NCBI RefSeq assembly: GCF_003182075.1
Contig: NZ_QGTH01000006.1
Location: 1-64,000 of the forward strand
DNA from: Finegoldia magna
GTDB lineage: Bacteria > Bacillota > Clostridia > Tissierellales > Peptoniphilaceae
Length of the DNA: 64,000 nt
Direction: 5' to 3'
Under the pieces are notes generated by a model, which was given only the letters and a program-made list of their open reading frames with translations, searched no databases and had not been told where the DNA came from. Positions within the stretch are counted from its first letter, which is position 1; each line of letters starts with the position of its first letter. The position numbers and the translations under genes were made by a program. This document shows positions 1 to 64,000 of this stretch, piece by piece.

Positions 1-31
1 TGAGTCTTGTTTCTGGTCTTTTTCTTGGCAT
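1..31 (-). CDS. Start of an unidentified leftward gene (partial)
   Basis: On the minus strand an ATG at 31-29 opens a frame encoding MPRKRPETRL before the window ends. It is preceded by a strong AGGAGG ribosome-binding site (complement of 41-46) with 7-8 bases of spacing. Basic N-termini of this kind occur in small DNA-binding proteins such as TetR-type regulators and in some transposases, but ten residues cannot identify it. The palindrome overlapping its promoter would fit a self-repressing regulator. That idea is inference only. Confidence 0.55.
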   Translation of the reverse strand, partial: MPRKRPETRL

Positions 32-36
32 TTTAA

Positions 37-69
37 AATCCTCCTGATTACTATTATATCAGGAGGATT
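37..69 (-). promoter_or_regulatory. Palindromic promoter/operator before the partial gene
   Basis: A perfect 12-base inverted repeat, AATCCTCCTGAT (37-48) and ATCAGGAGGATT (58-69), has a 9-base centre. On the minus strand the centre and inner arm contain TATAAT (complement of 53-58), a good -10 box. The distal arm contains the AGGAGG Shine-Dalgarno sequence of the gene starting at 31. A repressor bound here would cover both the -10 box and the start region. If transcription began further upstream, the RNA hairpin would instead hide the ribosome-binding site. Confidence 0.5.
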
Positions 70-110
70 CTATACACAAACTATTTCACAGTCTCTGTAA
101 TTTTTAGATT

Positions 111-1334
111 TTATGCTACTTTTAATTCTTGTTTTTGGGCTTTTGATTCCATAACTCTTGCATAGTAGATTCTTAAGAATTTGTTTAATCCTGCAAATTT
201 ACATACTTTTTTGGCTTTTCCTTCTTTTTCTTTTTTTATCATGTACTTATATATTTCATTTTCTGCTTTTTTAGCACTCATCATACATTTCATTGCTTGG
301 TAGCCTACTTTTCTTAGTATTGCGTTTCCACTTTTACTTATTTTTCTTTGATCTGCTTTAAAGTTTCCTGATTCATATGGTGGTGCGTCTATCCCTATAA
401 AGGATATTAGGCTTTTTTTATTTTTAAATTTTGATAGGTCGCCAAATTCTGCTACTATTTGTACTGCTAATTTTTCTGATATGCCTGAGAATTTTTTTGC
501 TTCTTGATATTCTTCTAAGGGCTCGGATATTTCTATCATTTGTGATAAAATTCTATTTAGAATCTGATTTATTTGTTTTATCAGGTTTATTCCTTCTCTG
601 ATATTTGTTTCTATTTTTGTGTTATGGGAAGGTTGTGTTGAGATACTATCCTCTGCTAATTGGTAAATGGCTTTTGCTTTGTTTGCATTTGGATGGTATC
701 TCTTTTCTTTTGCCCACCTTTTATATTCTTCTATAAATTCTTCTTCTGTTTTTTCTAATACTAGGTCTTTATGCCACCATTTTTCTAAAAAGTCTAAGAG
801 TTTGTCTTTTGAAAAGTCTCCTGAATTATGTAGTATTAGTTTTTTTATGCCTGGAAATGTTTGATGCATTGTTTGATCTATGTAGTTCATTTGATCGATT
901 CTTAGCTCCATGTAATGTTGGTAGTTTCTGTTTAATTCTTTTAAGACTATGTAGTTTTCTTCATCTACTTTGTATTCTTCTAATTCTTTCCAATACATTA
1001 GTCCATATTCTGCTATTTGTTTTGCATCCATCTTGTCATTTTTTGCTTTTCTAAAGTTTAATGCTCGACAATATTGTTTCATTTTTAATGGATTTATTAC
1101 TGTTACAAAGTATCCTCTATCTTTTAATTCATAAAGTATTGGTAGATGATATTTTCCTGTTGCTTCCATTGTTATTTTTACTTCTTCTTTTAATTTTTCT
1201 AGTTTCTCTATTAATTCTTCTACTTTTGTTTTTTTAAGAGAAACATCAAAGGGTTTCCAAATTATTTTGTTTCCTTGTTCTAATGCACAAACCGTTATTT
1301 TTTCTTTTGATATGTCTATTCCTACAGATATCAT
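111..1334 (-). CDS. IS110-family transposase (RNA-guided DEDD recombinase)
   Basis: This 407-residue protein has the two-part IS110 layout. The N-terminal RuvC-like DEDD domain shows D7 in VGIDIS, E57 in MEATGKYH, and D100 and D103 in NDKMDA. A helical linker of about 100 residues follows. The C-terminal Transposase_20 domain (about 280-350) has SGISEKLAV and ISKSGN, where the family's catalytic serine resides (S333 or S335). The length is normal for the family and the frame is unbroken, so the enzyme looks intact. The start ATG follows GAAGGGAAATT, a moderate ribosome-binding site. Known IS110 enzymes recombine DNA guided by a bridge RNA from the element's non-coding end. In the IS110 group that end lies upstream of the gene, here at 1335-1510. 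Confidence 0.95.
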   Translation of the reverse strand: MISVGIDISKEKITVCALEQGNKIIWKPFDVSLKKTKVEELIEKLEKLKEEVKITMEATGKYHLPILYELKDRGYFVTVINPLKMKQYCRALNFRKAKNDKMDAKQIAEYGLMYWKELEEYKVDEENYIVLKELNRNYQHYMELRIDQMNYIDQTMHQTFPGIKKLILHNSGDFSKDKLLDFLEKWWHKDLVLEKTEEEFIEEYKRWAKEKRYHPNANKAKAIYQLAEDSISTQPSHNTKIETNIREGINLIKQINQILNRILSQMIEISEPLEEYQEAKKFSGISEKLAVQIVAEFGDLSKFKNKKSLISFIGIDAPPYESGNFKADQRKISKSGNAILRKVGYQAMKCMMSAKKAENEIYKYMIKKEKEGKAKKVCKFAGLNKFLRIYYARVMESKAQKQELKVA

Positions 1335-1510
1335 AATTTCCCTTCTTTCTTATTATTTTGTAGTTTCTACCTGCACCATTACACTCTTTTTAGCTTGTGA
1401 CACGGACGTTTTGCCCAACCTGCTTAACCGAATATGAATAATGAAAAGGTAGTTGACAGTTTTATTGGCGGATGTTTCAACCCTAAAAGCGACTCGTCAT
1501 ACTACATCTT
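1335..1510 (-). ncRNA. Candidate IS110 bridge RNA (left-end non-coding region)
   Basis: This gene-free stretch lies directly upstream of an intact IS110-group transposase, where bridge RNAs are encoded in that group. On the minus strand it can fold into an outer stem (complements of 1501-1505/1449-1453 and 1496-1498/1455-1457) enclosing an internal loop of nearly 40 bases. A GC-rich segment (about 1396-1432) follows, unlike the AT-rich surroundings. I could not assign target- and donor-binding loops, because that needs the element's exact ends and its target. Confidence 0.4.
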
Positions 1511-1522
1511 CATTATACAAAA

Positions 1523-1560
1523 ATAGTGCAAGATAGGAATTACTTCCTTTCTTACACTAT
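1523..1560 (-). terminator. Strong hairpin, second terminator for the wall hydrolase
   Basis: On the minus strand the arms (complements of 1560-1544 and 1539-1523) pair over 16 of 17 positions, counting one G-U pair, around a short loop. A run of five U follows (complement of 1518-1522). It lies just beyond another terminator for the same transcript and would shield the IS element from readthrough. Confidence 0.65.
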
Positions 1561-1570
1561 TTATGGTACT

Positions 1571-1602
1571 AAAAAAGCTACTAGCATTAAATGCCAATAG
1601 CT
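1571..1602 (-). terminator. Terminator of the NlpC/P60 gene
   Basis: The minus-strand RNA forms AGCUAUUGGCAU / AUGCUAGUAGCU with a three-base loop. Its two apparent mismatches become G-U pairs only in this strand. Six U follow. It sits 8 bases after the hydrolase stop codon. Confidence 0.8.
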
Positions 1603-1609
1603 TATGATT

Positions 1610-3373
1610 TTAGTTTAAGATTCTTCTTGCTGTTACAAATGTATTTGAGTAATAGTTTGAGTCAATGTCTGAAATAATTACACCAGTTGAAGGTGTTGAT
1701 GCATGAATCATTTTTCCATTACCAACATAAATCCCAACGTGAGAAATACTTCCTGAACCATTTGTACTAAAGAATAACAAATCTCCTTGTTTTAAATTAC
1801 TTTTATTTACAGGATATCCATTATTTGATTGTGCAGCTGAGTTTCTATAAAGAGAAATACCGCAAACTTTATTATATAAATAACTAGTTAATCCAGAGCA
1901 ATCAAATCCTACTCCTGGTTGTGCAGAACCCCAAACATATCTTTCTCCCAAATAATTATAAGCTGCTTGAGCTACAGCACTGCCAGAACCACCTTCATTA
2001 GATCTTACAACCTTAGAATTAGAATCTTTTTTGTAAGAATCTTTAACTTCTGTGTTTTTTGTTTGGTTTGATTCAACTTTACTGTCTTGAATATAATTTA
2101 CAGAAACATATCTACCTTCAGAAAGTTTTAACCAATATTCTCCCTTAATACCACTTACTTTAGTACCTTTTTCTAATACAGAAACTATGTTAGAATCCAT
2201 GCTGTCTTTATCTCTAACATTTACAGCTTCCTTTACATATCCAGTATAGTTAGCTCCTTCAAATTTTGTAGAATTTGATTTCTTCACTTGTTCTTTGGTT
2301 TTAACTTCTGAAACTTTAAGTTCATCATTTTTCTTTTCTTCAATTTTAGTTTTTTGCAAGTATTTTATACTAATAAAACCATTATTTCCATTTACAGAAG
2401 TTTTGAACCATCCATCTTCAACTACACCTTGTACTTTAGTGTTTTTCTCTAATACACCTAGTTTATTAGAGCTGATTGATTTTTCACTTCTTAGATAAAC
2501 TGGAGATTTTACCCACATATCTACTGGCTTTTCAGTAGATTTAGATTTTACTTCAGATTTTACTTTCTTAACTTCAGGATTATTTTTTGAAACTTGTTTT
2601 TTAGTTTCAGAATCTACTTTTTTATTTGATTTTTCATTCGTCAAGAAGTCTTTACTTACGTATGCTTCTTTGTTTTTATAGCTTATTTTTGCCCATGATT
2701 TATTGCTATCATCTTTAACAACAATTTTAGTATCTTTTGGTAATACACCTATTGCTTCAGATTCTTTATCTGCTTGTTCTCTTACAAATAAATCACCTGT
2801 CGTAGATTTTGTTATATTTGAATAAATCTTTTCTTCTTCATTTTCAGAATTTCTTGAAAGAGTTAATGAAGCTACTTCAGATTTTTCTTTCTTTAGGCTT
2901 GATTTTGAATTCTTATTATCTTCTGAAATTTTCCCAACATTTGCAGTAGATAATTCTACTTTTTTAGATTCATCTTTTTTTGGATCTACTTTTTCACTAT
3001 TTTTTTTATATGTAGAAACGTTATTATAAACAGAATCTTTTAATTCTTGCTTATTCTCTTTAACTTCTTTTACTTCAGAATTAATTTCTTCTTTAGATTC
3101 TTTAGATATAGTTCTTGTGGAATCATTTAATACGTTTCTTACTTGTGAATTTCTTATTTCATTAAGAGCTTTCTCTTTTTCTTCTTTTTCAGCATTTGGA
3201 GTCAATAAATCATTGCTTTTTATTGCAACTGAATATTTAGAATCATTTGATTGATTAGACTCAATATTATTGTCTCCGATTAAAGTTGTAGAACTTAAAT
3301 AAGGCGATACAAAAGTTCCTACAGCTATGACTGAAGCTAATCCGATAGATAAGCCAAGTCCTTTTTTGTTCAT
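1610..3373 (-). CDS. Secreted SH3b-repeat NlpC/P60 peptidoglycan endopeptidase
   Basis: This 587-residue exported wall hydrolase begins with a signal peptide (MNKK then a hydrophobic stretch to about residue 28). A long Lys/Glu/Ser-rich linker follows, then three SH3b repeats at roughly 190-250, 285-345 and 375-435, each with the xVNVR/VYLRS-like core. The C-terminal NlpC/P60 cysteine peptidase occupies about 470-587. The catalytic triad is visible as C492 in DCSGL, H545 in SHVGIY and H557 in IHAS. Such enzymes cut stem peptides (typically D-Glu-diaminoacid or related bonds) during growth and separation. AGGAGG sits 8 bases before the ATG. It is a single-gene unit with its own promoter, two WalR-like boxes and tandem terminators. 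Confidence 0.93.
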   Translation of the reverse strand: MNKKGLGLSIGLASVIAVGTFVSPYLSSTTLIGDNNIESNQSNDSKYSVAIKSNDLLTPNAEKEEKEKALNEIRNSQVRNVLNDSTRTISKESKEEINSEVKEVKENKQELKDSVYNNVSTYKKNSEKVDPKKDESKKVELSTANVGKISEDNKNSKSSLKKEKSEVASLTLSRNSENEEEKIYSNITKSTTGDLFVREQADKESEAIGVLPKDTKIVVKDDSNKSWAKISYKNKEAYVSKDFLTNEKSNKKVDSETKKQVSKNNPEVKKVKSEVKSKSTEKPVDMWVKSPVYLRSEKSISSNKLGVLEKNTKVQGVVEDGWFKTSVNGNNGFISIKYLQKTKIEEKKNDELKVSEVKTKEQVKKSNSTKFEGANYTGYVKEAVNVRDKDSMDSNIVSVLEKGTKVSGIKGEYWLKLSEGRYVSVNYIQDSKVESNQTKNTEVKDSYKKDSNSKVVRSNEGGSGSAVAQAAYNYLGERYVWGSAQPGVGFDCSGLTSYLYNKVCGISLYRNSAAQSNNGYPVNKSNLKQGDLLFFSTNGSGSISHVGIYVGNGKMIHASTPSTGVIISDIDSNYYSNTFVTARRILN

Positions 3374-3403
3374 ATTAACTTCCTCCTAATACATCCTAAG
3401 ATA

Positions 3404-3432
3404 ATATTAAAAGAATTAAAAAAATATGTCAA
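3404..3432 (-). promoter_or_regulatory. Sigma-A promoter of the NlpC/P60 gene
   Basis: On the minus strand a perfect TTGACA (complement of 3427-3432) is followed after 17 bases by TAATAT (complement of 3404-3409). The start codon lies about 30 bases downstream. Confidence 0.8.
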
Positions 3433-3449
3433 GTAAATTCAACAAAAAA

Positions 3450-3496
3450 GTTACAAATAAGTTTCAAAAAAGTAATAATTGTAACATTTTTGTCAT
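3450..3496. promoter_or_regulatory. Two WalR-like direct-repeat boxes
   Basis: The known WalR pattern is TGTWAH-N5-TGTWAH. On the minus strand 3466-3450 reads TGAAAC-TTATT-TGTAAC, one mismatch. On the plus strand 3480-3496 reads TGTAAC-ATTTT-TGTCAT, also one mismatch. The proximal box ends about 18 bases upstream of the hydrolase -35 hexamer, a typical activator position. WalR controls NlpC/P60 and other wall hydrolases in Firmicutes, so the context fits. No walRK genes lie in this window. Confidence 0.45.
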
Positions 3497-3553
3497 AATT
3501 ACTGATTTCTCCACTTTTATATAAGTTAATTCAAAATAAAAATTTTATTAAAA

Positions 3554-3590
3554 TAAAAAAATCTATTCATAACATAATGAATAGATTTTT
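3554..3590 (-). terminator. Terminator after frr
   Basis: AAAAATCTATTCAT (3557-3570) and ATGAATAGATTTTT (3577-3590) form a 14-base stem with a 6-base loop. It lies 18 bases after the frr stop. A/T runs on both sides would allow action in either direction. Confidence 0.75.
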
Positions 3591-3607
3591 AATTTAATAT
3601 TAATTTT

Positions 3608-4165
3608 TTAGATTTCCATTAGTTCAGTTTCTTTATCAGAAACAATATTGTCAATTTCTTTTGTTAACTTATCTGTTAATGATTGAATATCATCTAATAA
3701 TACGTGCAATTCATCTTCAGATATTTCAGCATTTTTTTCCATTTTTTTTGCATCGTCAACAAAATCTCTTCTTATAGATCTTATAGTGACTTTAGATTTT
3801 TCGCCATATTCTTTAACAACTTTTGTCAATTCTTTTCTTCTGTCTTCAGTTAATTGCGGAAATGGTAATCTTATAATATTCCCATCATTGGAAGGAGTGA
3901 TTCCCAAATTAGATGCTTGAATTTGTTTTTCAATTTCTTTCATTATTGATTTATCCCATGGCTGAATTGTAAGTAATCTAGCTTCTGGAGCAGAAATCGT
4001 AGCAACTTGTTTTAAAGGTGTTGAAGTCCCATAATAATCTATCATAATATTATCTAATACGCTAGGATTCGCACGACCAGCTCTTACTGTTTTTAGATCT
4101 TCTCTTAAAGCATGCAATGTTTTCTCAGCTTTTGTTTCCATATCTTTTAAAATTTGTTTACTCAT
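3608..4165 (-). CDS. frr: Ribosome recycling factor
   Basis: This 185-residue protein has the whole-length RRF pattern: [43 protein letters not shown] and the basic segment [21 protein letters not shown] acts with EF-G to split post-termination ribosomes. I chose the ATG at 4165 (MSKQILKDM) rather than an in-frame ATG 39 bases earlier. A GAGGGGG ribosome-binding site lies directly before it, and this gives the family's normal length. It overlaps the end of pyrH by 8 bases (ATGAGTAA), which implies coupled translation. The pair is the usual pyrH-frr operon. Confidence 0.97.
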
Positions 4166-4877
4166 TTTTATCCCCCTCAACAATTGTTCCAATATTTTCT
4201 CCATGAGAAACTCTAATTATATTTTTAGGATCATCTATACCAAAAACTACTAATCCCATATTATTTTCCATGCAGAGTGATGTGGCTGTTGCATCCATTA
4301 TTCCTAAGCCTTTGTTTAAAATATCAATATAAGTAAGTTTATCGTATTTGATTGCATTTTTATTTTTATTAGGATCAGAATCGTATATACCATCTGTTCC
4401 TCTTTTACCTGCTAAAATAACATCAGCGTTAATTTCTACTGCTCTTAACGCAGCTGTTGTATCAGTAGAAAAATATGGTAATCCTGTTCCTGCAGCAAAA
4501 ATTACAATTCTACCTTTTTCAATATGTCTTATCGCTCTCCTTCTAATATAAGGTTCTGCAACTTGTTTCATATCTATTGCTGTTTGTACTCTTGTTTGAA
4601 TACCTTTTGCTTCCAAAGATGCTTGCAATCTCAAAGCATTTATTGTCGTTCCTAACATTCCCATTGAGTCCGATGTAGCTCTATCAATTTTAGATGATCT
4701 TCCTCTCCAAAAATTTCCACCACCAACAACAATAGCAATTTCTAATCCTTCTTCGTGGACAGCTTTTATAGAATCGCAAATATTTTCTATAATATCATCA
4801 TCTAATCCGTGTCCTTGGTCTCCACTTAAAGCTTCACCGCTTAATTTTAGTAGAACTCTTTTATATTTTAAACTCAA
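4158..4877 (-). CDS. pyrH: UMP kinase
   Basis: This 239-residue amino-acid-kinase-fold enzyme phosphorylates UMP to UDP in pyrimidine nucleotide synthesis. Visible motifs are KLSGEAL near the N-terminus, the glycine-rich [24 protein letters not shown], the uridine-site [15 protein letters not shown], and [14 protein letters not shown]. The start codon is TTG at 4877. AGGAGG lies five bases upstream, and no upstream ATG is better placed. Bacterial PyrH is a UTP-inhibited hexamer. It has its own promoter after the tsf terminator. Confidence 0.97.
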
Positions 4878-4915
4878 AATTTCCTCCTAATTAATAATAA
4901 GGTTTTCTTTAATTA

Positions 4916-4944
4916 ATCATACCAAATTAACATTTTAAAATCAA
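4916..4944 (-). promoter_or_regulatory. Promoter of pyrH-frr
   Basis: On the minus strand TTGATT (complement of 4939-4944) is followed by 17 bases and then TATGAT (complement of 4916-4921). It lies between the tsf terminator and the pyrH ribosome-binding site. Confidence 0.65.
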
Positions 4945-4961
4945 TATGATACTATGTAAAA

Positions 4962-4992
4962 TAAAAAAAAGCTGCAATATAGAAATTGCAGC
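4962..4992 (-). terminator. Terminator after tsf
   Basis: GCTGCAAT (4971-4978) and ATTGCAGC (4985-4992) form the stem. On the minus strand a run of eight U follows. It starts 8 bases after the tsf stop. Confidence 0.85.
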
Positions 4993-5000
4993 AATAATTT

Positions 5001-5675
5001 TTATTGACCCATTTGTTTTTTTACTTCTTCAGCAAAATCTTCGTTTTTCTTTTCTAAACCTTCGCCAACTTCAAATCTAGCAAATCTACGAATTTTAATG
5101 TTTTCACCTATTTTTGCAATTAAATCTGTTAATAATTCTTCTACAGATTTATTAGGATCTTTAATGAATGGTTGTTCTAATAAACAAATTTGTGAGTAGA
5201 ATTTGTTTATTCTTCCTTCAACTTTCTTTTCAGCAATCATTTTTGCTTTATCTTCAGGAATATTTTTTCCGTCGTTTTCGTTCATAGCTTGATGAACTAA
5301 TACTTCTTTTTCCTTTTCTACTTCTTCAGATGGTACTTCATCACGACTTACGTATTTTGGATTTGATGCTACAACTTGCATTGCTATATCTTTGGCGAAA
5401 TCCTTAAATTCTTCATTTTTTGCAACGAAATCTGTTTCGCTATTGATTTCAACAATAGCAGCAATTTTTCCACCGTGAATATAAGTTTCAACAATACCTT
5501 CAGATGCTAATCTTCCAGCTTTTTTTTCTGCTCCAGCAAGTCCTTTTTCTCTCAAAAGGTCAATTGCTTTTTCAATATTTCCATCTGCTTCAGATAGGGC
5601 TTTCTTACAGTCCATCATTCCTGCGCCAGTTTTTTCTCTTAATTCTTTTACCATACTAGCAGTAATTTGTGCCAT
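5001..5675 (-). CDS. tsf: Elongation factor Ts
   Basis: This 224-residue nucleotide exchange factor recycles EF-Tu-GDP to EF-Tu-GTP. The N-terminal UBA-like module carries [20 protein letters not shown] and the signature follows as [12 protein letters not shown]. The core motif is [17 protein letters not shown], containing the TDFV segment that contacts EF-Tu. It is shorter than the roughly 290-residue E. coli and B. subtilis proteins. The C-terminal half is a reduced dimerisation region ending in EEVKKQMGQ. It follows rpsB, the universal rpsB-tsf order, with a terminator-like hairpin between them. Confidence 0.97.
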
Positions 5676-5696
5676 TTTATTACCTCCAATTGAATT

Positions 5697-5747
5697 AAAA
5701 AGCGACTGTCAAACAATTATTTAATTTTAAGTTTAACCGTCGCTTGT
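5697..5747 (-). terminator. Intergenic hairpin between rpsB and tsf (partial terminator)
   Basis: Arms 5700-5714 and 5731-5745 pair over 14 of 15 positions in minus-strand RNA (one G-U), with AAGCGAC/GTCGCTT at the base. Five U follow. It forms a full intrinsic terminator shape inside the operon, 8 bases after the rpsB stop. It probably lowers tsf expression relative to rpsB rather than blocking it. Confidence 0.65.
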
Positions 5748-5753
5748 TTTTTA

Positions 5754-6566
5754 TTATTCTTCGTCTGATTGTTCTTCAGAATTTTCAACAAATTCTTTTA
5801 AATCTTCTTCTGATACAGATTCTTCGTTTTCAGATTCTTCTGTATCATTTTCAATTTCAGAATAAACTTCTTCTGAATCTTCACGACCTTGATTTGCTTC
5901 AATAACAGCATCAGCAATTGTAGAAGTTAAAAGCTTAACCGCTCTAATTGCATCATCGTTACCAGGAATAGCAATATCCAATTCGTCTGGATCACAGTTA
6001 GTATCTACGATACCTACAACTGGTATTCCTAATATTTTTGCTTCGTGAACAGCAATGTATTCTTTTTTAGGATCAACTACAAAAAGTACACTTGGCATTT
6101 TTGTCATTTTTCTAATACCACCAAGGTTTTTTTCTAGTTTTTCTCTTTCTCTTTCTAATTGGCTAACTTCTTTTTTAGGTAAAAGATCGAAAGTTCCATC
6201 TTCTTCCATTTCATATAATTGGTGAAGTCTATTAATTCTTGTTTTGATAGTTTTGTAGTTTGTTAACATACCACCTAACCATCTTTGGCTTACATAATGT
6301 TGTCCACATCTTTTAGCTTCTGTTTCGATTGCTTCTTGAGCTTGTTTTTTTGTTCCTACGAAAAGAACTTCTCCACCATCTGCAACGATGTCTCTTACAT
6401 AATTGTAAGCATCATCAATTTGTTTTACAGTTTTTTGAAGATCTATAATATAGATTCCATTTCTTTCTGTAAATATAAATTTTGACATTTTTGGGTTCCA
6501 TCTTCTTGTTTGATGTCCAAAGTGAACCCCAGCTTCTAACAATGATTTCATCGATACTACTGACAT
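5754..6566 (-). CDS. rpsB: 30S ribosomal protein S2
   Basis: This 270-residue protein has all S2 landmarks: [63 protein letters not shown], and [21 protein letters not shown]. The last roughly 45 residues form a strongly acidic Glu/Ser-rich tail (from about 226), longer than in B. subtilis S2. The start ATG has CGGAGG eight bases upstream. A second GGAGG sits slightly further up. The gene has its own promoter and a folded leader. Confidence 0.97.
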
Positions 6567-6595
6567 TTTTTCTACCTCCGTTTTTTTCCTCCAGA

Positions 6596-6643
6596 CGACT
6601 CATCTACAAATGCGACAATTAAGCAACTGCATCTGTATCATCG
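6596..6643 (-). promoter_or_regulatory. Folded 5' leader of rpsB-tsf (possible S2 autoregulatory site)
   Basis: The rpsB leader RNA (complement of 6596-6643) folds into a long imperfect stem. CGAUGAU-ACAGAUGC pairs with GCAUUUGU-AGAUGAGUCG around an internal segment. Long structured leaders before rpsB bind S2 in several bacterial phyla. I cannot match this one to a named Rfam family by eye. Confidence 0.35.
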
Positions 6644-6663
6644 ACTGTGTGTTTTACCTTCAA

Positions 6664-6692
6664 AGTATATCATATATGTTTTTATTTTTCAA
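6664..6692 (-). promoter_or_regulatory. Promoter of rpsB-tsf, overlapping the topA 3' end
   Basis: On the minus strand TTGAAA (complement of 6687-6692) is followed by 17 bases and TATACT (complement of 6664-6669). The -35 hexamer lies within the last codons of topA, whose stop is at 6682-6684. No terminator separates the two genes. Confidence 0.75.
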
Positions 6693-8748
6693 GCTTTTTA
6701 TAATCACATTTTTCATTAGAACAAAGAATGGATTCTCCATGCCTATTTTTTCTATGAACTAGTAAACTACCACATTCAGGACATTTTTCACCTGTAGGCT
6801 TATCCCATAAAGCGAAGTCGCAATTTGGATAATTTTCACATCCATAAAAAACTTTACCTCTTTTAGAAACTTTTTCTATTATTCTGTGACCACATTTTGG
6901 GCATTTTACTTTAGTATCTTTTACAATAGTTTCAGTATATTTGCAATCAGGAAAAGCACTACAGCCAATAAACTTTCCATTTCTTCCGTGTTTTATTACC
7001 AAATCATTGCCACATTCAGGGCATTTACGTCCAATTGGTTCGTCTTTAACTTTAAATTTATCTTGTGCATTTTTTGCATTGATTAAATCTTCATTAAATC
7101 CATCATAAAAATCTCTAATTACTTTTTTCCATTCAACGTCGTTTTCAGCAATATTATCTAATTCATTCTCCATTTCAGCAGTGAATTTTTCATTAATAAT
7201 TGAATCAAAATATTTAACTACAAATTCACAAACTTTTTCTCCGATTTCTGTTGTATAAAATTTTTTCTCTTTTAATTCAACATAATTTCTAGACAAAATA
7301 CTGCTTATAATCGATGCATAAGTGCTAGGCCTTCCAATGCCATCTTCTTCAAGTGTTTTTACAAGGCTTGCTTCTGTGTATCTAGGTTTTGGTTTAGTAA
7401 AATGTTGTTTAGATTCTATTTCTTTTGAAGTTATAGATTCTTTTTCCTTTAATTCAGGCAATTCGCTATCTTTAGTATTTAAAGAATATACTCTTGTAAA
7501 ACCATCAAAAATCACCACGTTACCATTAGATCTAAAAGTATAACCATTGTTATCAAAATCTATTGATGTAGATAAATATCTTGCATCTTTCATCTGACTA
7601 GCAACAGTTCTTTCCCAAATTAATTTATATAATTTATATTGATCATCTGTCAAATATTTCTTAATTTCATTCGGTCTTCTTTTTACTGATGAAGGCCTAA
7701 TACCTTCGTGAGCATCTTGTGATCCTTTTTTCTTTTTAGAATAATCGTATCCTTTTGTGGCATATTGTTTTCCATAGAGATCATTAATAATATCTAGGCA
7801 ATCACTCACGCAAACATGAGAAATTCTTGTTGAATCTGTTCTCATATAAGTTATCAAACCTACTGAACCTTCGCTACCCAAACTAATTCCTTCATACAAC
7901 TGTTGAGCTATTCTCATAGTTTTAGAAGTTTGAAAATACAACTTTTTATAGGATTCTTGTTGAAGTGTAGAAGTAGTAAAAGGAGCGTAAGGTTTCCTAG
8001 ATTTTTTTTGTTGTTTTATAGAATCTACAACAAAATTATCTGACAAATCATTTAAAATTTTATCCGCTTCATCCTTGTTTTTTATATTGATTTTATTAGA
8101 TTTATCGTTTTTTGAATAATATAACTCAGAATCAAATTCCAATTTTTCTTTGGATAAATTTGCATGAATAGACCAGTATTCTTCTGGTTCAAACTCTCTT
8201 ATCTCTTTTTCTCTTTCACAAATTAATCTTAAGGCTACAGACTGTACTCTACCAGCACTTAGACCAGATTTAACTTTCTTCCATAATAACGGAGAAATGC
8301 TATAACCTACTATACGATCTAAAACCCTTCTTGCTTGTTGGGCATCTACCAATTTTAAATCAATAGCTTCAGGTTTTTTTATTGCCTCTTTTACAGAGTC
8401 TTTAGTTATCTCTTGGAATTTTACTCTATTTTCTTCCTTTGGATTTATACCTAACAAATAGCACAAATGCCAAGAAATAGCTTCTCCTTCCCTATCAGGG
8501 TCGGTTGCCAAGAATATTTTTTGAGAATTTTTATAATCTTTTTTTAAAGCATTAATAACATTAGCTTTACCACGAACATTGATATATTGTGGTTCAAAAT
8601 CATTGTCTATATCAATTCCTAATTTGCTTTTCGGTAAATCTCTTAAATGACCTATTGTGGCTACAACTTTATATCCAGAACCTAACATTTTTTGAATTGT
8701 TTTTGCTTTAGTTGGAGATTCTACTACTACTAGCTTTTTATTTGCCAT
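6682..8748 (-). CDS. topA: DNA topoisomerase I (type IA)
   Basis: This 688-residue enzyme relaxes negative supercoils by transient cutting of one strand. The Toprim domain (1-115) shows VVVESPTKAKTI with E10 and the metal-binding DPDREGEA. The body contains QQARRVLDRIVGY, and the catalytic tyrosine Y301 lies in GLITYMRTDS. The C-terminus carries three four-cysteine zinc ribbons, at about 590, 630 and 668 (CPECG, CPKCG, CPECG, each with a second Cys pair). Length and zinc-finger number are normal for Firmicutes. It is the last gene of the leftward operon starting near 13.6 kb. GAAAGGATCG precedes the ATG. Confidence 0.97.
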   Translation of the reverse strand: MANKKLVVVESPTKAKTIQKMLGSGYKVVATIGHLRDLPKSKLGIDIDNDFEPQYINVRGKANVINALKKDYKNSQKIFLATDPDREGEAISWHLCYLLGINPKEENRVKFQEITKDSVKEAIKKPEAIDLKLVDAQQARRVLDRIVGYSISPLLWKKVKSGLSAGRVQSVALRLICEREKEIREFEPEEYWSIHANLSKEKLEFDSELYYSKNDKSNKINIKNKDEADKILNDLSDNFVVDSIKQQKKSRKPYAPFTTSTLQQESYKKLYFQTSKTMRIAQQLYEGISLGSEGSVGLITYMRTDSTRISHVCVSDCLDIINDLYGKQYATKGYDYSKKKKGSQDAHEGIRPSSVKRRPNEIKKYLTDDQYKLYKLIWERTVASQMKDARYLSTSIDFDNNGYTFRSNGNVVIFDGFTRVYSLNTKDSELPELKEKESITSKEIESKQHFTKPKPRYTEASLVKTLEEDGIGRPSTYASIISSILSRNYVELKEKKFYTTEIGEKVCEFVVKYFDSIINEKFTAEMENELDNIAENDVEWKKVIRDFYDGFNEDLINAKNAQDKFKVKDEPIGRKCPECGNDLVIKHGRNGKFIGCSAFPDCKYTETIVKDTKVKCPKCGHRIIEKVSKRGKVFYGCENYPNCDFALWDKPTGEKCPECGSLLVHRKNRHGESILCSNEKCDYKKLEK

Positions 8749-8767
8749 TAAAAGTCGATCCTTTCTG

Positions 8768-9310
8768 TTAACTTTCTTGTAATTTAGATCTTAGTTCACT
8801 TATAGACTCAGTTGAAATTTGATCTTTATTTATTCCTAATTTATTTATTATCTCATTTAAATGTTCTTCATCTTTGACTTCAATTTCCAAATATGGATAT
8901 GGATAAAAATCTTTATCCCAGCAATCAAAATCTAGTCTTGCATCCATAAACTCAAAAGATTTTCTTTCTTTCTTAGATGAAGATTGCTTATCTAATTTAA
9001 CAAATTTTAATATTTGTTTCAAATTTTCTTCGCTATCAAACTCTATAGTATATTCATTATAATGTCTCACATTTGTATCATTAACTCTCTTCTTGTAAGT
9101 AAGAAATTTCTTGTTTTCATTATTAAAAATATCCTTTGAAATTCTTATTCTAAGATAATCACTACTATTAATTAAATCAAAATTATTAGATTCAATTAAA
9201 ATATTTTCTTGAATTTCATGAGCTATCATTTTAGCCCCCATTTCAATAGCCTTATCCATCAAACCATTAAAATCATCTGTAAATACCTTACATTCTAATT
9301 CTTTTTCCAT
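8768..9310 (-). CDS. CYTH-domain phosphohydrolase/cyclase-like protein
   Basis: This 180-residue protein begins with the CYTH signature ExExK (E3-L-E5-C-K7 in MEKELECKV). It shows further typical strands: YLRIRIS, FLTYKKR, NEYTIEFD, and the late ARLDFDCW and YLEIEVKD. CYTH tunnel enzymes act on triphosphates (thiamine triphosphatase, inorganic triphosphatase, class IV adenylate cyclase). Substrate cannot be read from the motifs here. It starts one base after the stop of the phosphoesterase upstream and precedes topA by 19 bases, so it is co-transcribed with DNA-metabolism genes. Confidence 0.8.
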   Translation of the reverse strand: MEKELECKVFTDDFNGLMDKAIEMGAKMIAHEIQENILIESNNFDLINSSDYLRIRISKDIFNNENKKFLTYKKRVNDTNVRHYNEYTIEFDSEENLKQILKFVKLDKQSSSKKERKSFEFMDARLDFDCWDKDFYPYPYLEIEVKDEEHLNEIINKLGINKDQISTESISELRSKLQES

Positions 9311-9311
9311 A

Positions 9312-9992
9312 TTATCCCCTAATTTTCTTAACTTTAAAATCTATATAATCCGAAGACACACAATGTACATTTATTCCATCTATTATTCCTTCTACTACAT
9401 TTAGATGTCCATATCCATGCAAATGTCCATATATTAAATGTGTAACATTATAATTTTTTAAACAATTAAATATCTCATTAGGTTGTTTATTAATATCAAA
9501 AGGTGGATAATGAAGCATCATAATAATATCATTGTTATTTCGGACGCTTTCCAAACTCATATTAACTCTTAAAATTTCTCTTTGAAAAATTTTTACATCT
9601 TTCTCTGTAGCTTCTTTGCTAGTTGGATCAAGCCACCCACGTGATCCACATATATTGATATCTCCTAAATCTAGTGAATCATTTTGAATAAAATTAATAG
9701 ATTCTAATTCTAATTTTCTTAGTTTACTTATTCCAGACCACCAATAATCATGGTTACCTCTAGTTAGAATCTTTCTACCTGGACTCTTATCGATTCTTTT
9801 CAAATCTACAAAAGCATCATCTAATTGCATTGCCCAGGAAATATCTCCTGGTATAAGTATAATATCTTCATCATCTAATTTTTCTAGATTATGAAATATC
9901 TTTTCTTCATAATTATCCCAATTATCACCGAACACATCCATCGATTTTTCTTTTGTATAATCCAGATGTAAATCACCTATCGCATATATCAT
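9312..9992 (-). CDS. Calcineurin-like metallophosphoesterase
   Basis: This 226-residue soluble protein shows the full set of two-metal phosphoesterase motifs: GDLHLD (7-12), GDISWAMQ, RGNHDYWW, MLHYPPF and the C-terminal GHLHGYGH. It resembles the stand-alone family of predicted phosphohydrolases (COG1768 type) more than SbcD/Mre11, which is shown by its upstream neighbour. Substrate is unknown. It lies two bases after the SbcC-like ATPase and one base before the CYTH gene, so translation is probably coupled through all three. Confidence 0.8.
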   Translation of the reverse strand: MIYAIGDLHLDYTKEKSMDVFGDNWDNYEEKIFHNLEKLDDEDIILIPGDISWAMQLDDAFVDLKRIDKSPGRKILTRGNHDYWWSGISKLRKLELESINFIQNDSLDLGDINICGSRGWLDPTSKEATEKDVKIFQREILRVNMSLESVRNNNDIIMMLHYPPFDINKQPNEIFNCLKNYNVTHLIYGHLHGYGHLNVVEGIIDGINVHCVSSDYIDFKVKKIRG

Positions 9993-9994
9993 AA

Positions 9995-12247
9995 TTACTT
10001 TAACTCAATTTTCTTATATATTATGTCTAGTTCATTTAACAATTGCTCATCTCTGTTTTGGCAAGAAAAAAGTATTATTTGATTATTATTTGAAATTTTA
10101 AATAACAAATCTAGACATTTCTTATATCTTACATCATCTAATTGGACAAAACAATCATCTAGTATCAGCAAATAATCAAGACCCATTAATTCTTCAAGAA
10201 CACTTATTCTAATAAAAACAGAAAGCAAGTCAAATGTTCCAGAACTTAAATGTTTTTGTTCATAAAATTTTACTCCATCATAAATACTGACATCTAAATT
10301 TTCATCAACCCTAAATTTGTCCTTATCTTTAGTTGAATAAGCCATCATTTCTGAAACTTTCTTGTTAATTCTAGGGATAAAATTTTTGTGTAATTTATTT
10401 ATACTTTTATTGATCAAATCCATAGCTAATTCTATAGATGTAATTTCATTTTCATACTTTTGAATATTCTCATTGATATCTGCTAATCTTTCTTCTTTTT
10501 CCAATAGAAGATTTACAGATTTTTCAAGTATTTTAGTCCTTTCAAATAATTTCGCATTTTCTTCAATAGATTCATCAATTTCTTTATTAAGTAAGTTGAT
10601 ATCTTTTATATCATTATCCTCAAGTTTTATTGAATCTGAATTAATATTTTCTAATAAAATACTAAAATCATATTCAGATGATATCTTTTGAAGTTGAGCA
10701 TCTTTATCAGAAATTCTATCCATCAATTGGTTATACTCTATTTTTTTTCTTCTATAATCTTCAACATCTATGTTCTTCAAATTTCTTGATGAAGATAAAA
10801 TATTGTTGATTTTAGACTTGGAACTTTCATCTTCATTTATAATTGAATCCAATTTTGAATCAATATCTTGAAGCTGTACCTCAAGTTTGCTCAAATAATC
10901 AATGCTTTTATCCATATTTGAGTCATATCTAAAGTCATTAATTACTTCATTGTAATTTTTATAACTCATATTAGTAATTTGATTAATCTTTTTCACAATC
11001 TTATTTAATTGACGATTGTATGATAATCTCTGAAATTTGTTCGATATAACAACTAAAATATAATATAGTACAAATAATACAGGAGCAATTACTATTTCTT
11101 TTGTATACCCCATCATATAAATCATCCCGGCAATAATTAATGTAACTATAACTCCAATAATAGATAATTTTATTTTTAATTTAGAAATTCCATTTAATTT
11201 TTCAATTAAATTATTAATTTCATCAATATAATCTCTTATAGTTTCATAATTACTAAGTTTTGCTTTTAATTGGTAGTAATCCTTACTTAATAATTTCTTT
11301 TGCTTCGATAACTCATTAAATGTAATTCTATTGTCGTTTAATAATTTATTTTGATATTCCAAACTATTTACATCATCTTCGTCAATGTCATTGATGTATT
11401 TAATCTTTAATACTCTGTCTAATAAACTTGCTTTTTCTTTTAAAATCTGCATTTTATAGTTTTTTGCATCTTCTATTTTTTCTATATCGTTCTTCTTGTG
11501 CAAATTAACTAATTTTTCTTTGTTTAAAAGCAAAGTCTCGTGTCTAAGCTTGTACTCATTTAACTTATTTAAACTATCTTCATATTCTTTTTTCTCTTTA
11601 TTAATATTTTTGATTTCATCTTCTAAATCAAACTTTTTTTGATATAAACTCCCCAAAGGTTTTGCCTTAGATTGTTTAGTCCCAATATTTGATTTCATCT
11701 TTTCCAGATTATCTAGAGCTTTTTTAAATGAAACAGAATCATTATTGCTATCTGATGAATTCAATAGCATATCAACAATAGAACTTACATTCTTATTTTC
11801 TGCATCTAATTCTTTCAAATTAGAAAAAACAGTGGATTTGAAGATATCTGAAGGCATTTTAAAAAAGTATTCACCAGGAAATGATAAATTATCTTGATTA
11901 AAACCATCTAGTTCAGTTTCGTTATTGCCAGTAGTTTCATTGAAAATATTAAAATATTTTTCTTTGAAATTACGATAAATTACAAATCTCTTATTATCTT
12001 TCTCCACTAAAATACTGCCCTCATAGTTTTCGCTATTCCAAGGGCGATATTTTTCGTAGTCTTCAGTATATACAGTTCTCTTTAAATAAGGTTTAATAAA
12101 TCCATAAAATACACCTTCTATAAATTTGGATATAGTGGTCTTCCCTGACTCATTTAACCCATAAATTAGATTAAATTTGTCTCCAAATTCTATTGTGTAA
12201 TTATTAAATCTGCCAAATGATATCAAATCTAATCTAATAATTTTCAT
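9995..12247 (-). CDS. SbcC/Rad50-like (YhaN-type) ATPase with a membrane hairpin
   Basis: This 750-residue protein has split-ABC ATPase architecture. Walker A is YGLNESGKTT near residue 30. A long coiled coil (about 190-660) follows, then the C-terminal signature HLSSGTFDLLSV and Walker B LLILDDCFVQLDD near 700. Two hydrophobic segments near 345-400 (IIGVIVTLIIAGMIYMMG and APVLFVLYYILVVI) interrupt the coiled coil, as in B. subtilis YhaN rather than classical SbcC. The gene overlaps its SbcD-like partner upstream by four bases (ATGA). The pair probably forms a membrane-associated nuclease-ATPase complex acting on DNA ends. Confidence 0.85.
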   Translation of the reverse strand: MKIIRLDLISFGRFNNYTIEFGDKFNLIYGLNESGKTTISKFIEGVFYGFIKPYLKRTVYTEDYEKYRPWNSENYEGSILVEKDNKRFVIYRNFKEKYFNIFNETTGNNETELDGFNQDNLSFPGEYFFKMPSDIFKSTVFSNLKELDAENKNVSSIVDMLLNSSDSNNDSVSFKKALDNLEKMKSNIGTKQSKAKPLGSLYQKKFDLEDEIKNINKEKKEYEDSLNKLNEYKLRHETLLLNKEKLVNLHKKNDIEKIEDAKNYKMQILKEKASLLDRVLKIKYINDIDEDDVNSLEYQNKLLNDNRITFNELSKQKKLLSKDYYQLKAKLSNYETIRDYIDEINNLIEKLNGISKLKIKLSIIGVIVTLIIAGMIYMMGYTKEIVIAPVLFVLYYILVVISNKFQRLSYNRQLNKIVKKINQITNMSYKNYNEVINDFRYDSNMDKSIDYLSKLEVQLQDIDSKLDSIINEDESSKSKINNILSSSRNLKNIDVEDYRRKKIEYNQLMDRISDKDAQLQKISSEYDFSILLENINSDSIKLEDNDIKDINLLNKEIDESIEENAKLFERTKILEKSVNLLLEKEERLADINENIQKYENEITSIELAMDLINKSINKLHKNFIPRINKKVSEMMAYSTKDKDKFRVDENLDVSIYDGVKFYEQKHLSSGTFDLLSVFIRISVLEELMGLDYLLILDDCFVQLDDVRYKKCLDLLFKISNNNQIILFSCQNRDEQLLNELDIIYKKIELK

Positions 12248-13320
12248 AAATTATTCTCCATTAAGGACTTAATTCCTAAATTAATTGCTCTTTTAACCAC
12301 AGGATCTTCTTTATCCAAGTTTTTTGTTTCCTCAATAAAATAACCCAACACATTATTTCTGTTAAATTCATAAATTTTATCCAAATTTATATTAGATTCT
12401 GTGTTGTCAATTATTTCTACATATTCGCAATATTTTTTTAAACTTTCTTGTAAAGAATCTATATCTAGATCAAATCCTTCTTCTAATTGTCCCTTTAAAT
12501 TAATTCTAATGTAATTTTTCTTATCTTCAACTAAACATTTAGACAATGAACCCACTAAATCGTAATAACTAAATTTATCTGATATATTATAGTCAAATTC
12601 ATTGAAGTTTGATTCTGAACAATCTAAAAAATCGATGTCAAGTCTATTATCAACTATACTTCCAATAACAGCACCGTGCATCCCTTTTTCTTTAAAACTC
12701 AATGGTTCAATAGAACCTGGATACACAAATTTATCATTAAAAATCGTTGGTTTATGTATATGGCCTAAAGCCACATAATCAAAACCCAAATTATTTACTT
12801 TATCTTGATCAAAAAACATATAACAATTGTTATCATTTAATAAATCAGAATGAATCATTAAAACATTAGTTTTTAACTTGTCCAGTTTTAAATCATCAAA
12901 AATGTTTATAAAATCGTAGTTGTTTTTATTGTAACTTATCCCATAAACATCAGTGTCATCAAATTCTATTTTTTCAAGAGTATCCTTTTTGAAAATATTC
13001 AGATTATCACTAATATTTACCATATCCCATAAATTATCATTATAAATACGATCGTGATTACCACCTATAATGCAAATTTGTGAATTTGTTCTAGAAAATA
13101 GATCCATTAAACGATTCATATCACTTAGGCTAAAATTTTCCAAATTATACAAATCTCCAGACAGAAAAATATAATCAACATTTTCATCAATACTATATTT
13201 GATTAATTTTTCAACTGATGTCCAAATTCTTTGCCTTCTTATTTTAGACATAGATTGCGGAATTGAAGATTTTTCAAATTTCATGCCTAAGTGAAAATCA
13301 GCTGAATGTATAAACTTCAA
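12244..13320 (-). CDS. SbcD/Mre11-like (YhaO-type) exonuclease subunit
   Basis: This 358-residue protein has an N-terminal nuclease-type phosphoesterase domain: HSADFHLG (5-12), LSGDLYNLEN, GGNHDRIY, IHSDLLN and GHIHKP. A capping region of about 130 residues follows. It matches the YhaO/SbcD class of DNA-repair exonucleases. The downstream ATPase overlaps it by four bases, giving the expected nuclease-ATPase pair. It starts eight bases after the PC4-like gene and has no separate promoter. Confidence 0.87.
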   Translation of the reverse strand: MKFIHSADFHLGMKFEKSSIPQSMSKIRRQRIWTSVEKLIKYSIDENVDYIFLSGDLYNLENFSLSDMNRLMDLFSRTNSQICIIGGNHDRIYNDNLWDMVNISDNLNIFKKDTLEKIEFDDTDVYGISYNKNNYDFINIFDDLKLDKLKTNVLMIHSDLLNDNNCYMFFDQDKVNNLGFDYVALGHIHKPTIFNDKFVYPGSIEPLSFKEKGMHGAVIGSIVDNRLDIDFLDCSESNFNEFDYNISDKFSYYDLVGSLSKCLVEDKKNYIRINLKGQLEEGFDLDIDSLQESLKKYCEYVEIIDNTESNINLDKIYEFNRNNVLGYFIEETKNLDKEDPVVKRAINLGIKSLMENNL

Positions 13321-13328
13321 AATAAATC

Positions 13329-13568
13329 CTACTTTTCTGAATCTAATTGTTTCAATTCATCATCTATTAATGCATGTAATACTCTTAATTCTTCTTCTGT
13401 GAATGTAAGACCTTTACTCATTCTGGTATGATCAGGATTCCATTCTCTAATATCGTATTTTGCATCGTAATCTGACCACTTAACAATATTTAATTCCTTA
13501 TTCCAATTGTTAGCTTTTGTGGATAAAACTCCAATTCTTTCTACTATTTCAAATTTTAAATCAGCCAT
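13329..13568 (-). CDS. PC4/YdbC-family single-stranded nucleic-acid-binding protein
   Basis: This 79-residue protein matches the YdbC family of PC4-like ssDNA-binding proteins: FEIVERIGVLS, WNKELNIVKWSDYDAKYDIREW, and a C-terminal helix TEEELRVLHALIDDEL. I chose the ATG at 13568 (MADLKFE) instead of one four codons earlier. The GGAGG ribosome-binding site itself lies between the two (ATGGAGGTAATTATGG). It is the first gene of the operon that continues through the SbcDC-like pair to topA, which fits a role in DNA metabolism. Confidence 0.88.
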   Translation of the reverse strand: MADLKFEIVERIGVLSTKANNWNKELNIVKWSDYDAKYDIREWNPDHTRMSKGLTFTEEELRVLHALIDDELKQLDSEK

Positions 13569-13592
13569 AATTACCTCCATTTTTATAAATAT

Positions 13593-13619
13593 ATTATAGC
13601 ATTATTTTAAAATATGCAA
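13593..13619 (-). promoter_or_regulatory. Promoter of the PC4-SbcDC-topA operon
   Basis: On the minus strand a consensus TATAAT (complement of 13593-13598) has an extended TGC before it. A TTGCAT-like -35 box (complement of 13614-13619) lies 15 bases upstream. The short spacer is offset by the extended -10 box. It lies back to back with the promoter of the plus-strand operon. Confidence 0.6.
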
Positions 13620-13633
13620 ATATATGTTTTTGT

Positions 13634-13641
13634 GTTAGAAT
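13634..13641 (+). promoter_or_regulatory. Extended -10 element of the miniprotein-recX operon
   Basis: TGTTAGAAT-type sequence (TAGAAT at 13636-13641 with an upstream TG) lies 18 bases before the start of the 31-residue gene. No good -35 hexamer is visible, as is usual for extended -10 promoters. Confidence 0.35.
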
Positions 13642-13659
13642 ATCATAGAGGTGAATTTC

Positions 13660-13755
13660 ATGAAAAAACAAAAATTAGCTCAAATTATAGCTATTATTCT
13701 AGTGGCGATGATGGTTGCTCCATTCATACTCAATGTAATAATGAACATAAGATAA
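13660..13755 (+). CDS. 31-residue single-span membrane miniprotein (Prli42-like)
   Basis: An ATG at 13660 preceded by AGAGGTGAATTTC encodes 31 residues ending in TAA. The layout is a basic N-terminus (MKKQKLAQ), one hydrophobic helix (about residues 9-27) and a short polar tail (NIR). Size, charge order and the ILVAMMVAP core resemble Prli42, the Listeria stressosome-anchoring miniprotein, and related small Firmicutes proteins. Its stop is followed after one base by the recX ATG, which has no good ribosome-binding site of its own. The two genes are therefore probably translationally coupled. Family assignment is by resemblance only. Confidence 0.65.
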   Translation: MKKQKLAQIIAIILVAMMVAPFILNVIMNIR

Positions 13756-13756
13756 A

Positions 13757-14374
13757 ATGATAATTCAAAAAATTGAGTTCAATGATAAAAAAGATAAGTT
13801 TGTAATTGAGACTGATACAAAAGAAAGTTTTTTATTAAGTTATAATGACTTTGAAAAATTTAAAATTCATAACGAAATGATAATAGATGATGAATTGTAT
13901 GCTCACCTATTGAACATATCAAAATTTGGAGAAGCTTTTGAAATCAGCCTTAATTTTTTATCTTATAAATTACGAACTGAAAAAGAAATAATTACAAAAT
14001 TAAAATCCAAGAAATTTAGCACAGAAATTATTGATGAAGTAATTACTAAATTAAAAAATCTAGATTTACTGAACGATTATAACTATGCAAAAATATTTAT
14101 TAACGATAAAATTAATCTTACAAATTACAGTAAAAGACGAATAATCAACGATTTATACCAAAAAGGTATTGATAAAATAATTTACGAAGATTATTTAGAA
14201 GAAGTTTTTGGGTACAATATGGAATTAGACAAAGCTACTCAAATAGTTGAAACTAAAATCAACATTTGGAAAGAAAAATATGAAGGCTACGAGCTAAGGA
14301 ATAAAATAGTTACCTTCTTACTCCAAAAAGGTTTCAGTTATGATGTTGCAAAACAAATTAGTGGTATGTATTAA
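13757..14374 (+). CDS. recX: RecX-family regulator of RecA
   Basis: This 205-residue all-helical protein is made of RecX three-helix repeats. LNFLSYKLRTEKEIITKLKSK followed by VITKLKNLDLLNDYNYAKIFI is the diagnostic core. Further repeat units follow to the C-terminus (KRRIINDLYQKGI, IVTFLLQKGFSYDVAKQI). RecX binds RecA filaments and limits recombination. The N-terminal 60 residues form a separate beta-rich domain as in the longer Firmicutes RecX proteins. It starts one base after the miniprotein stop, and its TAA overlaps the ATG of the GIY-YIG gene by one base. Confidence 0.88.
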   Translation: MIIQKIEFNDKKDKFVIETDTKESFLLSYNDFEKFKIHNEMIIDDELYAHLLNISKFGEAFEISLNFLSYKLRTEKEIITKLKSKKFSTEIIDEVITKLKNLDLLNDYNYAKIFINDKINLTNYSKRRIINDLYQKGIDKIIYEDYLEEVFGYNMELDKATQIVETKINIWKEKYEGYELRNKIVTFLLQKGFSYDVAKQISGMY

Positions 14375-14649
14375 TGTATTATTTATATATTTTAGAATGT
14401 GCTGATAAGAGTTTATACACAGGCATTACAAATGATTTTTTAAGAAGAATTAAAATGCACAATAAAGGCAAAGCTAGTAAGTATACGAGAGCAAGGCTTC
14501 CCGTAAACTATGTTTTTATGAAAAAAATTGATAATAAAAGTGATGCATTAAAATTAGAAATTAAAACGAAAAGTCTAACTCGTGATAAAAAGTTAAAATT
14601 AATCAATTCAGAAGAGAATGAAATTAATTCTATATTAAAAAAAGCTTAA
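14374..14649 (+). CDS. GIY-YIG domain protein (UPF0213/YhbQ type)
   Basis: This 91-residue single-domain protein opens with YYLYILECADKSLYTGIT, the GIY...YIG signature in its YTG variant. The conserved arginine follows in DFLRRIKMHN, then GKASKYTRARLPV and the acidic residue in ALKLEIKTKSLT. Stand-alone proteins of this type are widespread. The E. coli YhbQ relative has been reported to nick DNA, but the cellular role is unsettled. It is the last gene of the miniprotein-recX unit and overlaps recX by one base. Confidence 0.9.
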   Translation: MYYLYILECADKSLYTGITNDFLRRIKMHNKGKASKYTRARLPVNYVFMKKIDNKSDALKLEIKTKSLTRDKKLKLINSEENEINSILKKA

Positions 14650-14679
14650 GTATGATATAAATCAACTTAAGCTTTTTAT
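14638..14679. terminator. Bidirectional terminator between GIY-YIG gene and rplT
   Basis: AAAAAGCTTAAG (14639-14650) and CTTAAGCTTTTT (14666-14677) form a 12-base stem. A-runs and T-runs on both sides serve the convergent GIY-YIG gene (plus) and rplT (minus). Confidence 0.85.
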
Positions 14680-14680
14680 T

Positions 14681-15034
14681 TTATAAATTATTTTTTGCTA
14701 ATTCTACTAATTTAGCAAATTCTTTTTCATCTCTAACAGCCATATCTGCAAGAACTTTTCTGTTCAAATCAACACCTGCTACTTTTAATCCGTGCATAAA
14801 TTTGCTATAGCTTAAATCATGCATTCTTGTAGCTGCGTTAATTCTAGCAATCCATAATTTTCTGAAATCTCTTTTTCTTCTTTTTCTTCCAACATATGAA
14901 TAAGCTAATGATTTCATAACAGCTTGGTTAGCAGTTTTGAATAATGTATGTTTTGAGCCGTAATATCCTTTAGCTTGTTTTAATACTTTTTTATGTCTTT
15001 TTCTATTATTTGTACCACGTTTAATTCTAGCCAT
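14681..15034 (-). CDS. rplT: 50S ribosomal protein L20
   Basis: This 117-residue basic protein is unmistakably L20: [26 protein letters not shown]-type N-terminus, [31 protein letters not shown], and [20 protein letters not shown]. It assembles early on 23S rRNA. In low-GC Firmicutes it also represses its own operon by binding the leader RNA upstream of infC. It is the last gene of infC-rpmI-rplT. Confidence 0.98.
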
Positions 15035-15052
15035 TTATATTTCCCCCTCTAA

Positions 15053-15244
15053 CTAAGGAATCATTTTATCGATTCTTTTCATATCTGCTTCGCTAACTGT
15101 TGTGCCTTTTCTTAAGTTTCTAATTCTCTTTGCAGATTTCTTTCCTGTTAAGTGACTTGCATAAGCTTTAAATCTTCTTAACTTACCTGTACCAGTTCTT
15201 CTAAATCTTTTAGCAGAACCTCTATGTGTCTTCATTTTTGGCAT
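15053..15244 (-). CDS. rpmI: 50S ribosomal protein L35
   Basis: This 63-residue, highly basic protein begins [21 protein letters not shown] and contains [16 protein letters not shown], both typical of L35. It lies 13 bases after infC and 18 bases before rplT, in the universal infC-rpmI-rplT order, with GAGGGGGAAA-type ribosome-binding sites before each gene. Confidence 0.98.
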
Positions 15245-15257
15245 ATTATTTCCCCCT

Positions 15258-15776
15258 CTAATTATCTTTATCAGTCAAAGGACCCATAAACATTATCATC
15301 ATTCTACCTTCCATAGAAGGTTTCTTTTCTATTTGTCCTACATCTTTTGTTAATTCATAAAATTTATCAAGAACTTCCTTACCTAAATCTTTGTGACCAA
15401 GTTCTCTACCTCTAAATCTAACAGAAACTTTTACTCTGTTTTCATTGCTTAAAAATTTAGATGCTTGATTAGCCTTAACTTCTAAATCGTGCTTTTCAAT
15501 ATTTGGTGAAAGTCTTATTTCTTTTACGTTAATTACTTTTTGATTTTTCTTCGCTTCTTTTTCTTTCTTTAATGCATCGTATTTGTATTTTCCATAATCT
15601 AATATTTTGCATACAGGTGGCTTAGCGTTTGGTGCTACATTTACCAAATCTAGATGTTTATTTTCAGCCATTTTCAAAGCTTCTTTAATAGGAATTACAC
15701 CTATTTGTTCACCTTCATCATCGATTAATCTAACTTTAGAAGATCTTATCTCCTCATTAATCATTAAGTCTTTTAT
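15258..15776 (-). CDS. infC: Translation initiation factor IF-3, probable AUA start
   Basis: This 172-residue IF-3 shows [54 protein letters not shown], and the C-terminal [10 protein letters not shown] and [12 protein letters not shown]. The only strong ribosome-binding site (GGAGG, complement of 15785-15789) is followed by eight bases and then AUA (15776-15774), giving the N-terminus [11 protein letters not shown]. The first ATG in the frame lies 20 bases from that site, too far for efficient use. IF-3 itself rejects non-AUG starts, and infC genes elsewhere use AUU for autocontrol. AUA here is therefore a plausible variant. Confidence 0.93.
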
Positions 15777-15906
15777 ATTATTCACCTCCAAAAAAATAAT
15801 GGCGGGTAAAAATACCCGCCAAAAATTAATAATCAAATTAAATTTTAACCTTATGAATTCGAAATTATAAGGTGAGAGCGGATATCTCTACTTAACAACA
15901 ATAAAT
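15777..15906 (-). promoter_or_regulatory. L20-type leader of infC-rpmI-rplT with attenuator
   Basis: About 120 bases of leader separate the promoter from infC. An upstream stem (CCUUAU...AUAAGG, complements of 15872-15849) is followed by a GC-rich terminator hairpin just before the ribosome-binding site. Position and layout match the Firmicutes L20 leader, where L20 binding promotes termination before infC. Confidence 0.7.
15790..15820 (-). terminator. Attenuator hairpin in the infC leader
   Basis: GGCGGGTA (15801-15808) and TACCCGCC (15813-15820) form a perfect GC-rich 8-base stem with a four-base loop. In minus-strand RNA a U-rich tail with seven consecutive U (complement of 15790-15800) follows. 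It ends at the infC ribosome-binding site. Confidence 0.85.
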
Positions 15907-15935
15907 ATTGTATACTATGTTGAACGCTTTGTCAA
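15907..15935 (-). promoter_or_regulatory. Promoter of infC-rpmI-rplT
   Basis: On the minus strand a perfect TTGACA (complement of 15930-15935) is followed by 17 bases and TACAAT (complement of 15907-15912). The -35 hexamer abuts the mprF stop codon. Confidence 0.85.
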
Positions 15936-18338
15936 CTATTTTTTCTTTGAATTTACTACATTAATTAAAATATATGGTAAATTAAAGTCCGAAGTATATG
16001 CTATATACTTATTCGACCAATTAGGCTTAAATTTATCCTTGTAGTTTCTTAAACCTTTAAAATTATATATCTTATTTTGAGTATTGTAAACAATATTTAG
16101 AATTTTTTCTTTCTTCTTTGAATAAATCTTATCTCCAACTTTAGATAACGGTGCCATTCCTAGGTAGAATTTTTCAAAATTATTTTCTTGACCCCATAAA
16201 ATTAACTTTATGAATATAAAATCCATCAGCCCATCTTCATTTGATCTATCATATCTCATTAAATCGATAGAAAGTGTCTTATCATCATAAAAAGGTTGAA
16301 GATTTGCAAAAGCAAGTAATTCATTGTTTTTGTAAATACATGCTATTTTGGTTCTTTTTAGATAATCTTCGTCAAAAAATCCTAAACTAAATCCCATTTC
16401 ATTTTTATTTTCTAACCATTTATCCGAAACAATTTTCATTTGAGATAACAGGTTATCGGTTGGATCTTCAACTTTAAATTCATAATTCCCTTTATCGAAG
16501 TTATTAAGAACATGTCGCCAAGTTCTATTTTTCTTTCCTACTAAAGAAAATTGAGTTAAGTCTACTGTTGCGTCTTGTCCAACCTTAACGAATCTAAAAC
16601 CTTGATCACAGTATAATTCAAGATTTTCTCCATTTATTTCATAAAAACAAACATTCATGTGATATTCATTGCAATAAACTATAAAATCATCAATTGCTTC
16701 AACGAAATTTTCTTTCTTACCTATTGGATCACCTAATACGATAACGCTGTTTTTTACTGGGCGATACATAATCATTACTGTATTTGTCTTGTCAAAATAA
16801 ACATTTTTATCATTCAAATAAACTAAATGACTAAATTCATTTCCACCAAATTCTTCCAAGAATTTATCAATTTTATCAAAATCCTCATCTGTTAATTTTG
16901 TAAATGTGATCTTCTTAGTTCGTGTATATTGAGCAAGGTAAGATAATATCAGAACAAATAAAACATATAGAAGTATAAATTTCTTGTTTTCAACCAAATA
17001 ATTTAGAGAATATTTTCGATGTGATGTCAAAAAATTTACCTTGCGAACAGTATTGCTAATAAAGATAAATAATACTGTGACAACTGATAATTTACCGATA
17101 GTATTTATAAAATATTTTGGGTTGATTTTGATAGCTTTTTCTGTGAATCCATCTTTCATTATATACATTACAATTCCCAATACTAATGTAATAATAGATT
17201 CTTCAATGTCTAATCCTTTTAATAGTGTTGAAAAAACTGAAACTATTAATACTGCTTCCGCTATATAAAAAGATTTTTTAACTGATTTTTTTATTCCTTG
17301 TGAAAGAAGTATTAGTAACCCACCTGATGTAAGAGTTATAAATCTAGCCAAAATCACTACATCTTTCTTAACAAATCTCTTTAAAAATTTTATTCTTAAT
17401 AACATTGATGGAGTAGCAACACTTAAACATAATATTAGCCCAACGATTAGAGTAAAAATAGACAAAATATTAAATGCGAACTGTTTCTTGTATTGATCAG
17501 TATTGTAATTGTCGTAAATTCTTTTTAATATCATAATTAAAGAAATTATCCATGGAATAACACTACTTACAATTCTGTATATCAATATGGCAATTATTGC
17601 AGCTCTAGGTTCTATCAATTTACATAAAAAGTGTATTTCTATTAAATCCGAAACAACAAATCCATCCTGCATCAAGCTAACTTGCCCAAATACATTTGAA
17701 ACACAATAAATAAGCACCAAAGATGAAAGATTTACATTAGTAAATTGTTTTATCGCAAAAACGAAAAATAATATATTACATATTGTAACAACAGTTTCAT
17801 AAGCAACTGATAAAACTTTTCTTTTGACACTTATGTTATCCTTTACAACAAAATCTAAATAATATGGACTTTTGTTTTTAAAATAAATAACACAAATACC
17901 AATAACCAATATTACTAAATAAATCAAAAATAGTGTCCATTCTGGTTTCATTAAAAATATCGTGAATATACTAATTAAAGATAAAGCGATAAAATTAGAA
18001 ATATTTTTGTTTAAGTTCTGATTCCTATACTCATCTTCACCAATAAATACTGATTCTATTCCCTTTATCCATACAAATTTTCTTAATGATTCTAGAACCC
18101 AAAACTTTTTTATATCCTTGAAATCAAAATTTTTATTATATAAAAAATAGGAAATTGATGAAATAAGAAATACTAAAAGTCCAAATAAAGCAATTTGTAA
18201 TTTTTGAGCAATACTCAAAAAAATCTTATATTTAAAAATATGATTAGGTGCTATAAAATTATTCCTTACGATATATAAGACAATAATTGTGAATATTATA
18301 GTGTATGTTGTCCTAATGTATTTTAGTTTTTTATCCAT
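15936..18338 (-). CDS. mprF: Phosphatidylglycerol lysyltransferase/flippase (MprF)
   Basis: This 800-residue membrane protein has an N-terminal multi-span flippase region (to about residue 500) and a cytosolic DUF2156/GNAT-like synthase domain. The synthase carries MIMYRPVKNSVIVLGDPIG, FRFVKVGQDATVDLTQFSL, GFFDEDYLKRT, SIDLMRYD and FYLGMAPLS. MprF transfers an amino acid, usually lysine, from aminoacyl-tRNA to phosphatidylglycerol and flips the product, lowering surface charge and cationic-peptide sensitivity. I chose the ATG at 18338 (MDKKLKY), which follows AAGGGGGATTA, over an upstream in-frame start inside the ABC gene. It lies 10 bases after the ABC exporter pair and has no visible terminator before the infC promoter. 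Confidence 0.92.
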   Translation of the reverse strand: MDKKLKYIRTTYTIIFTIIVLYIVRNNFIAPNHIFKYKIFLSIAQKLQIALFGLLVFLISSISYFLYNKNFDFKDIKKFWVLESLRKFVWIKGIESVFIGEDEYRNQNLNKNISNFIALSLISIFTIFLMKPEWTLFLIYLVILVIGICVIYFKNKSPYYLDFVVKDNISVKRKVLSVAYETVVTICNILFFVFAIKQFTNVNLSSLVLIYCVSNVFGQVSLMQDGFVVSDLIEIHFLCKLIEPRAAIIAILIYRIVSSVIPWIISLIMILKRIYDNYNTDQYKKQFAFNILSIFTLIVGLILCLSVATPSMLLRIKFLKRFVKKDVVILARFITLTSGGLLILLSQGIKKSVKKSFYIAEAVLIVSVFSTLLKGLDIEESIITLVLGIVMYIMKDGFTEKAIKINPKYFINTIGKLSVVTVLFIFISNTVRKVNFLTSHRKYSLNYLVENKKFILLYVLFVLILSYLAQYTRTKKITFTKLTDEDFDKIDKFLEEFGGNEFSHLVYLNDKNVYFDKTNTVMIMYRPVKNSVIVLGDPIGKKENFVEAIDDFIVYCNEYHMNVCFYEINGENLELYCDQGFRFVKVGQDATVDLTQFSLVGKKNRTWRHVLNNFDKGNYEFKVEDPTDNLLSQMKIVSDKWLENKNEMGFSLGFFDEDYLKRTKIACIYKNNELLAFANLQPFYDDKTLSIDLMRYDRSNEDGLMDFIFIKLILWGQENNFEKFYLGMAPLSKVGDKIYSKKKEKILNIVYNTQNKIYNFKGLRNYKDKFKPNWSNKYIAYTSDFNLPYILINVVNSKKK

Positions 18339-18348
18339 TAATCCCCCT

Positions 18349-20088
18349 TTAAACGGATGATTGCTCATCGTACATTTGTTTGTAGAAACCATCTTTTAGT
18401 AATAGTTCATCATGAGTTCCACTTTCTATTATTTTACCATTGGATAAGGCAAAAATCTTGTCAACATTTCTAATTGTAGATAATCTGTGAGCTACTATCA
18501 ATGTAGTTCTTGAATATTTTAATTTTTCTAATGGTTGTTGGATAATTTGCTCTGTTTCAGTATCAATATTCGATGTAGCTTCATCTAAAATTAATATTCT
18601 AGGATTTCTAATATATGCTCTTGCAAAGGAGATTAATTGTCTTTCTCCTTGTGAAAGATTAGAGCCTTTTTCTTTTATAGGTTCATTTAAACCTTTTTTA
18701 AGCAATGTATAGCATCCTAATTCTTCTAACGCATGTATCACTTCCTCGTCACTATAATCCTTATCTAAAGTGATATTTTCTTTTAATGTAGTTTCAAAAA
18801 GAAACGGATCTTGTAGTACAACCGCAAAGTTTTCTCTCATAATATCTTCATTTAAATTATTGATATTTATCTCATCAATTAAAATTTCACCACTTTTTAC
18901 AGCATAAAACTTCAATATTAAATTAAGGATTGTTGATTTTCCACTACCTGTAGTCCCTACAAAAGCTGCACTAGTTGATTTTGGTATTTTAAATGAAATA
19001 TCCTTCAATACATCATTTTTATCATAAGCAAAATAAACATTTTTAAATTCAATATCTCCCTTTAGGTCTTCTATCACACCATCTGACTTTTCAATTGTAT
19101 CTAATTTCATTATGTCAAATATGTGACTTGCAGATGCATAAGCTTGTTCCATATCTCCAAATCTTGTAACGATTACGCTAACATTCGAAAATATCTTTGA
19201 AGTATAATCAATAATGATATAAAGGCCACCAACCGTAACTGGATAACTTTTCGTTATCTGACCATATCCAAAATAAAATAAAATTATAACTGTTGATAAT
19301 AAACCAATTATATCAATAGCCCTGTATCCTCCATAGCTTCTTAATTTAGTAAGAGCTAAATTATTTCCAAAAATTTCTTTGTTAATTTTATCGAACTTAT
19401 CTTTTATAGTTTGCTTGACATTTAAAGCTTGAATTATTTCCATATTACTAATATTTTCATTAATATTTGCGTTTATTTTACTAACCAGATGTCTGATTCT
19501 TTTGTTATGTTTTGCTGATTTATATCTATAGTCATAGAATATTAAGAAAACAAGTGGAAACAAAATCAAAAGCATCAAAGACACTTTAATATTTGTTACA
19601 ACCATCATAATATATATTGCAATTATCATTATCGCAGCAGTTGTAATATCTGCAAGAATTAATTGAAACATTATCTTCAATCTCATAGTATCATTCGTAA
19701 TCCTTGATACGATACTTCCCGCTGCCAAATTATCGAAGTATTCTATAGGTAATTCATTGATATGTTTGTAGATATCATTTTGTACAAAATATGTTACATT
19801 GTTTGCTGCCAATTCAAAATAAATCATACTCAAGTTGCTGAAAATTCCACAAGCAACGTAGATTACCAAATAAATAGCCAAATATTTTATAATTGATGAA
19901 AAATTACCAACTATATTATTCTTAGCGACAAACTCATTTAATACAAATCCTATTACAATCGGTCCCAAAATTTCCATTGAAGTTCTTAATAAGGAAAAGA
20001 CAAATCCAATCACCAATTCTTTGGATTGCTTCATGGAATACATTTTTAGTTTTTCTGATACAAATTTATTTCTTAATTTACTCTTCAT
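18349..20088 (-). CDS. ABC exporter half-transporter, catalytic subunit
   Basis: This 579-residue protein has a six-span ABC membrane domain (about 20-310) fused to an ATPase domain (about 340-570). The ATPase has canonical Walker A GTTGSGKST, Q-loop VVLQDPFLFE, Walker B LILDEATSNID with the catalytic glutamate, and the H-loop VAHRLST. Its signature is LSQGERQ rather than LSGGQ. Together with the LDD of its partner, this is the pattern of heterodimeric exporters with one degenerate ATP site (MdlAB, LmrCD, TM287/288). It overlaps the partner by 11 bases and precedes mprF by 10. Substrate is unknown. Confidence 0.88.
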   Translation of the reverse strand: MKSKLRNKFVSEKLKMYSMKQSKELVIGFVFSLLRTSMEILGPIVIGFVLNEFVAKNNIVGNFSSIIKYLAIYLVIYVACGIFSNLSMIYFELAANNVTYFVQNDIYKHINELPIEYFDNLAAGSIVSRITNDTMRLKIMFQLILADITTAAIMIIAIYIMMVVTNIKVSLMLLILFPLVFLIFYDYRYKSAKHNKRIRHLVSKINANINENISNMEIIQALNVKQTIKDKFDKINKEIFGNNLALTKLRSYGGYRAIDIIGLLSTVIILFYFGYGQITKSYPVTVGGLYIIIDYTSKIFSNVSVIVTRFGDMEQAYASASHIFDIMKLDTIEKSDGVIEDLKGDIEFKNVYFAYDKNDVLKDISFKIPKSTSAAFVGTTGSGKSTILNLILKFYAVKSGEILIDEININNLNEDIMRENFAVVLQDPFLFETTLKENITLDKDYSDEEVIHALEELGCYTLLKKGLNEPIKEKGSNLSQGERQLISFARAYIRNPRILILDEATSNIDTETEQIIQQPLEKLKYSRTTLIVAHRLSTIRNVDKIFALSNGKIIESGTHDELLLKDGFYKQMYDEQSSV

Positions 20089-21805
20089 ATCTGCCCCTCA
20101 CTAATTGGATATTATATTGATTGTAATACCATTGTTTGTTTTCCATTAATTCCGAATGAGTACCCATCTCACTTATTTGACCATCTTTCATTACTATTAT
20201 TAAATCAAAATCGTCAATCTGATTTAATCTATGAGTTGATAATATTACGGTTTTTTTAAGTTTTTTTAACTCTCTTAAAATATTTTTCTCAGTTTGAGTA
20301 TCCAATGCGCTTAAGCAGTCGTCTAATACAACCAAGTTTGAGTCTTTTAATAAAGCTCTTGCTAATGAAATTCTTTGTTTTTGACCTCCAGATAACGACA
20401 GCCCGTTTTCACCACACAAAGTGTCAAATTCATCAGGAAAATTGACTATATCCTTATAAATATCCGCGCTTTTAGATACTTTAACCACTTCTTCATCTGT
20501 GGCCTCTATCTTGGAAAGTTTTATATTATTTTTTATTGTATCCGAAAAAATCATACTTTTTTGAGACACATACGCCATATTATCTCTTGCTGATTTTAAA
20601 TTTAATAAATTCGTGTATTTACCGTTGATTTCAAATTCATCTTGCCTTGGATATAAGAATAATAATTGTTTAAGAATAGTTGACTTTCCTGACGCTGTCT
20701 TCCCAACAATAGCCACCCTCATGTTCTTCTTGAATTCAAAAGAAATATCTTTAAGTGCGAATTCTTTAGAGTAAGGATATTTGAAACTATAATTTTCAAA
20801 CTTAATACTTTCTATATCATCAATTTCCTTGTAATCTTCGTTTAAATCTAATTCATCTTTATAGTCAAGTATATTATCGATTCTATCCATTGATGCATCG
20901 GCTTGTTGATATACATTTATGAAGTTTCCTAATGCATACATTGGCCAAATTAACATATTTAAATAATATGTAAAAGAAACCAATTGACCAACAGATATTT
21001 GATTCTTACTTATTAAAAATGTTCCATATCCGATTGCTATAACAAAAGTTATTGCTGGGATTATCCTTTGAAAAGGAGCCATCATTGCTCTGTATTTTAC
21101 AACATCCATGTTTTTTTGAACCAACATTTTAGAACGATTTTGAAACGAAAAATATCTGGCATCTTTTATCCCAAAAACTCTTATAATTCTAATACCTTCA
21201 ACATCTTCTAGTACACTATTGTTTAGCTTATCAAATGTAGATTGCACAATTGAGTATTTTTCATGGATTTTCTTACCAATTTTTAAACACAAAAATGCCA
21301 ATATAGGAAGAGGTATTATAGAAACTAGTGTTAAACGAACGTCAACTACGACCATCATTATAATTATTATAAACAAAGGAAATACTGTAGAATCAAAAAA
21401 TGTAAGAGTTCCAAATCCCATCAAATCGCTTAAACTATTGACATCTCCAGTAGCTCTGTTCATAAGTTCTCCCGTTTTGAAAGTTTGAAAATATTTCATG
21501 GATTCGTTTAAGTATTTATCCATAAGTCTATTTCTAGTTACATAGTCTATTTCATTCGAAGCTCTGAATGTGTAATAACACCATCCCATTGCAAAAAAAT
21601 ATTTAATTCCTATTACTAAAACATCAATTAAAAGTATAATTAAAAAAGGTTTTAATTCTATCGAATTGTTTAATACTCTATCGGTTAATTTCCCTGTTAT
21701 ATATGGAGGAATTAATCCTACTAGGTCACTTAATAAAAGAAATGTAATAGCAAGAATTAATTTGTTTTTGTAATATTTTAGAAACCAATAAAATTTCTTG
21801 TACAT
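20078..21805 (-). CDS. ABC exporter half-transporter, degenerate-site subunit
   Basis: This 575-residue protein is an ABC membrane domain (about 15-300) plus an ATPase domain: Walker A GKTASGKST, AYVSQKSMIFSDTI, signature LSGGQKQR, Walker B LVVLDDCLSALD and H-loop LSTHRLNQ. The Walker B glutamate is replaced by aspartate (LDD), the mark of the non-catalytic partner in heterodimeric exporters. The ATG follows GAAGGAGG with four bases of spacing. It is the first gene of the exporter-mprF unit and starts right after the thrS terminator. I see no clear promoter between the two. Confidence 0.88.
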   Translation of the reverse strand: MYKKFYWFLKYYKNKLILAITFLLLSDLVGLIPPYITGKLTDRVLNNSIELKPFLIILLIDVLVIGIKYFFAMGWCYYTFRASNEIDYVTRNRLMDKYLNESMKYFQTFKTGELMNRATGDVNSLSDLMGFGTLTFFDSTVFPLFIIIIMMVVVDVRLTLVSIIPLPILAFLCLKIGKKIHEKYSIVQSTFDKLNNSVLEDVEGIRIIRVFGIKDARYFSFQNRSKMLVQKNMDVVKYRAMMAPFQRIIPAITFVIAIGYGTFLISKNQISVGQLVSFTYYLNMLIWPMYALGNFINVYQQADASMDRIDNILDYKDELDLNEDYKEIDDIESIKFENYSFKYPYSKEFALKDISFEFKKNMRVAIVGKTASGKSTILKQLLFLYPRQDEFEINGKYTNLLNLKSARDNMAYVSQKSMIFSDTIKNNIKLSKIEATDEEVVKVSKSADIYKDIVNFPDEFDTLCGENGLSLSGGQKQRISLARALLKDSNLVVLDDCLSALDTQTEKNILRELKKLKKTVILSTHRLNQIDDFDLIIVMKDGQISEMGTHSELMENKQWYYNQYNIQLVRGRYEE

Positions 21806-21821
21806 TTTACCTCCTTCTATT

Positions 21822-21856
21822 AAAAATTTGCTCTGAAAAATTCAGAGCAAATTTTT
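21822..21856 (-). terminator. Terminator after thrS
   Basis: AAAAATTTGCTCTGAA (21822-21837) and TTCAGAGCAAATTTTT (21841-21856) form a perfect 16-base stem with a three-base loop and a U-rich 3' arm. It ends 17 bases before the ABC gene start. The ABC-mprF operon therefore depends on readthrough or on an unseen promoter. Confidence 0.8.
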
Positions 21857-21885
21857 ATATTGTAAAATAAGCTTTCTTTATAGAA

Positions 21886-23790
21886 TTATTTTCTATTTTG
21901 ATATTCATCTACTAATTCATCAATAAATTCATCAGTATTCTTAGATCCTACATCTCCGAGATCTCTTTTTCTTACTGATACCTCATTGTTATCAATTTCA
22001 TTTTGTCCAATTATTAATGAATAGTTCACTTTCTTCAATTGAGATTCCCTGATCTTAAGACCGATTTTTTCACTTCTATCATCGACTTTCACTCTCAATC
22101 CACGTGCTCTCATTTTTTGTTGTAATTCATACGCATAATCATTGAATTTATCGCTAATAGGAAGAATTTCTACTTGAACTGGTGATAACCATAATGGGAA
22201 TTTTCCAGCATAGTGTTCTATTAGTATTCCCATAAATCTTTCTTCACTACCTAAAATTGCTCTATGAATCATTGCTGGACGTTTTTTAGATCCATCACTT
22301 GCGATATAAGTCATATCGAATCTTTCTGGCATTTGGAAATCTAATTGAATAGTTCCACATTGCCAAGTTCTACCAATTGCATCTTCCAAATGGAAATCTA
22401 TTTTAGGGCCGTAGAAAGCTCCGTCACCTTCATTAATTTTATATTCAAGACCTTTGTGTTCCAACGCACTCTTAAGTGAATTGATTGCTAAATCCCAATC
22501 TTCATCTGATCCCATTGAATCTTCTGGACGAGTTGACAATTCAACTTCATATTTAAAACCAAACTTAGAATAAATATAATCACAGAAATCTATAATCTTA
22601 GTTACTTCTTCTTCTATTTGTTCAGGTAAACAGAATACATGTGCATCATCTTGTACGAAAGTTCTAACTCTGAATAGGCCATGCAATGCCCCAGATAATT
22701 CATGGCGGTGAACTTGACCCAATTCTGCAACTTTAATTGGAAGCTCTCTGTAGCTGTGCAATTCATCTTTGTAAACTAAAATTGATCCTGGACAGTTCAT
22801 TGGTTTTATTGCATAATCATCGCCATCTATTTGAGTGAAATACATATTTTCTTTGTAGTGATCCCAGTGACCTGATTGATGCCATAAATCTTCGTTCAAA
22901 ATCAATGGAGTTTTGATTTGACCATATCCTCTATCTAAAAGTTGTTCCTTCAAGAATTTTTCTAGTTCATTTAACACAACCATTCCATTTGGATGGAAGA
23001 ATGGGAAACCCGGACCTTCTTCTTGAATTGAGAATAGCCCCATTTCTTTACCAATTTTTCTGTGATCTCTCTTCTTAGCTTCTTCCATTCTATCCAAATA
23101 TTCGTCTAATAATTTTTTCTTAGGGAATGAAATTCCGTAAATTCTTTGAAGCATCTTGTTATTTTCATCACCTCTCCAGTACGCACCGGCAATTGATAAT
23201 AATTTAAATGCTTTAATATTTTTCACTTCTAATAAATGAGGTCCTCTACACAAATCAACGAAGTCTCCCATTTCATACAATGTAATTGTAGCATCTTCAT
23301 CAAGATTTTCTATTAAGTCAACTTTATAATCTTGACCTTCTTTCTTAAATCTTTCCAATGCTTCTTCTCTTGAAATTTCAACCCTTACTAATTTAGGATT
23401 TTCTTTAACTATTTTTTTCATTTCGGCTTCAATTTTTTCTAAATCCTCAGGTACAAACTTGTGATCTGTATCTAAATCATAATAGAATCCAGAATCAATT
23501 GATGGTCCAATTGCAAATTTTGTATTTGGATACAATCTTTGAATAGCATAAGCCATTAAGTGAGATGAAGTATGCCAAAAAACTTGCTTTCCTTCTTCAT
23601 CATCAAATTTTACGAATTGAACTTCACAGTCAGAATCAATAGTTTCCATTAATCCCATTATTTTACCATCTACAACTGCTCCGACACAGTCTCTTGCTAA
23701 TCCTTCAGAAATTGATTTGCAAACATCTAATAAACTAATTTCTTCATCAAATTCTTTTACGGATCCATCTTTTAATTTTACTTCAAACAT
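21886..23790 (-). CDS. thrS: Threonyl-tRNA synthetase
   Basis: This 634-residue class II synthetase shows a TGS domain (1-60), then an editing domain with HTSSHLMAYAIQRLYP and the WHTSSH/HxxxH zinc pocket with DLCRGPHL. The catalytic core shows motif 2 FRVRTFVQDDAHVF, MNCPGSILVYK with the zinc cysteine, RHELSGALHGL, and motif 3 HRAILGSEERFMGILIEHY. The anticodon-binding domain follows at about 535-630. Length and order are complete. It charges tRNA-Thr and is preceded by a Thr T-box leader, so expression should rise when threonyl-tRNA runs short. GGAGG lies seven bases before the ATG. Confidence 0.98.
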   Translation of the reverse strand: MFEVKLKDGSVKEFDEEISLLDVCKSISEGLARDCVGAVVDGKIMGLMETIDSDCEVQFVKFDDEEGKQVFWHTSSHLMAYAIQRLYPNTKFAIGPSIDSGFYYDLDTDHKFVPEDLEKIEAEMKKIVKENPKLVRVEISREEALERFKKEGQDYKVDLIENLDEDATITLYEMGDFVDLCRGPHLLEVKNIKAFKLLSIAGAYWRGDENNKMLQRIYGISFPKKKLLDEYLDRMEEAKKRDHRKIGKEMGLFSIQEEGPGFPFFHPNGMVVLNELEKFLKEQLLDRGYGQIKTPLILNEDLWHQSGHWDHYKENMYFTQIDGDDYAIKPMNCPGSILVYKDELHSYRELPIKVAELGQVHRHELSGALHGLFRVRTFVQDDAHVFCLPEQIEEEVTKIIDFCDYIYSKFGFKYEVELSTRPEDSMGSDEDWDLAINSLKSALEHKGLEYKINEGDGAFYGPKIDFHLEDAIGRTWQCGTIQLDFQMPERFDMTYIASDGSKKRPAMIHRAILGSEERFMGILIEHYAGKFPLWLSPVQVEILPISDKFNDYAYELQQKMRARGLRVKVDDRSEKIGLKIRESQLKKVNYSLIIGQNEIDNNEVSVRKRDLGDVGSKNTDEFIDELVDEYQNRK

Positions 23791-23977
23791 AAATACCTCC
23801 TAATAAAAAAGAGACCCTCATCCCGATAGGGACAAGTGTCTCGTGGTTCCACCCTAATTTTTTCTCATTTGACAATAGGCTCCAAATTAGTATTCAGCAT
23901 ACTGATCTCTTAAGTAAAATTTCAGCCTAAGTTTTACTCTCTCTGAAAGTTCTTATATGCCTACTGGGATTTTTCAT
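23791..23977 (-). promoter_or_regulatory. T-box riboswitch controlling thrS
   Basis: The minus-strand leader contains the hallmark T-box sequence AGGGTGGAACCACG (complement of 23842-23855), which pairs with the uncharged tRNA acceptor end. An intrinsic terminator and six U follow. Upstream, CAGUAGGC and GCCUAUUG pair at the base of Stem I, with AGAGAG and an apical AGUAAAA/UUUUACU helix. The 3' side of the specifier region reads GAAU-ACU-A, so ACU (Thr) is the likely specifier codon and fits thrS. The leader fills the whole gap between hisS and thrS. Confidence 0.88.
23805..23842 (-). terminator. T-box terminator hairpin
   Basis: GAGAC...GUCUC closes a long hairpin (complements of 23842-23811) with CUUGUCCC/GGGAUGAG inside, pairing with two G-U pairs. 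Six U follow. It competes with the T-box antiterminator. Confidence 0.8.
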
Positions 23978-23982
23978 CGCCT

Positions 23983-25278
23983 TTATTTTAACTTTTCAAT
24001 AATTTGGTTAAGTTCTAATAATTCTTGATTACCATTTTCCATATTTCGTAAAGTGAATTTATTTTGCTCAACTTCATCTTGTCCTATTATTATAACATAT
24101 TTTACGGATAATTTGTCAGCATAATTAAATTTCTTTTTTAATTTATCATCTTCAAGATAACTCATACATCTTACAGAAGAACTTCTCAAATCTTTCATCA
24201 ACTTCACTGCATTTTTTTCATAACCTTTCATAGGAATAATAATGCAATCAAAGTTAGTTTGTTGTCCTTTAACCAAATTTAATTCTTGAAGTTGATAGAA
24301 TAATCTAGTTAAGCCGATACTCATTCCTACTCCAGGCAACTTGCTTTTGGTGAAATTATTAGCTAAACTATCATATCTTCCTCCAGAACAAATAGATCCT
24401 ATTTCACGATATTCCTTAAAAAATGTTTCAAATACTGAACCTGTGTAGTAATCAAGCCCTCTAGTTATAGATAAATTTATTTTAATATTATCTGGACTAA
24501 CTCCCAAAGATAAAATATCGTCATATACAAATTTCAATTCTTCAAGTCCACAAACAAATAATTCATTATCAATATTCAATGATTCAAGATTTTCGATAAT
24601 TTCTAGGTTAGTTCCATCTATTTGTAAGAAATTTAAAATCGAATCAATTTTTTCATTATCCAAGTTTAGCTTAGATAATTCTTCTTTTACATTATCTATT
24701 CCTATTTTATCTAATTTATCAATTATTCTCAAACATGATTCAAAGTCCTCAATACCTAAATAAGAGAAATATCCATTCAATATTTTTCTGTTATTAAATT
24801 GAAATTCAAAGTCTGGAACATCTATTGATTTTAAAGCTTCATACATACATTTTACTATTTCCGCATCATTATATAAGCTCAATTTTTCATTTCCTATGAT
24901 GTCTATATCGCATTGATAAAATTCTTTATATCTTCCTTTTTGATTTCTTTCTCCTCTATAAACTTTAGCTATTTGATATCTTCTAAATGGGAATGCTAAG
25001 TCTTGCATGTACATTGAAACGTATTTTGCGAGTGGCACAGTTAAGTCAAATCTCAATCCTTGATTTTTCTTACTACTATCAATTCTATACACTTGCTTAC
25101 TTGTTTCTCCTCCACCTTTAGATAGTAAAACGTCTAATTTTTCTATAGCAGGTGTATCGATTGAAAAAAATGCATTTTTAATAAAAACATCTTCTATTCT
25201 TCTTTTAATTGTATCAAACACCATTTGGTCTTCAGGAAGAAGTTCCATCATTCCCGGTAATGTAGATGGTTGAATCAT
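23983..25278 (-). CDS. hisS: Histidyl-tRNA synthetase
   Basis: This 431-residue class II enzyme has motif 1 in the N-terminal segment (GMMELLPEDQ then FFSIDTPAIEKLDVLLSKGGG). Motif 2 is KVYRGERNQKGRYKEFYQCDIDIIG. The histidine-specific pair is LDYYTGSVFE and ICSGGRYDSL, and motif 3 is LPGVGMSIGLTRLF. The C-terminal anticodon domain covers about 335-431. Both His-specific signatures argue for a true HisRS rather than HisZ. It lies 13 bases after the GNAT-fusion gene and upstream of the thrS T-box. A GGAGGTCAATT site precedes the ATG. Confidence 0.97.
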   Translation of the reverse strand: MIQPSTLPGMMELLPEDQMVFDTIKRRIEDVFIKNAFFSIDTPAIEKLDVLLSKGGGETSKQVYRIDSSKKNQGLRFDLTVPLAKYVSMYMQDLAFPFRRYQIAKVYRGERNQKGRYKEFYQCDIDIIGNEKLSLYNDAEIVKCMYEALKSIDVPDFEFQFNNRKILNGYFSYLGIEDFESCLRIIDKLDKIGIDNVKEELSKLNLDNEKIDSILNFLQIDGTNLEIIENLESLNIDNELFVCGLEELKFVYDDILSLGVSPDNIKINLSITRGLDYYTGSVFETFFKEYREIGSICSGGRYDSLANNFTKSKLPGVGMSIGLTRLFYQLQELNLVKGQQTNFDCIIIPMKGYEKNAVKLMKDLRSSSVRCMSYLEDDKLKKKFNYADKLSVKYVIIIGQDEVEQNKFTLRNMENGNQELLELNQIIEKLK

Positions 25279-25291
25279 AATTGACCTCCTA

Positions 25292-26422
25292 TTAATTAAA
25301 AATTATAGATCCGCGATCTATAAAATCATCATCATCTGTATAATAGTATTTTATATTTTCTTTTTCTAAAAATTCAATAAGTTTATTTTTAAATTTATAA
25401 TTTTCAAGATTGCCATAAAACACAACCCCTAAATCAGCACAATATCCACAAGTCCCACCAATAAATCCTGTATCATAACCTTCTAGTTTTATTTCACCAG
25501 AATCTATCAAATATGCCTGAATATTTTGTTTCTGAACACTAGCATATATAGATTTATCACTGGTAATTACAAATTTATCAGTAACTATTGTTGAACATTT
25601 TGAATATCCTTGTTTGACCATTATTATTTTCTCATCTTTAAGTAATTTTAATACAACAGGATCTACAGATTTTTTATTACAGACTAAATGATTTTCAATT
25701 GAAAAGTTATTTAACAAGCAATCTTTCGGGTATGTGTTCGTTATATCAAGCTCCGTTACATATAATGCTATATAATTTGGAAGATATGCCCTATAATGAA
25801 AATACGATTCTTGAGTACAAACGAATGCATTTTCATTTATTTTCCTAATTTGCATATCTACATGGTCACTAACTTTTTCATCCATTTTTTTACTATCGAA
25901 ACTGTAAATAACTTCATAACCATTGCCTTTTAAAAATTTTATCAAGCCATTTTTAGCTTTAAAACTAATTATCGCAAATTTCTTATGAGATTCTTCAAAC
26001 ATATCATTCTTTATTTCTAATCTATTTTGATCATCCAAATGTTCTTTTATAATTTCATCGAAAATAAATCCATTGAACTTAAATTTAATTATATCAAATA
26101 AGTTTGATAGTGCATAATCCATTAAAAATCTAAAAATTTTAAAAAGTATTGATTTATTAATTTTATCTAAATATATCTCTTTGATTAACAACTCTTTATC
26201 ATCTAAATCTAACACCAAATACCCTATTAACTTAGTTTCTTCAAAAATCACGAAATGATTTCTATTAGATATTTGTTTTTTCAAAGATTTAATTATTGTT
26301 GTTCTATTTTTCGCCAAATTTGAATCAAACTTATTTTGAAATAAAAAATTATTTCTCAGTTTGTATACAAAATCTGATAATTCCTCAATATACTCATCTT
26401 CTAATAAATCAATAAAAATCAT
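25292..26422 (-). CDS. GNAT-like N-terminus fused to a conserved hypothetical (DUF6873-like) domain
   Basis: This 376-residue protein has two parts. Residues 1 to about 180 look like an acetyltransferase-type fold (HFVIFEETKLIGYLVLD, then FKAKNGLIKFLKGNGYEVIYSF). Residues about 185-376 resemble a Clostridia family of conserved hypothetical proteins with the order HVDMQIRKINENAFVC, YPKDCLLN, VKQGYSKCSTIVTD, GFIGGTCGYCADLGVVFYG. I recall that family as DUF6873 with a guanidine-modifying-enzyme-like fold, but this needs a search. Cysteines cluster in the last motif. It sits between the tRNA terminator and hisS. AAAGGAG precedes the ATG. Function unknown. Confidence 0.7.
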   Translation of the reverse strand: MIFIDLLEDEYIEELSDFVYKLRNNFLFQNKFDSNLAKNRTTIIKSLKKQISNRNHFVIFEETKLIGYLVLDLDDKELLIKEIYLDKINKSILFKIFRFLMDYALSNLFDIIKFKFNGFIFDEIIKEHLDDQNRLEIKNDMFEESHKKFAIISFKAKNGLIKFLKGNGYEVIYSFDSKKMDEKVSDHVDMQIRKINENAFVCTQESYFHYRAYLPNYIALYVTELDITNTYPKDCLLNNFSIENHLVCNKKSVDPVVLKLLKDEKIIMVKQGYSKCSTIVTDKFVITSDKSIYASVQKQNIQAYLIDSGEIKLEGYDTGFIGGTCGYCADLGVVFYGNLENYKFKNKLIEFLEKENIKYYYTDDDDFIDRGSIIFN

Positions 26423-26440
26423 ATTAACTCCTTTACATAT

Positions 26441-26474
26441 AAAAAAAAGGAAAGTCTATAATAAACTTTCCTTT
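26441..26474 (-). terminator. Terminator of the tRNA operon
   Basis: AAAGGAAAGT (26446-26455) and ACTTTCCTTT (26465-26474) form the stem, and a U-run follows on the minus strand. The 5' arm begins at the last base of tRNA-Cys. The next ATG (26422) lies only 18 bases beyond. Confidence 0.8.
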
Positions 26475-26547
26475 GGAGGCGACACCCAGATTTGAACTGG
26501 GGGTGAAGGTGTTGCAGACCTCTGCCTTACCACTTGGCTATGTCGCC
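26474..26547 (-). tRNA. tRNA-Cys (GCA)
   Basis: The minus strand folds as a cloverleaf: acceptor GGCGACA/TGTCGCC, anticodon stem GAGGT/ACCTT with loop CTGCAAC giving GCA, T-arm loop TTCAAAT, discriminator T and encoded CCA. It is the last tRNA of a three-gene operon. Confidence 0.97.
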
Positions 26548-26550
26548 GTA

Positions 26551-26625
26551 TGGAGCGGAAGACGAGACTCGAACTCGCGACCCTCGCCTTGGCAAGGCGA
26601 TGCTCTACCACTGAGCCACTTCCGC
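26551..26625 (-). tRNA. tRNA-Gly (GCC)
   Basis: Acceptor GCGGAAG pairs with CTTCCGC. The anticodon stem TCGCC/GGCGA encloses TTGCCAA, giving GCC. The T-loop is TTCGAGT, and CCA is encoded. It is the middle gene of the operon, three bases from tRNA-Cys. Confidence 0.97.
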
Positions 26626-26633
26626 ACACATTT

Positions 26634-26709
26634 TGGTGCCCAGAGCCGGAATCGAACCAGCGACACAAGGATTTTCAGTCCTTTGCTCTACCGACTGAGC
26701 TATCTGGGC
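26634..26709 (-). tRNA. tRNA-Phe (GAA)
   Basis: Acceptor GCCCAGA pairs with TCTGGGC. The anticodon stem AAGGA/TCCTT encloses CTGAAAA, giving GAA. The T-loop is TTCGATT, the discriminator is A, and CCA is encoded. It is the first gene of the operon. Confidence 0.97.
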
Positions 26710-26734
26710 TTAATGTATCAAACATTACTTTACT

Positions 26735-26763
26735 AGTATAAACGATTAAATTTGTTTTGTCAA
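26735..26763 (-). promoter_or_regulatory. Promoter of the tRNA-Phe-Gly-Cys operon
   Basis: On the minus strand a perfect TTGACA (complement of 26758-26763) is followed by 17 bases and TATACT (complement of 26735-26740), about 25 bases before tRNA-Phe. Confidence 0.88.
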
Positions 26764-26798
26764 ATTTTTTTACAACAATTTAAATCCGACTTTACAAT

Positions 26799-27524
26799 TT
26801 ACTTATACCTTTGTAATACTCTGTCATTTAACCCATACCACAATGCATCTTCTATAGAATTATTTAAAACAGTTTTCAAAGTTTTAACAATTTTTTTGTA
26901 CAAATTTTCTAATTGCCACATATTCAAGAATTTTTCTTCAGAAATCACTACACTATCATTAATAGATTTCATCACTAACTGTTTGTCCATCTTGCTATTA
27001 ATGCTAAATATCTTGTCTTTTAAGATGTTTTCACAATAATTATCTATTATTGAATCTTGTACTCTAAATGCATTTGATTTGTTTTTAATTGAACTAATCA
27101 TCTTATTTTTTAAAAACTTAGCACTTCTGCTTTCAGTATTATGAAGAAGAATATCCGATTTTTTAATCGTAGATGCTGGAATATGTCTTAATGCATAAAA
27201 CTCCAACTCATCACTTATATTCTTATTATTAAAGCCTTCAGTATAAGCTTGAAGATAATAAGTGAATTCAATTTTATTAATATCTTCTGATATCAAATCA
27301 AAAATAGCTTTAATAATATTTTCTCTATCATTTCTATACGACAAATGATTAATTAAAACATTGTAAATTTTATTAAGAGCGTTATATTTGACATAACAAG
27401 GTTGTATTTTGTTTTCTTGTTGAACAATATCAAGCATTAAGTATAAAGCTAATAAATCGTCTTCGAAAAGAAATTTTTTCTCAAGCTTTTTCTTTAAATT
27501 GTTCGTGTTATAAGCTTTATACAT
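26799..27524 (-). CDS. Hypothetical helical protein next to a phospholipase-C-like gene
   Basis: I do not recognise this 241-residue protein. It is predicted to be mostly helical, lysine- and asparagine-rich, without a signal peptide or membrane span and without obvious catalytic motifs. A YYLQAYTEGFNN segment and an acidic/hydrophobic N-terminal helix (LFEDDLLALYLMLDIVQQ) stand out. AGGAG sites precede the ATG. It follows the zinc phospholipase-C-like gene by 21 bases and ends 35 bases before the tRNA promoter with no clear terminator. The two are probably co-expressed. Confidence 0.7.
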   Translation of the reverse strand: MYKAYNTNNLKKKLEKKFLFEDDLLALYLMLDIVQQENKIQPCYVKYNALNKIYNVLINHLSYRNDRENIIKAIFDLISEDINKIEFTYYLQAYTEGFNNKNISDELEFYALRHIPASTIKKSDILLHNTESRSAKFLKNKMISSIKNKSNAFRVQDSIIDNYCENILKDKIFSINSKMDKQLVMKSINDSVVISEEKFLNMWQLENLYKKIVKTLKTVLNNSIEDALWYGLNDRVLQRYK

Positions 27525-27545
27525 AACTCCTACTCCTAATTATAT

Positions 27546-28187
27546 TTAAAAAACAAAGGACTTTTGATAGTATCTTTCTGTAGAGAATACTTCAATAGTT
27601 TCAAAGATAAAACAGAAAATAGAATAATTCAAACCATACGCAAAGTCCAAATCTCTCGTTTTATCTTCTGAAATGCTATATTCATCTACTATATCTTCAA
27701 TATAATTCTTAACCAATGTTTTTAACATCACACATTCATCATTATCTATGCTTATTTGACCTGATGTTATTGCTCTTTTGTCAAATATATGATTTTGTGC
27801 TAACTTATTCAAAACTCTTTCGTAATTCATGTGATCTTTAAGGTGTTGATTACACCTCCATCTTTTTGCATGCGGAAGACACACATAATCACTTAGATAA
27901 TGACTTATTACTCCAAGTTTTGTACTTAAAATCTTATTTTGCAATGAATTCAATCTTGTTAAATCTGTAAATTGAAAAAGATAAATTATAGTTATAATTT
28001 CTTTTACAATATAATTTATACTTTCTTCTTTGTAATGTGCTATTAGCTTGTATTTTGGTAAAATATCTGGACTAACAGCTCCCCATTCTAATTTTTTTAT
28101 ATTTAAATTGATTCCATAGGAATCTTTAATGTCTTGATTTATTTCTCTAACAATTCTCTTATGAGTTTCTGGAAAAATATTAATCAC
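27546..28187 (-). CDS. Zinc-dependent phospholipase C-like protein
   Basis: This 213-residue protein carries the pattern of the zinc phospholipase C / S1-P1 nuclease superfamily. H9 lies in PETHKRI, WGAVSPDILP follows at about 37-46, then LGVISHYLSDYVCLPHAKRW with two histidines and an aspartate, then HLKDHMNYE. There is no signal peptide, so unlike the secreted clostridial toxins it looks cytoplasmic. Cytoplasmic relatives are common, poorly studied Firmicutes genes. I call the superfamily with fair confidence, but not a substrate. It is followed by the unknown helical gene. Confidence 0.72.
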   Translation of the reverse strand: MINIFPETHKRIVREINQDIKDSYGINLNIKKLEWGAVSPDILPKYKLIAHYKEESINYIVKEIITIIYLFQFTDLTRLNSLQNKILSTKLGVISHYLSDYVCLPHAKRWRCNQHLKDHMNYERVLNKLAQNHIFDKRAITSGQISIDNDECVMLKTLVKNYIEDIVDEYSISEDKTRDLDFAYGLNYSIFCFIFETIEVFSTERYYQKSFVF

Positions 28188-28245
28188 TACCTTTCGTCAT
28201 TGGACATAATATTATTTTAGAGTAATTTAAGTTAAAAGTCAATTA

Positions 28246-28686
28246 TTAACTTTTGCACATAAATACAAGAAAATCGCTAATTCTCAACGATTTTTCGTCT
28301 ATAACTTCATTTATAAGATTAACAAATTCACTAGAATATTTTTCAGTTAAAAAAGAATAATCTATGTTAAGCGAATGAATTTCAAATTTTTTCATTTCAC
28401 AAAAAACATTATAGATTAGATTTTTGAAAATATTTTTGTTGTTATTTCTTAAATCATCTGGCAAATTTGCCAATATCACATAATCCGAAGTTATATTAAA
28501 AGCGGGAATGATTTTACATTCACCTTTTTCTATTCCACTTAATTTTGTAAGAGGTTCTAAAATTCTTTCTCCAGCTTTTTCAACTAATTTTTTTGAATTC
28601 TCTTCCAGAAGTGAATTTTCGATAAAATATAAAATTGCATCGCTTTGTAGCTCAAAAATATTGCCTTTAACAAATCTTATATCCAT
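28246..28686 (-). CDS. Macro-domain-like protein (degenerate)
   Basis: This 146-residue protein resembles a single macro domain, the fold that binds or hydrolyses ADP-ribose. It has VKGNIFELQSDAILYFIENSLL (compare GDIT-L--DAIVNAAN--L) and GIEKGECKIIPAFNITSDYVI (compare the GEA-T-G region). The catalytic asparagine block NAAN is replaced by FIEN, and the glycine-rich phosphate loop near the end is not evident. Ligand binding may therefore differ. It is divergent from tmcAL and upstream of the phospholipase-like gene. Confidence 0.6.
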   Translation of the reverse strand: MDIRFVKGNIFELQSDAILYFIENSLLEENSKKLVEKAGERILEPLTKLSGIEKGECKIIPAFNITSDYVILANLPDDLRNNNKNIFKNLIYNVFCEMKKFEIHSLNIDYSFLTEKYSSEFVNLINEVIDEKSLRISDFLVFMCKS

Positions 28687-28772
28687 AAAATCTACCCCTT
28701 TTTATTTACTATATTACCAATATCAATTATAATACAACATAAGAAAAAAGTATATGAAAGGAATCAATAATT

Positions 28773-29918
28773 ATGAATATAGCTATAGTATGTGAATACA
28801 ATCCGTTCCATTTTGGGCATTTACATCAAATAAATCAAATTAAAAAAAATTTCCCAGAAGCAAATATAATTGCAGTTATGAGTGGAAGTGTCGTGCAACG
28901 TGGTGAGTTTTCTATTTTAGATAAACTTCATAAAACTAAAATTGCTTTGGAACACGGAATAAACTGTGTTATTGAAATTCCTTCTATATTTTCTTTACAA
29001 TCAGCGCAAAATTTCGCCTATTACGCTATTAAAATAATAGACACTATTGGATGTGATTATGTTTCTTTTGGAATTGAAACAGAAATAAAAGATCTAATTT
29101 CATACAAAGATTTTCTACTAGAAAATGAAGCTAATATTAAACAGTTTATACTAGAAAACAAAAATATTTCATATAATAAAAATATAATAGAATTTTCAAA
29201 ACAAAACTATTTTGATTATTCTGATTCAATTTTCAAATCAAATAATATTCTTGCTTTGGAATATATGAAATCATTAGATAAACTACACTCTAATTGTAAA
29301 ATTCTGCCAATAAGAAGAGTAAATAGCGAATACAATTCAAATTCCTTAGAATGTATTTCTTATAGTGCCTCTTCTATTAGATCTAATTTAAAACTATTAG
29401 AAGAATTTAAAGACAAAATACCATCTTTAACTTACGATTATCTAAAACACAATTCTATTAGATCTAACAAAAAACTTTTAGACATATTATCTTATAAATT
29501 ATTTGTGGAAAAATCAGAATTAGATAATATAACGGGTTATGAGAAAGGATTAGATAATCATCTATCAAATGTATTGAATGAAAATTATGATGATTTTTTT
29601 GAAAACATAAAAAATAAAAAATATACCAAAAATCGACTTCAAAGATTGATTTTAAATTATATTTTAGGAGTAGATAAAAAATTTGTAGATGATATCGTAA
29701 ATGCAGATATTGAAGCTGTTCGCCTATTGGGATTCAAAAAAAACTTCGATTTGTCTACAATTAATAAAAATTGTAAAATTTATTCTTTGAACAGAGACTT
29801 TTCAAATTTATCTGATAATTACAAAAAATTATTTGAATATGATATAAAAGTCAGTAGACTAATATATTCAACAAAAAAGGTTAATGATTTTTATAATTTT
29901 CCAGTAATAAAAAAATAG
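28773..29918 (+). CDS. tmcAL: tRNA(Met) cytidine acetate ligase
   Basis: This 381-residue member of the YlbM/TmcAL family begins with the nucleotidyltransferase signature CEYNPFHFGHLHQI (HxGH). MSGSVVQRGEFSILDK follows, then SFGIETE, ISYSASSIRSNL, and RLQRLILNYILG towards the C-terminus. TmcAL uses ATP and acetate to acetylate C34 of elongator tRNA-Met, which keeps AUA and AUG decoding accurate. The start has GAAAGGAATC upstream. It is a single plus-strand gene between divergent and convergent minus-strand units. Confidence 0.93.
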   Translation: MNIAIVCEYNPFHFGHLHQINQIKKNFPEANIIAVMSGSVVQRGEFSILDKLHKTKIALEHGINCVIEIPSIFSLQSAQNFAYYAIKIIDTIGCDYVSFGIETEIKDLISYKDFLLENEANIKQFILENKNISYNKNIIEFSKQNYFDYSDSIFKSNNILALEYMKSLDKLHSNCKILPIRRVNSEYNSNSLECISYSASSIRSNLKLLEEFKDKIPSLTYDYLKHNSIRSNKKLLDILSYKLFVEKSELDNITGYEKGLDNHLSNVLNENYDDFFENIKNKKYTKNRLQRLILNYILGVDKKFVDDIVNADIEAVRLLGFKKNFDLSTINKNCKIYSLNRDFSNLSDNYKKLFEYDIKVSRLIYSTKKVNDFYNFPVIKK

Positions 29919-29956
29919 AGAATATTTTGAGGACCCCCCAAAATATTCTCTTTATT
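29912..29956. terminator. Bidirectional terminator between tmcAL and map
   Basis: AGAGAATATTTTG (29917-29929) and CAAAATATTCTCT (29939-29951) form a 13-base stem with a C-rich loop. It begins within the tmcAL stop codon and ends just before the convergent map stop. Confidence 0.82.
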
Positions 29957-30712
29957 TTATTGTCCTTGTTGTTTAGTCAAAATTCTTGGACCATCTTTTG
30001 TGATAGCTAATGTATGTTCATATTGGCATGATTTTTTTCCGTCAATAGTTCTAGCTGTCCATCCATTTTTATCAATTTTCAACTTATGAGTTCCCATATT
30101 AATCATTGGTTCAATAGTTAAAACCATTCCCTCTTGTAATCTAAGACCTCTGTGTTCTTTACCATAGTGAAGAACCATAGGATCTTCATGCATACCTCTT
30201 CCAATCCCGTGGCCTGTGAATTCGCGTACTACAGAATAGCCATTAGTTTCTGCTATTGACTGAATTTTAGCTCCTATATCTCCTAGTCTATTGCCAATAA
30301 CAGCTAATTTAATTCCTTCATACAAACATTCTCTTGTAACATCCATAAGTTTTTGAGTATCTTCATCTATTTGACCAACTGCATAGCTCCAACAGGAATC
30401 ACTCATCCAACCATTCAATTCAACTACTGTATCTACTTTTAACAAATCACCAGATTTTAAAATATAATCAGATGGATATCCATGGCATATTTCATCATTT
30501 ACAGAGCAACATGTAGCGTATGGGAATCCCTCAAATCCTATTTGAGCTGGTATTGCTCCCTTGCTTCTAATAAATTTTTCGCAAAAATCATTAACTTGCA
30601 TTGTAGTCAAACCTGGTTTAACAAATTCCCTCAAAGCTTCATGCATTCCAGAAATAACATTTCCAGAAATATCCATTTTTTCTATTTCATCTTTATTTTT
30701 TATAATAATCAT
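29957..30712 (-). CDS. map: Methionine aminopeptidase
   Basis: This 251-residue type I enzyme removes initiator methionine. Metal ligands are visible in order: LLKVDTVVELNGWMSD (Asp and Asp), EFTGHGIGRGMHEDP (His), MVLTIEPMINMG (Glu) and QYEHTLAITKDG (Glu). The substrate histidine lies in NDEICHGYPS. It follows the CBS-domain membrane protein by 8 bases. TAGGTGATTAA before its ATG is a modest ribosome-binding site, so it is probably co-translated. Confidence 0.97.
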   Translation of the reverse strand: MIIIKNKDEIEKMDISGNVISGMHEALREFVKPGLTTMQVNDFCEKFIRSKGAIPAQIGFEGFPYATCCSVNDEICHGYPSDYILKSGDLLKVDTVVELNGWMSDSCWSYAVGQIDEDTQKLMDVTRECLYEGIKLAVIGNRLGDIGAKIQSIAETNGYSVVREFTGHGIGRGMHEDPMVLHYGKEHRGLRLQEGMVLTIEPMINMGTHKLKIDKNGWTARTIDGKKSCQYEHTLAITKDGPRILTKQQGQ

Positions 30713-30720
30713 TTAATCAC

Positions 30721-32052
30721 CTATTCAAAAAAGTTCTTAGGTAATGTAATTTTTACCTTTTTAATTCTTTTATCTTCCACAAAAATTATATTGTACAAAA
30801 CATCATCTATTTCTATTTTTCTTTTAAAGCCATCTTCAGGTATATATCCCAATCGATTTATTAACATACCGCCTAATGTATCATAATCATCCGATAGCTC
30901 ATCAATCTCAAGTCCAATGTTAGAATTAATTTCTTTTATAGAAGTACTACCTTTTACTATATAATTAAACTTGTCAACCTGAATAATATCAGGAGCTTCA
31001 TGATCGTATTCATCTTCAATATTTCCAACTATTTCTTCAATTAAATCTTCCATCGATACAATACCTGAGAAACCACCATATTCATCAATTAAGATTGCCA
31101 TGTGAATTCTTTTTTTCTTCATATCTGAGAATAAATCATTGATATTTTTAGTTTCTGATATAAAATACGCTGGCTTTAAAATCTTTCTTAAGTCAACATT
31201 ATTAAATCCATGTTTGTAAGCTTCACTCATGTAATCTTTAATGTAGATGATGCCCAGTATGTTGTCAATATCACCTTCATATACTGGAATTCTTGAAAAT
31301 TTTAGTTCCATTAATTTATCCAAATAATCTTCAATACAATCTTCAAGGTCAATTGCAAATACTTCTGTTCTTGCTGTCATTATTTCTTCAGCTGTTTTTT
31401 CATCAAAGTTAATAACAGCATCAATCATATCTTTTTCGTTTGAATTTATAATTCCTTGTTCCTTTCCGACCTCTACCATTGATTTTATTTCTTCAACAGT
31501 AATTTTGCTCTCCACATTCAAAGTTTTAATTCCAATTATACTCAGTATAAATTTTGTTGACTTAGAAAGTAAAAAAACAAATGGTTTTAAAATAAAGTAA
31601 ATAAATTTTACAGCATTAATCGAAAATAACGCAAAAGAATCCGCCACACTCAAAGCAATTCTTTTTGGAATCAATTGTCCAAACAAAATATACAAAAACG
31701 ATAAAACAATAAGTACAACACACACTGATATCCAATAAGTTACAGATTTATTTAATCCTAAAAATATCATCTTTTTACTCAAACTTACACTTAAACTAGA
31801 TGCACATATTGCTGAAGCAACAAATCCAATATAAGTTAATATAACTTGAATAGTAGACAAAAATTTTGTGTGTTTTTCAAATTGTTCTAAAACAGATTTT
31901 GCCTTTTCATTTCCATCATCACTCATAACCCTAAGCTTATTTTTATCACAAGATACAATTGCTATTTCACTTGCTGAAAAAAAAGCATTAATTACTATAA
32001 GTATTAATAAAATAACCAATTCTACAATAAGATTGGGCCCGACTTCGTCCAT
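30721..32052 (-). CDS. CNNM/CorC-type membrane protein (hemolysin-C family)
   Basis: This 443-residue protein has an N-terminal DUF21/CNNM membrane domain (four hydrophobic spans within 1-180, starting LIVELVILLILIVINAFFSASE). A CBS pair follows (about 205-330; MTARTEVFAIDLE, FSRIPVYEGDIDNILGIIYIKD, HMAILIDEYGGFSGIVSMEDLIEEIVG). The C-terminal CorC_HlyC domain covers about 350-435. Related proteins move Mg2+ or support divalent-cation tolerance, and the hemolysin name is historical. AGGAGG precedes the ATG. A TATAAT lies upstream but the -35 is weak. Confidence 0.9.
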   Translation of the reverse strand: MDEVGPNLIVELVILLILIVINAFFSASEIAIVSCDKNKLRVMSDDGNEKAKSVLEQFEKHTKFLSTIQVILTYIGFVASAICASSLSVSLSKKMIFLGLNKSVTYWISVCVVLIVLSFLYILFGQLIPKRIALSVADSFALFSINAVKFIYFILKPFVFLLSKSTKFILSIIGIKTLNVESKITVEEIKSMVEVGKEQGIINSNEKDMIDAVINFDEKTAEEIMTARTEVFAIDLEDCIEDYLDKLMELKFSRIPVYEGDIDNILGIIYIKDYMSEAYKHGFNNVDLRKILKPAYFISETKNINDLFSDMKKKRIHMAILIDEYGGFSGIVSMEDLIEEIVGNIEDEYDHEAPDIIQVDKFNYIVKGSTSIKEINSNIGLEIDELSDDYDTLGGMLINRLGYIPEDGFKRKIEIDDVLYNIIFVEDKRIKKVKITLPKNFFE

Positions 32053-32116
32053 TTAATCCTCCTAAAATTATAGATAATAATATTATACAATAATTTTGAA
32101 TTAAAATAAAACAAAA

Positions 32117-32160
32117 TTAAAAACGGAATGTTTTCCGCAATACAAAGATAACATTCCGCT
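32117..32160 (-). terminator. Terminator after hppA
   Basis: CGGAATGTT (32124-32132) and AACATTCCG (32150-32158) form the stem. On the minus strand five U and further U-rich sequence follow. It lies between hppA and the CorC-type gene. Confidence 0.75.
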
Positions 32161-32222
32161 TAAAATCATTTAATTCAATTCGTGTTTTAGAAAAACACTT
32201 CAAATACTAAAATATTCGATTT

Positions 32223-34235
32223 TTAGAATAAGTTTAGTATTACTCCACCATGTTGAGCAATCAATGGTGCGAATACTAATGATACTACCGTCATCAATTT
32301 AATTAATATGTTTAATGATGGACCTGAAGTATCCTTGAATGGATCCCCAACAGTATCTCCAACTACAGCTGCCTTATGAGCATCTGATCCTTTTCCACCG
32401 TGTTGACCTGATTCAATATATTTTTTAGCATTATCCCATGCTCCACCACTGTTTGACATGAATATTGCCATTAATACGCCTGTAACAAGTGAACCTGCTA
32501 AAAGTCCTCCTAAAGCTTCTGCACCTAATAAGAATCCCATTATAACTGGACAAACTACAGCTAACAAACCTGGAACAAGCATTTGTCTTAATGCAGCACC
32601 TGTAGAAATATCTACACATTTTTTGTAATCAGGTTGTTGAGTACCTTCCATAATTCCTGGGAATTCTTTAAATTGTCTTCTAACTTCAACAATCATATCA
32701 TTTGCAGCTGTTCCTACAGCATCCATAGTCAATGCTGAGAATAGGAATGGTAACATACCACCAATGAACATACCAGCTACAACTTCTGGACTTGTAACAT
32801 CTATTTGTTTCAAACCTACTACAGCTGTATATGATGCAAATAATGCTAATGCTGTTAATGCAGCACTACCGATTGCAAATCCCTTTCCTATCGCAGCGGT
32901 AGTATTTCCGACTGAGTCTAATTTATCTGTAATATTTCTAACATCTTCTGGTAATTCGCACATTTCAGCAATACCACCAGCATTATCTGCTATTGGACCA
33001 TAAGCGTCTACTGCAATTGTCATTCCACAAGTAGATAACATACCTATAGCAGCTACTGCAATACCATACAAACCTTCTGTAGGGTTTGTAGCACCATTTG
33101 ATGCAAAGAATGAAATTATTATACCAATAGCTATTACAATAATTGGACCAGTAGTTGATTTCATTCCTGTAGCCAAACCTGAAATAATATTTGTAGAAGA
33201 ACCTGTTTCTGATTCTTCAGCAATTTTTTGAACTGGCTTTTTATCTTCAGATGTGTAGTATTCAGTAAATTGTGAAATTATCAATCCAACTAATATACCA
33301 GCTAATACAGAGAAGAAAGCATTATTACTACCAAGAATAGATCTTGATAAGAAGAATGATCCTGCGATTGCTAATATTGAGCTGATAATTGTACCTGTAT
33401 TTAAAGATTTTTGAGGATCTTTTCCTCCTCTAACTGTAAATACACCTATAATAGATGCAATAACACCTAAAGCTGCTGTTGCTATTGCAAACGATACTCC
33501 CTTTTCTTCGTAAGCTAATAAACCTAATGTAATACCAGATAAAATACTACCAGCATAGGATTCAAATAAGTCGGCTCCCATACCAGCAACATCCCCTACG
33601 TTGTCCCCAACATTATCTGCAATTACTGCAGGGTTTCTAGGGTCATCTTCAGGAATACCAGCTTCAACTTTACCAACCAAGTCCGCTCCAACATCTGCGG
33701 CTTTTGTATAGATACCTCCACCAACTCTGGCAAATAAAGCTATGGAAGAAGCACCAAAACTAAATCCAGTAACAACTTCAGCATCTTGGAAAATAATATA
33801 AGAAAGAGTTATACCTAAAATTCCTAATCCAACAACGCACATTCCCATTACTGCTCCACCAGAAAATGCTACGTTTAATGCTCCATTCATTCCTTCTTCT
33901 TTTGCCGCATTAGCTGTCCTAACGTTTGCCTTTGTTGCAGCTTGCATACCGATGTAACCTGCAAGTACACTAAATATTGCACCAGCTAAAAAACAAATTG
34001 CTGTCTTATAATCGATTGCAACACCTAGAATTACACATACTATAACTACAAAAATAATAAGTGCTTTGTACTGGCGAGAAAGATAAGCCATTGCTCCGTC
34101 GTGAATAAATCCAGATATCTCCCTCATTCTTTCATTACCAGCACCTTTTTTACTTATGCTACTAAATTTTATTGCAGCAAATAATAAAGCGATAATACCT
34201 GCTGCAATAGCTAAATAGTAATACATATTGTCCAT
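32223..34235 (-). CDS. hppA: Membrane pyrophosphatase, K+-dependent type
   Basis: This 670-residue multi-span protein hydrolyses pyrophosphate to pump H+ or Na+. Pyrophosphate-site motifs are intact: [22 protein letters not shown] (around 210) and [17 protein letters not shown] (around 635). The motif [10 protein letters not shown] has alanine where potassium-independent enzymes have lysine, so the enzyme should need K+. I cannot tell Na+ from H+ pumping by eye. It starts 24 bases after secG and is probably co-transcribed. Such pumps recycle biosynthetic pyrophosphate in anaerobes. Confidence 0.96.
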
Positions 34236-34259
34236 GATTTACTCCTTTCAACTATTAAA

Positions 34260-34484
34260 TTATTTTATATATGCTAACGCCAAAGCTGAAACCAAGAATA
34301 TAACTGATGATACAATAACAACTCTGTTAATATAATTATCCTTAGTTAATCTTCCACCATGTCCACCGACATTAGTTTCGCCTGTTAACGCTGCCATCCC
34401 TTCTGATTTAGTTTCTTGACTCATCACTGCAATTATTATTACAATGCTGGCAATTACTAAAATTACTGAAAAAATAGTCTTCAT
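34260..34484 (-). CDS. secG: Preprotein translocase subunit SecG
   Basis: This 74-residue protein has the two-span SecG hairpin. The first span (IFSVILVIASIVIIIAVM) is followed by the cytosolic loop with QETKSEGMAALTGETN and GGRLTKDNYINR. The second span is VVIVSSVIFLVSALALAYI. It assists SecA-driven export through SecYEG. GAGGTGTATAA precedes the ATG. It is the first gene of a unit with hppA. Confidence 0.87.
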   Translation of the reverse strand: MKTIFSVILVIASIVIIIAVMSQETKSEGMAALTGETNVGGHGGRLTKDNYINRVVIVSSVIFLVSALALAYIK

Positions 34485-34518
34485 TTATACACCTCATTTC
34501 AATTAAGTTGATATATAA

Positions 34519-34547
34519 AATATAACATAGACATTCGATATTATCAA
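34519..34547 (-). promoter_or_regulatory. Promoter of secG-hppA
   Basis: On the minus strand TTGATA (complement of 34542-34547) is followed by 17 bases and TATATT (complement of 34519-34524), 34 bases before secG. A second TGGTATAAT (complement of 34579-34587) lies further up, close to the Fur-like boxes of the divergent operon. Confidence 0.6.
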
Positions 34548-34606
34548 GATACTTCATATATCATTATTGCACAAAGATATTATACCACAAATTTCTTTGA
34601 ATTTAA

Positions 34607-34668
34607 TTGATAATCAGTATTGATTTATCAAAAATCATGTGCTATACTTATTGTGATATCAATTATCA
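34607..34668 (+). promoter_or_regulatory. Promoter with Fur-like boxes for DUF3793-flavodoxin
   Basis: TTGATT (34620-34625) and TATACT (34643-34648) are 17 bases apart, and a TG extends the -10. TGATATCAATTATCA (34654-34668), just downstream of the -10 box, matches the Fur consensus TGATAATNATTATCA at 12 of the 14 fixed positions. A second palindrome, TTGATAA...TTATCAA (34607-34631), overlaps the -35. The arrangement suggests iron-dependent repression. Confidence 0.55.
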
Positions 34669-34689
34669 ATACTTATTATAGAGGTGGTT

Positions 34690-35235
34690 ATGTTACAAGA
34701 CATATTATTAGAACATTGTTATCCCACACTAAGTAATCTCAAATTTGCAAATATGATAAATGTTGATTATACAGATAGCATATTTGAAGACATATTTAAA
34801 TTAAACGAAAAATTATCAGAATATAATTTTAGCTTAATTATTTTAAAGCAAACTAGAAAAAAGTTGTTGCTGTACTTAATAAATTACAATTTAATAGAAA
34901 ACTATAATGATAAGAGGCTGCAAAATGCTTTGAAAAGTTATGGTTATCCTGCGGATAATTTTAATAGCAGCATAAATTTTTTAAAGAAAAGATTACTTGA
35001 AAATGAATTTCCTCATGAAATCGGATTCTTCTTAGGGTATCCCTACGAGGATGTGCTTGGTTTTATCAATTACAACGGAAAAAATGAATGTATTTCTGGA
35101 AAATGGAAAGTATATTCTGATGTAGAAAAAGCAAAAGATATATTTAAAAAATATGACTATGCTAAGCTCGTAACAAAAAGATTATCATTACAAGGAAATA
35201 ACTTGTTTGATATAATAAATTATTTTAAGGAGTAA
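34690..35235 (+). CDS. DUF3793 family protein
   Basis: This 181-residue protein matches the DUF3793 family of anaerobic Firmicutes: a helical N-terminal half, then FPHEIGFFLGYPYEDVLGFINYNGKN and SGKWKVYSDVEKAKDIFKKY, the family's most conserved block. Function is unknown. I chose the ATG at 34690 rather than the GTG two codons earlier, because AGAGGTG overlaps that GTG as the ribosome-binding site. It is followed after three bases by a flavodoxin gene under the same Fur-like promoter, so a link to iron or redox metabolism is likely. Confidence 0.85.
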   Translation: MLQDILLEHCYPTLSNLKFANMINVDYTDSIFEDIFKLNEKLSEYNFSLIILKQTRKKLLLYLINYNLIENYNDKRLQNALKSYGYPADNFNSSINFLKKRLLENEFPHEIGFFLGYPYEDVLGFINYNGKNECISGKWKVYSDVEKAKDIFKKYDYAKLVTKRLSLQGNNLFDIINYFKE

Positions 35236-35238
35236 ATA

Positions 35239-35658
35239 ATGAATTTATTAATTTTATACTGGTCTCAAACTGGTAACACTGAAAAAATGGCTCAAATTAT
35301 TAAAGAAGAATGTGAGTCAAAAGGATCTAAAGTCGAAATGGTATTTAGTGATGATTATAAAAACTACGATATAGACAATTTCGATGTCATTGCTTTTGGG
35401 TGCCCTGCTATGGGTGATGAAGAACTAGAAGATACTTCATTTGAACCGATGTTTTCTGATTTAGAAAATACATTAAGTGATAAAAAAATTGCTCTCTTTG
35501 GTTCTTATGAATGGAACAACGGTGAATGGATGGGCTTTTGGAAAGAAAGATGTTCGAAAAATAATTTAAACGTTATTGATACTGTAATTTGCTATGATAC
35601 ACCAGACGAAAATTCTACTGCTGATATCAAAAAATTTGCAGATAATTTATTAAAATAA
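35239..35658 (+). CDS. Flavodoxin
   Basis: This 139-residue short-chain flavodoxin has the FMN phosphate loop YWSQTGNTEKMA at 7-18. The aromatic isoalloxazine loops appear as FGCPAMGDEELE and FGSYEWNNGEWM. It carries electrons at low potential, commonly replacing ferredoxin when iron is scarce. This fits the Fur-like boxes upstream. It follows DUF3793 by three bases, with TAAGGAGTAAATA as its ribosome-binding site. Its terminator was split by an IS3-family insertion. Confidence 0.95.
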   Translation: MNLLILYWSQTGNTEKMAQIIKEECESKGSKVEMVFSDDYKNYDIDNFDVIAFGCPAMGDEELEDTSFEPMFSDLENTLSDKKIALFGSYEWNNGEWMGFWKERCSKNNLNVIDTVICYDTPDENSTADIKKFADNLLK

Positions 35659-35664
35659 TACTTA

Positions 35665-35679
35665 AAAAAGCTTGGTAGT
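35665..35679. terminator. Left arm of a split bidirectional terminator
   Basis: AAAAAGCTTGGTAGT here and ACTACCAAGCTTTTT at 37291-37305 are exact complements. Removing the IS3-family element and one GTC copy restores a 15-base stem with loop CATCTAAA, which would have served the convergent flavodoxin and DivIVA-like genes. Confidence 0.85.
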
Positions 35680-35680
35680 C

Positions 35681-35704
35681 TAAGGTGACCCCAAAAAGTT
35701 GGAC
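35681..35704 (+). repeat. IS3-element terminal inverted repeat, low-coordinate end
   Basis: It matches the opposite end (37257-37280, complement) at 19 of 24 positions. Mismatches include the second base (A instead of G). Confidence 0.8.
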
Positions 35705-35710
35705 TTTGTA

Positions 35711-35748
35711 CCAGAGACATTTAAAAATATTTGTCTCTGGTTTTTTTT
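35711..35748 (+). terminator. Inward-facing terminator at the IS3-element end
   Basis: CCAGAGACA (35711-35719) and TGTCTCTGG (35732-35740) form a stem, and eight T follow on the plus strand. It lies inside the element beyond the transposase stop and faces incoming transcription, so it stops readthrough from the flavodoxin operon into antisense of the transposase. Confidence 0.82.
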
Positions 35749-35778
35749 GTCCTATTCTACCCATAGAGGTAGAAATTT

Positions 35779-36607
35779 TTATGCTACATTTTTCTTTCTA
35801 TATTCTACTGGTGATAAATATCCTAGTTTTTCTTTTATCCTTTCTTCATTGTAATATTTTATGAAATCTTCTATTGTTTGTTTTAAGTGTTCGTATGAAT
35901 AGAATTTATTTCCGTAGTATATTTCTTGTTTTAATATTCCAAAGAAGTTTTCCATTGGAGAGTTATCTAAGCAATTTCCTTTTCTTGACATGGATTGAGT
36001 GATACCGTTAGATTCTAGTTTTGATGTGTATTGATCTATTTGGTATGCCCAGCCTTGATCTGAGTGAAATATTCTTTTTTCTTTTGTTAGTTATTTCTAT
36101 GGCTTTGTTTAAGGCTTTTAGGATTGGTTCTAGAGTTGGTTGTTTTGATATTTCATAGCTTAGTATTTCACTGTTGTACATATCTAAATATGGATTTAGA
36201 TAAAGTTTCTTTATTTGGTAGGTCCCTGATTTATCTTTTTCAAAATAATTAAATTCTGTTGTGTCAGTTGTTATTTGTGTATATGGTTTTTCTACTTTAA
36301 AGTTTCTTTTTATTTTGTTGTCTGCTACTTTCCCTACTTGTCCTTTGTAGGATGAGTATTTTCTTGATTTTCTTGAAAAACTTTTTACTTGAAGTTTTAG
36401 ATTTTGAACTAATCTTTGTACTTTCTTTTTGTTTATTTTTAGTCCTAATCTTTTTAACATAGCAGTTATTCTTCTGTATCCATAGTTTGGATTTTCTTTT
36501 CTAATTTTGAGTATTTTGTTTTCTATTTCCATATCTTTATTTGGTCTATTTATGCGTTTTTGCCAATACATATATGTTGATTTTGGAAGATTGAAGTATT
36601 TTAACAA
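35779..36607 (-). pseudogene. IS3-family OrfB (DDE transposase), frameshifted
   Basis: The first part (36607 to about 36090) has the HTH_21 region (NPNYGYRRITAMLKRLGLKINKKKVQRL) and the rve integrase core with the first two acidic residues in TTDTTEF and NPYLDMYNSE. The rest lies in another frame: HSDQGWAYQ, SMSRKGNCLDN, then SPMENFFGILKQE with the third acidic residue. The junction at 36086-36093 reads AACTAAC in coding sense where the intact frame needs AAC, consistent with a four-base tandem duplication. Undoing it restores a complete DDE enzyme, so loss was recent. The frame is open back to the A9 run at 36695-36703. Confidence 0.9.
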
Positions 36608-36630
36608 GTCTTTTAATTTGTATTTATTTC

Positions 36631-37224
36631 TTAAAATCCCGATTGTTTCAGTAATTGTCTTATTTCTGCATCTGTCATTTGAGACAATTCTATATTTTTT
36701 TTTATTGCATCATTTTCTAATTGAAGCCAATAGTTTTTTTCTTCTAATTTCTTTATTTTTTCTTTTAATTGTGTTTCTGTTAATGAATTATCTCCTAAAT
36801 TAGTTAAGTTTTCTGATGAATCTATTTTGATATCTTTTGATTTCTTTGGGGATTTTGGCATTTTTGAAGATCTTCCTCTCTTTTTGGGTTTTAGTCCTTC
36901 TATGCCTTTTTCTCTAAAGTCGTTTACCCATCTTGCTATCATTGAAGGATTATTTATCTTTAATTCATTTGCTAGGCTTTGATAGGACATTTCTCCTATT
37001 AAGTACAAGTTTACTACATTTAACTTAAATTCCAAAGTGTGTTGTGTATTTTTTCTTTTTACTTTTATTCCTTCATAGCCTTGTGACTTGTATGCATTTA
37101 CCCATTTTCTTATTATGCTTTCTGAAGGTATACAATATTTATTTGATAAAGTTTTATATGAGGTATTAGATTCTAAATACTCTTTTACCACTTTCGTTTT
37201 GAATTCTATGCTATATTTTGCCAT
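36631..37224 (-). CDS. IS3-family OrfA (helix-turn-helix protein)
   Basis: This 197-residue protein has two helix-turn-helix modules. The first is YSIEFKTKVVKEYLESNTSYKTLSNKYCIPSES with IRKWVNAYKSQG. The second, related copy is HTLEFKLNVVNLYLIGEMSYQSLANELKINNPS with IARWVNDFREKGIEGL. A coiled-coil C-terminus (EKIKKLEEKNYWLQLENDAIKK) follows. Near its end an A9 run (complement of 36695-36703) allows a -1 shift into an open frame that joins OrfB, as in other IS3 elements. OrfA alone usually binds the ends and represses. Confidence 0.92.
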   Translation of the reverse strand: MAKYSIEFKTKVVKEYLESNTSYKTLSNKYCIPSESIIRKWVNAYKSQGYEGIKVKRKNTQHTLEFKLNVVNLYLIGEMSYQSLANELKINNPSMIARWVNDFREKGIEGLKPKKRGRSSKMPKSPKKSKDIKIDSSENLTNLGDNSLTETQLKEKIKKLEEKNYWLQLENDAIKKNIELSQMTDAEIRQLLKQSGF

Positions 37225-37256
37225 TAAAAAACTGACCTCCTTAAGTTAGTTTTTAG

Positions 37257-37280
37257 GTCTAACTTTTGGGGGTCAGTTCA
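37257..37280 (-). repeat. IS3-element terminal inverted repeat, high-coordinate end
   Basis: Read on the minus strand it begins TGAACTGACCCCCAAAAG, upstream of OrfA, with the canonical terminal TG. The GTC target duplicate follows at 37281-37283. Confidence 0.8.
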
Positions 37281-37290
37281 GTCATCTAAA

Positions 37291-37305
37291 ACTACCAAGC
37301 TTTTT
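37291..37305. terminator. Right arm of the split bidirectional terminator
   Basis: This is the exact complement of 35665-35679. Separated by the 1.6 kb element, it can no longer form a local hairpin for the DivIVA-like transcript ending at 37307. Confidence 0.85.
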
Positions 37306-37306
37306 A

Positions 37307-37780
37307 TTAGCCTTTTAATTCATTTCTGTTTTCTTGTAATTCTTCCAATAGATTGTTCAATTTGTCTTGAGTTGTTTCCAACATTTCATCGATATATTGG
37401 ATAGATTGACTCTTTAATAGTCTAGCATTGTTTTCAGCTTGAGAAGTAATTTCTTCTGCATTTTTTTGAGCTGCAATAGTAACATCGTGTTCATTTACCA
37501 TTGTTTCAAATCTGTTTCGAGCTTCTTGGTCTATTTTTTCTGCTTCTTTGTAAGCTTGAGTTCTAATATTTTCAGATTCTCTGTTAGCTTCATCAATAAT
37601 TCTATTCTTTTCAGCATTAGTCCATTGAGCTTGTTTGATTTCTTCTGGTAAATTTTCTCTCATATCTTTTAAAACTGATAGAAGTTCTTCTCTTTCAACC
37701 ATAACTTTTTTAGAAAATGGAACTGTTGATGCTTCATCAAGTATGTCTTCCATTTCTTCTATTAACTTAATAATATCCAT
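37307..37780 (-). CDS. DivIVA/F0-b-like coiled-coil protein
   Basis: This 157-residue, almost entirely coiled-coil acidic/basic protein begins MDIIKLIEEMEDILDEAS. Its middle (NRIIDEANRESENIRTQAYKEAEKIDQEARNRFETM) resembles the b-subunit stalk of ATP synthase and DivIVA-type proteins, but it lacks an N-terminal membrane anchor. In many Clostridia-like genomes a similar small coiled-coil gene lies next to coaD. Its role is unproven, perhaps in cell division or envelope scaffolding. I chose the ATG at 37780, with AGGAGGGTTAC upstream, over an ATG five codons earlier. Its terminator arm was separated by the IS3 element. Confidence 0.75.
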   Translation of the reverse strand: MDIIKLIEEMEDILDEASTVPFSKKVMVEREELLSVLKDMRENLPEEIKQAQWTNAEKNRIIDEANRESENIRTQAYKEAEKIDQEARNRFETMVNEHDVTIAAQKNAEEITSQAENNARLLKSQSIQYIDEMLETTQDKLNNLLEELQENRNELKG

Positions 37781-37817
37781 GTAACCCTCCTGCATTGAGC
37801 TAATTATTCTTACAATT

Positions 37818-37846
37818 ATTATAATAAAAATATCAAATTAATTCAA
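37818..37846 (-). promoter_or_regulatory. Promoter of the DivIVA-like gene
   Basis: On the minus strand TTGAAT (complement of 37841-37846) is followed by 17 bases and a consensus TATAAT (complement of 37818-37823). Confidence 0.7.
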
Positions 37847-37856
37847 GATAAAGCAT

Positions 37857-38345
37857 TTATTTATCGTTAAATTTATCCTTTATATCTTCAATGATATTTT
37901 CAGGAACAAGTTCTGATATATCAGCGCCGTAGGAAGCTATCTCTCTTACTATAGAAGACGAAAGAAATGCATATTTGCCATCTGCAACTAAAAACAATGT
38001 TTCTAATTCATTATTTAATTTCTTATTAGCCAAAGACATTTGCATTTCTGATTCAAAATCACTAACAGCACGTAGTCCCCTTATAATTGTACTACATCCT
38101 ATTTGTTTTGCAAAATCTACAGTCAATCCTTCAAATTGATGAACTCTTACATTAGATAAATGGCTACAAGATTTTTTAATCATCGAAACTCTTTGTTCAA
38201 GAGAAAATGTGCTTTTCTTTTGAATGTTTTTTACAACAGCTACATTTACTTCTTCAAAAATTTTTGCACTTCTTTCAATAATATCCATGTGTCCATTCGT
38301 AATTGGATCAAAACTACCCGGATATAATACCTTTGTTTTATTCAT
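37857..38345 (-). CDS. coaD: Phosphopantetheine adenylyltransferase
   Basis: This 162-residue enzyme makes dephospho-CoA from phosphopantetheine and ATP. Motifs: YPGSFDPITNGHMDII (the NGH form of HxGH), TFSLEQRVSMI, IIRGLRAVSDFESEM and the C-terminal SSSIVREIASYGADISELVP. I chose the ATG at 38345 (MNKTKVLYPGS). The GAGGA site lies seven bases before it but touches the ATG two codons upstream. It overlaps the rsmD stop by eight bases, the same coupling style as pyrH-frr. Confidence 0.97.
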   Translation of the reverse strand: MNKTKVLYPGSFDPITNGHMDIIERSAKIFEEVNVAVVKNIQKKSTFSLEQRVSMIKKSCSHLSNVRVHQFEGLTVDFAKQIGCSTIIRGLRAVSDFESEMQMSLANKKLNNELETLFLVADGKYAFLSSSIVREIASYGADISELVPENIIEDIKDKFNDK

Positions 38346-38898
38346 TATCATTCCTCAAAAAATATATATTCTTCTTTTTACCATATTGTTTTTGTTTTTC
38401 TAATTTCAAATTTTTGAAATATTCATCAGACAATTCTTTTTCGGATTCTAATATAACAAGACAATCATCATTTAAAAGATCATTATCTATTAGCATCTGA
38501 ATGGATTCTTTGTAATAATTTAATCTTTCATAAGGCGGATCGATAAAAACATAATCAAATTTTAATCCTTGTCTTCTGATATTTAATAAATTTTTCTTAA
38601 AATCTCCTTTAAAGACTTTTGCGAATTCCTGTGATTTTGTATGCTCAATATTTTCATTGATGCATTTTATATTATCATTAGAAGCTTCACTAAATACTAC
38701 TAAATCACATCCACGACTTATGAACTCTATACCAACTGCTCCACTTCCTGCAAATAAATCTAATGCTTTAGAATTAGGTTTTACTTGAAAAATCACGCTG
38801 AATATAGCTTCTTTTATTTTACCCTCTGTCGGTCTTGTAAATCTATCTAAATCGGTATTTAAGTTCATACCTCTCATTTTTCCTGAAATAACTTTCAT
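38338..38898 (-). CDS. rsmD: 16S rRNA (guanine966-N2)-methyltransferase
   Basis: This 186-residue Rossmann methyltransferase starts MKVISGKMRGMNL and continues with RPTEGKIKEAIFSVI, the SAM-binding ALDLFAGSGAVGIEFISRG, and the catalytic DPPYERL. It methylates G966 in helix 31 of 16S rRNA. It follows recG by eight bases and overlaps coaD by eight, in the common recG-rsmD-coaD order. Confidence 0.96.
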   Translation of the reverse strand: MKVISGKMRGMNLNTDLDRFTRPTEGKIKEAIFSVIFQVKPNSKALDLFAGSGAVGIEFISRGCDLVVFSEASNDNIKCINENIEHTKSQEFAKVFKGDFKKNLLNIRRQGLKFDYVFIDPPYERLNYYKESIQMLIDNDLLNDDCLVILESEKELSDEYFKNLKLEKQKQYGKKKNIYFLRNDNE

Positions 38899-38906
38899 TT
38901 CTCACC

Positions 38907-40943
38907 TCAATTAAAAATAACATTTTCTAGTAATTTATCTTTAAACTTATTAATTTCTTCATCCAAATACATATATTCTTTAGTTTCGCATAAATCATTC
39001 GTATATATATACTCAGTTATCACAGCAGCCTTTTCTATCAAATCATAGTCTTTTTCTAGATCTGCTATGTTTAGAAGTGGTATTCCTGATTGTCTAGTTC
39101 CTAACAAATCACCACTACCTCTCATCATCAAATCCTTTTGTGATAGTTCAAATCCGCTGTTCGTCTTAACCATAATATTCATTCTTTCCATTTGTTCATC
39201 AGAATGTGCATTATTGATAAGAATACAATAAGATTGATCTGAAGATCTGCCCACTCTACCTCTTAGTTGATGAAGTTGTGAAAGTCCAAATCTTTCTGCA
39301 TTATATATAACAATTACATTTGCTTTTTTGACATCAACGCCAACTTCAATAACTGTTGTAGATACCAATATTTTTGTTTTTCCGTCTACAAAATCTTTCA
39401 TAATTTCTTCTTTTTCTGCAGATTTCATTTTACCGTGTAACATTCCAACATTTATACCAGAAAAATACTCACTAGATAACCTATTGTAAAGTTCTGTTAC
39501 ATTCTCTAAATCCAATGCTCCAGATTCTTCTATCAATGGACACACAACATAAGCTTGAAACCCATTTTCAACTTGTTTTCTGATAAAAGCTGCTATTCTT
39601 TTTTCATAACTAAATCCAACAGAATATGTTTCTATTACTTTTCTGCCTTTAGGCATTTCATTTATTGTTGATATATCCAAATCCCCATAGTAAGAAAGTG
39701 CTAAAGTTCTTGGAATTGGAGTAGCTGTCATCACAAGAACATCTGGATTTTGTCCCTTGTCTGAAATTTTCTTCCTTTGTCCTACACCAAATCTATGTTG
39801 TTCATCGGTAATTACGAGTCCAAGCTTTTTAAATTCCACAAAATCTTGAATTATTGCATGCGTACCAACTATGACATCAAAATAACCCGACTTTATTCCT
39901 TCTAAAACAGAATCTTTTTCCGATTTTGTTAAATCAGATTTTAATAAACAAACTTTTAACCCAAATTTTGAAAAATCATCCGATAAGTTTTCATAATGTT
40001 GTGTCGCTAAAATATCCGTAGGAGCCATAAAAGCTGATTGATAACCACTTGAATATGATTTGAATATCGCTGATTCAGCTACTATTGTCTTTCCACTTCC
40101 TACATCTCCTTGAACCAATCTATTCATTCTCTTTTTAGATGTCATATCACTTTCAATATCTCTAATTGCTTCTAACTGCCCTTTTGTAAGTTCAAATTTT
40201 AAAGACTGTATGAAAATATCCATGCTTTCGTCAGTTTGAAATTTTATATAATTTTGTTCGTTTAGTGTTGTCTTCATTGATTTCATTGCCAATTGCATTA
40301 TAATAACTTCTTCAAGAACAAGCGCTGTCCTAGCTCGTTTAAATTGTGCATAATCCACAGGTTTGTGTATGTTTTTTATTGCATTTCTTTTGTTCTCAAT
40401 ATCGTAGTTTTTAATCATACTATAAGGAATAACATTTTTAATTTCATCAATACAATGTTTAATAGCAAAATCAATGAATTTAATCATATCATTATTTGTA
40501 ACGCCTTTTTTTACTTTGTAAATTGGATAAATAATGCCCAATTTTCCACCAAAAGTTTTACTTAAAATTGGTGACGATATCTTGAATTGATTTTGAACTC
40601 TATTTATTTTCCCATACAAATAGTAAGTAGTGTTTGGTAGCATTTGATTTCTGATAAAAGGCTGATTAAACCATGACACACTTATTTTAGAAGTATCGTC
40701 AAAAGCAATAGCAGATGTTAAATTTAAATTTCTTCTAAGATATTTAGTTACAGGTTTTGAAATAAATTTGACTTTTATAACGCAGTTTTCTTCATTCCTT
40801 GTATCTATAATGTTTTTAATGATCGATCTATTTTCGTACCTATACGGGAAATAATTCAATAAATCATTAACATCAAAAATACCCATTGAGTTTAAAACTT
40901 CTAATTTTTTCTTTCCTATTCCTTTTACTTCTGATAATTGCAT
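38907..40943 (-). CDS. recG: ATP-dependent DNA helicase RecG
   Basis: This 678-residue protein remodels stalled forks and Holliday junctions. The N-terminal wedge/OB region carries GIGKKKLEVLNSMGIFDVNDLLNYFP. The helicase core shows Walker A GDVGSGKT, DEQHRFGVGQR (motif II with its RecG-specific extension), MTATPIPRTLA, and the C-terminal RGRVGRSSDQSYC and RGSGDLLGTRQSG. Length is normal. The first gene of the recG-rsmD-coaD group; it follows the fakA-like terminator. Confidence 0.97.
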   Translation of the reverse strand: MQLSEVKGIGKKKLEVLNSMGIFDVNDLLNYFPYRYENRSIIKNIIDTRNEENCVIKVKFISKPVTKYLRRNLNLTSAIAFDDTSKISVSWFNQPFIRNQMLPNTTYYLYGKINRVQNQFKISSPILSKTFGGKLGIIYPIYKVKKGVTNNDMIKFIDFAIKHCIDEIKNVIPYSMIKNYDIENKRNAIKNIHKPVDYAQFKRARTALVLEEVIIMQLAMKSMKTTLNEQNYIKFQTDESMDIFIQSLKFELTKGQLEAIRDIESDMTSKKRMNRLVQGDVGSGKTIVAESAIFKSYSSGYQSAFMAPTDILATQHYENLSDDFSKFGLKVCLLKSDLTKSEKDSVLEGIKSGYFDVIVGTHAIIQDFVEFKKLGLVITDEQHRFGVGQRKKISDKGQNPDVLVMTATPIPRTLALSYYGDLDISTINEMPKGRKVIETYSVGFSYEKRIAAFIRKQVENGFQAYVVCPLIEESGALDLENVTELYNRLSSEYFSGINVGMLHGKMKSAEKEEIMKDFVDGKTKILVSTTVIEVGVDVKKANVIVIYNAERFGLSQLHQLRGRVGRSSDQSYCILINNAHSDEQMERMNIMVKTNSGFELSQKDLMMRGSGDLLGTRQSGIPLLNIADLEKDYDLIEKAAVITEYIYTNDLCETKEYMYLDEEINKFKDKLLENVIFN

Positions 40944-40981
40944 AACTCACCACACAAAAAAATCCCTACATTAAACATACA

Positions 40982-41012
40982 AATAATAGACCGATGAAAA
41001 TCGATCTATTAT
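40982..41012 (-). terminator. Hairpin after the fakA-like gene
   Basis: AATAGACCGAT (40985-40995) and ATCGATCTATT (41000-41010) form a stem with one G-U pair in minus-strand RNA. The U tract is weak (AUUUGUAUGUUU). Confidence 0.55.
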
Positions 41013-41032
41013 CTGTAATTATTTGTAAGGAG

Positions 41033-42658
41033 TTATTCTATTGAAAATACATAGTAATATAAAGGTTGAGATCCTTCGACAACTTCAATATCAATGTTTT
41101 TATATTCTTCTTCCAAACTATCTTTCAACTTATTAGCAACCATTTCATCACAGCCTTCACCGTAATAAATTGTAACCAATGAATCGTCTTTTTGAATTAG
41201 TTGTCTCAATAAATCCATTGAAACTTTATTAATATCATTACCAACCGCTCTGATATTCTTTTGGTCAAGACCGATAATGTCATCTTTCTTTACTTTAATA
41301 TCTGACATATTTAAATCTTTTACCGCAAAAGTAACTTCACCAGTCTTAACTGTTGCTATTACATCGTTAAAACTATCAAAGTTTTCTTCTGCACTTGCTT
41401 CTTCATTGAATGCTAAAAGAGCCGAAATAGATTGTGGTACGGCTTTTGTCTCTACAACAAATACTTCTTTATCAACTATTTGTTTTGCTTGATTAGCTGA
41501 TAATATGATGTTCTTATTGTTAGGAAATACAAAAACTGTCTTTGCATTAACTTTTTCTATAGAATTAACTATATCTTCAGTTGAAGGATTCATTGTTTGT
41601 CCACCAGTAATCACTTCATCAACATTTAACATATCGAAAACTTTACTGAATCCTTTACCACTGCTAACAACCACAAATCCAAAATCTTTTTCTGGTTCTG
41701 AAGGTTTTGTAGAAGCTTGACTAATTTCTTCTTCAGTAGAATGCAAGTTTTGATGTTGCAATCTCATATTATCTATTTTGATATCTCTTAGAGCACCTAA
41801 TTCCATGGCAATTTCTAAAACTTTACCAGGATTATTAGTATGAATATGAGTTTTGATTACTCCATCACCTTTTACAACTAGTAAACAATCCCCAAAGTTT
41901 TCTAATTTTGATCTATATGAATTTTCATCTGCATCAGTCATTATAAAAAATTCAGTACAATATCCGAATTCTATTTCTTCATCTGATACAACATTCGTAT
42001 TTTCATTAATAGTTCTAGAAGATTCGTCAATTACTGTTTCGGAAATCAATTTTTCATTATCGTAATTTAAAACGCCTTCTAAGAATAACATTAAACCTTG
42101 TCCACCTGCATCAACTACGTCGGCTTCTTTCAAAACAGGTAACATTTCTTTAGTTTTAAGAAGTGCCTTGTTACCTTCAGATATAATATCTGTCAAAAAT
42201 TCTTTGATGTCTTCATAATTTTGGTAGTTTTGATCAGCAAACTCACCCATACATCTAGAAACTGTAAGAATTGTTCCTTCTGTTGGTTTCATTACAGCTT
42301 TGTATGCAGTTTTATAACTTTCAACAAATCCATCTCTTAGTGCAAATATATTAAATTCAGTATAATCTTTAAATCCATTATAAAAACCTCTCATGATTTG
42401 AGAAGTAATTACACCAGAATTTCCTCTAGCTCCCATAAGAGAACCATCACTCATGGCTTTAGCTAAATTTGCAATACTCAAATCAGTTACGCCATTGACT
42501 TTAGAAATAGCTGATTTAATTGTCAATGTCATATTAGTGCCAGTATCTCCATCTGGAACTGGAAAAACATTTAAGCTATTTACTATTTCTCTTTTATTTT
42601 CTAAGTTCTTAAATCCCGCTAGAAGGCAATTCTTGAACAGTGTTGCGTCATTCTTCAT
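41033..42658 (-). CDS. fakA: FakA/YloV-type DAK2-domain kinase
   Basis: This 541-residue protein has an N-terminal DhaL/DAK2 ATP-binding domain (1-200) with VFPVPDGDTGTNMTLT, SLMGARGNSGVITSQIMRGF and ADVVDAGGQGLMLFLEG. A middle domain and a C-terminal DegV-interacting region follow (FGFVVVSSGKG, TGGQTMNPSTEDIV). In Firmicutes this family is FakA, which phosphorylates fatty acids held by FakB for phospholipid synthesis. It follows the Asp23/Gls24-like gene by 8 bases, the conserved yloU-yloV order. GAAAA-GGGGGC precedes its ATG. Confidence 0.93.
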   Translation of the reverse strand: MKNDATLFKNCLLAGFKNLENKREIVNSLNVFPVPDGDTGTNMTLTIKSAISKVNGVTDLSIANLAKAMSDGSLMGARGNSGVITSQIMRGFYNGFKDYTEFNIFALRDGFVESYKTAYKAVMKPTEGTILTVSRCMGEFADQNYQNYEDIKEFLTDIISEGNKALLKTKEMLPVLKEADVVDAGGQGLMLFLEGVLNYDNEKLISETVIDESSRTINENTNVVSDEEIEFGYCTEFFIMTDADENSYRSKLENFGDCLLVVKGDGVIKTHIHTNNPGKVLEIAMELGALRDIKIDNMRLQHQNLHSTEEEISQASTKPSEPEKDFGFVVVSSGKGFSKVFDMLNVDEVITGGQTMNPSTEDIVNSIEKVNAKTVFVFPNNKNIILSANQAKQIVDKEVFVVETKAVPQSISALLAFNEEASAEENFDSFNDVIATVKTGEVTFAVKDLNMSDIKVKKDDIIGLDQKNIRAVGNDINKVSMDLLRQLIQKDDSLVTIYYGEGCDEMVANKLKDSLEEEYKNIDIEVVEGSQPLYYYVFSIE

Positions 42659-42666
42659 TGTGCCCC

Positions 42667-43029
42667 CTATTTTTCTTCGTTTATTCTCATATCTTGAACA
42701 AGAACATTAACACATTCTACTTCAAGACCAGTTTTGTTTTCTACACTATATTTAACTGTATCAATGATATTTTGGCAAACCACAGCAATTTTAGTACCAT
42801 ATTCCAAAACTACAGTTAAATCTATTACAATTTTATTATTTTTTGTATAAACTTTTACTCCCTTACTCATATTATCTTTATTGAGTAACATTAAAAATCC
42901 GTCTGATAAATTTTTATAAGCTAGTCCAACAATCCCGTAACAAGTCATAGCTGTTTCACTAGCAATAGTTCTAACGATATTATCTGATATTAATATTGAA
43001 CCATATTCGTTATCAATTTTAGTAGTCAT
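42667..43029 (-). CDS. Asp23/Gls24 family (YloU-like) envelope stress protein
   Basis: This 120-residue protein has the family pattern: YGSILISDNIVRTIASETAMTCYGIVGLA, then GVKVYTKNNKIVIDLTVVLEYGTKIAVVCQNI and a C-terminal VNVLVQDMRI. Such proteins are abundant in Gram-positive cells and linked to the membrane and envelope stress. It is the first gene before the fakA-like gene, and GGAGG lies six bases before the ATG. A TATAAT (about 43064-43069, complement) lies upstream but no clear -35. Confidence 0.9.
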   Translation of the reverse strand: MTTKIDNEYGSILISDNIVRTIASETAMTCYGIVGLAYKNLSDGFLMLLNKDNMSKGVKVYTKNNKIVIDLTVVLEYGTKIAVVCQNIIDTVKYSVENKTGLEVECVNVLVQDMRINEEK

Positions 43030-43140
43030 ATTACCTCCTATTTGTGATACCTAATTAATTATATTATACTCTTTTAATGTTTAAGATTCTAATTTACATA
43101 TTAATACTATATTATTATAACATATTTTAGCTCTAAAAGC

Positions 43141-43170
43141 TTGAAATTCAGTTTTAAAATATGCTATAAT
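43141..43170 (+). promoter_or_regulatory. Promoter of rpmB
   Basis: TTGAAA (43141-43146) is followed by 18 bases and a consensus TATAAT (43165-43170) with an extended TGC. Confidence 0.75.
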
Positions 43171-43208
43171 ATCAAGAGACATTTGAAAAAGAACCAGGAG
43201 GTGTAATT

Positions 43209-43424
43209 ATGTCCAAAAAATGTGAAATTTGTGGTAAATCAAGAACTTTCGGAAATAATAGATCATTTTCTTTAAGATCTTCAAATAGAAGCTGGGCACC
43301 TAACATCAGAAAAGTTAGAGCTTTAGTCGATGGCAAACCAAAAAGAATCAATGTATGCACTAGATGCTTAAGATCAGGTTTAGTTGAAAGACCTCAATTT
43401 ATCAAAACAACAGAAGAAGAATAA
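43209..43424 (+). CDS. rpmB: 50S ribosomal protein L28
   Basis: This 71-residue protein begins MSKKCEICGKSRTFGNNRSFSLRSSNRSW-type and contains KVRALVDGKPKRINVCTRCLRSG. The two CxxC pairs (CEIC, CTRC) mark the zinc-binding form of L28. CAGGAGGTGTAATT precedes the ATG. It is a single plus-strand gene between two minus-strand operons, as at the equivalent B. subtilis locus. Confidence 0.97.
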   Translation: MSKKCEICGKSRTFGNNRSFSLRSSNRSWAPNIRKVRALVDGKPKRINVCTRCLRSGLVERPQFIKTTEEE

Positions 43425-43427
43425 AAC

Positions 43428-43452
43428 AAAGAGTCGAAAACTTCGACTCTTT
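43428..43452. terminator. Bidirectional terminator between rpmB and thiN
   Basis: AAAGAGTCGAA (43428-43438) and TTCGACTCTTT (43442-43452) form an 11-base stem with a three-base loop and runs on both sides. It serves convergent rpmB and the long operon ending in thiN. Confidence 0.87.
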
Positions 43453-43453
43453 T

Positions 43454-44086
43454 TTAATCTCTAGAATCAATTAAAAGGCCATATCCCTCTATTAATTCTA
43501 TATATGCTTTTTTATTTTTTATTTTATTACTAATCGTCAATGTTGAACAAAAATCAACATCTAAAAATTCGCTGTCGTATTCAAAACCATTTAACCTAAT
43601 TTTCATTCCACTATTCGATAAAACTACAATGGAAATATAGTCATATCTCATAACACATTCTGTGCTTTCTCCTAAGAATTTAATTATATTATTGTTACCA
43701 ATAAATATAAGTTCAATTCCTTTTTCATAGCATTTTTTTGAATAAATTAAATTCGACATTGTGTGATCTAATCTGGTTCCTGTTGCCCCAAAAGCATATA
43801 TTGTATTACAGTTCTTTTCGATTAATATATTTATTGCGGCTTCAAAATCAGTAAAATCTTTTTTGCAATTATATTTTTCAAAAATCTTGTTGTTTTCTTC
43901 CAGAAAAATTTTGTCCTCATTATTTATAGAGTCAAAATCTCCTATAGCGAAATCAAAATCTTTGTGATAATCTATGAAATATTTTGTTCCACCATCTACA
44001 GCTATTTTAAAGTCTGATTTTTCATAATATTCTTCAAAAAGATTCTTATCAGATAATTCCCCTGCGCAACAAATCAAACCAATCAT
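43454..44086 (-). CDS. thiN: Thiamine pyrophosphokinase
   Basis: This 210-residue enzyme transfers pyrophosphate from ATP to thiamine. Typical motifs are KIAVDGGTKYF, FAIGDFDSI, KDFTDFEAAINILIEK and GATGTRLDHTMSNL. The adjacent ThiT transporter overlaps it by four bases (ATGA), so uptake and activation of thiamine are made together. It is the last gene of the prkC-rsgA-rpe block. No TPP riboswitch is visible upstream of either gene. Confidence 0.95.
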   Translation of the reverse strand: MIGLICCAGELSDKNLFEEYYEKSDFKIAVDGGTKYFIDYHKDFDFAIGDFDSINNEDKIFLEENNKIFEKYNCKKDFTDFEAAINILIEKNCNTIYAFGATGTRLDHTMSNLIYSKKCYEKGIELIFIGNNNIIKFLGESTECVMRYDYISIVVLSNSGMKIRLNGFEYDSEFLDVDFCSTLTISNKIKNKKAYIELIEGYGLLIDSRD

Positions 44087-44622
44087 TTTTTACTTACCTT
44101 TGATACAGGTTTAATTAAAATTAATATAACAACTATAGCTATAATTCCATTAGGAACAATGTAGGTGATGTTATATAAGAATGATCCTAGTAATGCAGGA
44201 ATATCTGATGGCAATGTGTCTTTGAAAAATACATAACCACTTAAAATCGCAGCTACTCCTCTCATTAAAATAGCGAATATACATGCTAAAATCATTTTAT
44301 AATTAATTTTGCCACTCAAAGTTTCTTCATTACATCCTAACCCTGATAATCCTAAAGCCATATAAGCTATTGGATAATCTAGCATATATTGTATTGGGTG
44401 AATAACGTAAGGATCAACAAAGCTATCCAAAACTCCATACATTAATCCAATTACAATCCCTGGTTTTAGCCCCCATCTTAGTCCAAATAATAAAATCGGA
44501 ACATATCCCGCTAGGGAAACAGATCCTCCTCTTGGCATTTTAAAAATAACAATACTGTTTAGCACAGCTGTCAGAGCTAAAGTAATTGCCCCTTCAACCA
44601 TAAATCTCAAATTTTTGTTCAA
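44083..44622 (-). CDS. thiT: Thiamine-specific ECF transporter S component
   Basis: This 179-residue six-span membrane protein matches ThiT: an N-terminal EGAITLALTAVLN, LAGYVPILLFGLRWGLKPGI, LMYGVLDSFVDPYVIHPIQYMLDYPIAY and a final YNITYIVPN span. The conserved GLRWG and HPIQYMLDYP segments belong to the thiamine pocket. It works with a shared ECF energising module, not encoded here. It starts 16 bases after rpe and overlaps thiN. Confidence 0.92.
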   Translation of the reverse strand: MNKNLRFMVEGAITLALTAVLNSIVIFKMPRGGSVSLAGYVPILLFGLRWGLKPGIVIGLMYGVLDSFVDPYVIHPIQYMLDYPIAYMALGLSGLGCNEETLSGKINYKMILACIFAILMRGVAAILSGYVFFKDTLPSDIPALLGSFLYNITYIVPNGIIAIVVILILIKPVSKVSKK

Positions 44623-44638
44623 GATATCCTCCTTTTAA

Positions 44639-45289
44639 CTATAATTTTTGATTGTAAATATCTAGTTGCGATTCTATGTCATGATTAAAAACATCTGAAC
44701 CACTTACAATTAGATTAGCTCCAGATTCTAACACTTTATCGACATTAGAAGTTTTTACCCCTCCATCAACTTCCAATATAATATCTTTTTTTGATGTTTC
44801 TATCATTTCTCTTGCATCTTTTATTTTTGAATATTGACTCTCTATAAAGGATTGTCCTCCAAAGCCTGGATTTACACTCATTACAAGTATTATATCCAAA
44901 TCATCAATAATATAATCACAACATCCCAATCCTGTAGATGGATTAAGTGCTAATCCACATTTTTTTCCAGCTTTATGAACAGTCTGAATAATCCTATGTG
45001 GATGAAAAGTTGCTTCTGGATGAAAAGTAATTATATCAGCTCCGGCATTCAAAATGTCATCTATAATATTTTCTGGTTTGTTAACCATCAAGTGACAATC
45101 AAGAATAAAGTCCGGATATTTTTCTCTTATTTGTTTTATAACTGCTGGACCAAAAGAAATATTTGGCACAAAATTTCCGTCCATAACATCCAAATGCAAA
45201 TATTTTATTCCCTTATTTTTTAATATATCTAAGTTTTTTTCTAATTCAAAAAAGTTACACGCCAACAAAGACGGACTTAAATTAGCCAT
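44639..45289 (-). CDS. rpe: Ribulose-phosphate 3-epimerase
   Basis: This 216-residue TIM barrel interconverts ribulose-5-P and xylulose-5-P in the pentose phosphate pathway. Active-site motifs: SPSLLACNFFEL, YLHLDVMDGNFVPNISFG, DCHLMVNKPE, VMSVNPGFGGQSF and ILEVDGGVKTSNV. Its ATG shares a base with the rsgA stop (TAATG type), consistent with tight coupling. Confidence 0.97.
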   Translation of the reverse strand: MANLSPSLLACNFFELEKNLDILKNKGIKYLHLDVMDGNFVPNISFGPAVIKQIREKYPDFILDCHLMVNKPENIIDDILNAGADIITFHPEATFHPHRIIQTVHKAGKKCGLALNPSTGLGCCDYIIDDLDIILVMSVNPGFGGQSFIESQYSKIKDAREMIETSKKDIILEVDGGVKTSNVDKVLESGANLIVSGSDVFNHDIESQLDIYNQKL

Positions 45290-46167
45290 TAATACCTCCT
45301 AATTTTTTTGTATTCTTCAACTATCTTCAAATAATTATCATATCTACTCTGAGATATTTCTCCAATTTCAACAAGTCTTTTTATTTCACATTTTGGTTCA
45401 TTAATGTGATCACAATTATTGAACTTACATCTTAAACTATGTTTTCTAAATTCTACAAAATTATTTTTAATTTCGGACTTGTCATCTAAAAAAGACAAAT
45501 CAAAAGAACTAAAACCCGGTGTGTCTAAAACGTAAGTATTGTCATCTACCATTTTAATTTCAATGTGTCTTGTCGTTTGCTTTCCTCGCTGAGTTTTATC
45601 ACTTATTTTACCAGAAATAAAATCCTCACTTGGAAATATTTTTTTTAAAGTACTAGATTTCCCTGCTCCACTAGGACCAATAACACAATTTATATGATTT
45701 CTGAATTCATTTAATAATTCTTCATTAGTGATTGAAGATTCATTTGAGTTGAATATTACTTTATACCCAATATTTCTGTATATATCAGCAAAATATTTTT
45801 TCTCATCTTCAGATACTAAATCAGTTTTATTAAATACAATGACACAATCAATGTTATTTTTCTCAATCATTAATAGATATTTGTCTAGTAACATTAGATT
45901 AATATTAGGTGACTTAATGCTACTTAGAACGAAACATTTATCTATATTACTCACTTCAGGGCGGTGTAAAAGCACAGATCTTGGATGTATTTTTAAAATA
46001 AATCCAAGACCATTTTCTAGGTTTATATCTACTTTATCGCCTACAACTGGAGTAATTTTCTTGTTCCTAAAATTCCCCTTTGCCTTCGAAGGATACACTT
46101 CGTTTCCAACGCTTACGTAGAATAATTCCCTTTGAATTTTCGTAATAACACCTGTTTTATCCGACAT
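45289..46167 (-). CDS. rsgA: Ribosome small-subunit GTPase RsgA
   Basis: This 292-residue GTPase is circularly permuted: an N-terminal OB fold, then NKTDL (G4) before the P-loop GPSGAGKSS and DTPGFSSF (G3). The C-terminal zinc site is CKFNNCDHINEPKCEIK. RsgA checks late 30S maturation. It overlaps the PASTA kinase stop by 11 bases, and in B. subtilis the orthologue is a substrate of that kinase. Confidence 0.97.
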   Translation of the reverse strand: MSDKTGVITKIQRELFYVSVGNEVYPSKAKGNFRNKKITPVVGDKVDINLENGLGFILKIHPRSVLLHRPEVSNIDKCFVLSSIKSPNINLMLLDKYLLMIEKNNIDCVIVFNKTDLVSEDEKKYFADIYRNIGYKVIFNSNESSITNEELLNEFRNHINCVIGPSGAGKSSTLKKIFPSEDFISGKISDKTQRGKQTTRHIEIKMVDDNTYVLDTPGFSSFDLSFLDDKSEIKNNFVEFRKHSLRCKFNNCDHINEPKCEIKRLVEIGEISQSRYDNYLKIVEEYKKIRRY

Positions 46168-48040
46168 TAACTAATTCTCCATTAATATAGACTTTAATAT
46201 CATTATTAGCTTTTACTTTTACTTTAATTCTGATATCTCCTTCAGAAGCATCATGATTTTCTTCATATATTATATTATTTTCAGTTTCATCTTTAATAGT
46301 TACTGTGTAAATTCCTTTTTCTACAGGTTTACTTATTCTGAATACTTTATCAATCATTTCAGGTTCTTTTTTCCCTTTACTGATTATAACATCAATTGAA
46401 CTATCTTTTTTTAGTTTCTTTCCAGCATCATATTGTTGCCATATAACTTGATTTGTATCATATGAATTGCTAAATTTCTTTTCAATATTTCCAATATTTA
46501 GTCCGATTGATTTTAATTTATTACTAGCTTGACTTATATCCGCTCCTATTAAATCAACCATCTCTACTAGTTCTTCTTTTTTACCTAAAGAAATTACAAC
46601 ATCAACTTTAGAGTCTTTACTTATGCTAGTTCCTGCATCTGGATGTTGTTGCATAATTTTTCCAGCTTCAAAATTATCGCTGTTTTCTTTAGTTATTTCA
46701 CCAATTTCTAAGCCTAATTTATTTAGTTGAATTTTAGCATTTTCAATAGTCATATTGGATAAATTAGGTACAGACACCTGTTCCTCGCCTTTGCTTACAA
46801 CTAATTTTATAATAGTCCCTTTTTTCACTTCTGTACTGGATTCAGGATCTTGTTCTAATACTTTTCCTGGTTCAACATTACTTTCAGTCTTATATTCTGA
46901 AACAACAGCAATTAAATTATTAGCCTTAGCTTTATTTAAAGCTTCGTTTTCCGTTAAACCAGTTAATGCAGGAACTAAAACTAGGTCTTGCTTATTCTTG
47001 TTTATATATTTCTTGCCAAATATAATTGCAACAAATACCAAAGCTGCTAAAACTATAGGCAATAGAATCCACATAAATTTTTTAGATTTATTTTTATTAT
47101 CTTTTGTAGAAGATTGTTTAGGCGTTTTATAAACTGCTTCTTTTACTTCAGGTTGTTCATCATTTTCTTTAACTATTGGATTTTTAGTAGTTTTTTGATA
47201 TAAATCAGAAGAATAGTTTTGATAATTTCTCAACATTTCTTTCAATTCTGTAGCTGATTTAAATCTATCATTAGGATCTTTTGCCATCGCTTTAACTATT
47301 ATATCATTAAGGCCTTGTGGTAAATCATGACGAAGATTTATAGGTGGCACCAATGGATCTTGAATATGTTTCAATGCAATTCCAACAGCATTTGGTGCAT
47401 CAAACGGTACTTCTCCTGTAGCCATTTGATACAATACAACACCTAATGAATATATATCACTTTTCTCATCAATAAATTTACCCTTTGCTTGTTCTGGTGA
47501 AATATAATGAACAGTTCCCAAAACAGTTGAAGTATATGTCAATGTTGCAGACGAAGAAATTCTTGCAATACCAAAATCTGTAGCTTTTAAATTATTAGAT
47601 TTATCAATTAACATATTATGTGGCTTAATGTCTCTGTGAATTATTCCATTCTTATGAGCACATTCTAATGCACTTGCTATTTGAACTCCATAATTTACGA
47701 TATCTTCAATCGGCAAAATTTGTTTTTCATCGATTATATCTTTTAATGTCTTACCATCGACATATTCCATTACGATGTAATTATATTTGCGACCATCAAC
47801 ATACGAACTTCCAACATCGAACACACTTACTATATTTGCATGAGTCAATGATGCAGCAGATTGTGCTTCCATAGCGAATTTTCTCAGAAAATCTTGGTCT
47901 TCCATATATTCATTTTTTAATACTTTTACAGCAACATATCGATTTAAAACAGTGTCCAAAGCTTTGTATACTTTGGCCATCCCGCCAACGCCGACCTCTT
48001 CTATTATCTCATATCTATCGCCTAAAACTTTACCTATCAT
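46157..48040 (-). CDS. prkC: Ser/Thr protein kinase with PASTA domains
   Basis: This 627-residue membrane kinase has a cytosolic kinase domain (about 1-265; GVGGMAKVYKA, catalytic loop HRDIKPHNML, DFGIA, and SPEQAKGKF). A single span follows (about 335-355; WILLPIVLAALVFVAIIFG), then three extracellular PASTA repeats of about 65 residues each, ending in KLVVSKG, DVVISLG and DVIISKG. A C-terminal beta-rich extension follows the last repeat. PASTA domains sense muropeptides or lipid II. The ATG at 48040 follows AAGGGGAAAATT. It overlaps the phosphatase gene by 11 bases, the standard prpC-prkC pair. Confidence 0.96.
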   Translation of the reverse strand: MIGKVLGDRYEIIEEVGVGGMAKVYKALDTVLNRYVAVKVLKNEYMEDQDFLRKFAMEAQSAASLTHANIVSVFDVGSSYVDGRKYNYIVMEYVDGKTLKDIIDEKQILPIEDIVNYGVQIASALECAHKNGIIHRDIKPHNMLIDKSNNLKATDFGIARISSSATLTYTSTVLGTVHYISPEQAKGKFIDEKSDIYSLGVVLYQMATGEVPFDAPNAVGIALKHIQDPLVPPINLRHDLPQGLNDIIVKAMAKDPNDRFKSATELKEMLRNYQNYSSDLYQKTTKNPIVKENDEQPEVKEAVYKTPKQSSTKDNKNKSKKFMWILLPIVLAALVFVAIIFGKKYINKNKQDLVLVPALTGLTENEALNKAKANNLIAVVSEYKTESNVEPGKVLEQDPESSTEVKKGTIIKLVVSKGEEQVSVPNLSNMTIENAKIQLNKLGLEIGEITKENSDNFEAGKIMQQHPDAGTSISKDSKVDVVISLGKKEELVEMVDLIGADISQASNKLKSIGLNIGNIEKKFSNSYDTNQVIWQQYDAGKKLKKDSSIDVIISKGKKEPEMIDKVFRISKPVEKGIYTVTIKDETENNIIYEENHDASEGDIRIKVKVKANNDIKVYINGELVNVG

Positions 48041-48767
48041 AATTTTCCCCTTCATATAAATAAAGCGTAATAGTTATATTATCAATACCTTCGATATCAT
48101 TTGCTTCATCAATCAAATTTTGAGCTATTTTATCCAAATCTGATTCTTCTTTAATAATATCAACTATATCTTCATTTTCTAATTGTGAAGTCAAACCATC
48201 TGTGCACATTAATATCAAATCACCCTTAACAAGCTCAACGTTAAAAATGTCTATATCTACAGTATCTTGAATTCCTAAAGATCTTGTAATAACATTTTTT
48301 TGTGCAAAATCAACGGCTTCTTCTTCAGTAATAGTTCCAGATGATAATAAATCATTCACAAGAGAATGGTCTACAGTTATTTGCTTTAATTCTTCATCCC
48401 TGTATAAGTACAATCTGCTATCGCCAACATTTGCAACAATAGCATTATCATCATGAACTAAACAAGCAACTATCGTTGTACCCATATTTCGATGTTCAGT
48501 ATTATTTTCACTATCTTTGTAAACTTCCTCATTTGCTAAAGTAATTGCTTTACGCAATGTGCTTTCGTAATCTTTTTCATTTTCTTTTTCTTTTACGTAG
48601 TCTACAACTGTTTCGACAGCTTTTTTACTTGCAACCTCACCAGCTTTATGTCCACCCATTCCGTCGCACACAACAAGCAAGCTAAAATCATCTGTAATAT
48701 AATTCATATGATAATCTTCATTAAGCTTTCTTACCAGCCCGATGTCTGTGTTTGAAGCATATTTCAT
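48030..48767 (-). CDS. prpC: PP2C-family Ser/Thr phosphatase
   Basis: This 245-residue PPM phosphatase shows the metal-ligand motifs: NEDYHM near the N-terminus, VVCDGMGGHKAGEVAS, VANVGDSRLYLY, LMCTDGLTSQL and a C-terminal DNITITLY. It reverses phosphorylation by the PASTA kinase encoded next. It overlaps rlmN by four bases and prkC by 11. Confidence 0.96.
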   Translation of the reverse strand: MKYASNTDIGLVRKLNEDYHMNYITDDFSLLVVCDGMGGHKAGEVASKKAVETVVDYVKEKENEKDYESTLRKAITLANEEVYKDSENNTEHRNMGTTIVACLVHDDNAIVANVGDSRLYLYRDEELKQITVDHSLVNDLLSSGTITEEEAVDFAQKNVITRSLGIQDTVDIDIFNVELVKGDLILMCTDGLTSQLENEDIVDIIKEESDLDKIAQNLIDEANDIEGIDNITITLYLYEGENYDR

Positions 48768-49813
48768 TTCACACCTCTTTTAGTCATATTGTTAATTCTT
48801 AATTGTCCACAGGCTCCTTCAATATCAATGCCCTGTTTTCTTCTTATTGTAGTATTAACATTGTTTTTATTCATGTAATTCATAAATTCCATCATCTTGT
48901 TTCTATCTGGAGATTTTTGATTAAATTCTTCAATAGGATTTAATGTTATTAAGTTCAAAAGACAATTTCTATTTTTTAATAAATCGACTAGCTTGTCCAT
49001 ATATTTTTTTGAATCATTTACACTTTCGATTACCGTATACTCAAATCCAATTCGCCTTTTTGTTTCATCAAAATAATAGTCACAAGCATCTAGAATTTCT
49101 TCAATTGAGTATTTGTTTCCAATGGGCATTAGCTGACTTCTCTCATTATCAAATGGATTATGAAGTGAAATAGTTATGTTTATACCTATATTTTCATCTG
49201 CAAGTTTAATTATTTTATCGACTAACCCACACGTAGACAATGTTATATTTCGAATAGACATATCTTGTCCTTCTTTATTCGTAATCAGATTAATAAATCT
49301 AATAACATTATCGTAATTATCTAATGGTTCGCCTATCCCCATTAGTACCATATTGTTAATTCGTATACCCAAATCATTTTCTACCAAATATATCTGAGCG
49401 CACATTTCATAAGGTTGTAAATTCCTTAAAAAACTTTTCTTTGTCGACGCACAAAATTTACATCCCATTCTACAACCAATTTGTGTTGATAGGCATATTG
49501 AAGTGTGAGTTTTATATTCCATAAATACCGTTTCTACGATATTACCATCACTCAACTCTATAAGATATTTTTTCGTGTTGTCTAATTTTGAATCAATCCT
49601 TTTGATAATACAACAATTTTTGATAACATTGTATTCGTCTAGTTTTTTTCTTAATTCATTAGAAAAATTAGTCATATTGTTAGGATTGGATATTCTATTT
49701 TTATGAATAGCTTGAAAATACTGCAATGCTCTGAAAGATTTTTCTCCATTATTCACAAAAAATTCTTTCAGTTCGTCGACAGTCATATTTTCCAAGACAA
49801 TTTTATTTTGCAT
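48764..49813 (-). CDS. rlmN: 23S rRNA/tRNA adenine-C2 methyltransferase RlmN
   Basis: This 349-residue radical-SAM enzyme has the cluster motif GCRMGCKFC. Further family segments are KTHTSICLSTQIGC, MGIGEPLDNYDNV, and ITLSTCGLVDKI. The C-terminal cysteine that forms the methyl-protein intermediate sits in GIDIEGACGQL. It methylates A2503 of 23S rRNA and A37 of tRNAs. I chose the ATG at 49813 with TTGGTGAATAAT upstream, over a TTG four codons earlier. It follows rsmB and overlaps prpC by four bases. Confidence 0.95.
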   Translation of the reverse strand: MQNKIVLENMTVDELKEFFVNNGEKSFRALQYFQAIHKNRISNPNNMTNFSNELRKKLDEYNVIKNCCIIKRIDSKLDNTKKYLIELSDGNIVETVFMEYKTHTSICLSTQIGCRMGCKFCASTKKSFLRNLQPYEMCAQIYLVENDLGIRINNMVLMGIGEPLDNYDNVIRFINLITNKEGQDMSIRNITLSTCGLVDKIIKLADENIGINITISLHNPFDNERSQLMPIGNKYSIEEILDACDYYFDETKRRIGFEYTVIESVNDSKKYMDKLVDLLKNRNCLLNLITLNPIEEFNQKSPDRNKMMEFMNYMNKNNVNTTIRRKQGIDIEGACGQLRINNMTKRGVK

Positions 49814-49862
49814 ATTATTCACCAATCTAAATTATATCAAAAATCTCAAGTTTTGTAATCTA

Positions 49863-51134
49863 TTAGTCTTTTAAAAACTTTGAAATGAAAAAGCCCTGCG
49901 TTCCTTTTTGGAATGGCATAAGTTTTATAAATTCATTTTTATCTCCATAAAAATCAATATCTTCTCTTTTTAAATTTAATTTGTTTTCAATATAATCCAC
50001 ATTTTCTTCGTTCTCTTCTTTTAAAAGTGAGCATGTAGAATATACTAAGATGCCGCCTTTTTTTAAATATTTTTCACAATTTTCAAGAATTCTTCTTTGC
50101 GTTTCAACCAAATCTTCTACATCTTTTTTCGTTCTGAATAATTTTATCTCTGGATTTTTATTGATAACACCAGTTGCAGAGCAAGGTGCATCCACAAGAA
50201 TTCTATCAAATTTATTTATCAAATCTTCTTGTAAAATAGTTGCATCAAAGTTCAAATATTGCACATTTTCAACTCCACATTTATACACATTCTCTTTTAT
50301 TCTATCTATTTTATTATTATTAATATCATTACAGTAAATAATCGATTGATTGTTTGTTAATTCTTGAATGTTGCATGATTTTGACCCAGGAGCTGCACAA
50401 ATATCAAGAACTACGGAGTTCTCCATTGGCTCTAAAACCTCTGCGCACAAACTACAAGAACCATCTTGGATAATAAATTTACCTTCTTTAAATTCGTTCG
50501 TATCTATTATCGATTCAGGATTTCTTACGATAAAACTATCTTTTAAAAAAGGATGCTCTTCTAATACGAATCCTTGATTTTCTAAATTTGTTTTTAAATT
50601 ATTTTCCTTCAATTTATTTTGTTTAATTACAAAATCAGATTTGTAAAAGAAAGATTTGAGAAGTTTTTTTACAGTTTTTTTAGAATAAGATTTGTTCAAC
50701 ATCTTAAGTAATTCTTTGTTTATGGAGAATTTAATTTCATCTCCTAAATCTTCCTCATCCAAATTAATCCTGCAAACCTCCCTTAGAACAGCATTAACAT
50801 AATCTTTATAATGTGTTAAGTTGTTAGCCAATTCTACTGCTTCGTCAACTACAGCATAATCAGCTGTTTTCATAAATAGTATTTCCGTAGTTGCCATTCG
50901 CAATATTTCCAAAACAATTTTATCAAGCTTATTTAATTCCAAATCGCTGCACTTAGATATTACATAATCTATGAAAAATCTATTTTCTATTTCTGTAAAT
51001 ACACACCTTTTAATGTACGCGATATCTCTCTTGTCCAAATCACCATAATCATAAGTCTTTAATAATTCAGAAGAGTATCCCGATTTATTATTAATTGAGT
51101 TGGTAATATTAATTATTTCGTTTCTAATATTCAT
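49863..51134 (-). CDS. rsmB: 16S rRNA (cytosine967-C5)-methyltransferase
   Basis: This 423-residue protein has an N-terminal NusB-like RNA-binding domain (about 1-140; ADYAVVDEAVELAN, YVNAVLREVCR) and a methyltransferase domain. The latter shows VLDICAAPGSKSCN, the catalytic cysteine in LVDAPCSATGV, and the second cysteine in YSTCSLLKEENEENV. It starts a transcription unit after the yugP terminator. The short gap to rlmN (49 bases) holds no terminator. Confidence 0.96.
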   Translation of the reverse strand: MNIRNEIINITNSINNKSGYSSELLKTYDYGDLDKRDIAYIKRCVFTEIENRFFIDYVISKCSDLELNKLDKIVLEILRMATTEILFMKTADYAVVDEAVELANNLTHYKDYVNAVLREVCRINLDEEDLGDEIKFSINKELLKMLNKSYSKKTVKKLLKSFFYKSDFVIKQNKLKENNLKTNLENQGFVLEEHPFLKDSFIVRNPESIIDTNEFKEGKFIIQDGSCSLCAEVLEPMENSVVLDICAAPGSKSCNIQELTNNQSIIYCNDINNNKIDRIKENVYKCGVENVQYLNFDATILQEDLINKFDRILVDAPCSATGVINKNPEIKLFRTKKDVEDLVETQRRILENCEKYLKKGGILVYSTCSLLKEENEENVDYIENKLNLKREDIDFYGDKNEFIKLMPFQKGTQGFFISKFLKD

Positions 51135-51199
51135 AATCTCTCATTTCTTTTAATTATTTTAATTACATAATATATTTTACACTAAAACAGCAAAAATAA

Positions 51200-51236
51200 A
51201 AAAATTGAACCTAAAAGGATTAACCTTAGGTTCAAT
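51200..51236 (-). terminator. Terminator after the zinc metallopeptidase gene
   Basis: ATTGAACCTAA (51204-51214) and TTAGGTTCAAT (51226-51236) form an 11-base stem. A long U/A-rich tail follows on the minus strand (six or more U). It separates the yicC-to-yugP group from rsmB-to-thiN. Confidence 0.85.
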
Positions 51237-51248
51237 CTACATTAATTT

Positions 51249-51932
51249 TTAATCTCTATCTCTTGATATCAGTATTAATCTTACCAATTGTAACAGTGAA
51301 ACCAAAGCGCTTGCTATATAAGTTAATGCAGCTGCTTTTAAAACTTGTTTCGCAGGTTCTATTTCATCATCAGTCAACAGCCCATTTGATAAAGCTCGTA
51401 TAGCTCTACTACTAGCATCAAACTCAACAGGTAATGTAACTAATTGAAACAAAACAGTCGCTGAGAATAAAATAATTCCAAATTCTACTAATGGTCTCAT
51501 GCTAAACATAAATCCAAGTAAAATTAAAATCCACACTGATTTCGATGCGAAATTCACAACAGGAAACAAAGATTCTCTAAATCTCAAGAAACCATAATTT
51601 TCCTTGTCTTGAATCGCATGACCTACTTCGTGACTTGCCACAGAAACTGCAGAAATCGACTGACTATTATACACTGCATCTGATAAAGCCAAAACTTTTT
51701 TTGATGAATCATAGTAATCAGTCAAGCTTCCTTGAACATTTACTATTTCTATATCTGACAAACCTTCGTAATCAAGCAAAACTCTTGCCATTTCTTTTCC
51801 AGTCAATCCTTTTGAATTAGTTGTTTTCTTATACTTATCAAAAGTATGAGTAACTTTGATTTGTGAGTAAAATGCCAATATCAAAGCCGGAATTAACAGC
51901 AGCATAGTTCTATCATAATAAAAATTAAACAA
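51249..51932 (-). CDS. Neutral zinc metallopeptidase (YugP-like)
   Basis: This 227-residue membrane protein has an N-terminal span (MLLLIPALILAFYSQIKV), the zinc site SHEVGHAIQ (HExxH) near residue 110, and three further hydrophobic segments (VWILILLGFMFSM, FGIILFSATVLFQLV, ALTYIASALVSLLQLV). VTLPVEFDASSRAIRAL is the family's most conserved block. Such peptidases are common in Firmicutes and often sit in this housekeeping cluster. Their substrates are not established. It follows fmt by nine bases. Confidence 0.92.
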   Translation of the reverse strand: MFNFYYDRTMLLLIPALILAFYSQIKVTHTFDKYKKTTNSKGLTGKEMARVLLDYEGLSDIEIVNVQGSLTDYYDSSKKVLALSDAVYNSQSISAVSVASHEVGHAIQDKENYGFLRFRESLFPVVNFASKSVWILILLGFMFSMRPLVEFGIILFSATVLFQLVTLPVEFDASSRAIRALSNGLLTDDEIEPAKQVLKAAALTYIASALVSLLQLVRLILISRDRD

Positions 51933-51941
51933 TGATTCCTC

Positions 51942-52877
51942 CTACAAAATTATTCCCTCTTCAAATGAATTTCCATTCAAATATTCGCTAACGTTAAGAG
52001 GTTTTTTATTTGGAAGTTGTAATCTTGTGATAATTATAAATCCATCTTCACAAGCAACCTTAATTCCATTTTTGTCAACTTTTACAACTTCCCCACTCTT
52101 ATTATCATTATATTGTTTTATTATGTTGATATTGTGAACTTTTACAGTTTTATTATTTAATTTAAAAAACAAACCTGGCCAAGGAGTCAATCCTCTAAAT
52201 TTATTGTAAATTACGTCTGCTTTTTCATTAAAATTAATTTCACCCATAAATTTTTGAATTTTACCTACAGTAGATGCTTCATCTTCATTTTGTTTTTCTC
52301 TTGAATTGAAATATTTTTGGTAATCATTGATCACTTTATCGATTAAATCAGCACCCATTATCATTAATTTATCGTGCAATTCTTCAAGCATAATTTCATT
52401 GTCAAGCTCAATTTTATCTACAGCTAAAACATCACCAGCATCAAGTCCTTGTTCAACTAACATAATACTTACACCGGATTCTTTATCACCATTTAGTAAA
52501 GAATAATTTATCGGAGAAGCTCCTCTGTATTTAGGTAAAATTGATGCGTGAACATTTAAAATCTTGTTTTTAAACCTATCCAGTATTCTTTTTTTGATTA
52601 ATTGACCATAAGCTACCACCACAATAAAATCAGGATTAAGTCTTTCTAATAGATCAAAGACTTCATCGTCATTTATATTTTGTGGAGTAATAACCTCTAT
52701 TCCCAAATCAATAGCTCTTTTTTTAACTGCCGTAGGTGAAAACTTATTTCTATTTCGTTTTTTATCTTGTTGTGATATCACTAATTGAATTTCGTTATTT
52801 GGGTTGTCATATAATCTTTGCAAACTCTCAACTGCAAAATCTGGAGATCCCGCAAATACAATTTTATTTTTCATCAT
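51942..52877 (-). CDS. fmt: Methionyl-tRNA formyltransferase
   Basis: This 311-residue enzyme formylates initiator Met-tRNA. Visible are the N-terminal VFAGSPDFAVESLQRL, the folate/formyl-transfer block ILNVHASILPKYRGASPINYSLLNG with its asparagine-histidine pair, and LDAGDVLAVDK with the catalytic aspartate. The C-terminal OB-like domain has GLTPWPGLFFKLN. Two adjacent ATGs (52877 and 52874) are possible starts, and no strong ribosome-binding site favours either. It overlaps def by 14 bases. Confidence 0.96.
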   Translation of the reverse strand: MMKNKIVFAGSPDFAVESLQRLYDNPNNEIQLVISQQDKKRNRNKFSPTAVKKRAIDLGIEVITPQNINDDEVFDLLERLNPDFIVVVAYGQLIKKRILDRFKNKILNVHASILPKYRGASPINYSLLNGDKESGVSIMLVEQGLDAGDVLAVDKIELDNEIMLEELHDKLMIMGADLIDKVINDYQKYFNSREKQNEDEASTVGKIQKFMGEINFNEKADVIYNKFRGLTPWPGLFFKLNNKTVKVHNINIIKQYNDNKSGEVVKVDKNGIKVACEDGFIIITRLQLPNKKPLNVSEYLNGNSFEEGIIL

Positions 52878-53352
52878 TCAATCTCTCAATCTCTTCATCA
52901 GAAAGATCCAATACTTTATCAGTGTACAATACGCCATCCAAATGATCTAATTCATGACAAAAACAATGTGCTTTGTAATCAGTGCCTGTTTTCCTTTGAA
53001 TATTTCCGTCCAAGTCTGTGTATTCTACAGTAACAGTCTTAGGTCTTTCAACATATCCATTTTTACCAGGAACTGACAGACAACCTTCAACATTAATTTG
53101 CTTTTCATCTGATCTTTCTACGATTTTTGGATTTATCAAAACCATTTTCCCGTCTTCATCTTGCATGTCTATTACTACTATTCTCTTAAGCATTCCAACT
53201 TGAACACAAGCCAATCCCATTCCTTTATTTTCATACATCGTTTCAAACATATCTTCTACGATTTGTTTGATTCTATCATCTATTTTTTCAACCTCTCTTG
53301 ATTTTTTTCTCAAGATTGGATCATTTTCTAATCTAATTTGTCTTAATGCCAT
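52864..53352 (-). CDS. def: Peptide deformylase
   Basis: This 162-residue enzyme removes the formyl group from nascent proteins. The three motifs are present: GMGLACVQVG, EGCLSVPG with the metal cysteine, and HELDHLDG (HExxH). It sits in the usual priA-def-fmt order, nine bases after priA, so adding and removing formyl groups are encoded together. Confidence 0.97.
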   Translation of the reverse strand: MALRQIRLENDPILRKKSREVEKIDDRIKQIVEDMFETMYENKGMGLACVQVGMLKRIVVIDMQDEDGKMVLINPKIVERSDEKQINVEGCLSVPGKNGYVERPKTVTVEYTDLDGNIQRKTGTDYKAHCFCHELDHLDGVLYTDKVLDLSDEEIERLNDEK

Positions 53353-53361
53353 TTTATCTCC

Positions 53362-55731
53362 TTAAAAATAACTTTGAGGATCTAATGTTATTTTAAGCGT
53401 TATTCCCTCTAAGTTAATATTGTATTCATTGTTTATTAAAACTTTTTTTATTATTTCTATTATGTTATCTTCTCCATTAGGGAATTTATAGTACAAATCA
53501 AACCTGTACATATTATTTATCCTTTCTATTGGAGAAGGATGAGGACCATTAATCAATGTTGTAGATAATTTATATCTTCTAATAAGGGCAGCAACGTAAT
53601 TTGAAACTTCATTGATTTTTTTCATAGCAACATTTTTGTTTTTACTAGAAATATTGATGTTTAATATTCTGAAAAAAGGAGGATAATTAAATGATTTTCG
53701 AAGTTTTATCTCCTTTTCATAAAACATTTTGTAATCATGAAGCGCTGCTGATGTTATAGCAAAATTATCAGGTTTATAAGTTTGTATAATTACATCTCCT
53801 TCATATTCTGCTCTTCCAGCTCTTCCGGCTACTTGAGTTATCAATTGAAATGTTTTTTCGTTTGATTTGTAATCTCCTAAGTTCAAACTAATATCTGCAG
53901 CCATTACTCCGACTAATGTAACATTCGGAAAATCAAATCCTTTCGACAACATTTGCGTCCCGATTAATATATCTATTTCTTGATTATTCATCATATCATA
54001 GATTTTTTTGTAATCTTTTTTTGTGTTTGTAGTGTCTCTATCCATTCGTGCAATTCGAGCATTTGGAAAAAGTTCTCTAGTTTCTTCTTCTAATTTTTGA
54101 GTACCTGCTCCAAACTCTTTTATAAATTTCGAGCCACAGTTTGGGCATACTTTCGGCTTTAGAGCTGTTCTCCCACACATGTGACAAATCAATCTATTTT
54201 TTGTCTTATGATATGTCATGGAAACATCACAGCTATCACATTTTAGTACATATCCACATCTTCTGCACGAAATAAAAGAAGTGTGACCTCTCTTGTTTAA
54301 AAACAAAATAGTTTGTTTTTTGTTGTTTAAATTATCTTGAATTTTATTGAGTAGAACTTTACTGAACATTCTCATGTTTCCAGTTTCAAGTTCTTTTCTC
54401 ATATCTACAATAGTGCATTCAACAGGGTTTGTATCATTAGCTCTTTTATTCATTTCAATAAGATTGTACTCACCTTTTAAAGCTTTGCTGTATTCTTCAA
54501 CTCCAGGAGTTGCTGACCCCAATAAAAGCTTTGCGTTATTATATTCTGCTCTAAATCTGGAAATATCAATAGCGTTGTATTTAGGATTTTTTTCACTTAC
54601 ATAACTTGTTTCATGCTCTTCATCTATTATTATCAATCCTAAATTTTTAAACGGAGAAAATACAGCACTTCTAGCTCCAACTACTATTTTATATTCTCCA
54701 TTATACATTTTTCGAAATTGTTCGAATTTTTCGTTAACATTTAACTTAGAGTGAATTATAGCAACTTTCCCTGGAAACCTACCCTCAAATCTTTCAATAG
54801 TCTGCGGAGTCAATGATATTTCTGGAACCAGAACTATGCTATCTTTACCTTCATTTAACATTTTTTCAACCAAATGCAAATACACTTCAGTTTTACCACT
54901 ACCCGTTACACCATGTAACAAATTAAATTGATTTTCTAAAATCGAATTATAGGCTTTTTTTTGCTGTGAATTTAGTTTTATTTTTTTATAAGTTCTAGTA
55001 TCGTCCACAACAACTCTGTCAACTTCTTTGAAGTAAATTTCAACAATTTTCTTATCTTCAAGTGCTTTTACCACGCTTGAAGTCGTTTTTGTTTTCGCTA
55101 AAAGCTCGCTATAAAGTATGTTCTTTTTAGTTTTTAGCATATCAACTATTTTTTGTTGAGCATTTGCTCTTTTTGAAATAACTGGATTATCTTCTATAAG
55201 TTTGACGTATTTCAATAGCTTTGGTGTAATTTGTTGATCATATACTAAATCCATTTTCAAAAAATCAGATTTTACATATTCCATTAGCTTTTTATGGCTA
55301 ACATCTGAAATTTCTTTAATTTCTGAATATTCTTTCTTGGTTTTAAGAGTATTGTACAAATCTTCATCTACATTTCGTAGTTTATCATTTGCAGTGAAAT
55401 ATTCTTTTAATTCTTCAAAGTTTCCAGGTGGCAAAATAGTTTGAAAAGCAGAGCTATAGTCGCTTAAATATTTACCAACCATGAAAAAAGCAATGTCAAT
55501 GGATTCTTGTGTTACAATAGGATTCAAGTCTACTACTGATATTATTTCTTTGTAATCAATATCTTTTCTAGGGTTATCATTAATTCTAACCACTAACGCT
55601 AATTTATTAATATTTGATTTACCAAAAGGGACTATAACTCTCATTCCAACTTCGACATCTTCACTTGAATAATATGAGTATAGTCTGTTAGTCATCTTCG
55701 ATTTGTTTCTAAAAATAACATCAATATACAT
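53362..55731 (-). CDS. priA: Primosomal replication-restart helicase PriA
   Basis: This 789-residue protein begins with the PriA DNA-binding domain (VGMRVIVPFG). The helicase core shows Walker A GVTGSGKTE, LVPEISLTPQTI, DEEHETSY, GSATPGVEEY, and the later TQMLSKGFDFPNV and QVAGRAGRAEYEG. Between the helicase lobes lie zinc-binding cysteines (CRRCG, CDSC, CHMCG, CPNCG). It reloads the replisome at abandoned forks. It starts six bases after coaBC. Confidence 0.97.
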   Translation of the reverse strand: MYIDVIFRNKSKMTNRLYSYYSSEDVEVGMRVIVPFGKSNINKLALVVRINDNPRKDIDYKEIISVVDLNPIVTQESIDIAFFMVGKYLSDYSSAFQTILPPGNFEELKEYFTANDKLRNVDEDLYNTLKTKKEYSEIKEISDVSHKKLMEYVKSDFLKMDLVYDQQITPKLLKYVKLIEDNPVISKRANAQQKIVDMLKTKKNILYSELLAKTKTTSSVVKALEDKKIVEIYFKEVDRVVVDDTRTYKKIKLNSQQKKAYNSILENQFNLLHGVTGSGKTEVYLHLVEKMLNEGKDSIVLVPEISLTPQTIERFEGRFPGKVAIIHSKLNVNEKFEQFRKMYNGEYKIVVGARSAVFSPFKNLGLIIIDEEHETSYVSEKNPKYNAIDISRFRAEYNNAKLLLGSATPGVEEYSKALKGEYNLIEMNKRANDTNPVECTIVDMRKELETGNMRMFSKVLLNKIQDNLNNKKQTILFLNKRGHTSFISCRRCGYVLKCDSCDVSMTYHKTKNRLICHMCGRTALKPKVCPNCGSKFIKEFGAGTQKLEEETRELFPNARIARMDRDTTNTKKDYKKIYDMMNNQEIDILIGTQMLSKGFDFPNVTLVGVMAADISLNLGDYKSNEKTFQLITQVAGRAGRAEYEGDVIIQTYKPDNFAITSAALHDYKMFYEKEIKLRKSFNYPPFFRILNINISSKNKNVAMKKINEVSNYVAALIRRYKLSTTLINGPHPSPIERINNMYRFDLYYKFPNGEDNIIEIIKKVLINNEYNINLEGITLKITLDPQSYF

Positions 55732-55737
55732 GTTTAC

Positions 55738-56904
55738 CTACTTTATCAAATCCAATATCTTATCTGCGATATTTAACTTTGTGTCCTTACCAATTTCTAA
55801 TATATTATCTTTGCTGATTATAGTTACCTTATTATATTCTGAATTAAATCCAATGTCTTTTTTTGATACATCGTTTAATACTATAAAATCTAGATTTTTT
55901 TTATCTAACTTTTTCTTAGCATTTTCTAATAAATTATTTGTTTCTGCGGCAAATCCAATAAAGATTTGATTATCTTTTTTATTTAATGATTTTAAAATAT
56001 CTGGGTTTTCTTCTAATTCTAAAGAATTAATACCATCTTGTTTTTTTATTTTTAAATCTTTTCTGTTCTTTACTTTAAAATCACTTACAGCTGCCGCCAT
56101 AATTAAACAGTCAAAGTCGCCAATATAACTTTCTATTTTTTCTTTCATTTCAATTGCAGACTCCACTTTTATGTTTTCAATACCATATGGATTTTCTGCT
56201 GTTGTTTTCCCAGAAATAATTGTTACATCGGCTCCTCTCATAAAAGCTTTCTTAGCAATCGAATATCCCATTTTCCCACTGGAATCATTCGTTATATATC
56301 GTACAGGATCAATTCTTTCAACTGTTGCTCCTGCAGTAATCAAAATTTTCTTACCTTGTAAATCTTTTTCGCAAAAGTATTTTTCAACTTCTTCAACAAT
56401 TTCCCAAGGTTCTTTTAATCTTCCGTTTCCTTCTGTATTACAAGCAAGCATTCCACTATTTGAATCTACAATTAAGTGTTTTTTTTGTTTCAAATCTTCT
56501 ATGTTTTTTTGTGTCGCAGGATTATTCAACATATTGGTATTCATACTTACACAAAACATTATTGGCTTGGTATATGCTAGCGCAGTAGATGATAACAAAT
56601 CGTCTGCGATACCATAATTTATTTTAGCCATAGTATTTGCACTAGCAGGTGCAATCAAAAATAAATCTGCCCATTTTGCAAGCTCTATATGTTCAACAAC
56701 CTTGTGTGAATTATTATGAAACATTTTGTTTTTAACATCGCATTTGCCAATTGTTTCAAAAGTCATTGGACTTACAAATTCACAAGCTGAATCAGTCATA
56801 ATTATTTTGATATTATAGTCAAGTTTTTTTAGTCTACTTACAACATCTACAACCTTGTAAATAGCAATTCCTCCAGTAACACCTAAAAGAATATTTTTAT
56901 TCAT
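55738..56904 (-). CDS. coaBC: Bifunctional phosphopantothenoylcysteine decarboxylase/synthase
   Basis: This 388-residue protein has an N-terminal flavoprotein decarboxylase domain (CoaC, 1-180). It starts NILLGVTGGIAIYKVVDVV and contains APASANTMAKINYGIADDLL and the CVSMNTNMLNNPATQ active-site block. The CoaB synthase domain has KILITAGATVERIDPVRYITNDSSGKMGYSIA, AAAVSDFKVK and IGFAAETNN. Together these give steps three and two from the end of the 4'-phosphopantetheine branch. coaD lies elsewhere in this window. It overlaps rpoZ by eight bases. Confidence 0.97.
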   Translation of the reverse strand: MNKNILLGVTGGIAIYKVVDVVSRLKKLDYNIKIIMTDSACEFVSPMTFETIGKCDVKNKMFHNNSHKVVEHIELAKWADLFLIAPASANTMAKINYGIADDLLSSTALAYTKPIMFCVSMNTNMLNNPATQKNIEDLKQKKHLIVDSNSGMLACNTEGNGRLKEPWEIVEEVEKYFCEKDLQGKKILITAGATVERIDPVRYITNDSSGKMGYSIAKKAFMRGADVTIISGKTTAENPYGIENIKVESAIEMKEKIESYIGDFDCLIMAAAVSDFKVKNRKDLKIKKQDGINSLELEENPDILKSLNKKDNQIFIGFAAETNNLLENAKKKLDKKNLDFIVLNDVSKKDIGFNSEYNKVTIISKDNILEIGKDTKLNIADKILDLIK

Positions 56905-57094
56905 TTGATTTGTTTTCCCAAACCTTTTTTTCCATAACTTCTTCTAAAGCTGTAGTAACTGGTTGGGCTTTTGCTTTCTTTAGTTTTGTGTCTTTGCCAT
57001 CTATTAACATTCTTGCTCTTTTGCTTACCATTACACAAAGTGCATATCTACTATTGTTTATTTCTGATAATTTTTTAAATGATGGATTAATCAT
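56897..57094 (-). CDS. rpoZ: RNA polymerase omega subunit
   Basis: This 65-residue protein fits omega: MINPSFKKL, NSRYALCVMVSKRARML, and a helix TTALEEVMEKKVW. Omega stabilises beta-prime during polymerase assembly. It overlaps gmk upstream and coaBC downstream by eight bases each, in the universal gmk-rpoZ order. Confidence 0.95.
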   Translation of the reverse strand: MINPSFKKLSEINNSRYALCVMVSKRARMLIDGKDTKLKKAKAQPVTTALEEVMEKKVWENKSNE

Positions 57095-57674
57095 ATTTTT
57101 CTCCTTTTACAACTCTAAATTTTTCTGCATCAATTATAGTTTCAATATTTTTTACAGTTTCATCGACATCTTCATTGATAACTGCATAATCATATTCATC
57201 AATAAAACTCAATTCTTTCTTGGCGTTTTGCATTCTAATATTAATTGTTTCTTCATCTTCTGTATTTCTGCCTTCAATTCTTCTCCTAAGTTCAATTAAA
57301 TCCGGTGGAAGGATGAATACAAAAACAGCTTCAGGATAGTTTTCTTTTACTTTTAATGCTCCTTGAACATCAATTTCTAAAATAACTATTTCCCCTTTAT
57401 TTATTTGATCAAAAACAAATGATTTTGGAGTCCCATAATAATTATTGTGCACATTGGCATATTCGATGAAATCTCCCTGTTCGATTTTCTTCTTAAACTC
57501 ATCCAAGCTCAAGAAATAATAATTTTCTCCGTCTACTTCATAGGGTCTCTTCTTCCTTGTTGTAGCTGATACAGAATATACAATATCATTTTTTTGTGAT
57601 ATTAATTTTTCACAAACAGTTCCTTTACCAACTCCTGATGGGCCAGAAACAACTAATAAAAATCCGTCTCTCAT
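57087..57674 (-). CDS. gmk: Guanylate kinase
   Basis: This 195-residue P-loop kinase converts GMP to GDP. It has VVSGPSGVGKGTVCEKL, the GMP-binding SATTRKKRPYEVDGENYYFLS, EYANVHNNYYGTP, EIDVQGA and the lid RIEGRNTEDEETINIRM. It starts one base after remA and overlaps rpoZ. Its product level also influences (p)ppGpp-sensitive GTP pools in Firmicutes. Confidence 0.97.
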   Translation of the reverse strand: MRDGFLLVVSGPSGVGKGTVCEKLISQKNDIVYSVSATTRKKRPYEVDGENYYFLSLDEFKKKIEQGDFIEYANVHNNYYGTPKSFVFDQINKGEIVILEIDVQGALKVKENYPEAVFVFILPPDLIELRRRIEGRNTEDEETINIRMQNAKKELSFIDEYDYAVINEDVDETVKNIETIIDAEKFRVVKGEKYD

Positions 57675-57675
57675 A

Positions 57676-57927
57676 TTAATCTTCCTTATTATTTGATTTA
57701 TCTAATCTCATTTGTAAAGTCTCTGGTTGAAGACAACTCAACACAACATGACTTGAATCCATAATTATTACACTCCTGGTTTTTCTTCCAAAAGTAACGT
57801 CTATGAGATTATTATCTTCTTTTGCTTTTTGAACAATTCTTTTAATTGGATTTGTTTCAGGACTAACAATTGCAATAATCCTGTTGCTATTAACTAAATT
57901 TGAAAAACCTATACCTAAACTTTCCAT
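57676..57927 (-). CDS. remA: RemA/DUF370 DNA-binding regulator
   Basis: This 83-residue protein carries the RemA pattern: [57 protein letters not shown] and QPETLQMR. B. subtilis RemA activates matrix and osmoprotection genes as a ring-shaped DNA-binding oligomer. I chose the ATG at 57927 (MESLGIG) with TAGAGGGAAA upstream, over an ATG five codons earlier. It lies between yicC and gmk, as in B. subtilis. Confidence 0.94.
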
Positions 57928-57934
57928 TTTCCCT

Positions 57935-58810
57935 CTATTCAATATTTTGTACTTGTTCTCTTAATTTTTCAATCAAACTTTTAACTTCAATAACACAAAC
58001 TGAAATAGATTCATCATTAGATTTTGAAGAAATTGTATTAATTTCGCGATTCATTTCTTGAATTATAAAATCCAATTTACGTCCGATGCAATCTTTCATA
58101 TCCATTGCCGATTTAAATTGAACTATATGTGAATCAAATCTCTTTAATTCTTCGTTAATGTCAGCTTTATCAGCCATCAAAGCAACTTCCAAGTACATTC
58201 TATCCTTATCAATTTTTTCTTCATCTAACAATTCAGATATTTTATTAAACAAATTTTCTCTGTATTCTTTTACACTATTTTCAGTTAAACTTGATATCTT
58301 AGATATTTGATCTTCTATTTTTGATAAATTAGTCGATAAATCTTCTCTCAAATTATCGCCTTCAATAGATCTCATTGAATAAATTTTATTCACAGCTTCA
58401 TCTAAAACTTTTAGAATATTATCGTGCAAAAATTCATTGTCCAAATCTTTGTAAGTAAATATCATTACATCATCATATTTTACTAAATCTCTTACACTAA
58501 TATCCGATTTCATATCTAACTTTTGATTTAATGAATCAAGTTTTTCCTTGATTTTTTGAGCTAATTCATAGTTAATATCCACACTGTCAACTGATAGTTG
58601 ATATTTTTTAATTTTGATATAAACATCAACTCTACCACGTTTTAACTTATTTTTGATTAATGATTTCATGTCTTCCAACATAAAATTCAAAAAACTCGGC
58701 ATTGAAAAATTGAAATCCAAATACCTATTATTAACAGATTTGATTTCAATATCTATGCTGCAATCTTCTAATTCCAAACTTGAAGATCCAAATCCTGTCA
58801 TAGACTTCAT
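57935..58810 (-). CDS. YicC-family endoribonuclease
   Basis: This 291-residue protein begins [13 protein letters not shown], the YicC signature. It continues with [25 protein letters not shown] and a C-terminal [22 protein letters not shown] block containing the conserved Q-E-x-x-R-E-x-N-T. YicC proteins form ring-shaped endoribonucleases. It is the first gene of the block that runs to the yugP-like gene, with GGGAGGCG before the ATG. Confidence 0.94.
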
Positions 58811-58835
58811 TTCTATCGCCTCCCTTGATATTGTT

Positions 58836-58864
58836 AGTGTATATTAATCTTTAAGAATTTACAA
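58836..58864 (-). promoter_or_regulatory. Promoter of the yicC-remA-gmk operon
   Basis: On the minus strand TTGTAA (complement of 58859-58864) is followed by 17 bases and TACACT (complement of 58836-58841), 25 bases before yicC. Confidence 0.5.
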
Positions 58865-58880
58865 TAATTTATTACAATTT

Positions 58881-60617
58881 TTAAACAATTTCTTTGATTT
58901 TATCAATATCGTAAGAACTCATGTCGACATTAACAGTGTTGAAATTATTGTAAAAAACCATTCCAGGTTTTGCTCCCTTAGCTTTTTTAACATTTTTCTT
59001 TTCAGTATAATCAACTTCAACGTATTTTTCTTTACTCATTGATGAAAAATACGCCGCTAAGAAACAAGCAATGCCGTAGTCTTCTTCAGTCAAGTTTTCG
59101 TTTCTAATTATGACGTGTGAACCTGGCATATCTTTTACGTGAGCAAAAATATCTTCTTTGTTAGCTTGTTTCAAAGTAAGATTATCATTTTGGTAATTAT
59201 TTTTACCTACAAAAATATCAACGTTATTTTCTGTTACAAAATGTCTTGGCTTTGATGGTTTTACTTTTGCAGTTTTTTTCTTAGATTTTTTTATCAAACC
59301 TATTTTTACCATCTCATCCTTAATCTCTGATAGTTCCTGATATTCTGTCACTCTCTCCAGCGTTTCTAGAAGTTGTAGTAAATATTCGTTTTCTTGTTTT
59401 ATAAGAGGGAGCTCTTGTGTAATCATTTTTTCTCTAGTTTTTAATTTGCTAAATTTTTTGTAATAATTTTGTGCATTTTCATTTCCAGATTTTATTGGAT
59501 TCAATGGAATTTCAATTGGGCTCATATCATCATAGAAATTCTGTACATTTATTTTATCCACGCCTTTATGGATCAAATGCATATTTGAACTTATCAAATC
59601 AGCATAAACTTTGTAAATATCTCTTTTCTTAGCTTCTTGCAAATCTACAGTTAAATTGCTCAATTTATTTGAATTTCTTTGAATTTTATTTGAAACTATT
59701 TTCTTCAAGTGCGAAGATTTTTGTGTAATTGAATCATTCGAACTGTGTTTTTTATAATAATAATCCAACATTTCATGAATATCATCAAAGTTTTTCTTTT
59801 GATATCCGTATTTTTCTAATTTAGTTACATGAAAATCCTTTAATTTTTCATCTTCATCAATGACTATAGAATAATCATAATCACAATTTTTGATAGCTTC
59901 TCTAACGTCAATAAATGCTTGATTAAATCGAGATTTTTCATCTTCGGTCAAATCTTCGAGCCTTATATTAAAATCCAAATCTGCTCTCAGGCATATTTCT
60001 CTAGAAATAGTGGGAGAAAATCCAGTATAATTCATATAAAAAACTTTTTGTAGTTTAGTAGTCCCCTCAGCTATTTCTGTTGGAAGATCATCTGATTGCA
60101 AAATGTTTCTCTTGTCATCTTCCAAGCACGAATACTTGGTTTTTGGAAGTATTTGTCTGATGCTTTTAGTGTCGAAGCTAATTCTTTTGATTGCATCTAC
60201 AATCATCTTACTTTCTTTTTCAATTAAGATTATATTAGAATGCTTGCCCATAAGTTCTACAACTAATGTGTAGTTCATGTCATAACCCATCTCATCTCTG
60301 CTATTGATGTCAATATTAACAACTCTGTCCATCGATTCTTGATAAATATCAGTTATAACCGCTCCTTGTAAGTATTTTCGCATCAGCATACAGAAATTAT
60401 ACGCCTCAATTGGATTTTTCTTATTTTCATTTGTAAAATGCGTCCTCGGTAAGGATGAGGATGCAGAAATAAGAAGTTTATAATTTTGTTTGTTATTATA
60501 GATAATTAAATCCAATTCGTTTTTATCCGGTTGATTAACCTTACTGATTTTACCGTTCGTTAATTTTTCTTTTATATCATCTACTATCGCTTTTGTTACA
60601 ATTCCGTCAAAGCTCAT
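58881..60617 (-). CDS. rqcH: RqcH/NFACT ribosome quality-control factor
   Basis: This 578-residue protein has the NFACT-N domain (MSFDGIVTKAIVDDIKEKL, INQPDKNEL-like, LVVELMGKHSNIILIE). HhH and coiled-coil segments follow (about 180-440), then a C-terminal NFACT-R domain with ENNVDIFVGKNNYQNDNLTLK, DIFAHVKDMPGSHVII and MVFYNNFNTVNVD. RqcH binds stalled 50S subunits and recruits tRNA-Ala to add alanine tails. The older name is fibronectin-binding protein. Neighbouring smpB and rnr make this a ribosome-rescue cluster. Confidence 0.93.
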   Translation of the reverse strand: MSFDGIVTKAIVDDIKEKLTNGKISKVNQPDKNELDLIIYNNKQNYKLLISASSSLPRTHFTNENKKNPIEAYNFCMLMRKYLQGAVITDIYQESMDRVVNIDINSRDEMGYDMNYTLVVELMGKHSNIILIEKESKMIVDAIKRISFDTKSIRQILPKTKYSCLEDDKRNILQSDDLPTEIAEGTTKLQKVFYMNYTGFSPTISREICLRADLDFNIRLEDLTEDEKSRFNQAFIDVREAIKNCDYDYSIVIDEDEKLKDFHVTKLEKYGYQKKNFDDIHEMLDYYYKKHSSNDSITQKSSHLKKIVSNKIQRNSNKLSNLTVDLQEAKKRDIYKVYADLISSNMHLIHKGVDKINVQNFYDDMSPIEIPLNPIKSGNENAQNYYKKFSKLKTREKMITQELPLIKQENEYLLQLLETLERVTEYQELSEIKDEMVKIGLIKKSKKKTAKVKPSKPRHFVTENNVDIFVGKNNYQNDNLTLKQANKEDIFAHVKDMPGSHVIIRNENLTEEDYGIACFLAAYFSSMSKEKYVEVDYTEKKNVKKAKGAKPGMVFYNNFNTVNVDMSSYDIDKIKEIV

Positions 60618-60626
60618 TATTACTCC

Positions 60627-61076
60627 TTATCTTCTCATTGCTCTTTGCATATTTCTCAAATCATCACGTTTTTTCAGAGTTTCTCTCTTATCATACAGAT
60701 TCTTACCCTTTGCAAGAGCTATCTCTACTTTTACAAGTCCATTTTTTTCATATACTCTTAAAGGTATCAAAGTATAACCTTGTTCTTTTGTTTTTCCTAT
60801 TAATTTTCTGATTTCAGATTTATGCATTAAAAGTTTTCTTTTTCTTAAACTATCCACGTTAAAAATATTTCCTTGAGTATACGGACTTACATTCATCGAA
60901 TAAACAAAAACTTCTGAATTTTCTATCATGCAATAACTTTCCTTAATGGAAACTTTTCCTTTTTTGATAGACTTTACTTCAGTTCCTTTTAGTTCAATTC
61001 CACATTCGTACACATCTTCGATAAAATATTCGTGACGTGCTTTCTTATTGTTTGCTAATAATTTTATATCACTCAT
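60627..61076 (-). CDS. smpB: tmRNA-binding protein SmpB
   Basis: This 149-residue protein shows [50 protein letters not shown] and the basic tail [19 protein letters not shown]. It delivers tmRNA to stalled ribosomes. It follows rnr by 12 bases and precedes rqcH by 9. No ssrA (tmRNA) gene is evident in this window. Confidence 0.97.
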
Positions 61077-61088
61077 TATTTTCCTTTT

Positions 61089-63194
61089 CTAATTTACAAA
61101 TTCAAAATCTATTTGACGTTTATCTTTGTCACTATTTATAACTTTAACTCTAACTTTTTGCCCAATATGGTATGATTTTTTAGTTCTTTCTCCATAAACT
61201 GTGTAGTTTTTATCGTCAAATACATAATAATCATCTATCATAGATTGAAATTGTACTAAACCTTCAATCGTGTTGTCAAGTTGTACAAAAATCCCAAATT
61301 TTGTTAGCGAACTAATGATTCCTTCAAATTCTTCATCTATGTGTTGTTGCATATATTCTGCAGATTTCATATCAATAGCTTCTCTTTCAGCTTCCTCAGC
61401 TCTTCTCTCAGTTGCTGAGCATTGTTTTGCAATGTCTTTGATATATTTCATGAATTCTTTTTCGTTATTAGTATCTGGCTTATGATTTATAAAATTCTTC
61501 ACAATTCTGTGTATAAATAAATCCGGATATCTTCTGATTGGAGAAGTGAAGTGCGTATAGAACATCGATGCAAGTCCAAAATGAATGCTAGGATTTTGGC
61601 TGTACTCAGCTTTTTGCATAGATCTTAATAAAAGCGAAGATAATAGAGGTTTTTCAGGCTTGCCATCTAGTTCATTTAAAATTCTTTGGTAATCTTTTGA
61701 GTACAAATTCTTCCCTTTCAAATGGTATCCAAAATTAGACAAAATCCTTTTAAAAGTATTAACTTTTTCTTCGTCAGGTTCTTCGTGAACTCTGTATAAA
61801 AACGGTCTATCCAAATACCCGAAATGACTTGCCACAGTTTCGTTTGTAATCAGCATGAACTCTTCAATCAATTTATTTCCAATTCTTCTCTCATCTTTTG
61901 TAACATCAACTACTTTAGAATTTTCATCTAAAATAATTTTAGTTTCTGGAAAATCGAAGTCAATGCTTCCTCTGTTTTTTCTTCTAACGCTTAGAATTTC
62001 ATACAATTCTTTCATTAGTAATAAATTATCCGTGAGTTTTTCATCATCATAAGGATTTTCTATGTCTTCCAAAAAGTCTGACACATTTTTGTAGACTAAT
62101 CTATAATCAGAGTTTATAACAGACTCATAGAATTTGTAGTCAAGAGTTTTACCCGTTGGCGAAATTTCCATTTTAACCGTTAAACAAAGTCTGTCTTCAT
62201 TAGGGTTTAGTGAGCAAATTCCATTAGATAATTCTATAGGTAACATAGGAATTACTCTATCCAACATATACACACTTGTTCCTCTTCTGAAAGCTTCCTT
62301 ATCAAGTGCAGTATTCTTTCTAACATAGTGGCTTACATCAGCTATGTGAACATATAATATAAAATTATCATCTTTTTTAGTAATACTAATGGCATCGTCA
62401 AAATCTTTTGCATCAGATCCGTCAATTGTAACTGTAAATAAATCTCTAAAATCCATTCTAGATTTCTTTTCTGATTCATCGACATGTTGTTCAATTTCCT
62501 TTGCTTGTTCTTTTACTTTTTTGGGAAATTCATACGGTAATTTAAAAGTCTTTGCTATAGAATAAATATCAATTCCAGGATCGTCCTTGCCTCCTAAGAC
62601 TTCAACTATAACACCTTCTGGATTTTTGTGTTTTTTAGATGGAGTTTTGATTAATTTAACTACGACTTTATCGTTGTTTTTCGCCCCATTCTTATTACCA
62701 GATTGGACAAAAACGTCGAATCCGTATTTTTTATCATCTAATATTACAAATCCATAACCTTTTGCTTCATCAAAAGTTCCCACAAGTTTTTTTGTTTCTC
62801 TGGATAGAATTTGTAAAACTTTTCCTTCAGGACTTCTGTTTGGTTTTTTTTCTACTGTTATCGTAACTAAAACTTTATCTTTATGGATTGCACCATTTAA
62901 ATCTTTTTTGGCTATAAATATATCATCAATGCTTTCATCATCGGGAATAAAATAGCAAAAATCACTTCCAGATCCTTGAATTGTACCTGGATATGCTTTT
63001 TGCTCTGTAATTGGAATTATATTAGAATTTTTATCAAGTAAAATTTTCTTATCTTTTTGTAGTTCATTAATAATCTTATGAAAAATTTTCTTATCTTTTT
63101 TTTCAATATTTAATCTTGAAGATAATTCATCAAAAGTTAGAGGAATATAATCATTAGAATTTACGATATTAAGTACCTTTTGCTTTATTTTCAT
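61089..63194 (-). CDS. rnr: Ribonuclease R
   Basis: This 701-residue 3'-to-5' exoribonuclease has an N-terminal winged helix (1-75) and cold-shock-like domains (about 75-230). The RNB catalytic domain contains TIDGSDAKDFDDAISI with the four metal aspartates and HYVRKNTALDKEAFRRGTSVYMLDRVIPMLP. A C-terminal S1 domain follows (EFEGIISSLTKFGIFVQLDN). RNase R acts with SmpB-tmRNA on non-stop mRNA. AGGAGG lies seven bases before the ATG, and TATAAT (complement of 63224-63229) lies upstream. Confidence 0.97.
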   Translation of the reverse strand: MKIKQKVLNIVNSNDYIPLTFDELSSRLNIEKKDKKIFHKIINELQKDKKILLDKNSNIIPITEQKAYPGTIQGSGSDFCYFIPDDESIDDIFIAKKDLNGAIHKDKVLVTITVEKKPNRSPEGKVLQILSRETKKLVGTFDEAKGYGFVILDDKKYGFDVFVQSGNKNGAKNNDKVVVKLIKTPSKKHKNPEGVIVEVLGGKDDPGIDIYSIAKTFKLPYEFPKKVKEQAKEIEQHVDESEKKSRMDFRDLFTVTIDGSDAKDFDDAISITKKDDNFILYVHIADVSHYVRKNTALDKEAFRRGTSVYMLDRVIPMLPIELSNGICSLNPNEDRLCLTVKMEISPTGKTLDYKFYESVINSDYRLVYKNVSDFLEDIENPYDDEKLTDNLLLMKELYEILSVRRKNRGSIDFDFPETKIILDENSKVVDVTKDERRIGNKLIEEFMLITNETVASHFGYLDRPFLYRVHEEPDEEKVNTFKRILSNFGYHLKGKNLYSKDYQRILNELDGKPEKPLLSSLLLRSMQKAEYSQNPSIHFGLASMFYTHFTSPIRRYPDLFIHRIVKNFINHKPDTNNEKEFMKYIKDIAKQCSATERRAEEAEREAIDMKSAEYMQQHIDEEFEGIISSLTKFGIFVQLDNTIEGLVQFQSMIDDYYVFDDKNYTVYGERTKKSYHIGQKVRVKVINSDKDKRQIDFEFVN

Positions 63195-63270
63195 TAAATA
63201 CCTCCTAGTTGTTTCCTACCTATATTATACCCTAAATTGTAAGAAACTACCTAATTGATGTATTTAACGT

Positions 63271-63885
63271 TTATTTTACAATTTTCCCCTTATCAATAAA
63301 AATTAATCTATCAGATAAAATTTCTGCTTCGTGTCTATTATGGGTAACCATGATAATTGGAATATCCAATGATTTTTTGATTTCGATCAATTCTTTATAA
63401 AACTTATTCTTAAATTTTTCATCAATTGAACTGAAAGGTTCATCCATTAATAGCAAACGCGGCTTATTTGCTAACGCTCTTACTATTGAAACTTTTTGTT
63501 TTTCTCCACCTGATAAAGTATTTGAAAAATTTTCCAAAAGATATTCAATCCCTAGTTTTTCTATAAGTGAATTTGTGTAATTTTTATCAGGATTCATAAA
63601 AAAAATATTGTCTTTAACACTCATATTTGGAAATAATGCGTAATCTTGAAAAACATATCCAATATTTCTTTCCTGTGGTTTCAAATTTATTTTATCTGAA
63701 AACAAAATATTATCATCAAGAATAATCTCTCCTTTATCTGGAGTTAATAAACCTGCTATCGAGTTTAAAATAGATGTTTTTCCGCTTCCAGACTCACCCA
63801 TTATGCACAAAATTTGATTCTCCACGATAAATTCAGCATTAAGAACAAAATGATTTAATTTCTTTTCGATATTACACTTCAGCAT
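63271..63885 (-). CDS. ABC transporter ATPase, molybdate (ModC) type, short form
   Basis: This 204-residue ATPase shows Walker A GESGSGKTS, Q-loop YVFQDYALFPNMSV, signature LSGGEKQKVS, Walker B LLLMDEPFSS and the H-loop VTHNRHEAE. The sequence resembles ModC/CysA-type importers. It lacks the C-terminal TOBE domain that makes ModC about 350 residues, so molybdate or tungstate is likely but not proven. Its ATG overlaps the permease stop upstream by 14 bases. Confidence 0.8.
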   Translation of the reverse strand: MLKCNIEKKLNHFVLNAEFIVENQILCIMGESGSGKTSILNSIAGLLTPDKGEIILDDNILFSDKINLKPQERNIGYVFQDYALFPNMSVKDNIFFMNPDKNYTNSLIEKLGIEYLLENFSNTLSGGEKQKVSIVRALANKPRLLLMDEPFSSIDEKFKNKFYKELIEIKKSLDIPIIMVTHNRHEAEILSDRLIFIDKGKIVK

Positions 63886-64000
63886 TTCTATTCCTTCTCT
63901 TTTCTATCCATCTATTCAAGAAATATATCAATGAAAATGAAAATATCACAACAACAATCATTAGAGTATTAGCCATTGTTTTATCGCCACGTTCGACCGC
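63872..64000 (-). CDS. C-terminus of an ABC permease (ModB-like, partial)
   Basis: The last 42 residues of a leftward gene enter from the window's right edge. They read AVERGDKTMANTLM, then a hydrophobic span IVVVIFSFSLIYFL and a basic tail NRWIEKRRNRNAEV before TAA (63874-63872). A terminal span followed by a positive tail, directly before a ModC-type ATPase, fits the end of a molybdate-type permease. The rest is outside the window. Confidence 0.7.
   Translation of the reverse strand, partial: AVERGDKTMANTLMIVVVIFSFSLIYFLNRWIEKRRNRNAEV

What the first reader, a model, noticed from the sequence alone, without database searches (positions are those of the whole stretch)
1335..1510. Candidate bridge RNA in the upstream end of an intact IS110 element
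IS110-group transposases are RNA-guided, and their guide is encoded in the non-coding DNA upstream of the gene. Here that DNA is about 180 bases, folds on the transposase strand, and has GC-rich segments unlike the surroundings. The transposase retains all DEDD residues and the serine block. If confirmed, this would be a new bridge RNA from an anaerobic Firmicute.
Basis: partly seen in the sequence, partly recalled or inferred. Interest (0 to 1): 0.7.

Follow-up and report, generated by a model that had tools for sequence, protein, structure and literature searches.

The report
Bridge RNA of a terminator-targeting IS110
The stretch encodes the guide ("bridge") RNA of a jumping element whose family, in human-associated anaerobes, inserts mostly into the T-runs of transcription terminators, and the guide's two halves match the DNA on either side of its own insertion; it is a well-supported new member of a known RNA-guided system with an unusual choice of target.

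Summary
The bridge RNA is real. The transposase (111-1334, -) is an IS110-group DEDD/Ser recombinase; its predicted fold matches IS621 and ISCro4. About 45 related copies in Peptoniphilaceae and neighbours fix the ends. A three-part structured RNA (5' stem-loop, target-binding loop, donor-binding loop) spans about 1562-1379 and is supported by compensatory changes. An open scan of RNA columns against flank positions puts the covariation exactly at a left target guide (same sense) and a right target guide (complementary), the IS621 geometry. For the window copy the right guide matches its flank 9/9, the left guide 7 of 8 at the best register. A sister species holds the empty site, TAGC-TTTTTTT-ATTGGACG. 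Three empty/occupied comparisons give core TT. Corrections: the element is not intact, because a second IS (IS256-like, 8-bp duplication AAATTACA) splits off its right end onto another contig, with one mismatch to the donor guide. Unexpected: 21 of 38 insertions sit directly after an intrinsic-terminator hairpin, against 6% of control T-runs. The target class resembles that of group IIC introns; I found no report of it for IS110. Expression and activity were not tested.

The parts
111..1334 (-). IS110-group DEDD/Ser recombinase, 407 aa (D7, E57, D100, D103, S322)
   Evidence: predicted fold matches ISCro4 and IS621 at Z about 22
1335..1571 (-). left end (LE) of the element, non-coding; starts TAGTACC after core TT
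   Evidence: copy alignment and three empty/occupied site comparisons
1379..1562 (-). bridge RNA region: 5' stem-loop plus target-binding and donor-binding loops; transcript ends inferred
   Evidence: covariance model hit 1379-1517, pair counts, 5' stem-loop folds
1521..1562 (-). 5' stem-loop, conserved by compensatory change (L061, L094)
1485..1494 (-). left target guide (LTG) AGTCGCTTTT
   Evidence: 7 of 8 nt match to own left flank at the best of two registers; covariation peak in open scan
1460..1468 (-). right target guide (RTG) CCAATAAAA
   Evidence: complement TTTTATTGG equals own right flank TTTTATTGG; strongest covariation of the scan
1417..1425 (-). left donor guide (LDG) AAGCAGGTT
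   Evidence: matches RE tip TTAGCAGG + core TT in relatives; changes with the RE tip in L097
1389..1394 (-). right donor guide (RDG) GCTAAA
   Evidence: pairs with core TT + TAGT of the LE tip; changes with LE in L094, L095 and L097
1572..1573 (-). core dinucleotide TT at the LE junction (its position inside the T-run is inferred)
   Evidence: T counts at three empty sites: exactly 3 extra T per insertion
1577..1602 (-). terminator hairpin of the upstream NlpC/P60 gene, whose T-run is the target
   Evidence: hairpin -12.8 kcal/mol; empty orthologue in sister species G001
96..103 (-). 8-bp target duplication AAATTACA of the second IS that splits the right end
   Evidence: same 8 bp at the C3 side of the gap
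1..95 (-). 5' end of the inserted IS256-like element (family inferred from 8-bp duplication and imperfect inverted repeats)

Best explanation
This is the left end of an IS110-group element. It encodes a bridge RNA whose first internal loop names the target (LTG pairs with the bottom strand left of the core, RTG with the top strand right of it) and whose second loop names the element's own joined ends. The element most likely leaves as a circle. The RE-LE junction then creates a promoter (TTGACT-17-TACCAT) that drives the bridge RNA and recombinase, and the recombinase joins the circle to a TT core in a T-run. In this lineage the guides are tuned to intrinsic terminators (3' arm of the hairpin plus T-tract), so insertions fall after genes and leave a hairpin plus T-run on the left side. 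Shown here: ends, core, structure conservation, guide-flank covariation and terminator enrichment. Inferred: transcription, the circle, and activity. The window copy may be inactive.
For: Ends and copies. Structure: 97.7% of cells paired, 9 pairs changed on both sides against 1.3 in shuffles, 0/500; the same target-binding loop from single-sequence folds of L001, L019, L030, L061, L094 and L097. Guides: RTG against right flank 4.91/6 versus 3.64 permuted (z 5.1, 0/5000), LTG against left flank z 5.7 (0/5000). The open scan has its strongest left-flank signal at LTG (same sense) and its strongest right-flank signal at RTG (complementary). Donor arms change with the element's tips in L094, L095 and L097. 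Empty sites: G001, Helcococcus, and the G013 repeats. Terminators: 21/38 against 125/2204 control T-runs, Fisher 3e-16. RNA model and transposase co-occur across 130 family genomes. Fold.
Against: No RNA data. Copies within a genome are not independent, so the p-values are optimistic, although permutation was by guide class. LTG matches are often only 4-6 of 8, and several copies with a terminator-like guide sit outside hairpins (L019-L022, L069, L076). The junction -10 (TACCAT) is weak. An internal TATAAT at 1512-1517 could be the real promoter, which would shorten the RNA. Helix 1 overlaps that TATAAT, so its conservation could be partly promoter conservation.
Confidence: 0.95

Rival explanations
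1. The upstream region is only a 5' UTR with attenuator or terminator hairpins that protect the transposase from read-through; it guides nothing.
For: The 5' stem-loop ends in a T-run (CACTATTTTTG) and looks terminator-like. The single-sequence fold of the whole region is not exceptional (z -1.64).
Against: It does not explain why two variable segments in internal loops match the left and right insertion flanks in opposite senses and change with them, or why the donor arms change with the element tips.
Confidence: 0.03
2. Terminators are chosen because the recombinase or bridge RNA recognises the hairpin structure (as proposed for some REP- or attC-targeting elements), with the guides secondary.
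For: 21 of 38 insertions are right after a hairpin, with very different hairpin sequences.
Against: Guides match flanks beyond the T-run. Copies with the same guide also sit in non-hairpin sites that fit the right guide (L019-L022). G013 relatives use a CCCATTTCGAG repeat fitted by both guides.
Confidence: 0.12
3. The guide-flank agreement arises because the guide region was copied from or converges on common terminator composition (G-rich then T-run).
For: All terminator-type LTGs end in a T-run, and cross-matching is high (3.3 of 8).
Against: The permutation keeps composition and still separates own from foreign flanks (0/5000). The right-flank signal (ATTGG, TATG, GTAT, GCTT, CGAG) is unrelated to terminator composition.
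Confidence: 0.03

Closest known systems
IS621 (IS110 group, E. coli) and its bridge RNA (PMC11208160, PMC11208158)
   Same: LE-encoded RNA with 5' stem-loop, target-binding and donor-binding loops; LTG/RTG and LDG/RDG geometry with shared core; DEDD + Ser recombinase; predicted circle-junction promoter
   Different: Core TT instead of CT; target is terminator T-runs instead of REP elements; recombinase 407 aa with about 87 extra residues in the linker/coiled-coil region; both ends long (RE about 150 nt)
ISEc21 / ISMch6 seekRNA (IS110 type, PMC11187229)
   Same: Upstream non-coding region gives the guide RNA; bottom-strand match lies 5' to the top-strand match; natural redirection of guides between relatives
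   Different: Linear target inside IS3-family transposase genes; other sequence and core
ISCro4 (IS110; structure 9t56)
   Same: Predicted fold of the recombinase, Z 22.0 over 296 residues
   Different: 22% identity; shorter protein; different RNA and target
Group IIC introns (class C), which insert after Rho-independent terminators (described in PMC3522654)
   Same: Same choice of insertion site: downstream of terminator hairpins
   Different: Unrelated machinery (ribozyme and reverse transcriptase); works alike only in choice of site

Membership tests
IS110 group (IS110 family), bridge-RNA bearing | DEDD RuvC-like domain plus Tnp domain with catalytic Ser | tested here: met
   residues per PMC11208158
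IS110 group (IS110 family), bridge-RNA bearing | Structured ncRNA in the LE upstream of the gene, with target-binding and donor-binding loops | tested here: met
[quoted passage not shown]
IS110 group (IS110 family), bridge-RNA bearing | Donor arms match the element's own ends | tested here: met
   LDG and RDG against RE and LE tips, with matching changes in L094, L095 and L097; the window's own RE has one mismatch
IS110 group (IS110 family), bridge-RNA bearing | Core dinucleotide shared by donor and target, no further duplication | tested here: met
   three empty sites, 3 extra T (core TT + one T of the LE); exact position within the T-run is ambiguous
IS110 group (IS110 family), bridge-RNA bearing | Circular intermediate with promoter at the RE-LE junction | tested here: inconclusive
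   joined ends give TTGACT-17-TACCAT, conserved in relatives; circle not observable
IS110 group (IS110 family), bridge-RNA bearing | RNA is transcribed and bound by the recombinase; guides can be reprogrammed | not testable with these tools
   needs RNA-seq, RNP pull-down and an assay
IS1111 group | Guide RNA in the RE downstream of the gene, long sub-terminal inverted repeats | tested here: not met
   guide arms found in the LE; no long inverted repeats seen at the aligned tips

The most novel reading that the evidence does not exclude
A bridge-RNA lineage specialised on intrinsic terminators. Through retuning of its guides between copies (22 left-guide classes among 44 copies, several in one genome) it spreads into the 3' ends of many different genes without breaking them. 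This would be an RNA-guided recombinase counterpart of terminator-homing group IIC introns.
Probability: 0.7. Interest if true: 0.6.

Novelty: new member of a known kind. Interest (0 to 1): 0.5.

Why it matters
It adds a natural guide series: dozens of copies with different guides and known insertion sites, several inside one genome. This allows guide-target rules and natural reprogramming of bridge RNAs to be read without experiments. It also shows a way to insert repeatedly with little harm, by aiming at the T-runs of terminators, and gives candidate recombinases with core TT and an enlarged linker for programmable DNA insertion.

Tried and rejected
Rfam has no matching family at gathering or relaxed threshold. 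No similar element in phage records; one weak plasmid match, an IS110 gene of Pseudobutyrivibrio; none in viral contigs. My first guide parsing was wrong: it dropped one T and mis-cut G-rich left guides, and it gave no signal for the right flank. The corrected extraction was checked by eye against the sequences before the test, and independently by the open scan of all RNA columns. A MAFFT alignment with all divergent members mis-aligned the 5' stem and hid its covariation, so a model built from close members was used to align the rest. RNA-model hits without a transposase in G113 were contig ends, not solo RNAs. Literature searches found no report of IS110 insertion in terminators, but the library is open-access only.

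Full report
WHAT IS THERE. The ORF at 111-1334 (-) is an IS110-family transposase of 407 aa. Sequence alignment to IS621 puts the catalytic D11/E60/D102/D105/S241 of PMC11208158 on D7, E57, D100, D103 and S322 (the offset of two between chain and IS621 numbering is inferred from the known residues). An AlphaFold model (mean pLDDT 84, with a low-confidence serine loop at 317-333) matches ISCro4 and IS621 at Z about 22 over about 295 residues, then TIGR-TasR and Nop domains. The protein is longer than IS621, with about 87 extra residues between the RuvC and Tnp parts.

ENDS. The window is the start of contig C6 of a 59-contig assembly. Relatives were found in Mediannikoviicoccus vaginalis (three copies, 98%), Peptoniphilus vaginalis (92%), Anaerococcus marasmi (seven copies, 82%), Helcococcus sueciensis, Neofamilia, Tissierella and one Streptococcus halichoeri. 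Copies in one genome are near-identical from TTTAGTACC on the left to TTAGCAGG on the right and diverge outside.

THE ELEMENT IS SPLIT. After the stop codon the window follows its relatives only to position 96. There an 8-bp repeat AAATTACA and the terminal repeat of another IS begin. The missing right end is on contig C3:110164-110293 (-), preceded by the other end of that IS and the same AAATTACA. I call the second element IS256-like from the 8-bp duplication and imperfect repeats (inference). The RE tip of the window element is AGCAAG where relatives have AGCAGG.

EMPTY SITES. The sister genome G001 has the same NlpC/P60 gene followed by a terminator TATTAGTATTAATACTAATAGC-TTTTTTT-ATTGGACG without the element. 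The window's strain has TAGC-TTTTTT-AGTACC on the left and AGCAAG-TTTT-ATTGGACG on the right. Helcococcus shows the same at an IS3-like leader: empty GTCAG-TTTTTT-CATGAC, occupied with 5 T and 4 T. In G013 a dispersed repeat reads CCCATTTCGAG when empty; occupied copies read CCCATTT-AGTAC and AGCAGG-TTTCGAG. All three gain exactly three T: a core TT plus the first T of the LE, if the core is placed next to AGCAGG.

RNA STRUCTURE. A covariance model made from close members finds the region in the window (1379-1517, 171.6 bits) and in relatives down to 37% transposase identity (L097, 46.4 bits). Scanned over 130 family genomes it occurs in 21, mostly the same genomes as the transposase. On the model alignment 97.7% of cells are paired, and nine pairs changed on both sides against 1.3 in shuffles (0 of 500); slid versions pair 35-53%. 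The alignment was fitted to the structure, but the target-binding loop also appears in single-sequence folds of L001, L019, L030, L061, L094 and L097. Upstream lies a conserved 5' stem-loop (1562-1521) with compensatory differences in L061 and L094. The order, 5' stem-loop then two stems with internal loops, is that described for IS621 (PMC11208160).

GUIDES. The 5' side of the first internal loop and its 3' side are the most variable parts. Tabulated against flanks, the 5' side reads like the left flank and the 3' side like the complement of the right flank. Permuting guides among guide classes: right 4.91 of 6 observed, 3.64 expected (z 5.1); left 4.62 of 8 observed, 3.32 expected (z 5.7); none of 5000 permutations reaches either. 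An open scan of every RNA column against every flank position gives its strongest left-flank signal at the LTG in the same sense, and its strongest right-flank signal at the RTG in the complementary sense. For the window copy the right guide gives TTTTATTGG and the flank is TTTTATTGGACG; the left guide AGTCGCTTTT faces AGTAGCTTTT. The donor loop carries AAGCAGGTT (RE tip AGCAGG + TT) and GCTAAA (complement of TTTAGT, one G-T pair). L094 and L095, whose LE reads TTTGG, carry CCAAA instead. L097, with ends AGCAAG and ATTCG, carries AGCAAG and CGAAT.

TARGET CHOICE. The left flank of 21 of 38 insertions (G013 excluded) is a stable hairpin abutting the T-run, against 125 of 2204 TTTT sites in the same loci. 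The element therefore mostly enters intrinsic terminators, leaving hairpin plus T-run on the left side. Same-guide copies in non-hairpin sites suggest that base-pairing, not hairpin shape, decides (inference). Group IIC introns choose the same kind of site (PMC3522654). IS110 elements are known to target REP palindromes (PMC1525189); I found no report for terminators.

MECHANISM AND LIMITS. Joining RE and LE gives TTGACT-17-TACCAT, conserved in relatives, consistent with the junction promoter reported for IS621 and ISEc21. Transcription, circles and activity were not observed. The window copy has an RE-tip mismatch to its donor guide, a foreign IS in its right end, and S335 where R is nearly invariant, so it may no longer move.

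VERDICT.

Noticed in passing
window 1-95; G000:C3 end (L178): A second IS (IS256-like, 8-bp duplication AAATTACA) sits in the right end of the IS110 and probably caused the contig break between C6 and C3.
   Followed up: partly
L084 (G000:C2:76599), L085 (G000:C2:83634): Short elements (about 95 bp at C2:76599) that carry terminal repeats of that second IS around a short hairpin, with no gene: probable MITEs.
   Followed up: no
G013 loci L128-L157: A dispersed repeat in about 46 copies (CAGACTGTTGACAAACTAAAAATTTgCCCATTTCGAGCGAACG...) used as the landing site by the 58%-identical relative of this IS110.
   Followed up: partly
L158-L177: The leader of an IS3-like element (GGAGGTCAGTTTTTT-ATG) is used as a landing site in Peptoniphilus, Anaerococcus and Helcococcus: one mobile element inserting in another.
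   Followed up: partly
L007 (G000:C10:49558-50754), L008 (C3:9-926), L009 (C37): Further, distant IS110 transposases in the same genome (25-29% identity), with upstream regions not analysed here.
   Followed up: no
L155: One G013 insertion reads CCCATTTC-AGTAC, one base off the usual junction: a possible alternative core or later change.
   Followed up: no
window 1610-3373: The gene whose terminator hosts the element encodes a 587-aa secreted-looking protein ending in an NlpC/P60-like domain (by sequence reading; no family search run).
   Followed up: no
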